Program-made: the position numbers and the translations under genes
Assembly: GCF_004210375.1 (NCBI RefSeq)
Contig: NC_134832.1
Location: 157,725,592-157,789,591, forward strand
DNA: 64,000 bases
From: Tachypleus tridentatus
Lineage: Eukaryota; Arthropoda; Merostomata; Xiphosura; Limulidae
Direction of reading: 5' to 3'
Part shown: positions 1 through 64,000 of the stretch, one piece after another
Layout of the letters: each line of letters opens with the position of its first letter
How positions within the stretch are numbered: position 1 is the first letter of the stretch
Notes under the pieces: model-generated
The model's database searches: none
Told to the model about the DNA's origin: nothing
The model's input: the letters and a program-made list of their open reading frames with translations, nothing else

Positions 1-912
1 CACATTTTACCTATTTGATTTATTAAAACACACTGACCATTTTTTACAGCACTTATACAAAAACACTAAAGGATCATTACATTATCAACTCAAGATCGAA
101 AGTATCCGAGGCATTTTTGACCAATACTGAATGCCTAAGTCATAATAGATCACCTTGGAGAGTGGGATTATTACATATTAAGATACGAAAGGAATGAGTT
201 GTCCTTCACATACGACTTGTAAATCTTAACTCTTAAAACCCGATCTCAAGTTCTTCTTCGTTCCAAACATAAGTGAGAAATAAATTTTGTATCTGCTTTC
301 ATAAGTCTAAATCTACAATAATTACCTATAATTACGAAGTATTCTTTTTTTTTCATCTTTCTTTGCTCTGCTAAGAGCAGATATAAACAGAATTGTTGAA
401 TCAGTCCATGAGACATGGATAAGAAATGTATTTACGGTTCACTGCCATTTTCCACTATTATTCATAACACAATGGAAACAGTTTTTTGCTCCATATTTGT
501 ACATCAGCAACAAACTTAAGTGTTCTTGATAGATTTGAATGTAGAAGGCTGATTCATATTTATATTCTTCGAGATGACAAAACTTTTGATATGTCAATGA
601 ATATCGTGTAGTTCCTGAGTACTATGAAAATAAAGAGTATTTCTCACAGAAGCTTTGTAGTTTGTTAAAAAATGCTCCAGATTTAACTTGTAATGTTAAC
701 CCTACAGTACTGTTAAAAATTAAGTTACCATAGGAGCTTCAGTCACAGTGACACTCCTGGTCTAGAATGGTATGCAGTACCACACTACAGAAGATACTTG
801 AATATGTACCCCCCTTCTTTTGGTTTTGTGCTGCAGATAGTTGATCTGAGGATTCATAGTTCATGTTCCATTGCTGTCAAAATAAATAAAATCATGTGGG
901 TATTTAAACAAG
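1..912. other. Intergenic, nothing recognised
   Basis: AT-rich sequence with stops in all frames. I see no exon-like stretch, no tandem repeat and no recognisable transposon part. Confidence 0.4.
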
Positions 913-1017
913 TGACAGTCAATTAGCACTATGCAATTTGGCAAGAGAACCCTAACCGTGGAAGTGGATGGTGTTGACTAGCTGCCTGCCCTCTAGACAG
1001 ATTAAGGCAAGGACTTT
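913..1017 (+). mobile_element. SINE-A body fragment
   Basis: A decayed piece of the SINE-A body. The run GACAGTCAATTAGCACTAT and, further on, TGACTAGCTGCCTGCCCTCT match the family body (GACGGTCAATCCCACTAT... GACTAGCTGCCTTCCCTCT). The tRNA-like head is missing. Confidence 0.55.
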
Positions 1018-1211
1018 TTAATGTAACATCACCATAAAAAAATAAAATAAATTACACTGTTTGTTACTAGCCAAATATAAGTTTCCAAGACATCATAGGG
1101 GTTGTAACACTTCAGCTACCAGAGCCTTACATCTTACTACTCCATGTCATGTCCCACCAGTCAAGGCATTCTAAATTCTAAGATAATTTTTCATTAATTA
1201 AACACACAACT

Positions 1212-1394
1212 GTATCTGAGAATGGCTGGTATGGGTATTAACACTTTTTCTAATAAAGCAGAGAACAACGTTTCTACCTGAAGATCACCTAGGAAGGTCA
1301 AAACATTGTTCTCTGCCTTATTAGTAAAAGTGTTAATATCCATACCAGCTGTTCACAGATACATTTTTACTCCAATTGGGTTTCTTGTCATCAA
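1212..1394 (+). mobile_element. Penelope-like terminal fold-back with decayed hammerhead core
   Basis: Two imperfect inverted arms of about 60 bp (1212-1275 and 1300-1362) flank a short centre. The right half reads CTGAAGA, a short ACC/GGT helix, then AAAACATTGTTCTC. This is the hammerhead-ribozyme core layout CUGANGA-stem II-GAAA, but with GAAACG decayed to AAAACA. The left arm, read on the minus strand, keeps GAAACGTTGTTCTC. The element ends with GGGTTTCTTGTCATCA, an ending shared with the copies at 44.6 and 53.1 kb. Penelope-like retroelements are known to carry hammerhead motifs in their terminal repeats. No reverse-transcriptase coding is left here. Confidence 0.6.
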
Positions 1395-1930
1395 GAATAA
1401 ATGTAATTGTGGGACATCAAAGAAATATATCTTTCTCTGCAATTGAACAGCTCCATCTATCAAGAACTTTTGTGAAATTGTCTTCATGGTTCTGGATTTT
1501 ACTTCCTCTAGATAATTTTTTATACACAACATGAAGTTCAAACCTCTACACATTTTATGTCATTGTAATTAGTGAATAGTAGAAGGCTGTCCATCCATAC
1601 TGTTCAGTATTGACAGCAAATTATCGGTGACTTATCGCAATGTTTGTGTCATGAAATGGATAGTTGATAGTTTTATTTATGAAGGGTGTTTCTTAACAAT
1701 ATGCAACTCTTTGTTTTTGATATACACTTTAGGCCACTCAGTAAACTCGGGAATTATTTCAATCCAACCTAATTTAATAATCAAGTTATTCAGTTGGTGC
1801 ACAGAATCAGGTGCATTGTGATATTGTACTAAAAGTAAAGAATGAAAATGTTTGTTGTTGTTTTTTGCACAATTATTATGGTAACAATGATGAAACAACT
1901 GATATTGTTTCTCTTTCACATTGCTAAAAA
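1395..1930. other. Intergenic, nothing recognised
   Basis: Short open frames on both strands have no splice context and look like chance ORFs. Confidence 0.4.
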
Positions 1931-2270
1931 AGTTTTGTTCGTTAGTCTTAGTAGCCTTAAATCTTCTAAAATTTAACTGTTGTAGAACGAACGTTAATCA
2001 TTCCATGTCAACACTTAGGGCTTCCCAGTTCTTGTCTTAGTAGCCTTAAATCTTCTGAAATCTGTTGTAGAATAAATGTTGATCATTCCATGTCAACACT
2101 TAGGGCTTCCCAGTTCTTGTCTTAGTAGCCTTAAATCTTCTGAAATCTGTTGTAGAACGAACGTTAATCATTCCATGTCAACACTTAGGGCTTTCTATTT
2201 CTTGTATTAGTAGCCTTAAATTTCTAAAATCTAACTGTTGTAGAATGAATGTTGGTCATTCCTAGTTGTC
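1931..2270. repeat. Minisatellite, ~85-bp unit, 4 copies
   Basis: The phrase TTAGTAGCCTTAAAT recurs at about 1944, 2037, 2123 and 2207. Each is followed by TTGTAGAA and, in the first three copies, by TTCCATGTCAACACTTAGGG. Spacing runs from 93 to 84 bp because a short segment in the unit is gained or lost. Confidence 0.85.
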
Positions 2271-2736
2271 AGTTTTTCTCCATAAACTTAAAGCAAAAAC
2301 TTCGTATTGATTTACTCAGCATCTCATGTGATTAGTTATTACCATAAATCTACATAATCTTTCACAACATTAATATCTGTATGTCACCGCTAGGAGAAAC
2401 TTGTCTCGGTTTCATAATACATGAAAACTCAAAATTAACGTGCTGTTTCGAGAAAGTGAGTTAGCACTTTAACATAGTTAAAAATTCATAGTTTAACTAA
2501 ACGATCGAAAATGTACAAACTTAATGGTAACAGAAACGTCACAAAATAAAATTAAAATCTGCTATCTCACAGTAATGCTATCTCACATTATCGACTTTTC
2601 AAAATGTTATGAGACCAGATTTAATTCTAAAGTAAACAATGTTTCAAGTTGTTGTTTGATCAACAGTTTTTCGACTTGCTTTCAAGTTTAATGACTCAGA
2701 AGTTACAGAATTCTTCTAAAGACTGGTGAAAGTAAC
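2271..2736. other. Intergenic, nothing recognised
   Basis: AT-rich, no coding or repeat signal. Confidence 0.4.
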
Positions 2737-3037
2737 GTTAAGTTCATTGTTTTTTTGTTGTTTTTGAATTTCGCACAAAGCTACTCGAGGGCTATCTGCG
2801 CTAGCCGTCCCTAATTTAGCAGTGTAAGACGAGAGGGAAGGCAGCTAGTAATCACCACCCACCTCCAACTCTTAGGCTATTCTTTTACCAACGAATAGTG
2901 GTATTGACCGTAACATTATAACGACCCCACAGCTGAAAGAGCGAGCACGTTTGGTGCGACCGGGATTCGAGCCCGCGACCCTCGGACTACGAGTCGAACG
3001 CTTTAACACGCTTGGCCATACCGGGCCGTTAGGTTCA
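2737..3037 (-). mobile_element. SINE-A, full length, with TSD
   Basis: Complete minus-strand copy. The head (right end, 3027) reads CCGGGCC inward on the plus strand and the tail ends near 2747. The B-box region GGGATTCGAGCCCGCGACC is clear. Flanks GTTAAGTTCA (2737-2746) and GTTAGGTTCA (3028-3037) form a 10-bp target-site duplication with one mismatch. Confidence 0.9.
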
Positions 3038-3407
3038 ATAAATCACGTTGTTTGAAGAATTATATTTACATAATAAACATAATATCTGATAAAACAGATA
3101 TTAAAAATATGTTATACTGTGTTACTCACTAAGTTTTTTTCTGAAAACTTAAAAACAAAGATATTCCAGAATTGTATGTTTGATGTTGAAAAAAAACCTA
3201 ATTTTAGGGACAAAGAAAAAGAACTTTTTTGTTTTATTTTTATATACGCATTACGTATTCTTAGATTTAGTTCGACTGACCTTATGTGTCAGTTAAACTA
3301 AGTTCAGCTATTAAAACAACTCAACATTTCCGATAAAAATAGACGTAAAACACTGTAAACATTTTATTTTTTATTTGAGTTTTTACAGTAGAAATACAAT
3401 GTATACA

Positions 3408-3581
3408 TAGATTTTATCTAAAATTGTAAACTAAAATAGAATGACTAGAGCTGACAGGAACATTTCATATGTTACGTTGTTTAATTACACATTTTGTTTT
3501 ATCTAAAATTGTAAACTAAAATAGAATGACTAGAGCTGACAGGAACATTTCATGTTACGTTGTTTAATTACACATTTTGTT
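3408..3581. repeat. Direct duplication, ~83-bp unit, 2 copies
   Basis: TTTTATCTAAAATTGTAAAC...ACACATTTTG is present twice in a row and nearly identical, differing by a short indel near CATATG. It is a recent local duplication. Confidence 0.85.
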
Positions 3582-4815
3582 CGACTTGCAAAGCAAAAAT
3601 TCGCCGAGTAATTTCATCACTAACTGAACAATATAAACAAGAATTATTTAAACACACACAACAGAGAAATATTATGACACGGGATTCATGGTTTCATAGT
3701 AAGGTGAATTCGGTTTGTCGGTTGATGGTATTAGCTTCTGCTGGTACATTTTGATTGTGAGTAGCTTCAGTTCGTGTTCCGAGCCAACTAGCTGCTTTCC
3801 GGGTTTGTGATCTAGGCTCGCCAGACGATAAAATCGCAGGCTATTGCAAAAAGATCTCGTTTTTGATGTCCATTTTGGTCATTTTCCAGAAGGATGAAAC
3901 ATGAAAGAAGGACAACATAAAGGGAAGTCCGGCCTCATTTGTGGCAATAATAGTTTTTGTGCTTTTGACACCCTAACAGTGTCTGCCACTTATAATATCG
4001 TAAGCTGGTGTTTTCCGTATCCAGAATTGTGCAAGTTCACACATATCTTCTCCAATAACACGGACCGATAAAAGCTAGAATTTTTAAGTTACGATAGCAT
4101 GAATTCAGTAAATTAATTTAGAGTATTTGTCTTTCCGTTATGTCACCAAATATTAACACAGTTAACAGACCTTCACACCGTACATGTTGTGATCGTCCGT
4201 AAGTTAAAAAGTATATCAACCATTTTACTCAAACCCTATTATACTGATACATAATGGATTAACTAACACATTGATGGTTAAATGTGGTAAGTACATGTGT
4301 CTATACAAAATATGTGTTATTTTTAGAATAATTCATTCATAATAACTTGAGGAAGTACATCAAGAAACAATACAAAACATGAACAATATGTGAAGTAAAC
4401 AAGTGTAATAACATAACAACTAAGGCTGACGGTGGGAAACATATCAGAATCTATTAAATGTTTTACATACATATATACTATTGATAAATTATAAATAAAG
4501 TTGAACCTCAATGAAAAACAAAATCATTGTTTATTACAACCCTTGTCTTTTCAGAAAGTTCATTTCGCTCAGAACATTAAAAAGGCAGTAAGCTAACAAA
4601 ACTCGTCGTCAACTCTTTGGCTACTCTTGAGTGATCTGTTGATGTATATGACTGTCACACTTAGTGTAGCCACGGCTACAAGAAGAAGTTGTGAACATAT
4701 TTTTTTTAAAAGTAACGAACGAAAATAATTAGTTTTTGAAACTGATAAAATGGAGGCAGAATACAAAAAGAACAAATTACAATAAAGTCAAGACTGAGTA
4801 ATAATGTGAAGTTAA
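3582..4815. other. Intergenic, nothing recognised
   Basis: Open frames here are short, AT-driven and unsupported by splice sites. No transposon family recognised. Confidence 0.35.
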
Positions 4816-4822
4816 AGTGTGT

Positions 4823-6055
4823 GTGTGTTTTGTTTTAACAAAGTCACATCGGGATATCTGTTTTGTTTTAACAAAGCCACATCGGGATATCTGTATTGTT
4901 TTAACAAAGCCACCCACCTCGGGATATCTGTTTTGTTTTAACAAAGTCACATCGGGATATCTGTATTGTTTTAACAAAGTCACATCGGGATATCTGTATT
5001 GTTTTAACAAAGCCACCTCGGGATATCTGTTTTGTTTTAACAAAGTCACATCGGGATATCTGTTTTGTTTTAACAAAGTCACATCGGGATATCTGTTTTC
5101 TTTTAGGAAAGCCACATCGGGATATCTATTTTCTTTTAACAAAGTCACATCAGGATATCTGCTTTCTTTTAGGAAAGTCACATCGGGATATCTGTTTTCT
5201 TTTAACAAAGCCACATCGAGATATCTGTTTTCTTTTAACAAAGTCACATCAGGATATCTGTTTTCTTTTAACAAAGTCACATCGGGATATCTGTTTTGTT
5301 TTAACAAAGCCACATCGGGATATCTGTTTTGTTTTAACAGAGTCACATCGGGATATCTGTTTTCTTTTAGGAAAGCCACATAGGGATATCTATTTTCTTT
5401 TAACAAAGTCACATCAGGATATCTGCTTTCTTTTAGGAAAGTCACATCGAGATATCTGTTTTCTTTTAACAAAGTCACATCAAAATATCTGATTTCTTTT
5501 AACAAAGCCACATCGGGATATCTGTTTTCTTTTAACAAAGTCACATCGGGCTACCTGTTTTCTTTTAACAAAGTCACATCAGGATATCTGTTTTCTTTTA
5601 ACAAAGTCACATCGGGATATCTGTTTTGTTTTAACAAAGCCACATCGGGATATCTGTTTTGTTTTAACAGAGTCACATCGGGATATCTGTTTTCTTTTAG
5701 GAAAGCCACATCGGGATATCTGTTTTCTTTTAACAAAGTAACATCAGGATACCTGTTTTCTTTAAACAAAGCCATATCGGGATATCTGTTTACTTTTAAC
5801 AAAGCCACATCGGGATATCTGTTTACTTTAAACAAAGCCACATCGGGCTACCTGTTTTCTTTTAACAAAGCCACATCGGGATATCTGTTTTCTTTTAACA
5901 AAGCCACATCGGGATATCTGTTTTGTTTTAACAGACTCACATCGGGATATCCGTTTTCTTTTAACAAAGCCACATCGGGATATCTGTTTTCTTTTAACAA
6001 AGCCACATCGGGATATCTGTTTTCTTTTAACAAAGCCACATCGGGATATCTATTA
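4823..6055. repeat. 33-bp minisatellite grown from a SINE-B tail
   Basis: About 37 tandem copies of a 33-bp unit, in short TTTTCTTTTAACAAAG then YCACATCGGGATATCTG. The unit is the last 33 bp of SINE-B (TTTTCTTTTAGCAAAG, CCACATCGGGCTATCTG; compare 60443-60480). The last unit runs straight into the SINE-B head at 6050-6130, so the array is an in-place expansion of that copy's tail. Unit variants (TTTTG versus TTTTC, GGAAAG versus ACAAAG, TCAGG versus TCGGG) recur in the same order at a 330-bp offset (5340 versus 5670), i.e. a 10-unit higher-order repeat. Because 33 is divisible by 3, both strands carry long open frames with an 11-residue period. I treat those as artefacts. Confidence 0.93.
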
Positions 6056-6130
6056 AGCCATCTGAGAGGAATTGAACTCCTGATTTAAGCGTTGTAAATC
6101 CGTAGACTTACCGTAGTACTAGCGAGTCTC
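6050..6130 (-). mobile_element. SINE-B head attached to the 33-bp array
   Basis: GAGAGGAATTGAACTCCTGA followed by TTGTAAATCCGTAGACTTACCG is the tRNA-like head of SINE-B on the minus strand. Compare 60490-60550. It directly continues the final unit of the minisatellite. Confidence 0.85.
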
Positions 6131-6565
6131 TACTATGTAACCAGATGTTTATATGAAATAAGTTTGGACACGTTCATGTATTTTATTCAACTGGAATTCA
6201 GAAATGATTTTTATGTCTTTTCAAAAGATTAGTAAAGCATAGTATTATATTAACTTTAAAAGTGAACCAGTACCTTGTCGCTATATTTAGACATGTTTAC
6301 AGCTAAAGCAAAACAAGAACTGTTATTTCTATCTGTAGAAAACCAACAAGAATTTTAAGCAATGTTCACCTATTGTTATACTACTACGAAAGAATAGAAA
6401 GTTTAATGTATTTAAGTGAAAATGTCCTGCATGGTCGCTGATGAAAAGCAGAATTTTGTTTTGAAATGTTACGATATGTTATAGGCTTTATCAAAAAATG
6501 GCCATCTAAGGATATTTGGTTTGTTTGGAATTTCGTGCAATGCTACACGATGCTGGTATGGATGT
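6131..6565. other. Spacer between arrays, nothing recognised
   Basis: AT-rich, no coding signal. Confidence 0.4.
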
Positions 6566-6905
6566 AAGTCTAAAGTAATATATGTAAATAGACTTAGTGA
6601 ACACATTGGATGTAAATCTAAAATAATTTCAATAAATAGCCCTAGTGAACACATTGGATGTTAGTTTAAAATAATATAAATAAATAGACTTAGTGAACAC
6701 ATTGGATGTAAGTCTAAAATAATATAAATAAATAGTCCTAGTGAACACATTGGATGTAAGTCTAAAATAATGTAAATAAATAACATAGTGAACATATTGG
6801 ATGTAAGTTTAAGATAATATAAATAAATAACGTAGTGAACATATTGGATGTAAGTTTAAAATATTATATATAAATAACGTTGTGAACATATTGGATGTAA
6901 GTTAA
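6566..6905. repeat. Minisatellite, ~45-bp unit
   Basis: Seven to eight copies built around GTGAACACATTGGATGTAAG plus an AT-rich arm ending AAATAAATA. Later copies read GTGAACATATTGG, and the right-hand units are shorter. Confidence 0.9.
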
Positions 6906-6950
6906 AGATGTATAATGGGTGAAAAATTAAGCTTTCTTTCTTTCTTTCTT

Positions 6951-7047
6951 TGAGATAAAGCTTTCTGCAACCTGTTCACCACGGGTATCGAAATCCGGTT
7001 TCTAGCGCTATAAGTCCGTAGACATTCCGCAGTTCCACTGAGGGGTG
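6951..7047 (-). mobile_element. SINE-C fragment
   Basis: CCACGGGTATCGAAATCCGG, then TAAGTCCGTAGACATTCCGC, is the head of the SINE-C family read on the minus strand. A (CTTT)n tract (6934-6951) takes the place of the usual tail. Confidence 0.65.
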
Positions 7048-7081
7048 AAATACTAAGAATATAGCTTTAAAAATAAGAGAA

Positions 7082-7535
7082 CATTACAAACAATCATATA
7101 GCATTACAAACCATCATATAACATTACAAACAATCATATGACATTAGACAATCATGTAACATTACAGACAATCATATAACATTACAGACAATCATATAAC
7201 ATTAAAAACCATCATATAACATTACAAACAATTATATAACATTACAGACAATCATATAACATCACGAACAATCATATAACATTACAGACAATCATATACC
7301 ATTACAAACAATCATATACCATTACAGACAATCATATAACATTAGACAATCATATAACATTAGAGACAATCATATAACATTACAGACAATAATATAACAT
7401 TACACACAATAATATAACATTAGAGACAATGATACAACAGTATAGACAATCATATAACATTACAGACAATCACATAACATTACAGACAATCATATAACAT
7501 TACAGACAATTATATAACATTACAGACAATCATGT
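7082..7535. repeat. Minisatellite, 20-bp unit
   Basis: About 22 copies of CATTACAGACAATCATATAA, with some units losing 1-4 bases (ATTAGACAATC). The simple-sequence-like unit gives no coding potential. Confidence 0.93.
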
Positions 7536-7764
7536 AGATTATATATGAAACAATGAATAATATGTTTGTTTCTAATGCCTAGAAAAACAAGTTGTTACTG
7601 TTAGCCACCATTTGATTTTACAGGCAGAAAAACAAACTGTTTTTCAAAATACAGAACATGGAAATTAACGGAAAAATATTGAAGACGATACACAGAGAAA
7701 GAGTAAATACAGTAAACCTTGACAGATATAAAATGTTTGGATGCAAAGTTAATAATTAAGATAC

Positions 7765-8288
7765 AGTGACACATGATGAAGAAATGAAACACATGATGAT
7801 AAAACTTGTATAAAATATATTGTTTAAAGTTTGACACAGATATAGTGACACATGATGAAGAAATGAAATACATGATGATAAAACTGGTATAAAATATATT
7901 GTTTAAAGTTTGAGACAGGTATAGTGACACATGATGAAGAAATGAAATACATGATGATAAAACTGGTATAAAATATACTGTTTAATGTTTGAGACAGGTA
8001 TAGTGGCACATGATGAAGAAATGAAATACATGATGATAAAACTGGTATAAAATATATTGTTTAAAGTTTGAGACAGGTATAGTGACACATGATGAAGAAA
8101 TGAAATACATGATGATAAAACTGGTATAAAATATACTGTTTAAAGTTTGAGACAGATATAGTGACACATGTTGAAGAAATGAAATACATGATGATAAAAC
8201 TGGTATAAAATATACTGTTTAAAGTTTGAGACAGGTATAGTGACACATGATGAAGAAATGAAATACATGATGGTAAAACTGGTGTAAA
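7765..8288. repeat. Minisatellite, 79-bp unit
   Basis: Between six and seven copies of a 79-bp unit marked by GTGACACATGATGAAGAAAT and ATGATGATAAAACTGGTATA. Copies are over 90% alike by eye. Because 79 is not a multiple of 3, the minus strand shows staggered, overlapping 61-aa open frames every 79 bp, which are shadows. Confidence 0.95.
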
Positions 8289-8545
8289 AGTCAGTAGTAC
8301 GAGTGCACAAATCTTGAACATCTAGTAAAGTTTAATTCGTCAACGTTCTCAATCGATTTAGTTCTGAAATTTAACCCTAATTGTTAAAGACACTTTCTGA
8401 GATGTCGCTGAAACATATAAAATATAACAATAAACAAGATTTAGTGAATATATATTTTATATACGTTTTATTTCAGTTGTGGAATATTCGATTTAAAATG
8501 TTTCATTACAATTAAAGTTGTAAAAAACATTCAACCGTAACTCAT

Positions 8546-8634
8546 GTTGTTTTTTCAGAGAAAACTACGTAGGGCTATATGCGGAGAATCGAACCTCGTA
8601 TATCAGTTTAGACATTTCGCTGTTCCACGTGTAA
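8546..8634 (-). mobile_element. Degenerate SINE-B
   Basis: TAGGGCTATATGCGGAGAAT, CGAACCTCGTATATCAG and GACATTTCGCTGTTCCAC follow the order tail, B box, A box of SINE-B on the minus strand, with heavy divergence. Confidence 0.5.
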
Positions 8635-9180
8635 CCTCTAAATCGATCGATTGAACTCCAATAAGTAGACAGAAACTGTTTAAACATAGTGTACAATATT
8701 CCTTGAGTTTATATCCTCTCGTAACACGCAAGAGAAACAAAATGATAAAATGTTCGCAGACCTTAACTGAATATTTACATTGGTTACAGTAAATCATTGA
8801 TGTTTGTTTGTAGAGACGATTCATCAATTGGTTTAAGATTTCCAATCACAAAACATATTTATTTTATTCTAAATTATAGCCATATATCTATAGTTCAAGT
8901 GTTGTGAAATCTAATGTGAATTGTAAATATTATGTTAAATGTAGTTACACTACAGGGAGTTATGTTGTGATTCAGCTATGTTACCTATACATATTCACGT
9001 GTTATCATCCGGGAACTGTTTAGTAGTACAAATACACGATTCTTTGTGATATTGTTTAAAACATAGCATGAAAGTCCTTAGTAACAGGACCTTTAAAAAC
9101 GTATTGTTTGAAAAACCATGTGCACATCATGACTTCATTATTCTTGGCCAATATCTACAACGTCTTGTTTCAAGCAAGCA
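8635..9180. other. Spacer, nothing recognised
   Basis: AT-rich sequence between the SINE-B relic and the next minisatellite. Confidence 0.4.
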
Positions 9181-9181
9181 A

Positions 9182-10068
9182 ATGCACAATACAAGTTAAA
9201 GAGATGTATAGAACGAAGTTAATACACAATACAAGGTAAAGAGATGTATAGAAAGAAGTTAATACACAATACCAGGTAAAGAGATGTATAGAACGAAGTT
9301 AATACACAATACTAGGTAAAGAGATGTATAGAATGAAGTTAATACACAATACTAGGTAAAGAGATGTATAGAACGAAGTTAATACACAATACAAGGTAAA
9401 GAGATGTATAGAATGAAGTTAATACACAATACCAGGTAAAGAGATGTATAGTACGAAGTTAATACACAATACAAGGTAAAGAGATGTATAGAACGAAGTT
9501 AATACACAATACCAGGTAAAGAGATGTATAGAACGAAGTTAATACACAATACTAGGTAAAGTGATGTATAGAACGAAGTTAATACACAATGCTAGGCAAA
9601 GGAATGTATAGAACGAAGTTAATACACAATACTAGGTAAAGAGATGTATAGAACGAAGTTAATACAAAATACTAGGTAAAGAGATGTATAGAACCAAGTT
9701 AATACACAATGCTAGGTAAAAAGATGTATAGAACGAAGTTAATACGCAGTACTAGGTAAAGAGATGTATAGAACGAAGTTAGTTTACAATACTAGGTAAA
9801 GAGATGTATAGAACGAAGTTAATACACAATACCAGGTAAAGAGATGTATAGAACGAAGTTAATACACAATACTAGGTGAAGGGATGTATAGAACGAAGTA
9901 TGGTAAGGGGGTGTAGAATGAACTCAGTACACAATACTAGATAAGAGGGTGCAGAATGAAGTTAATACACAATACTAGATAAGAGGGTGCAGAATGAAGT
10001 TAATACACAATACTAGGTAAGAGAGAGTAGAATAAAGTTAATACATAGTGTTAGGTGATGGAGTGTAG
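9182..10068. repeat. Minisatellite, 40-bp unit
   Basis: About 22 copies of a 40-bp unit, AATACACAATACTAGGTAAA then GAGATGTATAGAACGAAGTT. The last four units (from about 9895) are shortened and diverged (GAGGGTGCAGAATGAAGTT), so the right edge looks older. Variation is mostly at the base after AATAC/ATAC (A, C or T). Confidence 0.95.
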
Positions 10069-10576
10069 AATGTGGTTACAACACTGGATTATGAACAGAT
10101 TTATGAGGCTTAAGATGTTATCCTTTAGGATTTCCACACAACCAGTAGGCACGAATCCATAATGTTAAAGGTTTACTTGTTAATTTCTATCCAATTCGAA
10201 ATTCACCGTGCAGTTTCACAAGTTATCATTGCAATGAAATAGGTGTATTACATTAAGAATCGTCTTAGAACAAATTAATTCTGGTAAGAGATTCCCAAGG
10301 TGCGAATGAAAGAAATAATATAAGAAGGTTTTACTCGTATTTCTAAATTATATTAGAGAAATGTAATCGAAAGCATTATGAGACCTAAACTGTCTCATGT
10401 GATTGCTAAGATAAAAGAAGATATAATGTAATGTAATGTAATAGAATTATATGATATTCAACATTATATAATCATATTACTCAGGCGATCTTGACTGACA
10501 GTGTGACGTGTACATTAAATCATCAAATTATTTACGGTATTCTGACAGAAATAACCTTTTACCTTTGTGTGGAAGT
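10069..10576. other. Intergenic, nothing recognised
   Basis: Includes a short (TAATG)n-like stretch near 10425-10441. No coding signal. Confidence 0.4.
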
Positions 10577-10698
10577 TTTGTTTGCTTTGTAATGTTTAGA
10601 GCAAAGCCAATTTAGGCTATCTGTTGTATCTACCACCGGGAATCGAACCTTGGATTTTAGTGTTGAAAGTCAGTAAGATTGAAGCCGTCCCACCAGAG
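10577..10698 (-). mobile_element. SINE-B copy
   Basis: AGAGCAAAGCCAATTTAGGC, TATCTGTTG, CGGGAATCGAACCTTGGATT, TTGAAAGTCAGTAAGATTG and CACCAGAGGG follow SINE-B tail-to-head order on the minus strand. Confidence 0.65.
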
Positions 10699-12339
10699 GG
10701 ACAAAATAATAAAAGAAAATATAGCAAAGAATTATGGACAGTTTTATCACCTCGAAAAACAGAAAAAAGGCAATACATATATGAGTTAAAACACTTTAAT
10801 TTATTAATATATGTTTATGTTTGTAAAGTTAACGATATTTTATCCTAATTATGTGAACATTTTTAGTAATCATATCTTCTTTATGAAAAGCATTGTGAAT
10901 GCCTTAACAATTTATTTTGCATGATTCCCATCATTTGCTTGTAACCCTAGTTTGGTGCAATGTGGAGAAAATTAATATTGATAAAGTTAAGTAAACAAAA
11001 TTACAAGGAATGATTGCGTTGAAAACAGCAAATCCAAATCTTTGACTAATTATATTAGTTTGTTTTAGCCTAAAAACAAGCCGAAAACAAAAATAAATTA
11101 TAAAAATAACAAACAAAATAAAAAACGCTGCACTAAATGAAATGATCCCAGGATACAAGCTATAATGTGGGATATAAAATGTACCCTAGGTTTTGGAGGT
11201 AACTGAAGTAGTAGGCCCCACACTATGGTGGGGATACACCGTCTTAACCTCCATTAGCCAGTCTCACATAAAGAAAGAAAATAAAGGAATAGCAATAGAT
11301 ATAGAAATAGAAAATAGAAATTGGGAGAGCAAGATGTGGGTGCTGAAGCCCACAACGTCCCACATCCATATCACCCTTCACTGCCTGCAGGGAGTTATGG
11401 GAAGGTGACTGATTTCCAAAGTAAAGAAGAAAATAATGAATTGAAAAATAAATATAAGGTAAGAATAAGAAAAAGAAACAAACAATCTGTAACAGTTTCA
11501 TCAACTGACATTCACACCTCAACTTAGTCAACAATAACTTCATCTCTGAGAAATACATTGCTGGTATTTACACTTCATAATGATCCACGATGACTCTACC
11601 ATTGCACTTTACAGCTCACAATGGTTAACACTAACTTCTAAACCTTTTTCGTTGTTATCTGCTAAAAATGTTCAGTATAGACTTTTTTTATCTAAGTGAA
11701 ACATTAGCTAAATAGGCTACTAATTCATTTTCTCAGGTAGTTATTATTTATCACGCATGCGTTGATCACAATCGATCAAGTCTACTAAACAGGAGCCATT
11801 TTTGAATAAACCAGCGCCATCTTCAGGCAGACTGTGAGTGTCATATTTCTTATTCTCATTAACCAATAAACTCCATAATTCCTCCATAGCCTATTTGTAT
11901 TGATTCAAGAAAGTTACGGTTTGATGAGCCAACAGAAAGTCTCATTCATTTATTACCCTGGTTTTTTTTTTACCATTTCCAAATCCCATGTAATTAAATT
12001 AATACTTCCTACAATAAAAGTTAGAAATTGAAGAATTAACAAAAATGTATAAAAGTGGTCTTTACAAATTCACGTTTCCTTTCTAAGAGAAACTGATAGT
12101 TCAAATGAAATACATACTGTATAAACTTACAAAGTGGTTTGGCATGAAAATGGGTTAAAAATTTACAATTATAGAATTGATTTTCTCGAAAAATCACAAA
12201 CTAATTAAAGTTATCAAGAGCATATATTTAAAAACTACTGCAGGCAACAGTATAGTCTGTCAAAATTACATGGAATTTATCAGTTGCTTCTGAGTATAAG
12301 ATACAAATGAAAGTCTGATATTGTTTCATCCATACACTT
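10699..12339. other. Unclassified intergenic sequence
   Basis: No supported gene. The stretch 11160-11420 is more GC-rich than its surroundings (GGCCCCACACTATGGTGGGG) and shows overlapping open frames on both strands. It may be an unrecognised transposon part, but I can assign no family. Confidence 0.3.
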
Positions 12340-13612
12340 ACCATTTGTAAGGCAAGTGTTAAGATAAATACCTCGGTCACACACCCATTCAGTTTAAATG
12401 CAGGCATGCCCCAAGGGTCTGTACTCAGCCCAGTACTTTATAATATATATATTAATGACATAACTTTTCAGAAAAAAAGTTCAAAAACATTAAACTTAAC
12501 CTCAATAAAACTAACATCATCTTCACAAAGTCTATCACTTTTCTAGGCCTTACCATGACTCACAACCTATCTTGGACACCACACTTTCAGAAAATCGCTA
12601 CCCGAGCAAGTAATAGAATTTTCTTTCTTAAACGTATTAGTGGCCCCAACAAAGGCTGTTCTCCCAAAATTATTCTCGCAATATACAAAGCATTCATTAG
12701 ACCCCTTTTCGAATATGGTAGTGCAGCCACATGTAACATGACTGAAGGACAATACTCAGTGTTACAAAACCTGCAAAACCGCACCATTAAAACCGCTTAC
12801 CGCCTTCCCAACTATACAACCGCAACATACCTCAACTTCCTAACTCAACTATTACCAATTCAGGATCGATTCATCAAACTTACCAAACGATACTACACTA
12901 AAGCTACTGACAGAAACTCCCAAACTCGCCATTTATTCCGACTGGCAGACACACCTCAAAGTATACTTCACCATTAAACTGGACTACTAACCACAGGGAC
13001 CAGTACTAACCATTACCGATAAAACAGACAATGCTGTGTTACCCATTTATATGTCATTAATGTTTTTACATTCCAGGTTGGGCACTGGGTTGGTATTGTT
13101 TTTCCGCGCCCACCCAGTGAAAGTGGTTTTCTCCGGGTACTCCGGTTTCCCCCACATTTAATTTCTCGCCATTTGATTTATAGATCCCCCGCACCCTAGC
13201 TCTGAAAGGACCTTCTGTCTCTCTTCCTCTCACTCTCCACACTATCCTCTTTCCTATCTTTCTCTCCATATTTTATTCTCTTTCTTTCTTTCTTTCTCTC
13301 TCCCCTTTCTCTGTCCCTCCTTATGTCACTGGTTCTTTTAAAAATTTGTGACCTGCTGCAGCTTGGTCTCCCTGCTCGTGATCATGATGATTTCCGTCCA
13401 AAGTGTACCAGTCCAGCTCTCCCGCTCCTCAACTTTCCTATATTATCGTTATTTTCTGTAATACATCATTCAATTGGTTTTTTCTACCTTTCTCCTCACG
13501 ACACATCTTACCTTATACGCGTGTGGGGCTGAAGAGAAACAAAAGTTTCTGAGCGCCCCAGGTTTGCCTTAAGGGTCTCCTTTAAGGACTTTAAAACCTA
13601 AACTACTACTAA
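12340..13612 (+). mobile_element. 5'-truncated Jockey-like LINE, RT lacking YADD box
   Basis: Remnant of a non-LTR retrotransposon. In one frame near 12355-12470 it reads ...INTSVTHPFSLN then AGMPQGSVLSPVLYNIYIND, the reverse-transcriptase box before the catalytic YADD motif. About 25 bp later the sequence resumes in another frame with LNLNKTNIIFTKSITFLGL. The whole YADD segment is therefore deleted. The following 140-residue frame (12555-12977) carries the typical C-terminal region: LSWTPHF, R...IRPLFEYGS, LQNLQNR, and ends at TAA. The 3' UTR (12978-13612) holds TTTTCTCCGGGTACTCCGGT, a pyrimidine-rich tract (13205-13320), and a trinucleotide-like end CTACTACTAAG. This is the Jockey/I-type arrangement. 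The exact clade is uncertain. The element is dead because the 5' part and catalytic box are gone. Confidence 0.85.
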
Positions 13613-15230
13613 GTCAGAAATAAATAATAAATAAGTAATCCATACCCGGTTGACCTAGTTTCCAGATATTTTTCGTTGCTTCAGCGTCTCTGACATTTGT
13701 GTTTCTTCGAAATGTTGCAGAACTTTTTCCGAATTGTTCTAGCGAACCAAGTTTGTTTAGAAAATTTAAATTGGTATTTGAACATATAAACATTTACATT
13801 GCAAAGGCCTATTATATACCTTTTCCAAAAGCGAGCAATCTTTGGTTACAACAAGATATCTACGAAATGCTAAGCTATGTCATAAAGAAGTTCTGATAAA
13901 TTCTGTTGTACTTCGACTTCATATCTCATTGATTGTCACATTAGTTGCCAGTTTGCATATTCAAAACGGTTTTGGTGTGGTTTATTCATTCCTATAAACT
14001 GAAGAGTATGATAACTCTAAATTTCAAAGGCAGCCTGGCACTGATACAATACCAATAATATCACGAGTTCTTCTTCATCATTTCCCTGAAATATCCCTTG
14101 CAGCTCATCTTTAGTATCAATTAATAAAATAAGATTAATGTTCCAAGAGTATCCTATTGGTGTTACTATAAACATATTCAAAGATTGTATAGATCTACTT
14201 AGCATGTTGAATTTGGCGATATCACTTATAAGACTGGAGTCGTGATTAATTGGATCAGTGTATAGACGTACAAATGTTCCAATGGTTTGTCTTTAGAATG
14301 TGTGGGATTTATGGTAATATTCATAGGAATTAGAGGTAGATATGTTTACCAATCATATTTCCACATGGACAAGTCCTCCCATAAAAATTATGAGAATCTG
14401 ATTTCATGTTCTTTCGAAAGTAATAAATTGTTCACTTTAGATTATTTGGAAATGAAGCCTCAGTGTTATATAAAAATGATACTGCTCACGTGGATTTATA
14501 TTGTGAGTATTTTTAACACAATTGTAAGCAGTCTATTTCGTGCATTTATTTTGTTGAGAAACGCACTTGAAGATAAATAGTTTAGGAAACATTCTGAAAT
14601 GAGTTACTTAAAACTTTTTATTACGAGATTCAAATAATATTCAACATTTTTAGGTTATAGAGCGACTGGGAAGGATATTTGAAGTAACTAGTAAAGGGAG
14701 AAACCTCAGTCAACAACGCGATAATCACCCTGTGAATAACCCTAATCCAAAAAAAGAATTAACAACAAAATACTTTCATTCTGGTAAAAAAATAGAAAGC
14801 AAACACAATACTAATGTCGTATATAAATTACATGATAGTAAGTCTCATGTATTTTAAGTCGGGGAAGCAACACCATAACTCTGAAAATTTTTTTTTTTTA
14901 AATTGCACCTCAGGTAAGTATAACATTCGTAACATTTACTTACCAAAGAGGAAATTCAACATCATAAAACAATAAACCTAATAATTCCTTCTAATACAAG
15001 AGTAAAACCACTCTAAACCTATGCAAAGTAAAACACTTTTATACCTATATTTAAAACTTTTATTAAATATTGTTGTGTGTATTACAACTTGAATGTGGGA
15101 CTCTTAAATTATAACATGTAAATCATTAATCGCGTTTCAATACTCATGGTAGGGATAACACAGATATCACATTGTGTGGCTTTCTGCTTAATTCTAAACA
15201 AATAAATCGACCACTTCTTCACTGTACCTC
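13613..15230. other. Intergenic, nothing recognised
   Basis: Open frames at 13699-13896 and 14287-14580 have AT-rich, low-complexity translations and no convincing splice or family signal. Confidence 0.35.
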
Positions 15231-15352
15231 ATGTGTGTGTTTTTTTTTCTTATAGGAAAGCTGCGTCGGGTTATATGCTGAATACACGGAGAGGAATCGA
15301 GCCCCTGATTTTTGAGTTGTAAATCCGTAGACTTACCACTGTATTCAGCGAA
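15231..15352 (-). mobile_element. SINE-B copy
   Basis: TGTGTGTG tail, TCTTATAGGAAAGCTGCGTC, GGGTTATATGCTGAA, GGAATCGAGCCCCTGATTTT and TTGTAAATCCGTAGACTTAC give a full minus-strand copy. Confidence 0.85.
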
Positions 15353-15418
15353 AGAATGCAATACTCTGTATAATTTGTATACAATATATATCCCAAATCA
15401 TGAATATTAGAAGCTAGT

Positions 15419-15510
15419 AGGCCCGGAATGGCCAGGTGGGTTAAGACGTTCGACCCGCAATTCGCGGGTTTGAATCCATGTAGCACCAAACATACTAACC
15501 CTTTCAGCTC
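15419..15510 (+). mobile_element. SINE-A head, 3' truncated
   Basis: GGCCCGGAATGGCCAGGTGG begins a plus-strand head that runs through CACCAAACATACTAACCCTTTCAG and then breaks off. The next base pairs belong to an oppositely oriented copy, so the two make a head-out palindromic pair. Confidence 0.85.
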
Positions 15511-15736
15511 GGTAGCAGTTCCTAATTTAGCAGTGTAAGACTAGAGGGAAGGAAGCTAGTCATCACCACCCACCGCCAACTTTGGGCTACTCTTTACCAA
15601 CGAATAGTGGAATTGACCGTCATATTATAACGACCCCACGGCTGAAAGGGCAAACATGTTTAGTGCGACGGGGATTCAAACCCGCGACCCTCGGATTATG
15701 AATCGAACGCCTTAACCCACCTGGCCATGCCGGGCC
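15511..15736 (-). mobile_element. SINE-A, minus strand, abutting a plus-strand head
   Basis: Body and head are intact (GGGATTCAAACCCGCGACCC ... GGCCATGCCGGGCC). The tail is cut at the junction with 15510. A (TA)n tract follows at 15744-15762. The joined pair could come from one insertion into another or from template switching. Confidence 0.88.
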
Positions 15737-16884
15737 ATTTCTCGTATATATATATATATATATAGCTTTATGTACTGTTATCTGTATTCATAAACAACAT
15801 TACGAATCTTGTTGTCTTTACGATATCTAGTGATAACGATAGGCCTCGTCTGTAATGATATGGTCGATCATGTGTTGTTTTTATAAATGAGATTATAATT
15901 AAAAGTTTTAATTCAAATACCTTTTAACTACCGGGTTTTTTGTCGTATTTAGTCCAATTCAGACACTAAATCATAAGAAGTGTAAAATCATTTAGAGAGG
16001 AATAAGGGCAAAGGATATCTTCGTTTGAAGTGGTTCTTCAACTCTTTTATTATCGGAAAACCTTCTTTGCTTCACTAGCCTCTGCATTAATACCCATGCT
16101 ATATATATTTTATGATAAAAATCACGTAAACTGCATATAGTATCAGGCTGGACATACAAATGGCGTTTTGGGAAATATTTTGTCTCTCATTATTATTGGT
16201 ATATAGCAGTTGATGCGATTTGTTAATATAAAAAAGTTGTTATTGCTGTTAATCACACTAGTGTTTTAATATTACTGATACTATTTAGTGTTAATATGTT
16301 AGTATGTAATAATAGCTGGATTTCATTACCTAAAGAGCTGTTCTCAACTGTATTCTCGCCAAGGGCAGAGCGCTGAATGCCCACTGTATCGAATTGTACT
16401 TATCTCAGAAATCTATGTTACAAAATAAAAAATAATGGTTAAAAATTAATTAGTTATCATAGTCATTCACGTTTTTAAAACCTTATTACTGCTAGTGTGG
16501 GTATTAAAACTTTTATTAAAATAAAGAAGACAACAAAGCTTCAAACTTCTTAGTTTGAATAAATTTCTTTGTACAATTAATTGATACATTATGCGCATAA
16601 TGCGATAAGTTGCCATGTCGGAGATACCCAGTGATTTAGGCTTAACAGACCGTAATTTTGAACCAAAAAACATTGGTAAGGTAATTAGTCCACACCATTT
16701 ACCGTCTGAAGAGTTTTTCTTAAAGAAAAAAGTGGGATTGACTGTTACTATTATGACGCACATACAGCTGAAAGAACGAAGCATGGTCAGTAGTACCACT
16801 TCTCAAACACAAGCAAGACCCAAATTAATTAAGAACATGATCATAAGAACGTGAGAATCTAACATTTTGTTCGTTACGAATAGC
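15737..16884. other. Intergenic, nothing recognised
   Basis: Apart from the (TA)n tract at its left edge I see no repeats. Overlapping open frames at 16467-16854 on both strands have no splice support. Confidence 0.35.
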
Positions 16885-16990
16885 CCAAATGTTGGTGATG
16901 TTTGGTGTTGATAAGTTGTTTTCCCTATAATCTATCACTTCAAAGTCAGGGACTGATGACACAGATAGTCATCGCTAAATTAAAAACAAC
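16885..16990 (+). mobile_element. SINE-A 3' fragment, decayed
   Basis: GGTGATGTTTGGTGTTGATA...TTCCCTATAATCTATCACTT...GGGACTGATGACACAGATAG parallels the family's GGTGGTGATGACTAGCTGCC...GGGACGGCTAGCGCAGATAG. No head is present. Confidence 0.55.
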
Positions 16991-17618
16991 CAATCAATCT
17001 CTGAGGTCTTACTACCCGATATGGATTATATCGCTTCCTTACAGACCCTTCATACCGAAGACGTCATACTGTATAAAACAAAATGCAAGAAAACCTAGGG
17101 AGTGAAGTACCCATAGCTCAGGACTTCAAGACTGATCTGCGATTCCAGAGCTCCACGTCATAGCTTTCAACAGGATAGTGAGGCCATTTTGGTGGGACTC
17201 TTCGAAGAACCAACCTGTGTGTCATCCATACGAAAACAGTGAGAATCATGCAGAAAAAACAACAAACTTAACCCACGAATGCGAGGAATACGGGCTTAAA
17301 CAATAAAAGCATTTGCGGCCTATTGCTCACTTCTTTAAGCGAACTACCAGTAATCCAGACTATGGGACTGAGGGTTCTTGGTTAAGTCCAGTTACTACTA
17401 AACGAAATAATGCCCTGCACTTTGGTGCTGTGTTGGCATGCTATAAGAGTGACAGTCAAACAAGAGTAGTTCAAGAGTCAAATATATATATCAATAAAGA
17501 TTAGATTGCAGGAATTAGTGTTTAATTTACGTTATCTTAAAACTGAAACCTTCCACGAGGGAAGGCAGACAGTCAGTGTGTAGCTTCCTCCACTATCAAT
17601 TGTGGTATCCCAAGTGGT
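16991..17618. other. Intergenic, nothing recognised
   Basis: No supported feature. Confidence 0.35.
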
Positions 17619-17865
17619 CCTGGCCTGACTAGGTGGTTAAGGCGATCGACTCGTAATCTAAGTATCGCGGGTTCGAATCCCCGTCCCACCAAACATGCTT
17701 ACCCTTTCAATCTTGAAGCGTTATAATATGTGGCCAACTATTCGTTGGCACAAGTGTTGGCGGTGGGAGGTGATGAGTAACTGCCTTCCCTGTAGTCGTA
17801 TACTAATAAATTTGGGACGACTAGCACAGATAGTCCCCATGTACTTTTACGGGAAATTAAAAAAA
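17619..17865 (+). mobile_element. SINE-A, full length
   Basis: CCTGGCCTGACTAGGTGGTT through GCGGGTTCGAATCCCCGTCC, then the body, ends in an A-rich tail (AAATTAAAAAAAAAAG). The B box is intact. Confidence 0.88.
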
Positions 17866-18925
17866 AAAGAAAAAAGAATCACACACAATAATACACTTGT
17901 AGCTCTTAAATGCGATGTGTAATAAATTGTTTGCTTGTTTGTCATCAGATACCAACATAGACCCTCTGATACAAAATATAACATCCTATTCATTAAATCA
18001 CACCGAGCCTAACATTTTTCCTTTAACAGGAAATAAGTTTCTCTCTTTATTCTCTGTCGAGGTCTTTCTCTCACGTTATTACATAAGTTAGAGATATTGG
18101 GTTGCGCTTTTATTTATTTAAACTGAATCTAGCTACAGATATAATTTTAACAGCACTCTCATGATTAAGCAATAAATAATTGTCTAGATTCCTTAGCTAA
18201 GTGTATTCAGTCATAATATTTCATTATTTCACACCATCAAACATAGTATCTCACATGAAGGCGGATGTATCAAAATAGTACCTCATAAATAGTCGAAGGT
18301 CTTAAATTAATACCAAGCCTGAAATCAGATGTATCAACATAATATCTCGTATGAAAGAAGGTTCAAGAATATAGTATCTCACATGAAGGAAGATATTTCT
18401 AACAGCAGTTTGGGCACACAAACCAAACTTTAATGAAGCATTTAGGTAAGTAATATAAATAACACTGTCGTTCAACAAAATGAGAAACAAAAAAGTGTGT
18501 TTTTCTTTTAGTTTATTATATATTAAATTTAAAGCAATGTATTTTTATCATTTTATTCACTTACGATAAATACTTGATAAATCTTCACACAAAAATTTAG
18601 TAAATAATAGTTACTGTGAGAAAAAACATGTTTAATTATTATATAGAATGTCGGTAGGTAGTGCTAGCTATAACTGAAAATCTTGTTTGGTTTCATTCGT
18701 AAGGTTAATTAAACGTACTGACATTTGAACTTCCCAAAAAAAGCATTGAGCATACTTGACATTTTGAAATGTGGGAGAGATACAATTGAACACCTAACCC
18801 TGCTATTCAATTAAAAGATAGTCGGTATTGAGGTCAGATACTCTCCCACAACTGTATGATAAAATGATTAATTCCTGTTCCACATACTTTAAATATCAAG
18901 AACTGGAACATAACATGTATCTTTC
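17866..18925. other. Intergenic, nothing recognised
   Basis: Short loosely repeated phrases (ATAGTATCTCACATGAAG and similar, 18240-18400) hint at an eroded tandem repeat. No exon seen. Confidence 0.35.
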
Positions 18926-18982
18926 CACAGAGCAATAAAACATCGAAATAAGAGCTAGCTTTACCGTCCACCAAGGATATCT
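18926..18982 (-). pseudogene. Decayed copy of the transmembrane exon
   Basis: On the minus strand this stretch aligns by eye with the exon at 26348-26402. Both have TTCAAAA and an AG upstream, then CTTGG(C/T)GGAC, then an ATG-centred hydrophobic stretch (here KLALISMFYCSV), then CT(T/C)TGTGG at the exon end. The intact exon is followed by GTAAGTTAC. Here the same place reads GAAAGATAC, so the donor GT is lost. I infer a partial duplication of the membrane-protein gene, now dead. The alternative is that both exon-like stretches lie in a dispersed repeat. Phase agreement at 26.4 kb argues against that. Confidence 0.45.
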
Positions 18983-19580
18983 CACAGCTTCGGGTTTTGA
19001 AGCCCAGAGAAATAGCGCTTAAGAACCACTTCAGTTGAACCTTAAGAGAGAGAGTCGTATTTAAAACCGATTTACGTACTGTATCGATTACATGAAACCG
19101 AGAGAAAAATGAAAATATCAGTTATTAATAACAGAAAAATGTGTAATTCTTTAAACCTAACGATATCTTGATTTAACATCGTAAAAAATGTTAATTAAAT
19201 AAGTACGACATTTCTTGCATTTTTATATTAGATATTGATAATAAAGTATAAAATCTGACTTATTCCACTTAAGTAAATTAAGTTTTATTTAATCCCAAAG
19301 TAACTTACTTTAAAAGATCGTTACTCACCTTTTGAAACTATAAAACAAGAATGAAACTAGTTAATTCAACCTATACAAATCTTTATAAACAATACAGAAG
19401 TAAACCAGCTGGTATCTTTAACTCCTATTTACTAGCTTTAACAACACACTCTACTAATTAAATTAATCACCTAGACACAGTTAGTTTCACAAGATCTCTC
19501 TCAGTTATATAACATAAGTATTTTGCTATGTAATAACTATAGCTATATAGTATGTAAAAGGGTTTCAGCTCGGTTTTCCT
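18926..19580. repeat. Copy 1 of a ~0.5-0.65 kb duplicated segment
   Basis: Shares long collinear similarity with 26348-26850. Examples are GAACCACTTCAGTTGAACCT / GAACCACTTCAATTCGATCT, AGAGTCGTATTTAAAA, TGTGTAATTCTTTAA / TGTATAATTCTTTAA, and near the right end ACTATAGCTATATAGTATGT with AGGTTTTCC-like sequence. Orientation is the same in both copies. Confidence 0.7.
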
Positions 19581-19972
19581 AAGGATACACCTTACTAGAC
19601 TACATTACAATAATATAACTGGTTTTATTATTCGAAAGTAGTTTTCACAATTAAAAGAGCTTTCGTCACCACTATTGCAGAAGATCAAAACAGTATTTCA
19701 ATTTAGTATTTACTTTTAATATTGCAGACTGAGGGAAAATGTGAGTTGTTATAAATATCTATTGTCACGCTAATATTACTTAGTAATTTATAAATTTATA
19801 TGTTTAATAATTTAAAATATTCTTTTAAAAATTGAAATTCAAACAACACATGACTTAAAGAACTAATGTGCAGTTGACAACATGCCACTGCACTTGTGGT
19901 TTTGAATTTTTTTAAAGTTTAACTTAAGTTCAAGATTAAATAAATAAGTGATACAAATTGGGTAACTCGAGT
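19581..19972. other. Intergenic, nothing recognised
   Basis: AT-rich, no signal. Confidence 0.4.
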
Positions 19973-20098
19973 AGACCCCTCTGTGACACAACGGTATGCA
20001 TTCGGGATTTACAACTATAGTGAGCAGGGTTTGATATCCATGGTGGGCTGAGAACAAATACCGAATTTTGTAGCTTTGCGATTAATTACAAACATAAT
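19973..20098 (+). mobile_element. SINE-C copy
   Basis: ACCCCTCTGTGACACAACGG, GGGATTTACAACTATAG, GGGTTTGATATCCATGGTGG and a tail TTTTGTAGCTTTGCGATTAA make a full-length divergent copy. Confidence 0.7.
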
Positions 20099-20216
20099 AT
20101 ATAGATCAGAGTACTTCTCCAGACAATGTTAAAAAACAACAACAACAACAACAACACGAAAAGTATAATAAATAATCTTAGGTGCGTGTTTTTAGGCTCA
20201 TAAAAACGAAGGTGTT

Positions 20217-20425
20217 TTTGTTTGTTTCATAATTTTAGCGTAAAGCTGAGCAAGTTCTTTGTGAGCTCAGCAGTTTTGTATTTTGAGCTAGAAAAAAGAC
20301 AGCTACAAAAAAGGTATTCATTGTCAACTGTTTTACAAATATTGGAATTTTACTGTCCCTCTTGTAGCGAATCCATTTTCCTAAAGTGTAAGAGAAATTT
20401 TTTAACAGCGGGATGCGAATAATAA
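20217..20425 (-). mobile_element. Highly decayed SINE-A
   Basis: Follows the minus-strand SINE-A order base by base with many changes: ATTTTAGCGTAAAGCTGAGC, TGAGCTCAGCAG, TATTTTGAGCTAGAAAAAAG, ACAGCTAC, and GGGATGCGAA near the head. Among the oldest-looking copies in the window. Confidence 0.5.
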
Positions 20426-21219
20426 ACCCTCCAGGTACGCTAACACCAGGACGTGCTCTCTCAGTGAATAAAGAAACGATAAATTAAATAATCGAACTCC
20501 GATTTTGTGTTAATCAAGTAAAAAAATGTACTTTACGAAAGCGCGAGAACATTCTGTTAAGCTTGATTTTTTTGTCTACTGTGAATTATACATTTGTGGA
20601 AAAATGAGAAAATGTACCTAAGGTAAAGAAAAATAAAATGGGAGAAAACTTCATTTCTAAGATTTTCTTGTTTGATTTGTTATTTTCATTATGAATGATA
20701 TTTTTCTACAATATATTGTATAGTGTACATAAATACCTAGATGTATTTATAGCCTTACTTAATAGTTTAGATGGTACTTTTGAATGATGACTCGAGTATT
20801 AGAATAAATTAGTACTTGAAATATCTGAAACTTATTAACGTTATTCTTCGTCAGTAGTCTTTGATATAACTAGACGTGCAAAATAAAATATAAAAGAAAA
20901 ATAATCATATGAAATGCAAAACAAAGAAGCTTTATTGAATTTAATTTTGATAACTGTACAAGTCAAAAATACAATAAATAAAATACAATTCAAATTTTGA
21001 AGCATAAAAGGAAGATAATTTTGTTCAAGGTGAGTGGAATACGCCATTATTTGAATATGATTATGTTTTGACTGAAGGTAAGGGAGCAACCTAATTATTT
21101 AAGTATAAATGATAAACGTTTTTACGAAAGTGGATTACTTAATTTTATTGTAAATATAATAATATATTTTTGTATTATCAAATTGGGCGACATTTTTCAA
21201 AATTTTCATAATTTATTAA
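20426..21219. other. Intergenic, nothing recognised
   Basis: AT-rich. No splice-flanked open frame found. Confidence 0.4.
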
Positions 21220-21450
21220 TTGGCTTGGTGGTTCGGACGCTCGTTCCATGATCTGAGGGTCACATGGTCGAATCGACGTCACACATACTCGCCCTTTCGT
21301 CGGTAGGGGAAGTTATAAATTCATGTTAAATACCACTATTTATTTTTAAAATAGTAGTCCTACAATCATCGGTGGGTCTTTAACTGCTATATTAAGGACG
21401 GCTAGCGGAAATAGCCCTCGTATAGCTTAGCACGAAATTCAAACAAAAAT
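21220..21450 (+). mobile_element. SINE-A, diverged
   Basis: TTGGCTTGGTGGTTCGGACG and GGTCGAATCGACGTCACACA mark a divergent head. The tail reads GGACGGCTAGCGGAAATAGC and AGCACGAAATTC. Confidence 0.8.
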
Positions 21451-23478
21451 TATTTATCAACTGACATTTTCTGATCAAGCAGTTGATCAATAAAATAGAA
21501 GCTCCCTCTTTTGCAGTTATTAGATTTGTCCAATATTCCTGACAATTCTCTTAAAAATAGTGAAATTAATATTTAATCAAATATGAAAATTATTAGAAAT
21601 AACCACTTTATAATGAAGCATCTGATTTTCTGAATCTATCCTCCTATGTTTAATAGCACGATGGCAGTTTTTGGTAGTTAAAATATTAGAATTATTCTGC
21701 ACTATGTATCAGTACTGCTATTAGTTGAAAATTGTTTTCCAGAAAAATGTAGCTCATGAGAGAGTAAAAATCTGAAGTTTTCCTGATTGTGGATATTCTA
21801 CATCGGATTTAAAAGGACGGTTTAGTTTTAACATTTATTTCTTAAACTAATAAAATATTCGTTTTATCGTGTGATGAATTGTATTAAGTTTTTGTCCGAC
21901 ATTTTCTGTCAGGACGAATTAATTAAGATCAAACAACCACGAAATTAAAATATCTTCGACTCCAGCCACTAGAGCAACAACAAAGTTATAGGCAGAGCAC
22001 GTGTATTGAATTTGATGATAGTAAAACTGATGATAAGAAAATTCTAGTTGATTATTAACTTACACTCCAAGAATGTTGCTCAGTTGTAAAACAGATTGAA
22101 AGCATAGTTGCCTGTTTACATTTTGATCGACTTTTAAGATGCGCCAAATCAACAATAATCTAACGGAAACTTTGATTTTGAAAACACGACCTACTAATGG
22201 AAGACTGGCGTCCTTTTCAAAAAACAAAACATGTCTCCATGTTATTAGATGTTGGAGGAAGAAGTCTTAGAGAACCTGACCCTCCAGGGTATGTACCCAA
22301 ACACCGACGACATTCATTCATTCATTATCAGATGATGGAAAGAGTCTTGTTCCTTATGCAGAGGACACGCTATACATGCGCGTGAAACACGTGAACTAGT
22401 TAACTATGGTCGACAGACAGTTAAGCTATCTTTATTTAGAGTTCTAGCACATCTGATAGACACAAAGTAAAAATATATTTCAACTTTTAGTTTATTGATC
22501 TCAAGCATAAACTGTAACAATCAGTGTGACGCAACCTCTAACAGCTACACGTCACTCTGAAAGATGACACATGTCAATAATACTTTAATAACCAAAAATG
22601 GTGCATGTAAATTATATCTTAACAGTGTTACACGTTAATCACTGAGTACCATTTGAAAACGATAAATATAAACTGTAGGATAAGAACAGAATATGTCATA
22701 GGCATATCACAACAATTCTACTGAAAATGTTGTATAATTAATACGTAATCCAACATGTAGACAAAGCACAAGAAAATTATCAATGTGTAATAACTGAAGA
22801 ATCAATACGTGGCTTAAGCGAAGTAATCAACTATGTCAAACACATTAAACGTAGAAATTGAAGAAGTTCATGTAGATCATACATTTCAGTAAAAAATGTT
22901 GCATGTAAATCTCAGTGTAACAACTGTGAATTGCTGGACTATATTATGACAGTAAATATACTTAGAGCTATATTACAAACAATATAAACAAACACAATTA
23001 TTACCGAAATGAGCATTTAATGTGTAAAAGCTGTTACATTTAAATGGGCGAAAAATGTGTATACAAACATTTCGTTACTTTTGATTTAATATTATAAACA
23101 AGTTTTAACATTATATATTGTAATAAGTAAATGCTGCAAAAAAGGAAATAATAAAACACATGAAAAAAAACGCTTGTGAATTGTTGAACTTAAGCCACAG
23201 TCTCTTATATTTCAATAATAGTTATGAATGTTCCGATAATATGTTAAGACTAAGTTTTCAGAGTTTATATTTAATTTGCTTGTACATAAATGTAAATAGC
23301 TAAATTACTATGTAAGTTTCTGCTAAACCAATAATATCAATGATGGTGAATTTAAAAATTATGTGTAATTTTGTGAGTATCAATCCCATTAGTGTAACTG
23401 TATAGTGCGGAGATAAAAGCCATCTTGATTTCTCTTAACTCTAGAGTGAACATATTAACAATGGCTGTTTTATAAATT
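21451..23478. other. Intergenic or 3' flank of the minus-strand gene
   Basis: No repeats recognised. A 62-codon plus-strand frame at 22197-22385 has a mixed, protein-like composition but no initiating or splice context that I trust. Confidence 0.35.
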
Positions 23479-23484
23479 CGTTTA
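23479..23484 (-). promoter_or_regulatory. Candidate polyadenylation signal AATAAA
   Basis: AATAAA on the minus strand about 31 bases after the TGA of the exon at 23515-23724. This spacing fits a very short 3' UTR. Confidence 0.35.
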
Positions 23485-23514
23485 TTAATTCTATTTCTCA
23501 GTTTTGAAGAAAAA

Positions 23515-23724
23515 TCAGGTTTGTTTCCGAACTTTTCCAATGATAAACGTATCTTGGCTGTCAGAATTTTCAATGAGAATAACAACCTTTTTTTTTCGAT
23601 GTCCTTGTTTACTATTTGGTTTAACGATAATAAGTTCATCGTAATTGTTCACATTTCTAGGAAACAGAGGTCGCTGGATATATTCTTTAATAGCTTTTCC
23701 TTGTTTTGACGCTGGTGTTTCTCT
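23515..23724 (-). CDS. Candidate terminal exon, basic cytoplasmic tail
   Basis: A 70-codon stretch (stop included) opens exactly at a strong acceptor, TTCTACATCTTCAG, and closes with TGA at 23515-23517. It reads RETPASKQGKAIKEYIQRPL, continues with FPRNVNNYDELIIVKPNSKQ, a KKK run and IENSDSQDTF. This is a mixed composition unlike the AT-driven noise around it. It sits on the same strand as, and 2.2 kb downstream of, the tail exon at 25902-26223. It would follow that exon if that one used an internal donor at 26009 (AAA|GTAACC), which gives phase 0 on both sides. The other possibility is the last exon of a separate gene. No family recognised. The exon is too short and start-less to be seen as a conventional ORF. 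Confidence 0.45.
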   Translation of the reverse strand, partial: RETPASKQGKAIKEYIQRPLFPRNVNNYDELIIVKPNSKQGHRKKKVVILIENSDSQDTFIIGKVRKQT

Positions 23725-24004
23725 CTGAAGATGTAGAATATAGTCATGTTTAGTGGTGCAACACTCAAAATTTGAGCAATAATTTTACTATAACATGTAT
23801 AAAACCAAATAAATGTTTCTATAAAAACTATAAATTATGAAATTGGTTTCAGTTATCTCATAAATGTTTTCTGGAAACTAGGAAAACTATTTCACACATT
23901 GTTTCACGCAGTGAATAAAGAATGATATACAGCAGATAATAACTTAAATACTGTTTTCCATTTATATTTTACACGTTCACAAAGGATAACTAGATTGTTT
24001 ATAT

Positions 24005-25005
24005 CATTGTCTAGACAAGATGAAAGTACGGTAACAATTAAATGTCAAGTGTTCTACTCAATTTATTGTTATATAACTAGACAAGATAAAAGTACGTTTA
24101 TAATTAAATGTTAAGTGTTCTACTCAATTTATTGTTATATAACAAGACAAGATGAAAGTATGTTTATAATTAATTGTCAAGTGTTCTACTCAGTTTATTG
24201 TTATATAACTAGACAAGATGAAAGTACGTTTATAATTAAATGTTAAGTGTTCTACTCAATTTATTGTTATATAACAAGACAAGATGAAAGTATGTTTATA
24301 ATTAATTGTCAAGTGTTCTACTCAGTTTATTGTTATATAACTAGACAAGATGAAAGTACGTTTATAATTAAATGTTAAGTGTTCTACTCAATTTATTGTT
24401 ATATAACTAGACAAGATGAAAGTACGGTAACAATTAAATGTCAAGTGTTCTACTCAATTTATTGTTATATAACAAGACAAGATGAAAGTACGGTAACAAT
24501 TAAATGTCAAGTGTTCTACTCAATTTATTGTTATATAACAAGACAAGATGAAAGTACGTTTATAATTAATTGTCAAGTGTTCTACTCAGTTTATTGTTAT
24601 ATAACTAGACAAGATGAAAGTACGTTTATAATTAAATGTTAAGTGTTCTACTCAATTTATTGTTATATAACTAGACAAGATGAAAGTACTGTTATAATTA
24701 ATTGTCAAGTGTTCTACTCAGTTTATTGTTATATAACTAGACAAGATGAAAGTACGTTTATAATTAAATGTTAAGTGTTCTACTCAGTTTATTGTTATAT
24801 AACTAGACAAGATGAAAGTACGTTTATAATTAAATGTTAAGTGTTCTACTCAATTTATTGTTATATAACTAGACAAGATGAAAGTACTGTTATAATTAAA
24901 TGTCAAGTGTTCTACTCAATTTATTGTTATATAACTAGACAAGATGAAAGTACGTTTATAATTAAATGTTAAGTGTTCTACTCAATTTGTTGTTATATAA
25001 ATTAA
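24005..25005. repeat. Minisatellite, 66-bp unit
   Basis: About 15 copies of a 66-bp unit marked by GTGTTCTACTCAATTTATTG, TTATATAACTAGACAAGATG and AAAGTACG. Two main unit types alternate (GTTTATAATTAAATGTTAA versus GTAACAATTAAATGTCAA). Since 66 is divisible by 3, units lacking the in-frame TAA fuse into an 87-codon frame (24379-24642), which I reject as a gene. If the 23.7 kb exon belongs to the membrane-protein gene, this array is intronic. Confidence 0.95.
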
Positions 25006-25901
25006 ACATGAAAAGTTATGTGATCTGAACTTCAAACGACTGGTTATTTACCTTATGTTACAGAGAGAAACAGTTTTCAAACTGTCTTATTTTTTTGCAA
25101 CTTTGGAATAAATCACGCACCTTATAGCGTTTTAAAACAATCAATAATCTTAATAAAGTCCAAAAGAAGAGAACTGGATATTTCACTAAATGTCTTTCAG
25201 ACCAATGAAAGTTGACTGACTATAAAAAACAAAAACTGTTGTAAAATGTCTGAAAGCGTCATCAACAAGATATAGTTGAACCACTTACAACAAAATGGCA
25301 CAAATACACTGGTACTTGGCTAAGAAGGTCCCAATCCACCTTTAAAGCAGGTTGCCGTTATATACCGATTATGTGTAACCTGATAATATCTGAATCAGAT
25401 GTTCAAAGCTCCAACATGACGTCATTTCATTGTACATGCAGTTAAAAAACGAAATAAAGTGAGCAATATGAGCGGAAGTGATATATTATGGTGCCACTAA
25501 TGTACAAAATAATTCGCTTTTATTATCAGTAGTGGTAGTATGTATGTGAATGAAAAATTACGAAAGGGCATTCTGATCTTTATGTTTTCCAGATGTTATT
25601 AATGCTATGGACAACAGTAAAGGTAATGCGAACTTCTTACACAATCATACATTGTTATGATTGGCTCTGGCTTCAGTTTAATGGATGGTAATTGTCTTCC
25701 AACATGTACTAAGATTGAAGAAGAGGTGATTCATCAGTTTAACTAGCATATAGACTTATTAGACCTCAATGGTATCAAACATGTATAAGTCTATTTTGGA
25801 GAAAAAAAATTGCACGCATTCAAACGACTCTGAACATTAAAGATTCTCTGAACGCATCTTTTTTTTTAACTGTAAAAATGTAAATTTACTTGCATCAAAT
25901 A
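25006..25901. other. 3' flank or intron, nothing recognised
   Basis: Contains a minus-strand AATAAA at about 25516-25521, some 380 bases after the TAA at 25902. It could serve as an alternative polyA site if the exon at 25902-26223 is terminal. Confidence 0.3.
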
Positions 25902-26223
25902 TTAATTATAACGTAAGATGAATAAGAACTTAATTGAATTTCGAACCAAAGTATTCCTTTCTCCTAGGTCGTTTTCATATATCGTCTCCAGGGTTGTTCG
26001 TTTGGTTACTTTTTGCTTTCTTAGTATATTAGTTTTTGTCTTCTTAACATTCTTTGCAGAGACCTTCTTCTCACATTCAGGGATCAGTGGCATAGCCTCC
26101 AATATATCCAATTCATCAATGGTTATCTTTTCATCACCAGGCTGTTTGTGTTCGACACGGTTTTTCAAAACATTCCGTTCTTCCCGAGGTTTATATTTCC
26201 AGGCGTAGAAAAAACAAAGAACG
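25902..26223 (-). CDS. Exon: end of transmembrane helix and cytoplasmic tail
   Basis: Minus-strand exon starting after the acceptor ATGATCATGCAG at 26224-26225. Its first base (C) completes a codon begun with TG in the exon at 26348-26402. The reading starts VLCFFYAWKYKPREER: the end of a membrane helix, then a positive stop-transfer cluster. It continues as a charged tail with KITIDELDILEAMPLIPECE, then a lysine-rich stretch (KKVSAKNVKKTKTNILRKQK), and ends RNSIKFLFILRYN, TAA at 25902. Positively charged residues right after the helix predict that this side is cytoplasmic. An internal GT at 26008-26009 could instead splice to 23724. I recognise no signalling domain and do not name the family. 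Confidence 0.6.
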
Positions 26224-26347
26224 CTGCATGATCATTACAGAAAATAAATAAATAAGAATCACGTGTTTCAAGTCCATTAAAATACATATTATTATTAAAT
26301 AAGCTATGGATAATGCGTCACAGTTAAAACTTGCAGTCGTAACTTAC

Positions 26348-26402
26348 CACAAAGCAGTAAGACACATCAAAATGAGTGCTGTCCGCCAAGCACATCTTGG
26401 AA
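26348..26402 (-). CDS. 55-bp exon encoding most of a transmembrane helix
   Basis: A microexon-sized minus-strand exon. Acceptor AAAATCTACAG ends at 26403 and donor TTTGTG|GTAAGT lies at 26348/26347. It enters in phase 1 and leaves in phase 2. With A from the preceding exon and C from the following one, it reads IPRCAWRTALILMCLTALC, which continues as VLCFFYAW in the next exon. This is an uninterrupted hydrophobic helix of about 20 residues, followed by KYKPREER. Agreement of three independent phases plus a helix restored across the intron is the main evidence for this gene. A decayed copy lies at 18926-18982. Confidence 0.6.
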
Positions 26403-26850
26403 CTGTAGATTTTGAAGTCAAGTGAAGCGTAGCCTTCTGAACCACTTCAATTCGATCTTAAGACAAAGAGTCGTATTTAAAATCACTTTACGTACTCTAC
26501 CGATTACGTAAAACCGAAAAATAAAACTTTAAATGTAAGTTAACAATAATAGTAATGTGTATAATTCTTTAAGTTCAACAATAATCTTCATTAACATATT
26601 AAAAATTTCAATTAAATAAATATGATATTTCTTATATATTTTCATATTAAACATTGATAACAACCTTTACAATTTGAGAACTGTAAAATAGATTTTTTCT
26701 TTACACTTTAAACAGATAATTAGCAAAGAAAAATGACGCCTGTTATATTATTTGAGCTCCTTACTAGTAGACAAATAGTACAGTTGTGTAATAACAACAA
26801 CTATATAGTTATATAACGGGAAATCAATTAGGTTTTCCAACATATTTACA
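26348..26850. repeat. Copy 2 of the duplicated segment
   Basis: Matches 18926-19580 collinearly. It covers the transmembrane exon and about 450 bp of the adjoining intron. Copy 1 has an extra ~150 bp in the middle, or copy 2 a deletion. Confidence 0.7.
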
Positions 26851-27514
26851 TTGTGAGACGATATATCACGAAACCTGCTGACTTTCCATTCCAAACACAC
26901 GTGATCAGACGATATAAGAAAAATCTCGACATTTTCTTTACGATAATTGACATATTATACAACTCAGTATAACACAGCGAGTTAAATCAACTTCGATTCA
27001 TTAAAACTGTAAAGATGTATAACACAAATTAAACAAACTGTCTTTCCATTGACTACTTAATAAAGTCAGTTTGTTTAATGGGTATTCACTTACTGTGTTA
27101 AGTTTTATAATTAACTACTTCACTTATTATGGTGCATAATTATATTTTACTATCGAATCGTATCCACTGAATGGTAGTTTCTGCGTCTTTACAACACTAT
27201 TAAAAACAGTAATTTTTACAAATTTCTCTTTACTCTAAATTTCCCAGATAAAGAACGATACCATTTTGACCAGAAACACTGAACGTCGAACGTCACTACT
27301 GACTTTTTTCGTTTACTTGAACAATTCTTTCGTTTTATTCAGAACTTACGAGACGGTTCTTTCTAATCCATGTTATTATTACCTTATTTAAAACATTTGT
27401 TTTGTATTTAGACATATTACTTTATTTTAGTTATGTACATAAACTAAACATAGATTTAAGTTATGTTTTGGGACATTTTTTAGTAATAATGTAGTAATAA
27501 TGACACCGTTATAT
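26851..27514. other. Intron sequence of the minus-strand gene
   Basis: No repeats or further exons recognised between the GCC2-like exon and the transmembrane exon. Confidence 0.4.
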
Positions 27515-27612
27515 TTGTTTGTCAATTTCGCGGACAGCTGAACGAGGGCTTTCAGCGTTAGCCGTTCCTAATTTTGAAATGATATACTGGAGGTAAGACA
27601 GCTATTCAATAC
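27515..27612 (-). mobile_element. SINE-A tail fragment
   Basis: GTTTGTCAATTTCGCGGACA, CGAGGGCTTTCAGCGTTAGC and CGTTCCTAATTTTG match the tail of the minus-strand SINE-A. The head half is absent. Confidence 0.65.
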
Positions 27613-27813
27613 TATTTGTCGTAAATGTTTGAGCCCATCTTTAAAAACAAGTAGTAGGATTTCTCAGTAAAAGCAAAGCTTTTTAATGCATTAAAAACCA
27701 TGAAAGTTATGAAGAAGTATCGTATTATAACAATCTGCTTGAACAAAAATAAACATCTTTAAAACATTAAGGAAACAATAAAAGAAAACTTTAAAACCCT
27801 TTTGTTCCATTAC

Positions 27814-27972
27814 TTCTACAAAGATCTTTATTATCAGCTCCTTCATCAGTAATTTTATCTCCAGGACAAGCTACACAGGCGTCAGCAGCAAAAGATGCCA
27901 TATAAGTCCCTCCTGGACACGGCAGGCAGTGAGTTTGGAATCCATTGTCATAGTGACCAGGAGGACATGGAT
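27814..27972 (-). CDS. Exon: ephrin-receptor-like (GCC2/GCC3) Cys-rich module
   Basis: Minus-strand exon of exactly 53 codons, acceptor ACGCTTTTAG (ends 27973) and donor AGAA|GTAATG (27813). Both introns are phase 1, so the exon is a symmetric 1-1 module of the kind spread by exon shuffling in extracellular proteins. It encodes CPPGHYDNGFQTHCLPCPGG, then TYMASFAADACVACPGDKIT and ends near NKDLCR. The six cysteines follow the CPPG.Y...C.PCP.GTY...C..CP...T...C pattern of GCC2/GCC3 domains seen in SVEP1, SCUBE and ELAPOR proteins. The module is extracellular and sits about ten residues before the membrane helix, which does not fit ELAPOR, SVEP1 or SCUBE as I know them. The gene is therefore left unnamed. 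Confidence 0.75.
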
Positions 27973-28156
27973 CTAAAAGCGTTAAAAGTACAAAGCTAAA
28001 CATTTATTTACCCAGTGTTAATTTTTATTGTTCTAACAACGTCTTTAGTGTCAAAAAACGTATTTGTTTAACTAAAATTCCATATTTTTAAAAGTCTTTC
28101 ATCTATTTGTGTTTACTGTGAACAGTTTAAAATAATTGAGTGTCATATATACTTAC

Positions 28157-28174
28157 AACACCTGTTAACATCTC
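28157..28174 (-). CDS. Partial exon running into the gap
   Basis: A strong donor, GTGTT|GTAAGTATAT on the minus strand, lies 18 bp before the N-gap. Read in phase 1 it gives DVNRCY, and the next exon follows with PCPPG, so the joined text C-Y-P-C-P-P-G fits the start of a GCC2/GCC3 repeat. The intron would be 184 bp (27973-28156). The rest of the gene is presumably in or beyond the gap. Confidence 0.5.
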
Positions 28175-28674
28175 NNNNNNNNNNNNNNNNNNNNNNNNNN
28201 NNNNNNNNNNNNNNNNNNNNNNNNNNNNNNNNNNNNNNNNNNNNNNNNNNNNNNNNNNNNNNNNNNNNNNNNNNNNNNNNNNNNNNNNNNNNNNNNNNNN
28301 NNNNNNNNNNNNNNNNNNNNNNNNNNNNNNNNNNNNNNNNNNNNNNNNNNNNNNNNNNNNNNNNNNNNNNNNNNNNNNNNNNNNNNNNNNNNNNNNNNNN
28401 NNNNNNNNNNNNNNNNNNNNNNNNNNNNNNNNNNNNNNNNNNNNNNNNNNNNNNNNNNNNNNNNNNNNNNNNNNNNNNNNNNNNNNNNNNNNNNNNNNNN
28501 NNNNNNNNNNNNNNNNNNNNNNNNNNNNNNNNNNNNNNNNNNNNNNNNNNNNNNNNNNNNNNNNNNNNNNNNNNNNNNNNNNNNNNNNNNNNNNNNNNNN
28601 NNNNNNNNNNNNNNNNNNNNNNNNNNNNNNNNNNNNNNNNNNNNNNNNNNNNNNNNNNNNNNNNNNNNNNNNNN
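28175..28674. other. Assembly gap, 500 N
   Basis: A run of exactly 500 N, which suggests a conventional scaffold gap rather than a measured distance. It splits the upstream part of the minus-strand gene from the plus-strand region. Confidence 0.99.
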
Positions 28675-29070
28675 AAATGATTTGTTATGCAGTGTTACCT
28701 AAAACATTGTTTAGGACAAATTTGTGTCATAAAGATAAGTTTTTTTTTTTTTTTTTACTTTACAATGGTGTGTTTACACTTTATATTTTATAATGCATGC
28801 TTTTAAACCAATTGCAATGTTTATTTATTTATGAAAAGTGTATAACTACCTTTCAAGTTGTTTTAGAAATAAAATTATTGCTAAAAAATACAAGTTTAAA
28901 ATAATGCAACATTTTTTTAAAGGGTCTTATTTTTTTTAGGTAGGTCTTGTTCAGGCTTGTGAATGAAAAGGATTTGTACAATTTTAATAATATAATTTAC
29001 TAATTTTTTAAAATATTAATTTGACCTATCCATACTTTTAGTGTGAATTAATGTTCTTTACTCCCTTAAG

Positions 29071-29149
29071 GGTGAGAGAAGCAGACAAGAAGAAGTTGGT
29101 AGAAACTGCCCTAAAACAGCTCAGACAGTTAACATCAAACAGTGATTAG
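29071..29149 (+). CDS. Candidate exon, Lys/Leu-rich coil
   Basis: After TTCTTTACTCCCTTAAG the sequence reads VREADKKKLVETALKQLRQL then TSNSD and TAG at 29147-29149. The heptad-like spacing of Leu/Ala/Val and the charge suggest a short coiled coil, unlike the surrounding intronic sequence. It could be a terminal exon (AATAAA near 29335) or continue by a weak donor GTATAA at 29149. It is not phase-compatible with the exon at 35348, so it may belong to a different transcript. No family recognised. Confidence 0.35.
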
Positions 29150-32100
29150 TATAATTGTACTTAATTCTTCCCTTTGTTACATATTTTGGTTTCCTATAAT
29201 TACTGGCTTGATGGAAAGTATCCATTCAGTTTTTTGTGTGTTTAATGAATTAGTAAAATGTGACTGTTCAATGTCAAGAACATTGATATCAATTATTCTG
29301 AGAAGTGACTGAACCAGGCTTTCAGTTAACATTAATAAAATATAAAGATTCTCATCATTACCACAGTTTTGTTAAAAATGGATAGTTCTAGCAGCAGAGC
29401 TTACCATATTAATATTTGCCTTACAAGGAAATTAGGCCAAGAAGTGCACTTTCTACTTATTTCTAACAAAATATATTGACCAGTTTTTAATTGTTTGGCT
29501 ATATAGTTTTAAAATTTTGTGAGAGACAAAAACGTTTATAACACTAAATTATTAAAATTATTTGACCCATGTGTTGCTTTATTTCTCAGTTTTAAATCAC
29601 TTTTTGTTTAGCCCATTTATTGTGTTATAGAATAGGAAAGTGTGATTCTGAGGGAAGTTTGATATTATAATTAAATTGTAATCATAACACAAATAATAAA
29701 AAAAAGACATTAAACACGGGTCAGTGTTGTCTGGCAGATTTTAGTGTATTAGTCTATTAATAATTATACCTTGAGTGAAATTATAAGTAAAATATTACAA
29801 TATAAGACAAACACTGAAATATTTTCTAATATAAAAAAAATAAAATTCATAAGGTTTCTAACTGATTTAGAAATTTAGGGAAAAAAAACTTCATTATAGT
29901 ATGAATGTAGACATTTCAAGAAATCACTAGGTAAATTAACATGTTGCTATTGTGGTACATGTAATAGTTCTGTTCTAATTTTCCATTTGATTTAATAGCT
30001 AGCTCATAACTGTTTGGTCTCAAGGTAATATATAGATAGTAGAAAATGAACTTGAATCATCTTATAAACTGTTGTTGTGACACAACTGAATTCCTTGTGT
30101 TTTCTGAATATAACTTAACAACTAATTGTAAAGTTACATACAGATATTAGAATATAAACAAACCTTGTAGTATAATAAATAGCAGCTATGATAGATCTAA
30201 ACTGTCTTCTTTATGATTCAACACACTGATATAGTTGTGTTAAGAGAGTCATCTGTATAAACAATATCTGTAAAGATGTGTTTTCAAAACAAACACCAAG
30301 GGCTTTTATGAGATTTTTAGAATGGTACTTAATACAGTTTCTCAAGTGTGGTCCCAGTTATTACTGGAAGAAACATCATCATGTGGATGCAAAGTAAAAT
30401 TGCCAACCTGGTATGTGGTGAAGTAAAATGGTAAGCAGACAATACAGGAGAGAACAGTTAGTATTATGTACAGTAATTTAGGTATAGTTGACTGGTATGC
30501 TGTAACATAATGAAGGGTGCTAAGAATACATTGTGTTATAATAATCCATAAATGGTAAAATGATTGTTACTATACCACAACTGCTGCAACCTAATGGCAG
30601 ACACTAGAAAATCACAGTATTATGACAAGGGAAAAAAAAAAATGGTTATGTGCTAATATGGTAATACTCTAATATAGTGGGAGATGCTAAAAACAAACAA
30701 ACAGTACTACAACCATGAAAAAGTGGCTAAATGATTGTCACTGTGCTGTACCTTGATGTTGCTATAAGGTGACTGTTTTGTGGTGCTAAATAATTTGACA
30801 AAGTTGTTTACCAAACTAATGCAGAAGAGCATATGATGTTACTACTATAGAATAATTCAGTTTATTTGTTACATATACAAGACAAATATGTCTGTAGTAA
30901 TATTACAAAGTAGTATAATTTGTTTGTCATTGTATAAACAGACTTTTCATCCTCTACTTACATCAGACACTTAGAGCTGGCAGCTGGTTTTTACTCAATA
31001 TTAAACATATTTACGTGCTGCGTATCTGAAAGCCAGTGTTCAGTTTATTTTGAAATAAATCTCACATCTCATGCTTGTAAGAAATGTTTGGTAGGATAGT
31101 CTACAAATGGGAAAAGGACTTTTAAAGAATCTTAAAAATGGGAATAATGTTTGACATGTTTCTCTAATAATTTGACACTGAAAGAAGTTAGTTGTGCTTA
31201 ACTTTTATGAAACATTTAAAGTTGTGCATTTTACTTGTCATATAAGTATGCTACTGGTTGAATTGTAATTGACTAATTAGATAAAATAATTATTAGCTAT
31301 GTTGTAAAGTGCATTTTAGGCTCATAATGAATGATACATCATCAGGTTATTATGGGGTATAATTTTCAACAGTTTTTGTACTTTACATTAAATAAACCCC
31401 ACTATCTGGTAGATGGTGTAGTTAAATACTTTTCCTTTGCAAAGAGGTTTTAGTGGAATAGTCCATTGCAGTTAATAATAAGGTAATATAATTTACATTG
31501 TTTGTGTGAATAATACATACTTCATGAAAAATATGTTAAGATCCATTTTTTTTCATAATTACAGTCATTAAGTGTTGCTTTTTTTAATATCATTCATGCT
31601 TTTTCATTTATAAATTTGACTGCTCATGGGAGAGATGTAATTAAACATTAAGGGTTTTTTTTCTCTCTAGCACTATACTGTTTCTGCTTCTGTTTGTTTA
31701 ATTTGTTTGTTACATGAAATTCCAATTTTGAAGGTCCCAAACTTGTAGATGTTTACAGCACTAGAACTACTAGTAAACATTTGTTAATGAAGAAGAATTT
31801 TTGTAACATTACTCCTGTTACTGATTGTAAACAGAAGACTTAGTACTCCTGATTTACATATTAATTTATGTTAGTACAAGTATAGTACTATATCATGTTG
31901 TTGTTTTTTTAATTCATGGAATACCTATTGTGAATCATATTAGATACTCAAGAGATTCAGACAAATGAAAAGGTACAGAGCAATATAAAATTCTAACAAA
32001 AGATAGCCATGTTTAGATAGTGAGTAAAAAATTATCATGTTTTGTTTTTGTTATTTGTTGTGAAAAAAAGTCAGAGTGGCCTTTTAACTAATATAAAACA

Positions 32101-34906
32101 ATTTGTTAATGATAGTGCAAGTTCCCTTGCACAGGCCTTCAACAGTTACAGAGATTAGTGATAAGGGTTAACATTTTCTGTGACCATTAGTTGTCTTAAG
32201 GGTTCAAAATATTTGTAAGCTAATAACCATCATGAAGGGTGGAAACTTCTGTAAGGTATCAGCCTCTGTGTTTCATAAATGTTTTCACAAAAACTCTTGG
32301 TTGTTTACAATCCATTTTATCAGGTTGGACTTCAATGGTCACATCATGATTCAAACTGCTTACTCTTGAATGTTCAACATTTAGTTGTTTCTTGTCCCAG
32401 CCTTTTGTATTACTTTGTTTTGACCATAGGCAATTTCTTTTTCAGAATAGTATGTTACTGTGGACATGAATAATTAGTGTAAATATGTGTATATTGCTTT
32501 GATGTTTTGAACTATGAAGTGCTTCTTTATGCTTAGTTTTACACTTCTGGAAACAGCTAAAACCATTTAACTCAATTGGTATTTTAACACTAGTTAAAAG
32601 GTTATAAAATTTGATAATATTGTCATGCTTTTGTGTAAATGATAAAAATTGATCAGAGAAACTAACTTTAAAACATAATATTTATAAGTAGACTTCAAAT
32701 AAAACAAGTCAGAACTATTTTTGTGTGTGTGTGTGTTTGGAAAATATTTTATTAATCATTATAAACTTATAACTGCTACAAAGAAACTGTATAACATACT
32801 TAATTTTCTGGTTGTGTTAGATGTTGATGTTTTTCAGTTTGAAGAAATCAAGTTTTGTGGAATGTTTTTTTGTTCAGTAACTGAGAAAGATATTTATCTG
32901 TGTTGTACATTGTATGTTTTTTTTGTTTGTGGGTTACATTTGTTTTCCACAAAATAGTTTATTGTAACTTATCTGTTTATACCTTTGTTGCTGAGTTTTT
33001 GGGAGATAGTTTTCAAGTGCCTTTTGTGTGCAAACTAAACAATTTCCATAAAATCAGTTTATAAGTTTTTGGTAAATTTATCCTATTTAATAACACCATT
33101 TTTTTGCTTGAGTTGTATATAGAGCAATATTTACATGTTTATGTACACAGTATATTTATTACTTGTTTTGGTTTCTGAAAATATTGGATGGATGAATGGA
33201 TAGAATACATTAAAAGTTAATTGTATACTTAGTGTTGTTTTGTTAGCTGGTGTTAATTTTTAATGTTTTAAACAGTAATTTGTATGTATTTACGAGTACT
33301 ATATTATATGAAACTATGTTGTTTTATCCAATAACAAACAAGCATACTTCAATGAGATGTTGGTTGTTGTTTTTTAAGTTAAGAAATAATAATACAGTTG
33401 TTAACAGAATGACTAGTACATAGTTTCCAAAAAATGTTTTGTAGATTGTTTTTATTATAGGCTGTGTGTGACTTACAGATATTGCTGTATAGTCACAGTT
33501 CTTTGTAGTAACATTTACTATGCAACTCTAGATACATATACTTCTCCCTCAAGTACTTTTGTCAGACATCATTTCATTTGTAGGTCATAAAAACGTGATG
33601 AATATAATCTACAGCCTTTGTTACTGTTTGTTTTTAACAACTAAAATAAGAAGACAATTTTTATGATACACTATCAAGATGTTCCTCTCATTTGATACTT
33701 CTGCTTATAATGACGTAAAATTATTTTTATGGAAGTAAACATCACAACTTTATTCAACATACATTATTATTGTGGCATTATATTTTATTTCATAACATTC
33801 AGTTTGAGATGTTTTAAGGATAGTTTGGTACAGCTGTAGCAATGTATCCTTGTCTGATAAATTTTTTAGTGTTCCTCTTTCTTTTGTTCATGCAATCATA
33901 TGTCCTAATGTGATATTAAGTACAGTGATTGTGAAGGAAAAAGAAAATTTACTGAATTTTTAACATGATACAGGATATTTGAATATTTTGAGTTATTTGC
34001 TTGAATCATTTCATAATGTTCATTATGAAGAATGAGGATTTAACAATCTGGATTAAACAGAAGTTTATTTATACATTGCTATTTATCTTCAGTTAAGACA
34101 TTTTTACATTTTTCTGTTAGAGATTCCATCTTTTGATTTCCCATCCTATGTTATAATCCTTATACAAATTTTACAACCCTAGTCATTCCCATTTGGTGAT
34201 CACGTTTGTATGTATATCTTCCCCCTTAAATAGCTGATTGGCAAATAGCAAGATTTTGCCCCAGCTGTTATTATCTTTGAAGAAAGTTCACTGAATAAAG
34301 TAAATTAACATTTTTCCAGGGATATTTTTAGCATGATACAGCCATGTTCTCAAAGCTCTCTTTGCCTTCAATTGTAAATTCAAGAAGGTTTACTTGTTAG
34401 TAATAGGGATAACACAAGATGAGTCTGTAAAAATATTTTATATATCAGTTTTTTTACTTCCAATAAAAAATTTCCTTACAAGAAAACGAGGACAGTTTCA
34501 CACTATTAACTCATCATCTCTTTTGTGTGCCATTTTTCAAGGAGCTTCCATTAATAAAAAATTAACTCCTCATCCTGAACCTGTAGTAATTTAGAATGTA
34601 TAAGAGTGATATTCAAATGCAAGTAATACCACCCTAACCAACAATGGAATTACAAGAGAATGATTGTCACATGCATTTAAAAAAATTAATGTTATGTGGT
34701 AGTTAGTCTTTGGAAATTCTTAAAACTGTTTAACACCTTAAAACTTCCCCTTGTGGAGACTACCAAATAAAACTGATGGTCCAAAGATTTTGAGATGCTT
34801 GTTAAAATGTTCTGGGATATTTGTAATCAGTGTGATATATAATGGTCAGGATCGTGTAATTCTGTGATAAAATACTTAAGTCCTGTCTATTGACTTGAAG
34901 ATCCCT
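29150..34906. other. Intron-like, repeat-poor sequence
   Basis: Nearly 6 kb of AT-rich sequence with frequent poly-T and TTGTTT runs and no SINE. This contrasts sharply with the flanking regions. Open frames at 32279-32473, 32721-32957 and 34394-34594 are low-complexity and lack splice support. Confidence 0.4.
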
Positions 34907-35203
34907 TGCATATTTGGTCTGGCATGGCCAGGTGGTTAAGGCACTCAACTCATAACACGAGAGTCGCGGGTTTGAATCCCCGTCACACCAAACATGCTCA
35001 CCCTTTCAGTCATGAGGTTGTTATAATGTGAGACTCAATCCCACTATTTGTTGGTAAAATAGTAGCCCGAGAGTTAGTAGTGGGTGGTGATGACTAGCTG
35101 CCTTCTATCTAGTCTTGCACTGCTAAATTAGGACTGCTACTTCAGATAGCCCTCACGTAACTTTGCACAAAATTTAAAACAAACACACAATTTATGCATA
35201 TTT
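34907..35203 (+). mobile_element. SINE-A, full length, exact 9-bp TSD
   Basis: Element 34916-35194 with head TCTGGCATGGCCAGGTGGTT, intact B box GCGGGTTTGAATCCCCGTCA and an AAACAAACACACAA tail. It is flanked by identical TGCATATTT copies (34907-34915 and 35195-35203). It lies in the intron just before the exon at 35348. Confidence 0.93.
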
Positions 35204-35347
35204 ACTCTTATTTAAAGGAACTTTGTAACTTTGGACAGTGACATACTGGAAAAAAAAACCTGTTTTGTTTATTGCTAGTAAATTTTGTTATTTTCGTGCC
35301 ATTGAAAAATAATTTTCTTTCTTTCTTCTTCTTTGTTTATTTTTCAG

Positions 35348-35487
35348 AGGTTTCTAAAGAAAATCAAGGAACGATCTTTGTCGCCGAGTGTCTATGAGAA
35401 GAAAACAAAGTAGTACTAGTCAGGAAGATTCAGAATTAAGTGAAGGTGTAGTACTTACTAGTCAGGAAGATTCAGAATTAAGTGAAG
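35348..35487 (+). CDS. Exon of an unidentified Ser/Glu-rich protein
   Basis: A long pyrimidine tract ends in TTTATTTTTCAG, then reads RFLKKIKERSLSPSVYEKK. In that frame a TAG follows at 35411-35413. In the next frame the sequence continues as RRKQSSTSQEDSELSEG up to GAAG|GTGTAG (donor after 35445). One surplus base in the AAAACAAAG run near 35402-35410 would join the two. A 42-bp unit (TSQEDSELSEGVVL in protein) is then duplicated in frame and carries a second donor, GAAG|GTGTTA after 35487. Either donor leaves phase 1, which fits the exon at 38758: the junction reads SELSE-G-HSESDLEE. The acidic serine-rich text continuing across a 3.3-kb intron is the main evidence. Family unknown. The frameshift could be a sequencing error or decay. 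Confidence 0.5.
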
Positions 35488-35555
35488 GTGTTAAAATTTG
35501 TTTATTTTAATTTAACTACTACATGAAATAAAAGTAGATAACTATCAGTTCTGTA

Positions 35556-35674
35556 GTGCCTCGCTGGTACAGCAGTAACTCTACAGATTTACAATGTTAA
35601 AATTAGTGATTCAATTCCCCTCGGTGGACTCAGCAGATAGCCCAATGTGGCTTTGCTATGAGAAAAACACACAC
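35556..35674 (+). mobile_element. SINE-B copy
   Basis: GTGCCTCGCTGGTACAGCAG, CTACAGATTTACAATG, GATTCAATTCCCCTCGGTGG, then CAGATAGCCCAATGTGGCTT and TGCTATGAGAAAAACACACA. This is a plus-strand full copy in the intron between the two main exons. Confidence 0.9.
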
Positions 35675-36454
35675 GCCAGTTCAATTAGTAAAAGGTAAAA
35701 AGATTTTTACCCAATATAGTTATCATAGAAAACTCTAATTCAACATTTTCTACCTCAAAAATACTTTAGAATTGGTTATTTTATCATTTTGTAACATTTT
35801 TTAAATAAAAATTGGAAAGAAAATTTAAAAAATGTAAACACTTGTTTGCATACAGCTTTGAGGGAATCTCTTGTAAATGGTGCAACTTTAAATTATTTTC
35901 AAATTTTCATTCCATCCCAAAACATTGGTTTATAGATAAATAAACTATCATACTTTAAATACATAATTAAACATTTTATGTTTCTTTCCTTATTTTATTA
36001 TTACAGTTTTTCAATTCCACCCTTTTATAATGTCACAGCATGTAGTCTGAACTACAATGAAGAAAAGCATAAAGAATATAGCTACAAATAAGGTTTGAAT
36101 GCCATTAGATGGAGCATATTATAAACTGTTTCCATCAGTGTGAAGCAAGTAAAATATTTAAGCAGAGGTCCTCAGAGATGAACAGAGGAATCTTGTGAAA
36201 AGTTTAGTAAACATAAAACTAAACTAGAGATCTGATACTTTTATTTTTAGTTTCTTTAGGTGTGTTTCTCATTGTTAAAAGGTGTTTTTGTATTAAATTA
36301 TATCTGTTTGAAAGCTATGAAAAGTTTCTCTTACGACCAGACATTAGTTAAATTTAGAGGGTAGTGAAGGTAACACCAATATATTATTTTGATTCAAATC
36401 CTTATTTATTTTGTTAGGTTTATTGTATGTAAATAACACAAGTAAAATAACTTG
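35675..36454. other. Intron-like sequence
   Basis: AT-rich, no recognised repeats. Confidence 0.4.
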
Positions 36455-36625
36455 ATGAAACTTACATGAATAGATGGCAACTGCCTGTTGGAGAAAAACA
36501 AGTGTAGATGATAACATTTGGAAAGTCTTCCACCTCTCGTCTTCAAGTGGAAGACTTCAAAATGTCATCCTCTACACTTGTGATTTTACAGCAGTTATCG
36601 TCCATTCAACTAAGTTTCATCACAA
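36455..36625. repeat. Imperfect fold-back, ~75-bp arms
   Basis: Left arm 36455-36533 and right arm 36547-36625 are reverse complements with scattered mismatches. The inner 34-35 bp (CAAGTGTAGATGATAACATT... versus its complement) pair best. Arm ends read GATGAAACTTA. The layout resembles the Penelope-like fold-backs at 1.2 and 44.6 kb, but the sequence is a different family and I see no clear CUGANGA core. Confidence 0.7.
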
Positions 36626-38082
36626 ATACTCTGTTTAAACAAACAATCAAAGAATAGTAAAACAACGTGTTATTTTGTGAAGATAGATTGGTCAAGTCTA
36701 AGAATATGGTTAGCAAACATATTTTTAACTACTCTGACCACTTTGGTGGTGATACCTTTGTTAAAGTTCATGATGGTAGGTTATGAATAAATCTTTGTAA
36801 CAGAAAGAGCCAGAAAATTTGAAAAGTATTAATTACTGAAGAAGGTATACAACAAATCTCAATAAAAAATGTATTTATTTTCATTATGATTGAATATTCA
36901 TATCTTTTATCAGGCTTGCAAAACTGTGTCAATAAAGCACCAACTATCTGTACAAATGTAGCTGTTCTGTTTTCACAGTTTTCAGAAAATATTTACAGGG
37001 TCATCACTGTGACCAGTTGTACTTGGGCACAGTTTATAATTTGTCAAATTAGCTCTTCTGAGCCATTAGGTTTAAATGTTTGTACTTTAGCACAGATGTG
37101 ACACCATTTAAGAACTTTCATGAAATTGTATTTTGTAAACATGAAAATGTAATTATATAAAGCTGTAGGTTTGAATTTGGGTATTTGTCTGTAGTTTGCA
37201 CTAAATACTATAAAAGTGATTTGGAAGTCAAGATAATGAAATTTCATATCCAGAAGTACTTAAAATATTATAATTGTAAATTATTCATAGTGAAATGGTA
37301 AAACACCCTTTATGTTAAAATGTAAAACTGTGACAGTTATGCTGTACAACATAGTGATTAAATGCTAACAAAGCTTTGTGGAAACTTAACGATAACCACG
37401 ATGTCACATTACATTTCCCAGATAAATATTCTTCAAGATTTTAATACATTTCACCATTTCAACTTGTGACTGGTTAGATATCTCACAATAATGTTAATAT
37501 GATATTTTTATTTTAAAAAAAATTTCAGGATTGGTAATTTTCAATTTTGTTTGTATAAAATACAGCTTTTCTATAAAAAATATTGTCTGGTCATTAGTAA
37601 CTTTAGTGACACAGATTTTATCGTATCATTATTATTTATCTCAGATGCATTGCATGGTATTTTTAAATATTGTAAGTATATATTTTAAAGTGTCTAACAG
37701 ATTGTATTATTTCTGTATAAAATTGTTCAATATTATTACGTTCTTTATGACAGAGACTTTTTTACTCTGAAAATAATTTATGTTTTGCAATAGTTTATGT
37801 CAAACAACCTCATGTTGGATTAAAGTTATTAATGGTATTTATCAAGTTTTGGACTTCATCATAACGATGACCAGAACAGTTTAAAATAGTTCCAATTTAT
37901 CTTCTTCATTTTTATGACTTCTAATAGATCAGATATTATTATTTCTTTGTTTTTCTTGTCACATTTTTGAGGTTTATTTCAGTAATAACTTTATATTTTT
38001 CATTTATATCTTTGTTATGGATATTTAAATATAAAACTTTGTAATTTCTCAAATGTCTGTCAAAATTCTTTATCATGTAAAT
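36626..38082. other. Intron-like sequence
   Basis: AT-rich with chance open frames only (for example 36886-37101 and 37531-37770). Confidence 0.4.
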
Positions 38083-38540
38083 TAGGGTTTCCCAGAATGG
38101 TTGATATTGATCCCCTTGGTTTGGTGAGACTGTAAAGGGGTGAATAAGGACTTAAGTGTTGATAGGAGGACAGAAAGAACTCCTGTGCTAAAGTTGGCCT
38201 ATGCATCTAAGTGCTGTATGACTCTCCAAGTTTGTATGTTGTTAAAACTGCAATTAGTCATGTAAATGGTTGGACTTCTGAAGAGACAGAGAAATAGGTT
38301 TAATGTTAGAAACTTCAGAGACTCAAACTCTGAACCCTACAGTCCAATATTCATCAGGCAACTTTTAGAGAAAACCTCATTCTTTTTCACATTTTATGTT
38401 TCCTAATGATTGCATCATAAAAGTTGATTATATTTTGAAGTTTCACTTCTAATTTATGTTCTAAGAATTTGAGAATCAGTGACCGCTTTATAAATTTCTA
38501 AAGGGGTCAACATCTCAAAAGGCTTTAGGAAATCCTGATA
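38083..38540. mobile_element. Possible non-autonomous TIR element
   Basis: The left end TAGGGTTTCCCAGAATGG...TTGATCCCCTT and the reverse complement of the right end, CAGGATTTCCTAAAGCC...TTGACCCCTTTAG, are similar over about 38 bp. They enclose ~460 bp with no coding. I could not find a convincing target duplication, so class is uncertain. Confidence 0.4.
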
Positions 38541-38757
38541 TTATTTTGATATATTTAGGTGTATGGTATACGACGTACTTGTGCTGTTTATGACCTCCAA
38601 GTTCTTATCATTCATGTTCTATGTAAAGTATAAAATCAGTGGCCTTTTTTAATCATTTCAAACCAGTTCATGTGTTTGGTCGAATAAACGTACGACAAAA
38701 AATTTGTCATTATCAATTGCTAACTAATTTCTGTGTGTTATGAAAACAATGATTCAG

Positions 38758-38987
38758 GTCATTCTGAGTCAGACTTAGAAGAACAGCAGTGACACAGCTA
38801 GTTGCACCAGTGGTAGTATAACTGAGCATGGAGTCGAAGAAGAAGAGTTGAGTGACTACGGTGAGCACAGTGGACTTAGTGTTGAGAGTGTCACGAGCAC
38901 TGCTGTTGACTGCAATGGAAGACTAGAAGAAAATTTGACTAGTAATAAGGCAGTTCTGCAAAACGGACTTGATTATATTAGCAAAAG
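38758..38987 (+). CDS. 230-bp exon of the Ser/Glu-rich protein
   Basis: Acceptor AACAATGATTCAG, donor AGCAAAAG|GTAATA, both good. Entering in phase 1 it reads GHSESDLEE. It then meets a one-base frame break near 38784 and continues open for 68 codons as SSDTASCTSGSITEHGVEEE, ELSDYGEHSGLSVESV, and ends NGLDYISK, leaving in phase 2. Skipping one base (C at 38784) restores DLEE-SSDTAS. The 35.3-kb exon also needs one surplus base removed, in the same direction. Low-complexity acidic/serine composition suggests a disordered region of an intracellular protein. No domain is visible. The next exon is not identified with confidence. Confidence 0.55.
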
Positions 38988-39292
38988 GTAATAATTGTTA
39001 GCATTGGCAAAAATATACAGTTTCTGAATGAAGTTGCACAAATTCTTGAATGGCTATAAGTAAGCAAACTATAGCAGCAAGCGTGATAGTTAAATTTTCC
39101 TAAGACCAAGTTCCGTAGCTCTTAGCTATATTCAGTTGTATAAATGATAATTTATAGAACTGGAAAATTAACTTGATTAATCAATATAATCAATTACCTA
39201 TGAGTATTTATAAATTATGCCATATAAAATAATTCATTAATTGGAGTTACTGTAAAATCAGTTGATGTTGCAAAAGTAATCAACTGATAAAG

Positions 39293-40250
39293 TTGATATT
39301 CCCCAGTTTAGTGAAAATGTCGAGAGACCAGTAAATGATAAAGAAAATGATTCTACAATGACAAAACATCAAAACCACTAACCTCTCTGACAATGATGAA
39401 CAGCTGGAAATACTGGAGAAGAGAATCCAAGTACATGGGAAACAACAAGGAAAGTAGAGAGCTAAAAACCCTGAGTTCCACACCCAACGAGTAGTGAAAG
39501 AAAGGACAAACAGGGATTGCCATCCCAAAACAGACATTACACAGATAAGATAAACAGTAGTGATAAACATTTTATCCTGATACACGAAATCTCAAGATAC
39601 CTATTATCAGAATATAAATGTAGAGCGAGCCACGAGACAAGCTCAGCCCTATCTTTCCTCAAATAAAATGCTAAGACGATCAATAATCCATATACAACTT
39701 TTCTCCAGGGGAAATGCAACACCGACATACCGCATAAGAGGTAAGACCTGTTGATAAAGAAATTACAAATTAGGTATAATATAAGCAAGACTGTAACAAA
39801 AAATCGTTCATAATATAATGAGAAGACAAAAAACATCAAACCAAAGAACGTCAAGAGAGGAAAGGAACCAAACCACAAAGCATTTTAAACCAGACTTTGC
39901 TAATGTCAAGTCAAACGGAATATTAAAGGAAGATTCAAGATGACCCAACCATCTGGCCTTGAGAAGATTCGTTTGAGCTTTACTAATCTGAGAGTAACGT
40001 CTCCATCACAGCAAGAGCAGTACCAATGGAAGAAGGCCAGATGTAAAGATGTTGACATCATGTGTATGGCAACACAAGTTCAACAGGAACATCATGAGAT
40101 AACTAGATACTTTGAAGCGTGTTAAAAATAAAAAACGAAACATTCTCAGTGGTCAAGGTATGCAGCAGAAGAAACAATTGGCAATCTTAACACGAACCTT
40201 GATGAAACTAAACAGAATCTAATTTTAATACAAAGGGTAAAATCACATTT
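39293..40250 (+). pseudogene. Decayed coding-like stretch
   Basis: Several plus-strand pieces read like protein but are broken by stops and frame changes: FSENVERPVNDKENDST (39309-), LSDNDEQLEILEKRIQVHGK (39391-), AKNPEFHTQRVVKERTNRD (39459-), a stretch ending KPDFANVKSNGILKEDSR (to 39937), MTQPSGLEKIRLSFTNLRVT (39940-) and WSRYAAEETIGNLNTNLDET (40152-). An acceptor-like CCCCAG precedes the first at 39301-39306. It may be eroded downstream exons, a dead gene copy, or an unrecognised retroelement ORF. The antisense frames at 39280-39878 are shadows. Confidence 0.35.
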
Positions 40251-40673
40251 TTAACAAAAAGTATAAATCGTTGGTTATTCGTAGAATTGCTATAAATGTA
40301 TCCAAAAACAAAATATTAGGTACAGTAAAAAGTACGTAAACAAGTAAAGTGATAGTGTAGATGGACAGTGTTTAAAACGATTTAAATCATTACGTTGATT
40401 AGCAAATTTATTTCGTTTTACATATACCTCATAGAAATTTTACGAATAACTACCATTCCATATGTTTTTATTTCCTATTTTACAAGGGTATGATCTCTAA
40501 AAAACAAACAGATGTAGTCATTACGTTTTATTTTACTCACTAGATAGCAGGTCACACACATTATGAAAGAAGATTTTCGACCTCTGTTTTGATCAAAATC
40601 ACAAAAAAACAGTTACTAAATCATTAAGAAGTTATCGAGTAATAACGACATCTGGTCTTGTTTCATAGCTGGA
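40251..40673. other. Intergenic, nothing recognised
   Basis: AT-rich. Confidence 0.4.
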
Positions 40674-41013
40674 AGTGTTTGTTTGTTGTTAAGCGCAAAG
40701 TGTCGCAGTGCAGTATTTGTACTCTGTCCAACACAAAAATCGAATAAATTAATATTTTAAACCTCAGATATAACGGTTAGCCTCCAGAGCTTTGCTTGAA
40801 AAAAAAATATAGGGTTATATGTTTTGTCCATTGACGGAGGTCTCTAATCCCAAATTTTAAGTGGATAGCCACACCGTCATCCCATCAGAGATGGCATTTG
40901 ATTGGCTAATTAAGCAAAGTTCTAATAAACTTTCCACCGTATTTACTGAAGAGAACTTAACCTCGGATTTTGCGTTGTAAGTCTGTAATTTTACCACTAA
41001 CCCACCAAGGGAC
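40674..41013 (-). mobile_element. Cluster of three decayed SINE-C/B pieces
   Basis: All are on the minus strand. 40674-40796 has GTTAAGCGCAAAGTGTCGCA...TACTCTGTCCAACAC. 40797-40894 has GAGCTTTGCTTGAAA...AGGGTTATATGTTTTGTCCA...GGATAGCCACACCGTCATCC. 40940-41013 has CTTAACCTCGGATTTTGCGT, TGTAAGTCTGTAATTTTACC. Each follows the tail-box B-box A order. Confidence 0.55.
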
Positions 41014-41149
41014 CTTGTAAAGAATGTTTATTTGCAATACTTTCACAAAAAGAAAATCTTGAAAGAACATTTAATTTTTATCTGTTGTTATAAATATTAG
41101 TTGAATGCATGTATTATATTTCTCGCTGGATAGAAGACAAATATGAGGT

Positions 41150-41240
41150 TTATAAGGCTAAAATTTGTCGTTCCAGTCCCCTCCATGAACACAGAATAGA
41201 TAGCCTACTGTATAGCTCTGCGATTACCAAGAAATAACTA
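41150..41240 (+). mobile_element. SINE-B/C 3' fragment
   Basis: TTCCAGTCCCCTCCATGAAC, ACAGAATAGATAGCCTACTG and TAGCTCTGCGATTACCAAG fit the B-box to tail half of the family. Confidence 0.5.
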
Positions 41241-41890
41241 CAATAGTAGCAATAATAATACCACTATAATATATTCACGTGTTAACATGAATTTCTGGGT
41301 TACAGATTTCTCGTTTTAGTTGGTGCGACCTCTACGCCAAAGTATTTTTTATTGTATTGTTGATATGCGTCTCAGAATAAAGCTCTTGGAGCCTAGTTGT
41401 AGTTAGGAGAGAATCATCACAATGTACAATATGCCAAGAGTCCCTTTCGTGCCTGAAAAATATCCATAAACATCAGTATATATAAACTATTTTAAACACT
41501 TGTGTTGTTGAGCACTACTGCAGGTAGGCGGCGCCAGTAAACACATCACGAAGCTTTTCTGTGGTGGATGTATATCAGGCTTAGAAGGTGCGAGAGAGAC
41601 TGCCGAATAAAGAACAACTATGGACAAACGTCATCACAAGGGTAGGAAATCTAGTGTTCTGTGTCCACCACAACAGGTGATACACGAGTGAGGTTTATTA
41701 ATCTCATGGTCTGGCCTGACATAAATTTTTAAAACAAATGATTTTCTTAATGTTAAGTAACTCCCCCAGTGGCATAGGCGTACGTCTGGGTATAATACCA
41801 TACATGGGATTTTATGTTTTTTAACCTTTTTGTTCTCATTTCCTTCTACTTATTTGTTTCAACAAAACGTGAATTGAAGGACGTAGAAGT
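41241..41890. other. Intergenic, nothing recognised
   Basis: A locally GC-richer patch at 41510-41690 (AGGCGGCGCCAGTAAACAC) has no recognised identity. Confidence 0.35.
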
Positions 41891-42083
41891 TTTGTTTGTT
41901 TCTAAATTTTGCGCAAAGCTATTCGAGGGCTATCTGCGCTAGCCGTCCGTAATTGTGCAGTGTAAGAATAGAGGGAAGGCAGCAAGCCCACACGGCTGTA
42001 AAGGTTAGTATATTTGGTGCGACGGGGATTCGAACCCGTGGTTTACAAGTCGAACGCCTTAACCCACCTGGCTATGCCGGACC
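41891..42083 (-). mobile_element. SINE-A with internal deletion
   Basis: Tail (TTTGCGCAAAGCTATTCGAG) and head (GGGATTCGAACCCGTGG ... GGCTATGCCGGACC) are present. The body between GGGAAGGCAGCAAG and CCCACACGGCTG has lost about 80 bp, including the CCAACTCTTGGGCTACTC block. Confidence 0.88.
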
Positions 42084-42357
42084 TTATAGAGATTTTCTTT
42101 TCAACTGAAGTAAGTTAATATGAGCCAGTAAGTTCCGTTTGAAAACATTTAGTTATGTATAATGGTGAAAGTTTCTTATTTCTGTCATGAACTTGTACTT
42201 CGTGTTTTATAATTAATTTGTGACTCTACTGTTATCATGCAGTACATGTAAAATGACTCTTTGACATCACATTTGTTTGGAACGAAAGTTCACAAGCGTT
42301 TTGTTGCTTTTTGTGGCATAGTTTGTCATCTTAGCGTAAAAAATGATTGAGGAAACC

Positions 42358-42480
42358 AGTCTTCCCAGTAGCACGGTGGTATGTATGTGGACTTACAATG
42401 CTTGAAAACAAGTTTAGATACTAAATGTGTGCTAAACACAGATAGCCCCTTTCCGGAGCTTCTCAGTTAATAATAAAGAA
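42358..42480 (+). mobile_element. SINE-C copy
   Basis: AGTAGCACGGTGGTATGTAT, GTGGACTTACAATGCTTG, then CTAAACACAGATAGCCCC and a degraded tail. Confidence 0.65.
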
Positions 42481-42627
42481 CAAATTGAACTGTTCCCTTG
42501 CAGTGGCGTATAACGAAAATCCTAAAATACCAATTTCAACATCAATAAATGTTATCGTACTTTAAATAACTGAGTCTAACAAACAAAAGATATGTTTTCT
42601 TTCTACTTTTAGAATATTTAGAGGTCT

Positions 42628-42768
42628 TCCCCAACTCACTGTGTGGGTATGCAATTGATAACCACATGCCAGGGTCATACAATTAATAGGGAGGACACTA
42701 TACGGACCCTAAGCCATACAAGTATAGTACCACGCATACCCCCATAGTTTTTGGGTTTGACCCCACTT
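42628..42768. mobile_element. Possible short TIR element
   Basis: GGTCTTCCCCAACTCACTGT GTGGGTATGC at the left and the reverse complement of GCATACCCCC...GGGTTTGACCCC at the right are similar over about 30 bp. They enclose ~80 bp. Weak call. Confidence 0.25.
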
Positions 42769-42939
42769 AAAACATTAAGCAAAAGAACGTCTTAATATAT
42801 GATTTGCTACTAAATAACACAATGGTGTAAACTAAGTTTATAGGCCAATTTCTATTTTACAAACACTTTTAATTGACTAAAGTGTCACGTTATTTGATAA
42901 AAATAATTATTTTTTGTTTTATTATTTACTTTTTATTAG

Positions 42940-43034
42940 TTTAGGTGTATGATGTCACCCTTATAGTGTTTTCAATAGATAAATAATTTATGTACAACTT
43001 GAAAACACTATAAGGGTGACATCATACACCTAAA
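42940..43034. repeat. Perfect 36-bp inverted repeat with 23-nt loop
   Basis: Arms 42940-42975 and 42999-43034 are exact reverse complements by my reading (start TTTAGGTGTATGATGTCACC). The spacer is AT-rich. A transcript of either strand would form a 36-bp hairpin. The arms are far less AT-rich than the flanks. Confidence 0.92.
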
Positions 43035-44092
43035 CTGCCCTGACATCTAGTGAAATGTGAATTACATTCAGTAAATAAGATTATTAATTATTAGAACATG
43101 AGCTGTTAAATTATTGTGTGGACATTTGTTATTTATTTTATTTCTACAAATAACTTTAATAATATGATAAAAGTATAAAAGTAATATATTTTAAATATCA
43201 TTTTATGTTTATTTGTCTTTCTGAATTATTTACTATAATATATGAAAAATACTATTAAGCACAATCTACATTACATAAACTAAATGTGTATATTCTTACT
43301 GGTTGAAGTATAATATTTATAATTGGTTAAAGATGTAATATTGAAGACATTTTACAATGTTATTCATTGTGACCAACACTTGTTTTAAAAAGTACAGTTT
43401 TCTTTCATTGTTTATTGTTTAACTATATGGTGTAATAAGCAACATTGACCACGATATAATATTTCACATTGTTCGTATGTCATTTGAATAAATGGGAAGA
43501 GAAACATAGTGTTCTAATTAGTAGTTTTAAAATCTAAAATACATTATTATACTTGTGTTGTGAATTGTTTGCATATTTCTTTTATCAGTCAGTAAGTAAA
43601 ATACCACTGGTATTGTTATTTGAGCAATAAACAGGGATGCGAGGAATGTGAAAAAAGTATTACCTCTTGTCTATTGTTGGCTTTGTTCTTTCGAGGATTA
43701 GCCTGCAATGTGAGAAAGACACAGATGAACTGTACAAAGAGATGGGTCGATATGCAAATAATTAAACGTGTTAAAAGATAGAAATAAATACAGTTTCATA
43801 ATATCTTATTATAAATGAAGCTGAAAGTTCATTCTCAATCCCATATCTAAAGGTTTTCTTGATAATTTGTATAGTAAAACTACTTACACTTATGAAATAC
43901 TATTTAATAGTGGTATAGATATGTCTCGTACACAATGATTTTTTTAAAGATAAATTTAAGTATGGGATTTGATATAACTAGATTATGAGACATTAAAGTT
44001 CTTAATATAATTGTAAAATGATACTAAATGCATAATGAAAAATATTTGAAAATACAGAGAATTTACAATATAAATCATCTAAGACTAGAGGG
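43035..44092. other. Intergenic, nothing recognised
   Basis: Very AT-rich, no coding or repeat signal. Confidence 0.4.
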
Positions 44093-44371
44093 TTTGTTTG
44101 TTTGTTTTTTGAACTTCGCACAAAGCTACTCGAGGGCTATCTGTGCTAGCCGTCCCTAATTTAGCAGTGTAAAAATAGAGGGAAGGCAGCTACTCATCAC
44201 TACCCACCGCCAACTCTTAGGCTATTCTTTTACCAACGAATAGTGGGATTGACCGTCACTATATACACCCTCACGGCTGGGAGGGCGAGCATGTTTTAGC
44301 GCGACGCGGGCACGAACCCGCGACCCTCGGATTATGAGTCGCACGCCTTACGCGCTCGGCCATGCCAGGCC
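44093..44371 (-). mobile_element. SINE-A, full length
   Basis: Tail GTTTGTTTGTTTGTTTTTTG at the left, head CGGCCATGCCAGGCC at the right, body complete. It is immediately followed by a second copy in the same orientation. Confidence 0.92.
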
Positions 44372-44565
44372 TTAAGACTAGAGGGAAAACAGGTAGTCAT
44401 CACTACCCACCGCCAACCCTTGAGCTACTCTTTTACCAATGAATAGTGGGATTGACTGTAACATTATAATGCCCCCACGGCTGAAAAAGCAAGCATGTAT
44501 TGGTGCGAGTGGGATTCGAACTCGCGACCCTCAGAACGCCTTAACCCATCTGGCCATGCCGGGCC
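44372..44565 (-). mobile_element. SINE-A, tail-truncated tandem copy
   Basis: Begins inside the body (AAGACTAGAGGGAAAACAGG) and runs to a good head (GGCCATGCCGGGCC). It abuts the previous copy without spacer. The B-box region has lost about 15 bp (CCTCAGAACGCC). Confidence 0.9.
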
Positions 44566-44566
44566 C

Positions 44567-44730
44567 TTTTATCGATAAGCAGAAAACAACGTTTCTACCT
44601 TCTTAAGTTATCTTTGTTAACCTGACGATGACCTCGGAACGTTGTTTTCTCCTTATCAATAAAAGTATTAATACCCATACCAGCCGTTCTGAGATACATT
44701 TTATTTCAAGTGGGGTTTCCGTCATGAAGA
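44567..44730 (+). mobile_element. Penelope-like terminal fold-back
   Basis: Arms 44567-44594 and 44637-44665 are inverted (ATCGATAAGCAGAAAACAAC versus its complement). The right half has CTGACGATGACC then a shortened stem II and GGAACGTTGTTTTC. Read on the minus strand, the left half has GTTAAC...AAGAAGGTAGAAACG, a decayed second core, so two termini lie head to head. The 3' part shares ATACCCATACCAGCCGTTCT, GAGATACATTTTA and the ending GGGGTTTCCGTCATG with the copies at 1.2 and 53.1 kb. Confidence 0.65.
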
Positions 44731-45074
44731 TTTTTTTTTCTGTTGCGAAAGAAAGAAATACATTTGTATAATTTCGGTGTATGAAAACTATAAAACAATA
44801 AATAAAATAATAAAGACATTTTGTTTTTTCTTAATAATTTGCTAAACTGCAATTCAACAAACATAACATATTCTTCAGAATATTGGTTAAATTGTGGTGA
44901 ATTATATATTGGTGAAGCAAATCGTTTAAAATTAAAGATAAATTTATACAAACTCGTCATACGTAAGGTCCCCAAAACAAGGAGCATTTCATACTTACAA
45001 ACATTTTAATGAAAGTATTTTGAGAAAATTTTAAATTCAGAAAGAATCCTGTTTTTTCACGTTTCCAATCTTTT

Positions 45075-45348
45075 GTCCCGGTATAGCCAGGTGGTTAAGA
45101 CGTTTGACTCGTAGTCTGATGATCGCGGGTTCGAATCCTAGTCGCACCAACATCCTCGCTTTTTCACCCGTGGGAGCGTTATAATGTGACGGTCAATCCC
45201 ACTATTCGTTGGAAAAGAGTAGCCCAAGAGTTGGCGGTGGGTAGTGACGACTAGTTGCCTTTCCTCCTGTCTTACGCTGCTAAATCAGGAACGGCGAGCG
45301 CACATAGCTTTCGCGTAGGTTTTTCGCGAAATTTAAAAACAAACAATA
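45075..45348 (+). mobile_element. SINE-A, full length
   Basis: Head GTCCCGGTATAGCCAGGTGG, B box GCGGGTTCGAATCCTAGTCG, full body, tail ending AAAAACAAACAA. It is followed directly by a Penelope-like scrap (AAAGTGTTAATAGCCATGCC, 45349-45378), so it may have landed in one. Confidence 0.9.
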
Positions 45349-45507
45349 AAAGTGTTAATAGCCATGCCAGCTGCTCCCTATTGTTATTTCTTATGGGCTT
45401 ATTTAATAATTTATTTAAATTGTTGTGTTTGCTTCTTGATAAATAATTTTATTATGCTTAGATTATTATTTACTGTGTGTTTGTATTACATGTGTTTTGG
45501 ATATATA

Positions 45508-46739
45508 CAGAGTGTCCCAAAAACATGTATACACACTTTAAATGATTATAACTCAAACTTTCTTATTTTACAGATACAACGGATTTGAAGTAATGGAAGA
45601 AGTAAAACTAAGCTTTGATAAAAGGAAAGTTATCTTAAAGTGTTACTGGAAGTGTGAGAACGTAGCTGAAGTGTAAAGACGGTTTTAGAAAGGAATTTCA
45701 AACATATCCACTCACCATTACTCGTATTAGAGACACGTTTCAAGCAAATGGAACTGTTCAAGACGTCCATAAAGGGCATTCTGGAAGCTTGCAGTCGTCC
45801 ACCAGTTCCACACGAGAAGCAGAGCTGTGGGAAAGTCTCCACCGATCTCCAAGAAAATCTATTCGGCAAACAGGAATCCCAAAATCGAGCGTCCATCGCA
45901 TATTGAAGCACGCTCATTGGAAAAGTTTTATTCCAGCATTAGTCCACACCCTCAATGAAGATGATTCTGACTGGATTTGGTGAGTGGTACCTGACAAAAA
46001 AACTGTAGAGGATGCACAGCTTCCAAAAAAGATTGTCTGTAGCGATGAGGCCGCATTCAAGTTAAGTGGCTCAGTTAATCGCCACAATTGCACCTACTGG
46101 GCTCATCAGAACCCGCCTGTTACGGTTGAACACCACGTAAACTTACCACTGGTTAACAGTGTGGTGTGGATTATCAGCGTTGGGCATAACTAGACCATTT
46201 TTTTTTTTCGAAAACACAAACACTGGTCTCGTTTATTTGAACTTGTTGCAAGAATCTAGCGTGTCACGCATTCGAGAGCAATTTGGAGATGAGGAGTTTT
46301 ATTTTCAGCAAGATGGAGCACCTCCCCCACTACCATCGTAATGTGAGGGCCTATCTTGACAAAACTTTGCCGAACAGATGGATTGGGCCAAGAGGTAGCA
46401 GTGAATTACCCCCCCGTTCACCAGACCTAACATCTCTGGACTTTTTTTTTATGGGGATACGTCAAAGATAAGGTTTGTAACACAAAACCTGCAAACATCA
46501 ATGAACTGAGAGAAGCAGTTGAAAGAGAATGCGCCCAAGTACCAAATAAAATGATTCGTTAAATCTCACCGCGTTATCAGCAGTGCCCGGATCAGAACGG
46601 TCATCAGTTCGAACACCTGCGATAACTCAAAAGATTCTACAGTTGCTTCTTAAACTTGGATTATAAAACCTAGATATATCTTAATAAACATTGTATTTAT
46701 AATCATTCAAAGTGCGTATACATTTTTTGGGACACCCTG
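45508..46739 (+). mobile_element. Complete mariner-like DNA transposon, 1232 bp, inactive
   Basis: Starts CAGAGTGTCCCAAAAA and ends with the complement of CAGGGTGTCCCAAAAA. The inverted ends match over about 44 bp with a few mismatches and one indel. TA dinucleotides flank both ends (45506-45507 and 46740-46741), the target duplication of the IS630-Tc1-mariner superfamily. The single internal gene is broken (next entry). Confidence 0.93.
45593..46667 (+). pseudogene. Broken DDD/E transposase
   Basis: Begins MEEVKLSFDKRKVILKCY with early stops at about 45674 and 45685. An N-terminal helix-turn-helix region reads [20 protein letters not shown]. The three catalytic aspartates are visible: CSDEAAF (D at 46044-46046), FQQDGAPP (46312-46314) and RSPDLTSLDFF (46424-46426). 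About 36 residues separate the last two after allowing for a frame change, so a DDD signature near DD36D. A TGA stop at 45981 and frame changes near 46165, 46327 and 46445 (a T-run) kill the gene. The [10 protein letters not shown] and GSSELPPRSPD motifs resemble transposases often labelled Tc3/SETMAR-like in arthropods. The exact clade is not assigned. Confidence 0.85.
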
Positions 46740-46741
46740 TA

Positions 46742-47141
46742 CACACACGTATCTATTACTGCGGACGATTCACTCTCTCTCGTCGTTTGGGTATTAATAT
46801 ATACCCAGAAGGGTCAAGTGCACTTGGCCTCTTCCTTTTCTTTGTTTATCTGAACTGTTTAATGTGTCAATAAATATTACATGAGAGCCAGAGTAACCCG
46901 CACTTGCTCAGGCCCCTATCAGTGCAATGTTCATGCATCATTCACCAATGTATTTGGTAAGAACATATCATTTCTCTTTACAGTTCCATCAATCGCACTT
47001 CCATAATAGGGGTCAGCTAAAATATTTACGTAAATTACCTTTCAATGTTTATTTTCAAGTTCCTCACTAATGTGATGTTTAGTTCATAGGTGGCCTGTTT
47101 TTATTTTATTTCTTTAATTATTAGTTATTAATCTAATGTAT
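46742..47141. other. Intergenic, nothing recognised
   Basis: No feature recognised. Confidence 0.4.
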
Positions 47142-47390
47142 ACCGGCTCGACATGGCTAAGCGTGTTGAGGCGTTCGACCCGTAATCCGAAGGTTGCGGA
47201 TTCGAATCCCGGTCGCACTTTCAGTCGTAGGGGCGTTATAATGTATCAGTCAATCCCACTATTCGTTGGTAAAAGAGTAGCCCAAGAGTTGGCGGTGGGT
47301 GGTGATAACGGGCTGCCTTCCCTCTAGTCTTACACTTCTAAATTAGGGACGGCTAGCGCAGATAACCCTCGAGTAGCTTTGCGCGAATAT
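47142..47390 (+). mobile_element. SINE-A, nearly full length
   Basis: Head ACCGGCTCGACATGGCTAAG with intact GCGGATTCGAATCCCGGTCG, but the short CAAACATGCTCGCC link is missing. Body and tail are complete (GCGCGAATATTCAA). Confidence 0.9.
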
Positions 47391-47589
47391 TCAATCTATC
47401 GATCTCACATAATAGTTCATTTTTTCTCCAATTTTTATCAAAATGTTTTATTGTTCTTCGTAGGAGTCTATCTACTATTATTGACATGTTTGAATATTTA
47501 TGCATAAACTTTGGTGACGCAGATCTAGGTATTTTATACCATCGTGAGTAATGTATTTTGTGTTGTCACTACGGGTAATTTCCGTTATG

Positions 47590-48101
47590 ATTTGGTTTGT
47601 TTTGAATATCGCGCAAAGCTGCACGGGGGCCATCTACCCTAGCCCTCCCTAATTTTGCAGTGTAAGACTAGAGGGAAGGCAGCTAGTCATCACCACCTAC
47701 CGCCAACTCTTGGGCTACTCTTTTATCACTGAATAGTGGGAGTGGCTACCACATATAACGCTCACAGGGTTAAAAAGGTGAACAAGTTAGGTGGGGCGGA
47801 GATTCGAACCCACGATTGCGAGTCTAGCGTCCTTTACAGTAAATGCCCGGCATAGCCAGGTCGGTTAAGGCGTTCGACTCATAATATGAGGGTCGCGGGT
47901 TCGAATCCCCGTCGCTCCAAACATTCTCACCCTTTCAGCCGTGGTAGCGTATTATATGACGATGAATCCCACTATTCGTTGGTAAACAGTAAAGCCAAGA
48001 GCTTACACTACTAAATTAGTAACAGCTAACGCAGGTAGCCCTCATGTAGTTTTGCGCGAAATTTCAAAACAAACAAACCTTCACAGTAAGGCTGTCAATT
48101 T
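47590..48101 (-). mobile_element. SINE-A interrupted by a younger SINE-A
   Basis: Tail and body run 47590-47842 on the minus strand. The missing start of the head continues at 48090-48101 (GGCTGTC), after the inserted element. Joining across the insert restores the A-box order of the tRNA-like head. Confidence 0.7.
47843..48077 (+). mobile_element. Younger SINE-A nested in an older one, 12-bp TSD
   Basis: Head GCCCGGCATAGCCAGG, intact B box, a body with an internal deletion after AGTAAAGCCAAGAG, tail AAAACAAACAAA. Flanks CCTTTACAGTAA (47831-47842) and CCTTCACAGTAA (48078-48089) are the target duplication, with one mismatch. Confidence 0.85.
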
Positions 48102-48479
48102 TTCATCCCGAGTTCATGATCTGTATTTTTATTTTTTATACACGCATCGCGATTTTGAATTTTTAACCAACTTTCGTTAATTGTTATTTAGCGCTAATTT
48201 AACCACCTAAATACGTTTGATGTAATTTACAACGTTACTACTATTTATATATGCAAATATAATTTGAACCTTCATAAAATATATTTATCTGTACATTCAA
48301 AGTTGCTGCTAAACCAGTTTTTCCTATAGTCTTAGAATTAAGTATAATAACATGTAAAAATTATATTCTATGAACATTAATTGCTTATGAAGAACGTTCC
48401 TTTAAACAAGCATGAAAAAAAAAAACATACGTGAACTCCGACACAGTCAGTGTACAACAAAAGATGGTTTATTGATAAA
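48102..48479. other. Intergenic, nothing recognised
   Basis: AT-rich. Confidence 0.4.
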
Positions 48480-48575
48480 TAAGCACGAAACTACACAATG
48501 AATCATCTGTGCTCCGCCCACCACGTGCATCTAGATTTATAAGTGTGAAGACATGCCGTTGTACCGCTGAAGAGA
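48480..48575 (-). mobile_element. SINE-C copy
   Basis: AAGCACGAAACTACACAATG, ATCTGTGCTCCGCCCACCAC, GTGCATC, then TAAGTGTGAAGACATGCCGT and TGTACCGCTGAAG. Confidence 0.7.
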
Positions 48576-49645
48576 TATAAAAGATGGACTTCACATGTTT
48601 ATTGTCCTTGTTGACAGTCCTTAAGTCTGTCGAGCCCCGCGGACTCCCTTTTGCGAGGGTTACGGTGACATGCTTACTTCATTGCTTTGACAGTATTAAA
48701 AACATCGTGTTGTTCATATATTTTACTAATCGTTTCAAATATCTCATTTTCATAGTTCCTCTATTTCTTCGTGAGAATTAATTAAACATGTAATATATAT
48801 AATATTTGTTTGTTTGTTTTCCACAAGTTGTAAAGGCCAACACGTTGTCCAAACTTGATACATTCATCCTGCACCATTTTACCATTACTTGTACTTTAGT
48901 TTTATATTCGTTATCAATTTTCACGAGTTACCAGATGCTATTGAAATTCAAAATTAACCTTTGCTGTTTCATTTTACTACACAGAAATACAAAATAACTT
49001 ATGGGCCTATTATTTAAGAAATGGAAGATTTACTCAGGTCACAATTAAATGGAAAGAAAAAAAGACAGGTATAGATAGAACCTTGTTTGGCTTGATGACA
49101 TCAGTAAATGGACTGGCGATTAGAAGCTTGAACTAGGAAAGTAATTTTATGCGGGAATAGAGAACAGTAGAAAAACATGATCCTCCGTCCACCTTCTAAA
49201 CTGGTGAAGACACAATGATTATTCCATTTTAGAATATTTTATGGACGATGTCATTTATAGAAATGATAAATGAGTTAAGTTTTTTTTTCAATTTTTATTC
49301 TCTCCCACATTTTGAAATTACAATAGAAAACATAGAAAATTAAACTACTTTTATCAGTTATAAAACCTAATCATAAACAATTTTGAATTTTATCTAAAGT
49401 TTAACATAATCTAGCACAAGATGGCGGAGTATGCTGATAATAAAACTTTTTTTTTCTCTTTCTTTATTGTTATAATTGTTTATATTTAAAGCACAAAATT
49501 AGACCGTTTGAACCACGACATTTTTTTATTGTAAAGATTTTTAAAATGCAAGGTAAACGCAATTAATAATATTTTTACCAAGATAACCACGACGAAAGGC
49601 CTAAAGCTTTTTTTTTTTTCAAACTTATTGTTTGTTTGAATAGAT
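48576..49645. other. Intergenic, nothing recognised
   Basis: Open frames at 48584-48781 and 48806-48997 are AT-rich and unsupported. Confidence 0.35.
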
Positions 49646-49992
49646 TTAAGCAAAGAGGTACCAAATGGGTTCTCTGTGCTCCGCCCACCACGAGTATCGA
49701 AACCCTATTTTTTATACGTTTTTTTATTTGTTTTAAATTTCGCGCAAAGCTACACGAGGGCTACCTGCGCTAGCCGTCCTTAATTTAGCAGTGTATGACC
49801 AGAGGGAAGGCAGTTAGTCATCACCGCCAACGCTTGGGCTACTGTTTACAAACAAATAGTGGAATTGACCGTTACATTATAACGCTCCTACCGCTGAAAA
49901 GGCGAACATGTTTAATGTGACGAGGATTTGAACACGCAATTCTCAGACTTGCGGTGTGAGTCAGCAGACATTCCGCTGTGCCACTCGTGGGG
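49646..49992 (-). mobile_element. SINE-C interrupted by SINE-A
   Basis: Outer SINE-C: TTTAAGCAAAGAGGTACCAA, TCTGTGCTCCGCCCACCACG, AGTATCGAAACCC (49646-49710), resuming near 49950 with GTCAGCAGACATTCCGCTGT and GCCACTCGTGGGG. Between them lies a minus-strand SINE-A (about 49711-49948) with a normal tail and body and a decayed head (GACGAGGATTTGAACACGC). The junctions are blurred, so the boundaries are approximate. Confidence 0.65.
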
Positions 49993-50896
49993 GATGATGA
50001 AATTAATTATTATAAACTTTCAAATGTACATTATTTATTGACATTTCTAGATAAAAACTCTAATGTATTTTGTGTAATATTTTTGATAAAAACATCAGAT
50101 CACATAGACTCTTTAATTTTTTCAACATGAATTACTGTTTGTTGCTATAATTTCTAATTTACGTGTATATAACAATTTAATTTTATTATATGCATACGTA
50201 CTGATATATCTTCAACCCTTCTGTATAAGAAAACACAGGATCGAACCTCGGTCATGACAAAAACTAGTCCTCAGCAGTAGTATCCTGACAACGGCATCCT
50301 GACGAAATGATTTAGTATTTAGTAAGTTTTATTATTTAGGTACACTAATAAAAAAATAGGTGTATAATAATAATCAAATTTTAGGTAATCATACAAGGTA
50401 CTATTTTTCTCGCCTTCTACTGGAATAAATCAGAAAGAAAAATAATGATAAAATATTTTATAACCTTTTAAAAATTGTAGTTAAATCACTAGTTTCTCGC
50501 CATCTGCCGGAATAAATGAAAAAGAAGAGTAACGAAAATTATTTTATAACATTTTAAAAATTGTAGTTAAATCACGAAAACTTACACGTCACATGAACAC
50601 GTTTTTATTTTATATCTCTTTAAAATTATCTTCAGTTTCTAGATTTAAAAAATCGAAATTTTATTTTTGGAAACCAAGTTTCTTTCTCTACACTGTAAAT
50701 TAGACTTTTATTCACTTTAGAATGGAAACAAAAATTAGTAAATCGTAAATATCGCAAAAACGAAAAACAATTCCAGAATTATATTATACTGAAACTCTTC
50801 CCAATTTGATTGCAAGGAATAAAATAAGATAGAATACGGCATCAAAAGCTAAGACTAAATGAATTTAGTCCCACTGGTCATATTCTAAAATATACA
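49993..50896. other. Intergenic, nothing recognised
   Basis: Two loosely similar phrases (TTCTCGCC...CTGGAATAAAT... at 50408 and 50493, each followed by ATTTTATAACATTTTAAAAA-like sequence) suggest an old ~80-bp duplication. Confidence 0.35.
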
Positions 50897-51169
50897 TTTG
50901 TTTGTCCGGAATTTCGCGCAAAACTACGCCAGTATTGTCTACGCTCGCTGTCCCGAATTTAGCAATGAAACACAGCTAGGGAAGGTAGCAAGTTATCACT
51001 ACCCATCGCCAGCTTTTACTTACTTTTTTACCAACGAGTAATGAAATTGAGTATAACATTATAGCGTCCCCATTATAATGGCTGAAAAGGGCAAGCATGT
51101 TTGGCTGGGACGAGATTTCGAGCCCGTGACCTTCACATAAGAAGCCACGTGCCCTAACTACCTCGCCAT
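50897..51169 (-). mobile_element. SINE-A, diverged full length
   Basis: Tail TTTGTTTGTCCGGAATTTCG, body with CATTATAGCGTCCCCATTAT (an ATTATAATGG insertion), B box GAGATTTCGAGCCCGTGACC, and a damaged head ACCTCGCCAT. Confidence 0.8.
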
Positions 51170-51435
51170 CATTTTAATACATTTTACAATTTTTAGACTC
51201 CATAACATGTTCCATACGGAAGTGAAAATGCACAACCGGTGTGTATGGTATTAAAAGTTTCATTTTCAATTTTTGGGTACGAATACTTTTTTTTAAAATA
51301 TCAGTTTCCATAAAACGTCATATTAATAACCAATGATTGAAATAGATAGCTCAGTAATTTTATTGTATTCTTGGAGTTAGCTCAGAAGTTCTTTTGTAAT
51401 CCTTCATGAAACTAAATGAAAAGTTTTGCTATATT

Positions 51436-51735
51436 CTCCAATTAGGTTTGCTTGTTTTGAATTTTCACTCAAAGCTACACGAGGGCTATCTGCGCTAGTT
51501 ATTCTTAATTTAGCAGCGTAAGACTAGAGGGAAGGTAGCTAGTCATCAACACCCACCGCCAACTCTTGGGCTACTCTTTCACTAACGAATAGTGGGATTG
51601 ACGGTCACTTTATAACGCTCCCACGGCTGAAAAGGCTAGCATATTTGGTACGACGGGGATGCGAACCCGCGACCCTCAGATTACGAGTCGAACGCCATAA
51701 CCCGCCTAGCCATGCCGGGGCCCTCCAATCAGGTT
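51436..51735 (-). mobile_element. SINE-A, full length, 13-bp TSD
   Basis: Element 51449-51722, head CTAGCCATGCCGGGGC. Flanks CTCCAATTAGGTT (51436-51448) and CTCCAATCAGGTT (51723-51735) differ at one base. Confidence 0.93.
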
Positions 51736-51944
51736 AAACGTTTCTCTCTAAACAACGATATTAACTAACATTTACTGTCTGCCCCAAAGTAAAACTCTAC
51801 CAAACTGTATCTGATGCTGTTAGAATGAGCCGTGTTGAAATTATAGAAATAAATTTATCTGCCAAATGTCTACTTTACTTTTGTAAGTTTCTAGAAAATA
51901 TATCTGGAGGAATCAATAAAGAATAATGTTGACGCAATTGGCTG

Positions 51945-52082
51945 TTTACAATCTGGTTGTTTACAATTTGGCTGTTTACAATCTGGTTGTTTACAATCTG
52001 GCTGTTTACAATCTGGTTGTTTACAATCTGGCTGTTTACAATCTGGTTTTTTACAATTTGGCTGTTTACAATCTGGTTGTTT
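51945..52082. repeat. Short tandem repeat, 15/30-bp unit
   Basis: Alternating GGCTGTTTACAATCT and GGTTGTTTACAATCT, about nine 15-bp units in alternating pairs. Confidence 0.92.
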
Positions 52083-53126
52083 GGTAAAATTTGTTCTGAA
52101 AAAACAACAACAAAGTAATTAGACTCCTGATTAAGTTATTGTTATTTTCTTTGTAAACGAGCATTATGGTTGTAGTTCATTCCAAAGCATAACGTAATTA
52201 AAGAAACTTTCTCGTAACAAAACAAACAGCAGATGGTTGAATTACGCTTCGGATAATGATAGAAACTTTCACAGACGCATCATGTTTTTGGAAACTTGAC
52301 ATTCCCACACGTTAGTTAATTAGGATACAATAAACTTTAGAGAGTTTAAAAAGTAGAACAAATAATGTGCTGCAGAAAGATTATGATTGGGTGAACTAAT
52401 CTCCACGTATTTATTGATGTTGATGACGTCTTTACAGGGTATGAGTGTATAAGTTTCAGAATGAAGCTATTATAGTCTCTTAGCATGCTAACATTCACAA
52501 AGATTGGATGTTGTCTTTATAGTTTTTCATCTCAATTTCTGTGGTCCTCTCTTCTATCATATGTGCTAAATCTTGATATCCTACATTGAGTGACGGGATT
52601 CGAACCTTCAACTTGCACATTGTGAGTTGAGAGCCACAATCATCAATCCATGACAGCCCTTGATGCAAAACCAATCGTAATCAAATCACTAACTTGTATC
52701 GTGAGAAACTTGGCGATTATTTAATCTGTTATTTATTTTCGTCAGCTTTTTCTATGTGACCGACTTACTGAAACAGTTATGTGGAACTTGAGAACAAATC
52801 GTTGTTGTTAACTCTACCCTTAGCAACAACTCATGCTTGGTTTGTTTCTCTGTAAGGTCGTTTACTCTCGACAAGAAAACCATGACGTCATGAGTTAAAC
52901 AACTTTGACAGACGTTTTAGTTGTTGTATAAGTAAGGCTTCTTTAATTTTGTGTTTGTTTATGTTTGTTTCTTTATTTAGTATTTGAATGTTTTCAATGG
53001 TTATGTTGTGTTTATTTGACTTGCAGTGTTCGAAAACGTGTGAAGGTGACTTTTTATCGACACACAGTTACACAACCCCTTTCAAACATGTGGTCAGCTT
53101 CCGGTCAGTTACCTCTTTCTTTGTGA
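52083..53126. other. Intergenic, nothing certain
   Basis: 52590-52640 (ACGGGATTCGAACCTTCAAC) may be a tRNA-like B-box scrap. Otherwise nothing recognised. Confidence 0.3.
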
Positions 53127-53246
53127 ACCTGACGATGACCGAAGAAGGTCGAAACGTTGTTCGCTCTTCTATGTAAAATATTTTCTCAACCCAAACGAGC
53201 CGTTTTTGCATATAAATTTCTCAACAAGTGGGTTTCTCGTCATCAC
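53127..53246 (+). mobile_element. Penelope-like terminus with intact hammerhead core
   Basis: CTGACGA, stem II GACC-GAAGAA-GGTC, then GAAACGTTGTTC is an undamaged CUGANGA...GAAA hammerhead core. The downstream part aligns with the 1.2 and 44.6 kb copies and ends GGGTTTCTCGTCATCA. A matching stem I/III partner strand upstream is not clear, so folding competence is unproven. Confidence 0.65.
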
Positions 53247-53262
53247 TGATTAACTTTGACAG

Positions 53263-53425
53263 ACTGCTGCACGTGGGATTTGGTGCCGGTTTCGATGCCC
53301 AGTGGCCTAAGGAGGACAGTGAAAAAAAAAGGATTGAAGCAAACAGCAGAAACAGAAACAGTGGATATGCAAGTAAGGATCGTCCGGAGTTGCTGTTAAA
53401 AACCTGGAATGTTTCTAGTTTGTGA
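53263..53425 (+). CDS. Candidate terminal exon, unidentified
   Basis: After ATTAACTTTGACAG a 54-codon frame (entered in phase 2) reads LLHVGFGAGFDAQWPKEDSE, then KKRIEANSRNRNSGYASKD and RPELLLKTWNVSSL, TGA at 53423-53425. AATAAA follows at 53462-53467. Mixed, hydrophilic composition and the nearby polyA signal favour a last exon. An internal donor GCAA|GTAAGG (after 53372) offers an alternative end. It begins 17 bp after a Penelope-like terminus, so it could instead be transposon-derived. No family recognised. Confidence 0.35.
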
Positions 53426-53467
53426 CTTAAACTTATTTATTATTATATGACTAGCTTTTCAAATAAA

Positions 53468-54021
53468 AAGTGCTAACGGGTGTACAACAATATCTTGGAA
53501 ACATATCTAATAACAAATAAACGTAAAAAACATAACAGACTATTGGATTGTTTATTTCTGTTTGCTAGAACTGATATTTAAAGTGGAAATATGTGTGTGT
53601 GTGTGTGCTATTATGTGTAAGCATACTCTATATCCTTTGAATTTCTAGATTCGAAAAAAAAACGCCTTGTGACTTTTGACCTTCTAAATATGGAGAAGTA
53701 CTCTATAACCTCTGCTCTTCTAAGACATGAGAAAAATGCTCTGTGATACGTGATCTCTACATCTGGAGAAACTCTTTATAACCCTTAACCTCGAAGACCT
53801 GGAAATATATTTTATGACCTTTGACTTTCATGTCTGGAGAAAAAAATATGACCATAAAATCAGCTTTATATTTTTCATAACAGCGTTTTATGCAGGACTG
53901 TGTATAAATATTATAATTCCAATTTCCCTTTTAGTTTGTTATTCAAGTTTACAGCGGTATTATTACTAGTTCTTATAGTAATAAAATGCGTTTTCTCCCG
54001 ATACCATCTGTACCGTCTTGT
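53468..54021. other. Intergenic, weak tandem similarity
   Basis: Includes a (TG)n tract (53593-53606) and loosely repeated phrases of the type CTCTATAACC/TGACCTTCTA...TGGAGAA every ~55 bp from 53630 to 53840, an eroded minisatellite. Confidence 0.5.
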
Positions 54022-54304
54022 TTTCAGAATATGTTTGTTTTCGAATTTCGCTAAAGCTACATGACAGCTATCTGCACTAACCGTCCCTAATTTAACAGTT
54101 TAAGACAAGAGGGAAGGCATCTAATCATCACCACTGGTCGCCAACTCTTGGGCTACTCTTTTACCAACGAATAGTGGGATTGACCGTCACTTTATAACGC
54201 CTCCATGGCTGAAAGGGCAAGTAGGTTTAGTGTGACGGGGATTCGAACCCGCGATCCTCGGAGTCGAGTGCCAGTATCAACTGACCATGCCGAGCCTTTC
54301 AGAA
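54022..54304 (-). mobile_element. SINE-A, full length, 8-bp TSD
   Basis: Element 54030-54296. Identical TTTCAGAA flanks (54022-54029 and 54297-54304). The head is slightly shortened around GGAGTCGAGTGCC. Confidence 0.88.
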
Positions 54305-54479
54305 CCTCTACTTAATAAGTTATTTTCGTGTTCTTACCAGTGTAGGGAGTTTGCTGTGATCAGAAGTTAATATTAATTAGAGTTAAAAGAAAAGGGAAAA
54401 TAAGAAAGAAATGGAACAGCTGTTTTGTAGGTGGTTTGTTCTCCTACTTAATAAAATGTAATTAATTAGTATTTTTGCT

Positions 54480-54756
54480 GTGTTTCTTTAAATTCACACA
54501 TAATTCCACACAAAAGTTACACGAGGTTTATCTGCGCTAGCCGTCTCTAATTTAGCAATGTAAGACTAGAGGGAAAGCAGCTACTCATCACCGCCCACAG
54601 CCAACTCATAGGCTACTCTTTTACCAACGAATAGTGGGATTGACCGTATAATTATAACGCCCTCACGGCTGAAAGGTCGAGCATCTTTGGTGCGACCGGG
54701 ATTCGAACCCGCGACCCTCGAATTATGAGCCTAAACCCCATGTCCTTGTCGGGGCC
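54480..54756 (-). mobile_element. SINE-A, full length
   Basis: Tail TTCACACATAATTCCACACA, normal body, B box GGGATTCGAACCCGCGACCC, head ends GTCCTTGTCGGGGCC with a short loss near TATGAGCCTAAACC. Confidence 0.9.
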
Positions 54757-54797
54757 CTGAGAATCATTTCATGCGCACCTAAATTAAGTTGCTTCAT

Positions 54798-54872
54798 TGT
54801 TTGTTGTTAAGCAATGGGCTTCCTTTGTAGAGCCCAACACAGGTATAGAAACCATGTTTTTGGTCTTATATG
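54798..54872 (-). mobile_element. SINE-C fragment
   Basis: TTGTTGTTAAGCAATGGGCT, TCCTTTGTAGAGCCCAACAC and AGGTATAGAAACCATG. The rest of the head is missing. Confidence 0.55.
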
Positions 54873-55280
54873 TTTTTAAACAGCTTATCTAATCAATAAT
54901 TCATAAAACTAACTTAGCAGCACCAATGCTACATATCTTTTAAATGCCATATAAATACATGTTCAGAGTGTTAAATAAAAAACAACATATATAACACACG
55001 TAGTGTTGTTTCTTATATCGGAGTTCAGGTTATAACAGTGAAAAATACATGGACCTAAGTAGGTTGCTATCTGCTTTTAGTTTCTTTTTATTTTAATATT
55101 GGTCAAATAGTAGACTTCTAGCGGTACACTGTGTTAAAAATCTACATAGCAATTGGAAGCATCCAGACGGTAAGTTGTTTTAATAATAGAAGAATTAATA
55201 GCTTGCCTTAAAATGGTAAGTAGTGTTAACAATACAGGAAGTGATTAGTAGCTCTGAAAGAGAAGTGTCCTAGAGAAGGT
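54873..55280. other. Spacer, nothing recognised
   Basis: No feature recognised. Confidence 0.4.
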
Positions 55281-57125
55281 TTCACAGTAGTCACACTAAG
55301 TACACATTACATAACTCTAGAACTGTTTCACATCAGTCACACTAACCACACAATTCATAACTCTAGAACTGTTTCACATTAGTCACTAACTACACATTAC
55401 AAAACTCTAGAACCGTTTCACATTAGTCACACTAACTACACAGTACATAAGTCTGGAACTGTTTCACATTAATGACACCAACTACACAGTACCTAAGTCT
55501 GGAACTGTTTCACATTAATGACACCAACTATACAGTACATAACTCTAGAATTGTTTCACATTAATGACACCAACTATACAGTACATAACTTTCGAGCTGT
55601 TTCACATTAATGACACTAACTGTGCAGTACATAAGTCTAGAATTGTTTCACATTAATGACACCAACTATACAGTACATAACTTTCGAACAGTTTCACATT
55701 AATGACACCAACTATACAGCGCATAACTTTCGAAGAGTTTCACATTAATGACACTGACTACACAGTACATAACTTTTGCACTGTTTCACATTAATGACAC
55801 TAACTATACAGTACATAACTTTCGAACAGTTTCACATTAATGACACCAACTATTCAGTGCATAACTTTCGAAGAGTTTCACATTAATGACACTAACTATA
55901 CAGTACATAAGTCTATAATTGTTTCACATTAATGACACCAACTATACAGTACATAAGTCTGGAACTGTTTCACATTAATCACACCAACTATACAGTACAT
56001 AAGTCTGGAACTGTTTCACATTAATGACACTAACTACATAGTATATACGTCTGGAACTGTTTCACATTAATGACACCAACTATACAGTACATAGCTCTTG
56101 AATTGTTTCACATTAATGACACCAACTATACAGTGCATAACTTTCGAAGAGTTTCACATTAATGACACTGACTACACAGTACATAACTTTCGAACTGTTT
56201 CACATTAATTACATTAACTGTGCAGTACATAAGTCTGAAACTGTTTCACATTAATGACACCAACTATACAGTACATAACTTTCGAACTGTTTCACATTAA
56301 TGACACTAACTATACAGTACATAACTTTCGAACAGTTTCACATTAATGACACCAACTATACAGTGCATAACTTTCGAAGAGTTTCACATTAATGACACTG
56401 ACTACACAGTACATAAGTCTGGAACTGTTTCACATTAATGACACCAACTATACAGTACATAAGTCTGGAACTGTTTCACATTAATCACACCAACTATACA
56501 GTACATAAGTCTGGAACTGTTTCACATTAATGACACTAACTACATAGTATATACGTCTGGAACTGTTTCACATTAATGACACCAACTATACAGTACATAA
56601 CTTTCGAACAGTTTCACATTAATGACACCAACTATACAGCGCATAACTTTCGAAGAGTTTCACATTAATGATACTGACTACACAGTACATAACTTTCGCA
56701 CTGTTTCACATTAATGACACCAACTATACTGTACATAACTTTCGAACTGTTTCACATTAATGACACTAACTATACAGTACATAAGTCTATAATTGTTTCA
56801 CATTAATGACACCAACTATACAGTACATAAGTCTGGAACTGTTTCACATTAATCACACCAACTATACAGTACATAAGTCTGGAACTGTTTCACATTAATG
56901 ACACTAACTACATAGTATATACGTCTGGAACTGTTTCACATTAATGACACCAACTATACAGTACATAACTCTTGAATTGTTTCACATTAATGACACCAAC
57001 TATACAGTGCATAACTTTCGAAGAGTTTCACATTAATGACACTGACTACACAGTACATAAGTCTGGAACTGTTTCACATTAATCACACCAACTATACAGT
57101 GCATAACTTTCGAAGAGTCTCACAT
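55281..57125. repeat. 46-bp minisatellite with higher-order repeats
   Basis: About 40 copies of a 46-bp unit built on GTTTCACATTAATGACACCA, ACTATACAGTACATAAGTCT and GGAACT. Several unit types occur (ending GTCTGGAACT, CTTTCGAACA, CTTTCGAAGA or CTCTTGAATT). The rare type with TACATAGTATATACGTC occurs at about 56041, 56547 and 56915, exactly 11 and 8 units apart, with matching neighbours. Multi-unit blocks were therefore copied. The left edge (55290-55450) is the most diverged. Confidence 0.95.
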
Positions 57126-57257
57126 AAGACAAAATATATTTTAAGTGCTTCCATAGATCAATTTTCGTACTAAATTGTGGGTTTGAAACTCCATGAGTCG
57201 CATTCGTTACCCTAAAAAAAATTGCAGTCTTCACTTGGGGTTAGCAGATATGTAGTA

Positions 57258-57424
57258 AGAGTAGCTGTCAAATCCTATTATACAGTTTGAGAAGAGTAGT
57301 CCAATCGTTAACGGTGGGTGATGTTGACTAGCTAACTTCATTCAATTCTGTTATTTTTAAAATTAAGGACGGTAACGCAGATAATAATACCTCCTGTACC
57401 TTTGCGCAGAACCAAATAAACCAA
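57258..57424 (+). mobile_element. SINE-A 3' fragment
   Basis: AGTAGTCCAATCGTTAACGG, TGATGTTGACTAGCTAACTT, AAAATTAAGGACGGTAACGC and CTTTGCGCAGAACC. No head. Confidence 0.65.
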
Positions 57425-57604
57425 TCAAAATCGGTTATACCTTAGTCACACTGACTCTACGACAACAAGAGAATGGTTTGTTTCACCGACATTATAATAA
57501 ACACAAAGTGGATTTACCCTTACCCAGAGATTTTAATAATACTTAAGGTCTCCTCTGTAATTTGAGTTAACCCTAAGAGCCCGCATTTTGCCTTCGACCT
57601 ACTT

Positions 57605-57720
57605 CTGGTGGAAGAGCGGTATGTCTTTGTACTTACATTGCTAAAAATCAGGTTTCGATACCTGTTTTACAGATATTACAAATAGCCCATTATGTTGCTT
57701 TGTGCATAACTACAAATAAT
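57605..57720 (+). mobile_element. SINE-C copy
   Basis: GTGGAAGAGCGGTATGTCTT, TGTACTTACATTGCTA, CAGGTTTCGATACCTG and ATAGCCCATTATGTTGCTTT. Confidence 0.75.
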
Positions 57721-57991
57721 TAATCAATAATATTACCGAAATATTCTATTTAAACAAAATTTAAATTTGTTCATTTTGATCCTATGACCCCAGTCACGCA
57801 ACGCTGGTTCTGTGAAAATGCGAAAATAAAAACGGAATTATTGTTTTATGTCCTCAGTTTCCAACAACAGAAAAACTGTTTGTTTCCATGTTTAAAAATC
57901 ACGTGGAACACTCGTGTTTCACTTCCGTAAACAACTTATTAAATCAACGTCACAAACTTAGGCTTAATATTCGAGAAAGCTCATATTAAGC

Positions 57992-58248
57992 AGAGGCCAG
58001 GTGGGTTAGGGCGTTCGACTCGTAATCTGAAGGTCGCGGGTTCGAATCTCGGTCGCGCGAAACGTGCTCGCCTTTTCAGCCGTGGAGGTGTTATAGCATG
58101 ACCACTATTCGTTGGTAAAAGAGTGGTCCAAAAGTTGGCGCTGGGTGGTGATGACTTGCTGCCTTCCCTTTGGTCTTACACTGCTAAATTAGGGACGGCT
58201 AGTGCAGATAGCTCTCGTGTAGCTTTGCGCGAAATTCAAAGCAAACCA
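57992..58248 (+). mobile_element. SINE-A, nearly full length
   Basis: Starts within the head (AGAGGCCAGGTGGGTTAGGG), intact GCGGGTTCGAATCTCGGTCG, complete body and tail (GCGCGAAATTCAAAGCAAAC). Confidence 0.92.
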
Positions 58249-58701
58249 ATTTTATTGTTGAGGATTCGAACTTTAAAATAACGTAACAAAAGATAAACAC
58301 GTTCCTATTTATTGGTTTCTCGACATAATTAATTTCATTTTATTTGTATTCGCAATTCTTTTCAAACTTGTAGCACTGGTTACAATACTTAGATCAGTAT
58401 TTGCGTCAAACAAAACAAAACGATGGTGTTTGACTGTACATTAAAGGCTTTGAAGCTGCCAGTCTATGACCTTAAGATGATCGACATACGAGTTGACTTT
58501 CTAGTGCTATTAAAGTCATCTAATTTTTTTTTATTAATCTACTTAAATGACCCACAATTCTCTTTTTGTTATACGTATGAATAAAAAGCGAAAAGGAAAA
58601 TTTATGTCGTTCATTCATTGAGAACGGATATCAGTTAAATATTATGATAAAGTTAATGAAAATGATGTCTCGAACCTAAATTTCGAAACTGACTCCATAG
58701 A

Positions 58702-58972
58702 TCGGCCCGGCATGGCCAGGTGGTTAAGGTGCTTGACTCGAACTATGATGGTCGCGGGTTCGAATTTCCGTCACACCAAACATGTTCGCCCTCTCAGCTG
58801 TGGGGGCGTTATGATGAGACTGTCAATACAACTATTCGTTGGTAAAGCGTAGCCCAATAGTTGGCGGTGGTTGGTAATGACTATCTGCCTTCCCTCTGGT
58901 CTTACACTGCAAAATTAGGGATGTCTAACACAGAAATCCCTCATGTAGCTTTGCGCGAAATTAAAAAACAAA
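58702..58972 (+). mobile_element. SINE-A, full length
   Basis: Head CGGCCCGGCATGGCCAGGTG, B box GCGGGTTCGAATTTCCGTCA, tail AAATTAAAAAACAAATAGAT. ATAGAT on both sides is a possible short target duplication. Confidence 0.93.
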
Positions 58973-59382
58973 TAGATGAACGAAGGCCGATGTCTGACTT
59001 TCACTGTTGATATACATGGTTTCATGTAATAAACCATGTGGAGTCACATGGTTCATCTAGTGAATAACTATTGTACTTCTTCATTCATCTTTAAAATTTA
59101 AATTTTGTTTCGAAGTTCTTTGCAAATATAATTATATTACATCTAACAGATATAATTAGCTTTAGAATCAGGGTAATCAAATAGAAATTTCGCTGTGTTT
59201 GTATCTATGCATGTGGCTTTCGTTTACTAAGTGTCCCCACATGAATAGGTCAGCTGAGAGAGTAAATATCCTTTAAAGTGTAGGGTAGAGACTGATTGAA
59301 ATGATCAGGTTATGCACACACACTAAGTTTGTGGTTGAAACTTACTGAAATGACCCGGTAATGTACTGTAAGTTTGTGGTGA
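58973..59382. other. Intergenic, nothing recognised
   Basis: No feature recognised. Confidence 0.4.
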
Positions 59383-59503
59383 GTGTGTGTATTTTCTTAT
59401 AGCAAAGCCACATTGAGCTATCTGCTGTGTGCACCTAGGATAATCGAATCCCTGATTTTAGCGTTGTAAGTCCATAGACTTACCGCTGTACCAGCGGAGG
59501 ACA
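59383..59503 (-). mobile_element. SINE-B copy
   Basis: TGTGTGTATTTTCTTATAGC, AAAGCCACATTGAGCTATCT, GATAATCGAATCCCTGATTT and TAGACTTACCGCTGTACCAG. A near-complete copy. Confidence 0.9.
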
Positions 59504-59581
59504 ACTTACTGAAATTATCCTCTGATGCATTCCATGTTTGTAGTTCAAATTTACTGAAATTATCTGATGATGTGTCGTTAT

Positions 59582-59806
59582 TGTGTGCTGATTTTTACGC
59601 CCTTAACTTTGAATTAGAAGAAAGGCAATATCTAAAAGCACCCACCGCACGCTCTTTGGCTACTCCAACAGTGGGGCCTGTCTGCCACGCTCGTAACGAA
59701 CTCAAAACTTCAAAGTGTGTAATGATTTTTTGTGGGGTGGGGATTGAACTACAGAACTTCCAAAGGATAATCAGTCATGTTAAACAACTGGGCCGCACTC
59801 GACCTA
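59582..59806 (-). mobile_element. Variant SINE: different head on a SINE-A-like body
   Basis: On the minus strand the head reads GCCCAGTTGTTTAACATGAC ... TAGTTCAATCCCCACCCCAC. The body then has CACTGTTGGAGTAGCCAAAG, CGGTGGGTGC and GCCTTTCTTCTAATTCAAAG, which parallel the SINE-A body with large changes. The A/B-box text differs from SINE-A, so this may be a separate subfamily sharing the central domain. A plus-strand 80-codon frame here is a shadow. Confidence 0.5.
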
Positions 59807-60355
59807 GAAAATGACTGACATAACCTTGCAATGTACTTTGAGCGTGGAATATAGAGAGATGAACTGAAGGTGGGCTCTACGCGTGAGGAACATAGCATTA
59901 GAAATTGTTGAACTTTTTGTTTAAAATTAGATCCAAACCTCTAATACTTTGCGTTTCTTTCTTTTATATAACAGTAAGAACAATTTATAATTACGTTTGT
60001 TCAACCACAGCTATTAAAACTCGGTTTCTCGCACTGCAAGTCCACAGACTGTGGAAGAGAGGACTTTTAAATTCGAATTCCAAATTATGATATCTGAATC
60101 AGCTATTAACCACGAACTTCTGATAAAAGAATATTTATTGACATCACACAAACACCCAAGTGTAAAGAACAATCGTAGATCTTTAAAAATTCTCTATTGA
60201 TTCTTTTTTGTAAAATAAATAACAATATTTTTTTTTCTGTGAAGGTGACATCAACACATGGTACAGCTTGCCAGATTTCAATATATCATAACAAATGATA
60301 TTCTCGATGTACAGTAGTGGAATTATTTATTGAAACACACAAGTGATTCAGTTAT
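59807..60355. other. Intergenic, nothing recognised
   Basis: No feature recognised. Confidence 0.4.
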
Positions 60356-60660
60356 GGGTGCCCGCAGGGGGATAGGGGCACTCGCCCCAAACAAAAATGA
60401 GAATCACAGTCATTTCTTTATACATTCAGAACTTACATGTGTGTTTTTCTTTTAGCAAAGCCACATCGGGCTATCTGCTGAACCCACCAAAGGGAATCGA
60501 ACCCCTGATTTTAACGTTGTAAATCCGTAGACTTACCGCTGTACTAGCGGGGGACCTGAATTTACATATGGGTTGTTTATTCATTTCACAATTTCTTACT
60601 ACTTTGCCCCCATCTTAAAAACTTTGCCCCTACCTGGAAATATTTTTGAGGACTCCCCTG
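60356..60660. mobile_element. Possible TIR element hosting a SINE-B
   Basis: Left end GGGTGCCCGCAGGGGGATAG...GCACTCGCCCC and the complement of the right end (CCAGGGGAGTCCTC...GGTAGGGGC) are G-rich and loosely inverted. Repeats with GCCCGCAGGGGG ends are common in invertebrates. The class here is uncertain. Confidence 0.35.
60429..60569 (-). mobile_element. SINE-B, full length, TSD, nested
   Basis: Element 60441-60557, the best minus-strand reference copy: TTTTTCTTTTAGCAAAGCCA, CATCGGGCTATCTGCTGAAC, GGAATCGAACCCCTGATTTT, TGTAAATCCGTAGACTTACC. Flanks GAACTTACATGT (60429-60440) and GAATTTACATAT (60558-60569) match at 10 of 12. Confidence 0.92.
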
Positions 60661-60790
60661 GATACAGAAGTCACAACTAATCAAAAGTGATGAATTTAGT
60701 TGTGGTCCAGAACATCATGACACAACGTTCACGCCATTCTTAATAACAATAGCTTGTTTCCTTGTTTTAGGTTTTCCAGTGAGTTTTCCG
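60570..60790. other. End of the host TIR element and short spacer
   Basis: ACTACTTTGCCCCCATCTTA and CTTTGCCCCTACCTGG belong to the putative host element. Nothing else is seen. Confidence 0.35.
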
Positions 60791-60899
60791 TTTAGACAGT
60801 GGTAAGTTTACGGACTTACAACGCTAAACTCGAGGGTTCGATTCCCCTCTGTGGACACAGCAGATAGTCCAATGTGGCTTTGCTCTAGAAAAAACACAT
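60791..60899 (+). mobile_element. SINE-B copy
   Basis: ACAGTGGTAAGTTTACGGAC, TTACAACGCTAAACTCGAGG, GTTCGATTCCCCTCTGTGGA and CCAATGTGGCTTTGCTCTAG. Immediately followed by a SINE-C in the same orientation. Confidence 0.88.
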
Positions 60900-60995
60900 C
60901 CTCCAATGGAACAGTGGTACGTCTGCGGACTTACAATGCTAGAAACTAGGTTTCGATGCCCGTCGAGGGCACAGCACAAATAGCCCATTGTGTTT
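60900..60995 (+). mobile_element. SINE-C copy in tandem with SINE-B
   Basis: CAATGGAACAGTGGTACGTC, TGCGGACTTACAATGCTAGA, GGTTTCGATGCCCGTCGAGG and CACAAATAGCCCATTGTGTT. Confidence 0.85.
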
Positions 60996-61124
60996 AAATA
61001 AAACAGACAAAACCTTTTTCAGAAAAAAATAATTAGGGTTTTATTCCAGTCTCCAGGCAACAATCTAAGCACGTTGCTGTTGAATTGACGTTTAAAATAA
61101 AAATGTAAGAATAGTGAATAGAAT

Positions 61125-61360
61125 ATTCCAGTCGTTAGGGCACCAGACTCGCAACCCATGGGTCACGGGGTAGAATCCCTCACCGAACATGTTCGCTCTT
61201 TCAACCGAGAAGAAGTCATAGTGTGACGGTCAATCCAACTATCCGTTATTAAAATGATAACCAAAGTTGGCGGTGGATGGTTTTTGACTAGCTTCCTTTC
61301 CTCTAGTCTATGACTTTAAAATTAGAAAGAGCTAGCGCAAACAGCCCTGGAGTAAGTTTC
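61125..61360 (+). mobile_element. SINE-A, diverged
   Basis: Head CCAGTCGTTAGGGCACCAGA, ...GGTCACGGGGTAGAATCCCT. Body GTGTGACGGTCAATCCAACT and AGAAAGAGCTAGCGCAAACA. Confidence 0.8.
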
Positions 61361-61565
61361 AATAAATAAACAAGTAACGAACTCTAGCATTGATGTGGAG
61401 AACTGGATATTGACGGATCCTCTACACATTCAAGCAAAACGTATATACCCAGCGAGCCATTTTATCTGGATCGTATTCTTTGAACACCATATTTTAGTAA
61501 AACTCAACCAAATATATTCAAATACGCATTTTAGCCTGTATTCCACTGAGCCAAAACTCTGTCGT

Positions 61566-61849
61566 ATTTCTTTAGTTAGGCCCGGCGTGGTCAGGGCGTT
61601 CGAATCGTCATCTGAAGGTCGTCGGTTCGAATCCCCGTCGCACCAAACATTCTCGCACTTTCAGCCGTGGGGGCCGTTATAATTTAACGGTCAATCCTAC
61701 TATTCGTTGGTAAAAAAGTTGGCTGTGGGTGGTGATGACTAGCTGCCTTTCCTCTAGTCTTACACTGCTAACTTAGGGAAGGCTAGTGCAGATAGCCCTC
61801 GTATAGCATTGGGCCAATTTCAAAAACAAAACAAACAATTTCTTGAGTT
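61566..61849 (+). mobile_element. SINE-A, full length, 12-bp TSD
   Basis: Element 61578-61837, head AGGCCCGGCGTGGTCAGGGC (a ~10-bp loss in the D-arm region), intact TCGGTTCGAATCCCCGTCGC. Flanks ATTTCTTTAGTT (61566-61577) and ATTTCTTGAGTT (61838-61849) differ at one base. Confidence 0.92.
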
Positions 61850-62570
61850 TTACAACTGTTTTTATTTTTATTCTACCAGTTGTACTTTTCTGATGGAAAC
61901 AACATTTTATTAAATCTCGTGATCAGGTATTTGGTGAAAACGTTTTCAAATCGCACCAGACGAAAGACAGTTGTGATCAAAGCATTGTTTATACCAGCAA
62001 CTGCAAAATGTAATCATTTTCATTTTTCCCTTTAATGTCATCCACCAATTAAAATTAGAGTTTAATAGCACACACACTACAAATATTAAATGTCTGTGTG
62101 TATGTGTGATTAGAAATGTTGCAAAAGTTACTAGGAACAAATCTTGAGGACATAATAGTGGTTTTATTTCGTGCGTTTTAAAGCTATATTGGTAAAGTTT
62201 GTTCTGGTACTAATAACTCCAACCCGGATTCAATTAGTAACTAGTGCTTTAAAACGTCTGAAACAGTTTCAACCGTACATAGTAAGGAACATGATTGTTG
62301 TATCATTACTAATCAGAAGATCACGTGACGAGTTAACACGTAACAGGATTTTTTAACGTATTGACACCACATCTTTATCATTTTAAAGGTTTGTGAAGGT
62401 CACCTTGGCTTTTAAAAGGTTAAAAAGTTCAAAGTGAATCATCTTGTGCCTCTTAAGGTTTTCCTTTGAGGTATTTACAAATGTGGTCTCATTTTAGCGT
62501 GAAATAATGGTATACTAACAATTCCATGTCTAATATGGAAACGAAGACATTGATAACTGGATTCTATATG
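61850..62570. other. Intergenic, nothing recognised
   Basis: Short frames on both strands lack support. Confidence 0.4.
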
Positions 62571-62665
62571 TTCAGCTCTCCATTGGTTCAGAGGGGAAAT
62601 CTAAAGAATTATAACACTAAAAACCGGGTTCCGATACCCGTGGTGAGGTCACTGTCTAGGTCAAG
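62571..62665 (+). mobile_element. SINE-C copy
   Basis: CTCTCCATTGGTTCAGAGGG, TTATAACACTAAAAACCGGG, TTCCGATACCCGTGGTGAGG, then a degraded tail. Confidence 0.75.
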
Positions 62666-62678
62666 ATAAAACCCTTTT

Positions 62679-62826
62679 CTCTGTACCAACCCCCCCCCCC
62701 GCTAGTACAGCGGTATGTCTCCGGATTTACAACGCTAAAATAAGGGATTCGATTCCCCTCGGTGGACTGAGTAGATAGCCCTTTGTGGCTTTGCTATACG
62801 AAAAACACACACACTCCTCTGTACCA
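62679..62826 (+). mobile_element. SINE-B, full length, exact 10-bp TSD
   Basis: Element 62689-62816 starting in a C-run, then GCTAGTACAGCGGTATGTCT, GGATTCGATTCCCCTCGGTG, TTTGTGGCTTTGCTATACGA and AAAAACACACACAC. Identical CTCTGTACCA flanks at 62679-62688 and 62817-62826. One of the freshest insertions here. Confidence 0.94.
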
Positions 62827-63191
62827 TCATGTGAGATCTGATAACGATAGGTTTGTGGATGCGTTTAGCGTGTCTGATGTTATTGTTTCCCCCATAAACT
62901 CGGTTAGTCACGTGCCTGCAAAACTTCTGAGAAGATAGAAGGTTTCAGACGTTTTTCGAAAATTAATCTCTTTTCCAGTTCATATTAAAGAAAGTCCTTT
63001 TAACCAAACACTGAAGAAATCTCGCCAAAATTTCAACCTGTGCGTACAGCAAAGCACAAAAGATATAAACTAATATTGTTGCGGTTCGTCACCAAAAAAT
63101 GAAATATGGAAAAATATCCTTCCTTCTGATTACAATGTTTGAAAGGGCGCACATTTTTTTAGACGTAGTGTAACAATAGTTTTAGTAGGAC
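62827..63191. other. Intergenic, nothing recognised
   Basis: No feature recognised. Confidence 0.4.
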
Positions 63192-63450
63192 AGTGTTTTG
63201 TTTTTAATTTCGCGCAATGCTACACGAGGGCTATCTGCGCTAGCCGTCCTTAATTTAGCAGAGAGAAGGCAGCTAGTCATCACCACCCATCGCCAACTCT
63301 TGAGCTACTCTATTATCAACGAATAGTGGGATTCACTGTATCATTATAACACTCCCGTGGCTGATTGGTGCGACGAGGATTCTCACTCGCTACCCTCAAA
63401 TGACGAGTCGAACACCTTAACCCACATGGCCTTGCCGGGCCTAGTGTATT
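63192..63450 (-). mobile_element. SINE-A with two internal deletions
   Basis: Tail TTTTAATTTCGCGCAATGCT, body missing GTGTAAGACTAGA and the link before TTGGTGCGACGAGG, head GGCCTTGCCGGGCC (63441). AGTGTTTT / AGTGTATT flanks are a possible target duplication. A SINE-B follows directly. Confidence 0.88.
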
Positions 63451-63561
63451 TTTTCTTATAGCAAAGCCACATCGGGCTATCTGCTGAGTTTACTGAGTGG
63501 AATCGAGCCCCTGATCTTAGCGTTGTAAATCCGTAGACTTACCGCTATACCAGTGGGGAAC
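63449..63561 (-). mobile_element. SINE-B copy
   Basis: TTTTTTCTTATAGCAAAGCC, ACATCGGGCTATCTGCTGAG, GGAATCGAGCCCCTGATCTT and TAGACTTACCGCTATACCAG. Confidence 0.92.
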
Positions 63562-64000
63562 AGGACAGAGCGAAGATGGTGAGTGGAATATGTCTTCATA
63601 TAAAACAACTTTAGTGTGATATCAGATGTCGATGTTTTTTTTTTTTTTTTTTTTTTGGGAGGGAGGGTTTAAGAAAAAAACTAAACCACGTACTCACGTG
63701 CTGCAAACGGATCGGTTAAGATGAAAGTTCTTTGTACTTTACAAAACGTTCCCGGATGTCCTTCTAACTGTCAAGGTCAGAGTTATGAAGCGTGCACTTT
63801 AGATGCATGAAATGACTCAGGGATAACACTTTCGTAACACCAGAATGCAGTTCTTTTCGAAATTTATCTTGAACGATTGAGAAAGGCGGAGCTATCTTCA
63901 GGTGGGACAACTTTCTGGACAAAAAAAAACAACTTATCTGCTGGCGAGTTTAATCCGGAATTTTGAATTCTCGTGCGTTGTTTATTCTAGGTCACACAAA
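63562..64000. other. Intergenic, nothing recognised
   Basis: Contains a long T-run (63635-63656). No exon recognised up to the window end. Confidence 0.4.

What the first reader, a model, noticed from the sequence alone, without database searches (positions are those of the whole stretch)
4823..6130. A 33-bp minisatellite caught growing out of a SINE tail
The ~37-unit array has a unit identical in length and nearly identical in sequence to the last 33 bp of the SINE-B family. The final unit continues without a break into that SINE's own tRNA-like head (6050-6130). Seen directly: the shared 33-bp text, and the contiguous head. Inference: tail slippage or unequal exchange turned a single retroposon insertion into a 1.2-kb satellite. 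This is a clear origin story for one minisatellite and a possible seed for wider satellite families in this genome.
Basis: partly seen in the sequence, partly recalled or inferred. Interest (0 to 1): 0.75.

Follow-up and report, generated by a model that had tools for sequence, protein, structure and literature searches.

The report
SINE-tail minisatellite inside a dispersed repeat
In a horseshoe-crab genome the tail of one small retroposon has multiplied into a tandem array, and that same insertion is found in dozens of copies of a larger repeat with about 1 to 77 tail units each, which shows a minisatellite arising from a mobile element.

Summary
Window 4826-6050 holds 37 units (36 of 33 bp, one of 37). 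The unit matches nucleotides 76-108 of a ~118-nt tRNA-headed SINE, and the array joins that SINE's head at 6051-6127.

The "single local insertion caught growing" is only partly right. The whole genome (horseshoe crab by coagulogen, probably Tachypleus tridentatus) holds 57 copies of this head. By script 54 of 57 have the same flanking DNA on both sides; two more fit by eye. An 11-bp target-site duplication encloses SINE plus array. So one SINE inserted once, into a larger dispersed repeat (about 17 kb or more). Its copies carry 1 to 77 units (52 measured, median 7); 39 of 57 lie on one 69.8-Mb sequence, C19. Copies whose flanks differ by 0.3% can differ by 34 units, so length changed after dispersal. 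Neighbouring 48-bp and 20-bp arrays in the same repeat vary too, so the lability is not special to the SINE tail. The window copy has lost the head-side target duplication and the first 7 nt of the SINE.

A second SINE-B tail array (C3, ~10.5 units of 45 bp) arose separately, apparently seeded by one SINE inserting into another's tail. This is a known kind of event, here unusually well documented.

The parts
4807..4817 (-). 3' copy of the 11-bp target-site duplication (CTTTAACTTCA on the minus strand); its partner is deleted in the window copy
   Evidence: the head-side copy is present in 56 of 57 copies, not in the window copy
4818..4825 (-). (CA)4, the original 3' end of the SINE
   Evidence: SINE-B consensus ends in (AC)n
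4826..6050 (-). 37-unit minisatellite made of SINE-B tail (consensus nt 76-108): 36 units of 33 bp, one of 37
6051..6127 (-). tRNA-like head of the SINE, without its first 7 nt
6559..6906 (+). 48-bp minisatellite in the host repeat, 7.3 copies here, 4.3 to at least 22 in other copies
7080..7533 (+). 20-bp minisatellite in the host repeat, 22.9 copies here, about 3 or fewer to at least 27 elsewhere
2319..11991 (+). part of the host repeat shared with C19 copies (mostly 86-97% identity); C19 copies go on past both edges with other shared sequence, and C9 and C10 copies match to the end of the query at 14000
   Evidence: (7 of 20,993 candidates scored)
15235..15343 (-). one of seven ordinary single-tail SINE-B copies in the window; others at 35559-35674, 59383-59497, 60438-60552, 60796-60898, 62697-62814, 63450-63558
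   Evidence: two diverged partial matches (10596-10675, 6974-7037) not counted

Best explanation
A tRNA-headed SINE (SINE-B) inserted once, with an 11-bp target-site duplication, into a larger sequence that later spread. After insertion its 3' tail, without the final (CA)n, was duplicated in tandem and became a minisatellite. The surrounding repeat (about 17 kb or more) spread to at least 57 places, 39 of them on C19, and in its copies the array kept changing length by gain and loss of blocks of units (unequal exchange or replication slippage). The window holds one such copy with 37 units; a 19-bp deletion between two ACT triplets removed the head-side target duplication and the first 7 nt of the SINE. 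Shown: tail origin of the unit, common insertion site, enclosing target duplication, series of lengths, length change among copies with nearly identical flanks. Inferred: slippage or unequal exchange as the mechanism, and that expansion began after insertion.
For: Unit = SINE-B nt 76-108. 57 heads genome-wide at up to 3 mismatches, 0 in the backward control; a shorter pattern adds one place at 2 mismatches (not read) and seven at 3, against 7 in its control. 37 of 37 places assembled from 68 loci have head and array joined in the same register (30 of the 68 loci were fetched by the head itself, but the 20 places fetched by the array alone all have it). All 57 were read: 54 have both the head-side target duplication and the 3' flank by script; L081 fits by eye, C8 (the window) has lost the head side but keeps the flank beyond it, C19:12393757 has lost the 3' flank. 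52 of 52 3'-flank matches pair with a head; units 1.0 to 77.0, median 7. Flank pairs under 1.2% apart: 105, of which 15 differ in unit number; 0.28% flank divergence separates a 33- from 67-unit copies. In the window array units 12-15 equal units 22-25 (lag 10) and 27-29 nearly equal 19-21 (lag 8), so blocks were duplicated. The seven other window SINE-B copies each show one tail (by eye).
Against: No empty site was found (0 matches at up to 3 mismatches), so the target duplication rests on sequence identity, not on a pre-insertion allele. The only one-unit copy (C19:10265336) lies beside a 14-unit copy in a tree without outgroup and without support values shown, so it may be a contraction. 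203 of 977 unit-like matches in the genome are unplaced. Array lengths come from one assembly.
Confidence: 0.87

Rival explanations
1. The tail was already multiplied when the SINE inserted, for example by reverse-transcriptase slippage or template jumping on the tail, so the founder had several units at birth.
For: All 57 copies have at least one unit and share one insertion; no single-tail founder can be proven. Repeated tails on SINE or LINE 3' ends are known (recalled).
Against: No other insertion site with this head and a multi-unit tail was seen (one further head-like place not read); 37 of 40 scored SINE-B-like places match with one tail; lengths differ among copies with nearly identical flanks, so they went on changing.
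Confidence: 0.2
2. A composite VNTR retroposon, SVA-like, that moves head and array together as one unit.
For: Head plus array occurs at 57 places.
Against: By script 54 of 57 have the same DNA on both sides of the head-array unit; the moving unit is the larger repeat, shared with gaps over about 17 kb between two C19 copies.
Confidence: 0.03
3. The 33-bp satellite is older, and the SINE acquired its tail from it or inserted beside it.
For: 977 unit-like matches genome-wide (up to 3 mismatches) against 774 in the 57 held loci: 203 are unplaced.
Against: The unit is an internal part of a SINE found with single tails, and the (CA)n end and target duplication lie beyond the array. The surplus is of the size expected from single tails: 30-252 for an assumed 240,000 copies. 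By eye, 100 of 100 listed exact matches fall in the 57 loci; the rest of the list was not shown.
Confidence: 0.04
4. Seeding by nested insertion: a SINE-B landing in the tail of another SINE-B creates a tandem tail dimer that then expands.
For: L099 (C3:106438300-106439100): SINE-B head and 10.5 units of 45 bp, with ACAGATAGCCT, part of an older SINE-B tail, on both sides (read by eye).
Against: In the window family the target duplication CTTTAACTTCA is not tail sequence, so this explains L099 only.
Confidence: 0.05

Closest known systems
SINE-derived satellites (sSats) of squamate reptiles, Vassetzky et al. 2023 (PMC10702118; abstract and sections 3, 5, 17 and 19 read)
   Same: Tandem unit is a portion of a tRNA SINE; the array ends in a longer unit that runs to a SINE terminus; unit number varies widely; unequal recombination or repeated insertion into the same locus is proposed.
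   Different: Here a horseshoe crab; the unit is 33 bp of 3' tail; both SINE ends and the target duplication are preserved in most copies; 57 copies descend from one insertion dispersed by a host repeat. The authors say it is uncertain whether sSats are restricted to squamates.
Minisatellites from Alu, B1 and LTR elements (review PMC6947457, section 3.1 read)
   Same: Minisatellite born inside a transposable element, explained by slippage or unequal crossing-over between short repeats.
   Different: Here the retroposon's own tail is the unit, and many parallel copies show a series of lengths.
SVA-type composite retrotransposons (recalled)
   Same: VNTR as an internal part of a dispersed element.
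   Different: The VNTR is not what moves; the flanks are shared between copies.

Membership tests
SINE-derived satellite (sSat) | unit corresponds to a portion of a SINE present elsewhere in the genome | tested here: met
SINE-derived satellite (sSat) | terminal unit continues into the SINE up to its terminus | tested here: met
   head at one end, (CA)n at the other
SINE-derived satellite (sSat) | several loci with many monomers | tested here: met
   52 measured loci, 1 to 77 units; but all from one insertion
SINE-derived satellite (sSat) | subtelomeric preference | tested here: inconclusive
   39 of 57 on C19, spread over 1-64 Mb; chromosome ends not known
tRNA-derived SINE | dispersed copies, simple-repeat tail, target-site duplications | tested here: met
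   TSD-like repeats seen by eye at window copies 60429 and 62696, the other five not settled
tRNA-derived SINE | tRNA-like head with Pol III boxes | tested here: inconclusive
   B-box-like GGTTCGATTCC by eye; ARAGORN finds no tRNA in the window
tRNA-derived SINE | transcribed by Pol III and mobilised by a partner LINE | not testable with these tools
   needs RNA and retrotransposition assays
composite VNTR retroposon (SVA-like) | head and VNTR inserted together at unrelated sites | tested here: not met
   54 of 57 share both flanks by script
minisatellite / VNTR | unit of about 10-60 bp, number of units varies | tested here: met
   variation among individuals not tested

The most novel reading that the evidence does not exclude
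The host repeat, concentrated on C19, is a large mobile or chromosome-specific amplified unit whose way of copying turns internal sequences, SINE tail included, into length-variable arrays. The SINE tail would then be a bystander, and C19 a minisatellite-generating chromosome.
Probability: 0.2. Interest if true: 0.6.

Novelty: new member of a known kind. Interest (0 to 1): 0.4.

Why it matters
It gives a clear case of minisatellite birth. The original element, its end and its target duplication are still visible in most copies, and 57 parallel copies of one event carry 1 to 77 units. That is a natural replicate experiment on array growth and loss, and it takes SINE-derived tandem arrays, described in detail for squamates, to a chelicerate. 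It also warns that one window is not enough to tell a local expansion from a dispersed one.

Tried and rejected
Composite VNTR retroposon: rejected, because the flanks are shared. Pre-existing satellite: no support, though 203 of 977 unit-like matches remain unplaced; a random-mutation model of single tails gives a number of that size, but its 240,000 copies are extrapolated from one window. Empty site: none at up to 3 mismatches. Tail-tail junction pattern: 19 matches, all at 3 mismatches; by eye none looks like a tail-tail junction, and the pattern does not cover all spacings (L099 has a longer one). Terminal inverted repeats of the host: none convincing in 500-600 bp at the limits shared by two C19 copies, and those limits look like later insertions, so the host class stays open. 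Palindrome idea from four '+ then -' pairs about 10 kb apart on C19: the middle of one pair has no inverted repeat of 60 bp or more and the second arm was not reached. Fold of tail and unit RNA: no strong signal (z -1.41 and -0.67). Tree: of 57 rows, four are unreliable (C19_29719k and C19_34849k long branches; C19_35930k and C19_12392k 3' flank not found); no outgroup, midpoint root, support not shown, so direction of change is not settled. Aligning arrays of 33 and 67 units gave 91-95% identity, but alignment of repeats is ambiguous, so I do not rest the rate claim on it. Unit splitting stopped early in some arrays (825 units), so totals come. Five of 57 heads have no 3'-flank match within 3 mismatches; their arrays as held are about 34.8, 28, 13, 5 and 2.9 units and are not in the median.

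Full report
What was claimed.

The array. TRF gives 37.0 copies of a 33-bp unit at 4826-6051. Read on the minus strand, which is the SINE's sense, the order is: head (6127 to 6051), 36 units of 33 bp and one of 37 bp (6050 to 4826), (CA)4 (4825-4818), and the 11 bp CTTTAACTTCA (4817-4807).

The SINE. Seven other copies with head and tail lie in the window, each followed by a single tail, mostly ending in (AC)n; two more diverged partial matches were not counted. Against a consensus written from the seven, 26 alignments inside the array fall at about nucleotides 76-108 with 85-91% identity. So the tail origin of the unit is shown.

The genome. The window lies in a 2.167-Gb assembly, C8:157725592-157789591. 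The coagulin family, a horseshoe-crab clotting protein, matches 19 places and 0 of 14 control genomes, and 90 residues equal PDB chain 1aoc_A 'COAGULOGEN'. That 1AOC is from Tachypleus tridentatus is recalled, so the species is probable, not shown.

Genome-wide census. A 36-bp head-tail pattern finds 57 places at up to 3 mismatches with 0 in the backward control. A shorter, looser pattern finds the same 57 and adds one place at 2 mismatches, which I did not read, and seven at 3, against 7 in its control. All 57 were read: 37 places assembled from 68 loci, 20 fetched. By script, 54 of 57 have both the head-side duplication and the same 3' flank. Of the other three, L081 has the flank with a small deletion (by eye), C19:12393757 has lost it, and C8, the window copy, lacks 19 bp at the head side, removing the duplication and the first 7 nt of the SINE, while the flank beyond is the same. 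Hence all descend from one insertion. 39 of 57 lie on C19, which is 3.2% of the assembly; 1.8 would be expected. That figure treats copies as independent, which they are not. None of the 43 rows, mostly single-tail SINE-B copies, lies on C19.

Length series. 52 of 52 3'-flank matches pair with a head. Units run from 1.0 to 77.0, median 7; 17 of 52 have seven units, and 12 of 14 fetched copies of one seven-unit group have an identical array. Five of 57 heads have no 3'-flank match and are not in these figures. Of 105 pairs of copies with flanks under 1.2% apart, 15 differ in unit number; a 33-unit copy is 0.28% apart in flanks from each of two 67-unit copies. Array length therefore changes faster than the surrounding DNA. 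In the window array units 12-15 recur as 22-25 and units 19-21 nearly as 27-29, which points to block duplications.

The host repeat. Window 2319-11991 matches several C19 copies, mostly at 86-97% identity (7 of 20,993 candidates scored), and three of those copies share more sequence beyond both edges. Two C19 copies match, with gaps, over about 17 kb. No convincing terminal inverted repeat was seen at their shared limits, and the limits look like later insertions, so its class is open. It is rich in minisatellites: in the window six further TRF arrays lie at 3412-3581, 6559-6906, 7080-7533, 7765-8289, 9181-9899 and 9902-10071, the last two adjoining with related units. In the 37 assembled copies the 48-bp array ranges from 4.3 to at least 22 units and the 20-bp array from about 3 or fewer to at least 27, several being cut by the end of the stretch; two of 37 copies show neither. 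The SINE tail is thus one of several labile arrays.

Independent cases. A query of SINE-B with three tails had 40 of 171 candidates scored: 37 match with one tail only (judged by the limits of the match, not read), one is the present family, and two are independent. L099 on C3 has a SINE-B head and 10.5 units of 45 bp, and the sequence ACAGATAGCCT on both sides belongs to an older SINE-B tail, so a nested insertion probably made the first tail dimer (read by eye). L098 on C8 has a 40-bp duplication across head and tail, two copies.

Mechanism. Shown: one insertion, tail-derived unit, lengths changing after dispersal. Inferred: slippage or unequal exchange. Not settled: whether expansion began before or after insertion; the one-unit copy could be a contraction, and no empty site was found. 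Also not settled: 203 of 977 unit-like matches lie outside the 57 loci at places not listed; a simple model gives 30-252 from single SINE-B tails.

Comparison. SINE-derived satellites are described in 56 squamate genomes; their authors write that it is uncertain whether they are restricted to squamates (PMC10702118, abstract and sections 3, 5, 17, 19 read). A review treats Alu- and B1-derived minisatellites (PMC6947457, section 3.1 read). A 2025 review names SINEs among sources of satellite DNA (PMC12692304, passages only). A horseshoe-crab genome paper, of which I saw passages only, says SINEs are a small part of repeats there (PMC7815833). Seven searches of the paper library, each showing only the top 10-20 of 59 to 1,411 papers, listed no title or abstract start on a SINE-tail minisatellite in a horseshoe crab; that is all that can be said about print.

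Verdict. A real, well-documented case of a known kind: a minisatellite from a SINE tail, carried to 57 places by a larger repeat rather than caught growing at this locus.

Noticed in passing
C19 of G000 (69.8 Mb): The host repeat is concentrated on C19 (39 of 57 heads); four '+ then -' pairs lie about 10 kb apart (13187103/13197101, 13572058/13582658, 17819033/17829200, 37554094/37564694). C19 might be a sex chromosome or an amplified region.
   Followed up: partly
window 2746-3027 and many other places: A second SINE family (SINE-A, ~275 bp) has a 3' end resembling the SINE-B tail (GCAGATAGCCC...GCTTTGC), which could pair as a hairpin; both may use the same partner LINE (by eye; folds the SINE-B tail this way, z -1.41).
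   Followed up: partly
window 3412-10071: Six further TRF minisatellites (85, 48, 20, 79, 40 and 38 bp; the last two adjoin and are related) in under 7 kb of the same host repeat.
   Followed up: partly
L077:983-2838 (C19): Broken hAT-like transposase beside the host repeat (Pfam Dimer_Tnp_hAT 4.5e-6 and a zinc finger), outside the part shared with another C19 copy.
   Followed up: no
window 24011-25000 and 55279-57125: Two more long minisatellites, 66 bp x 15 and 46 bp x 40; origin not examined.
   Followed up: no
window 12459-12977: 172-codon open frame that looks by eye like the end of a LINE reverse transcriptase; no Pfam match.
   Followed up: partly
L069: The coagulogen gene region on C11 carries its own tandem array near L069:1900-2450 (repeated open frames).
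   Followed up: no
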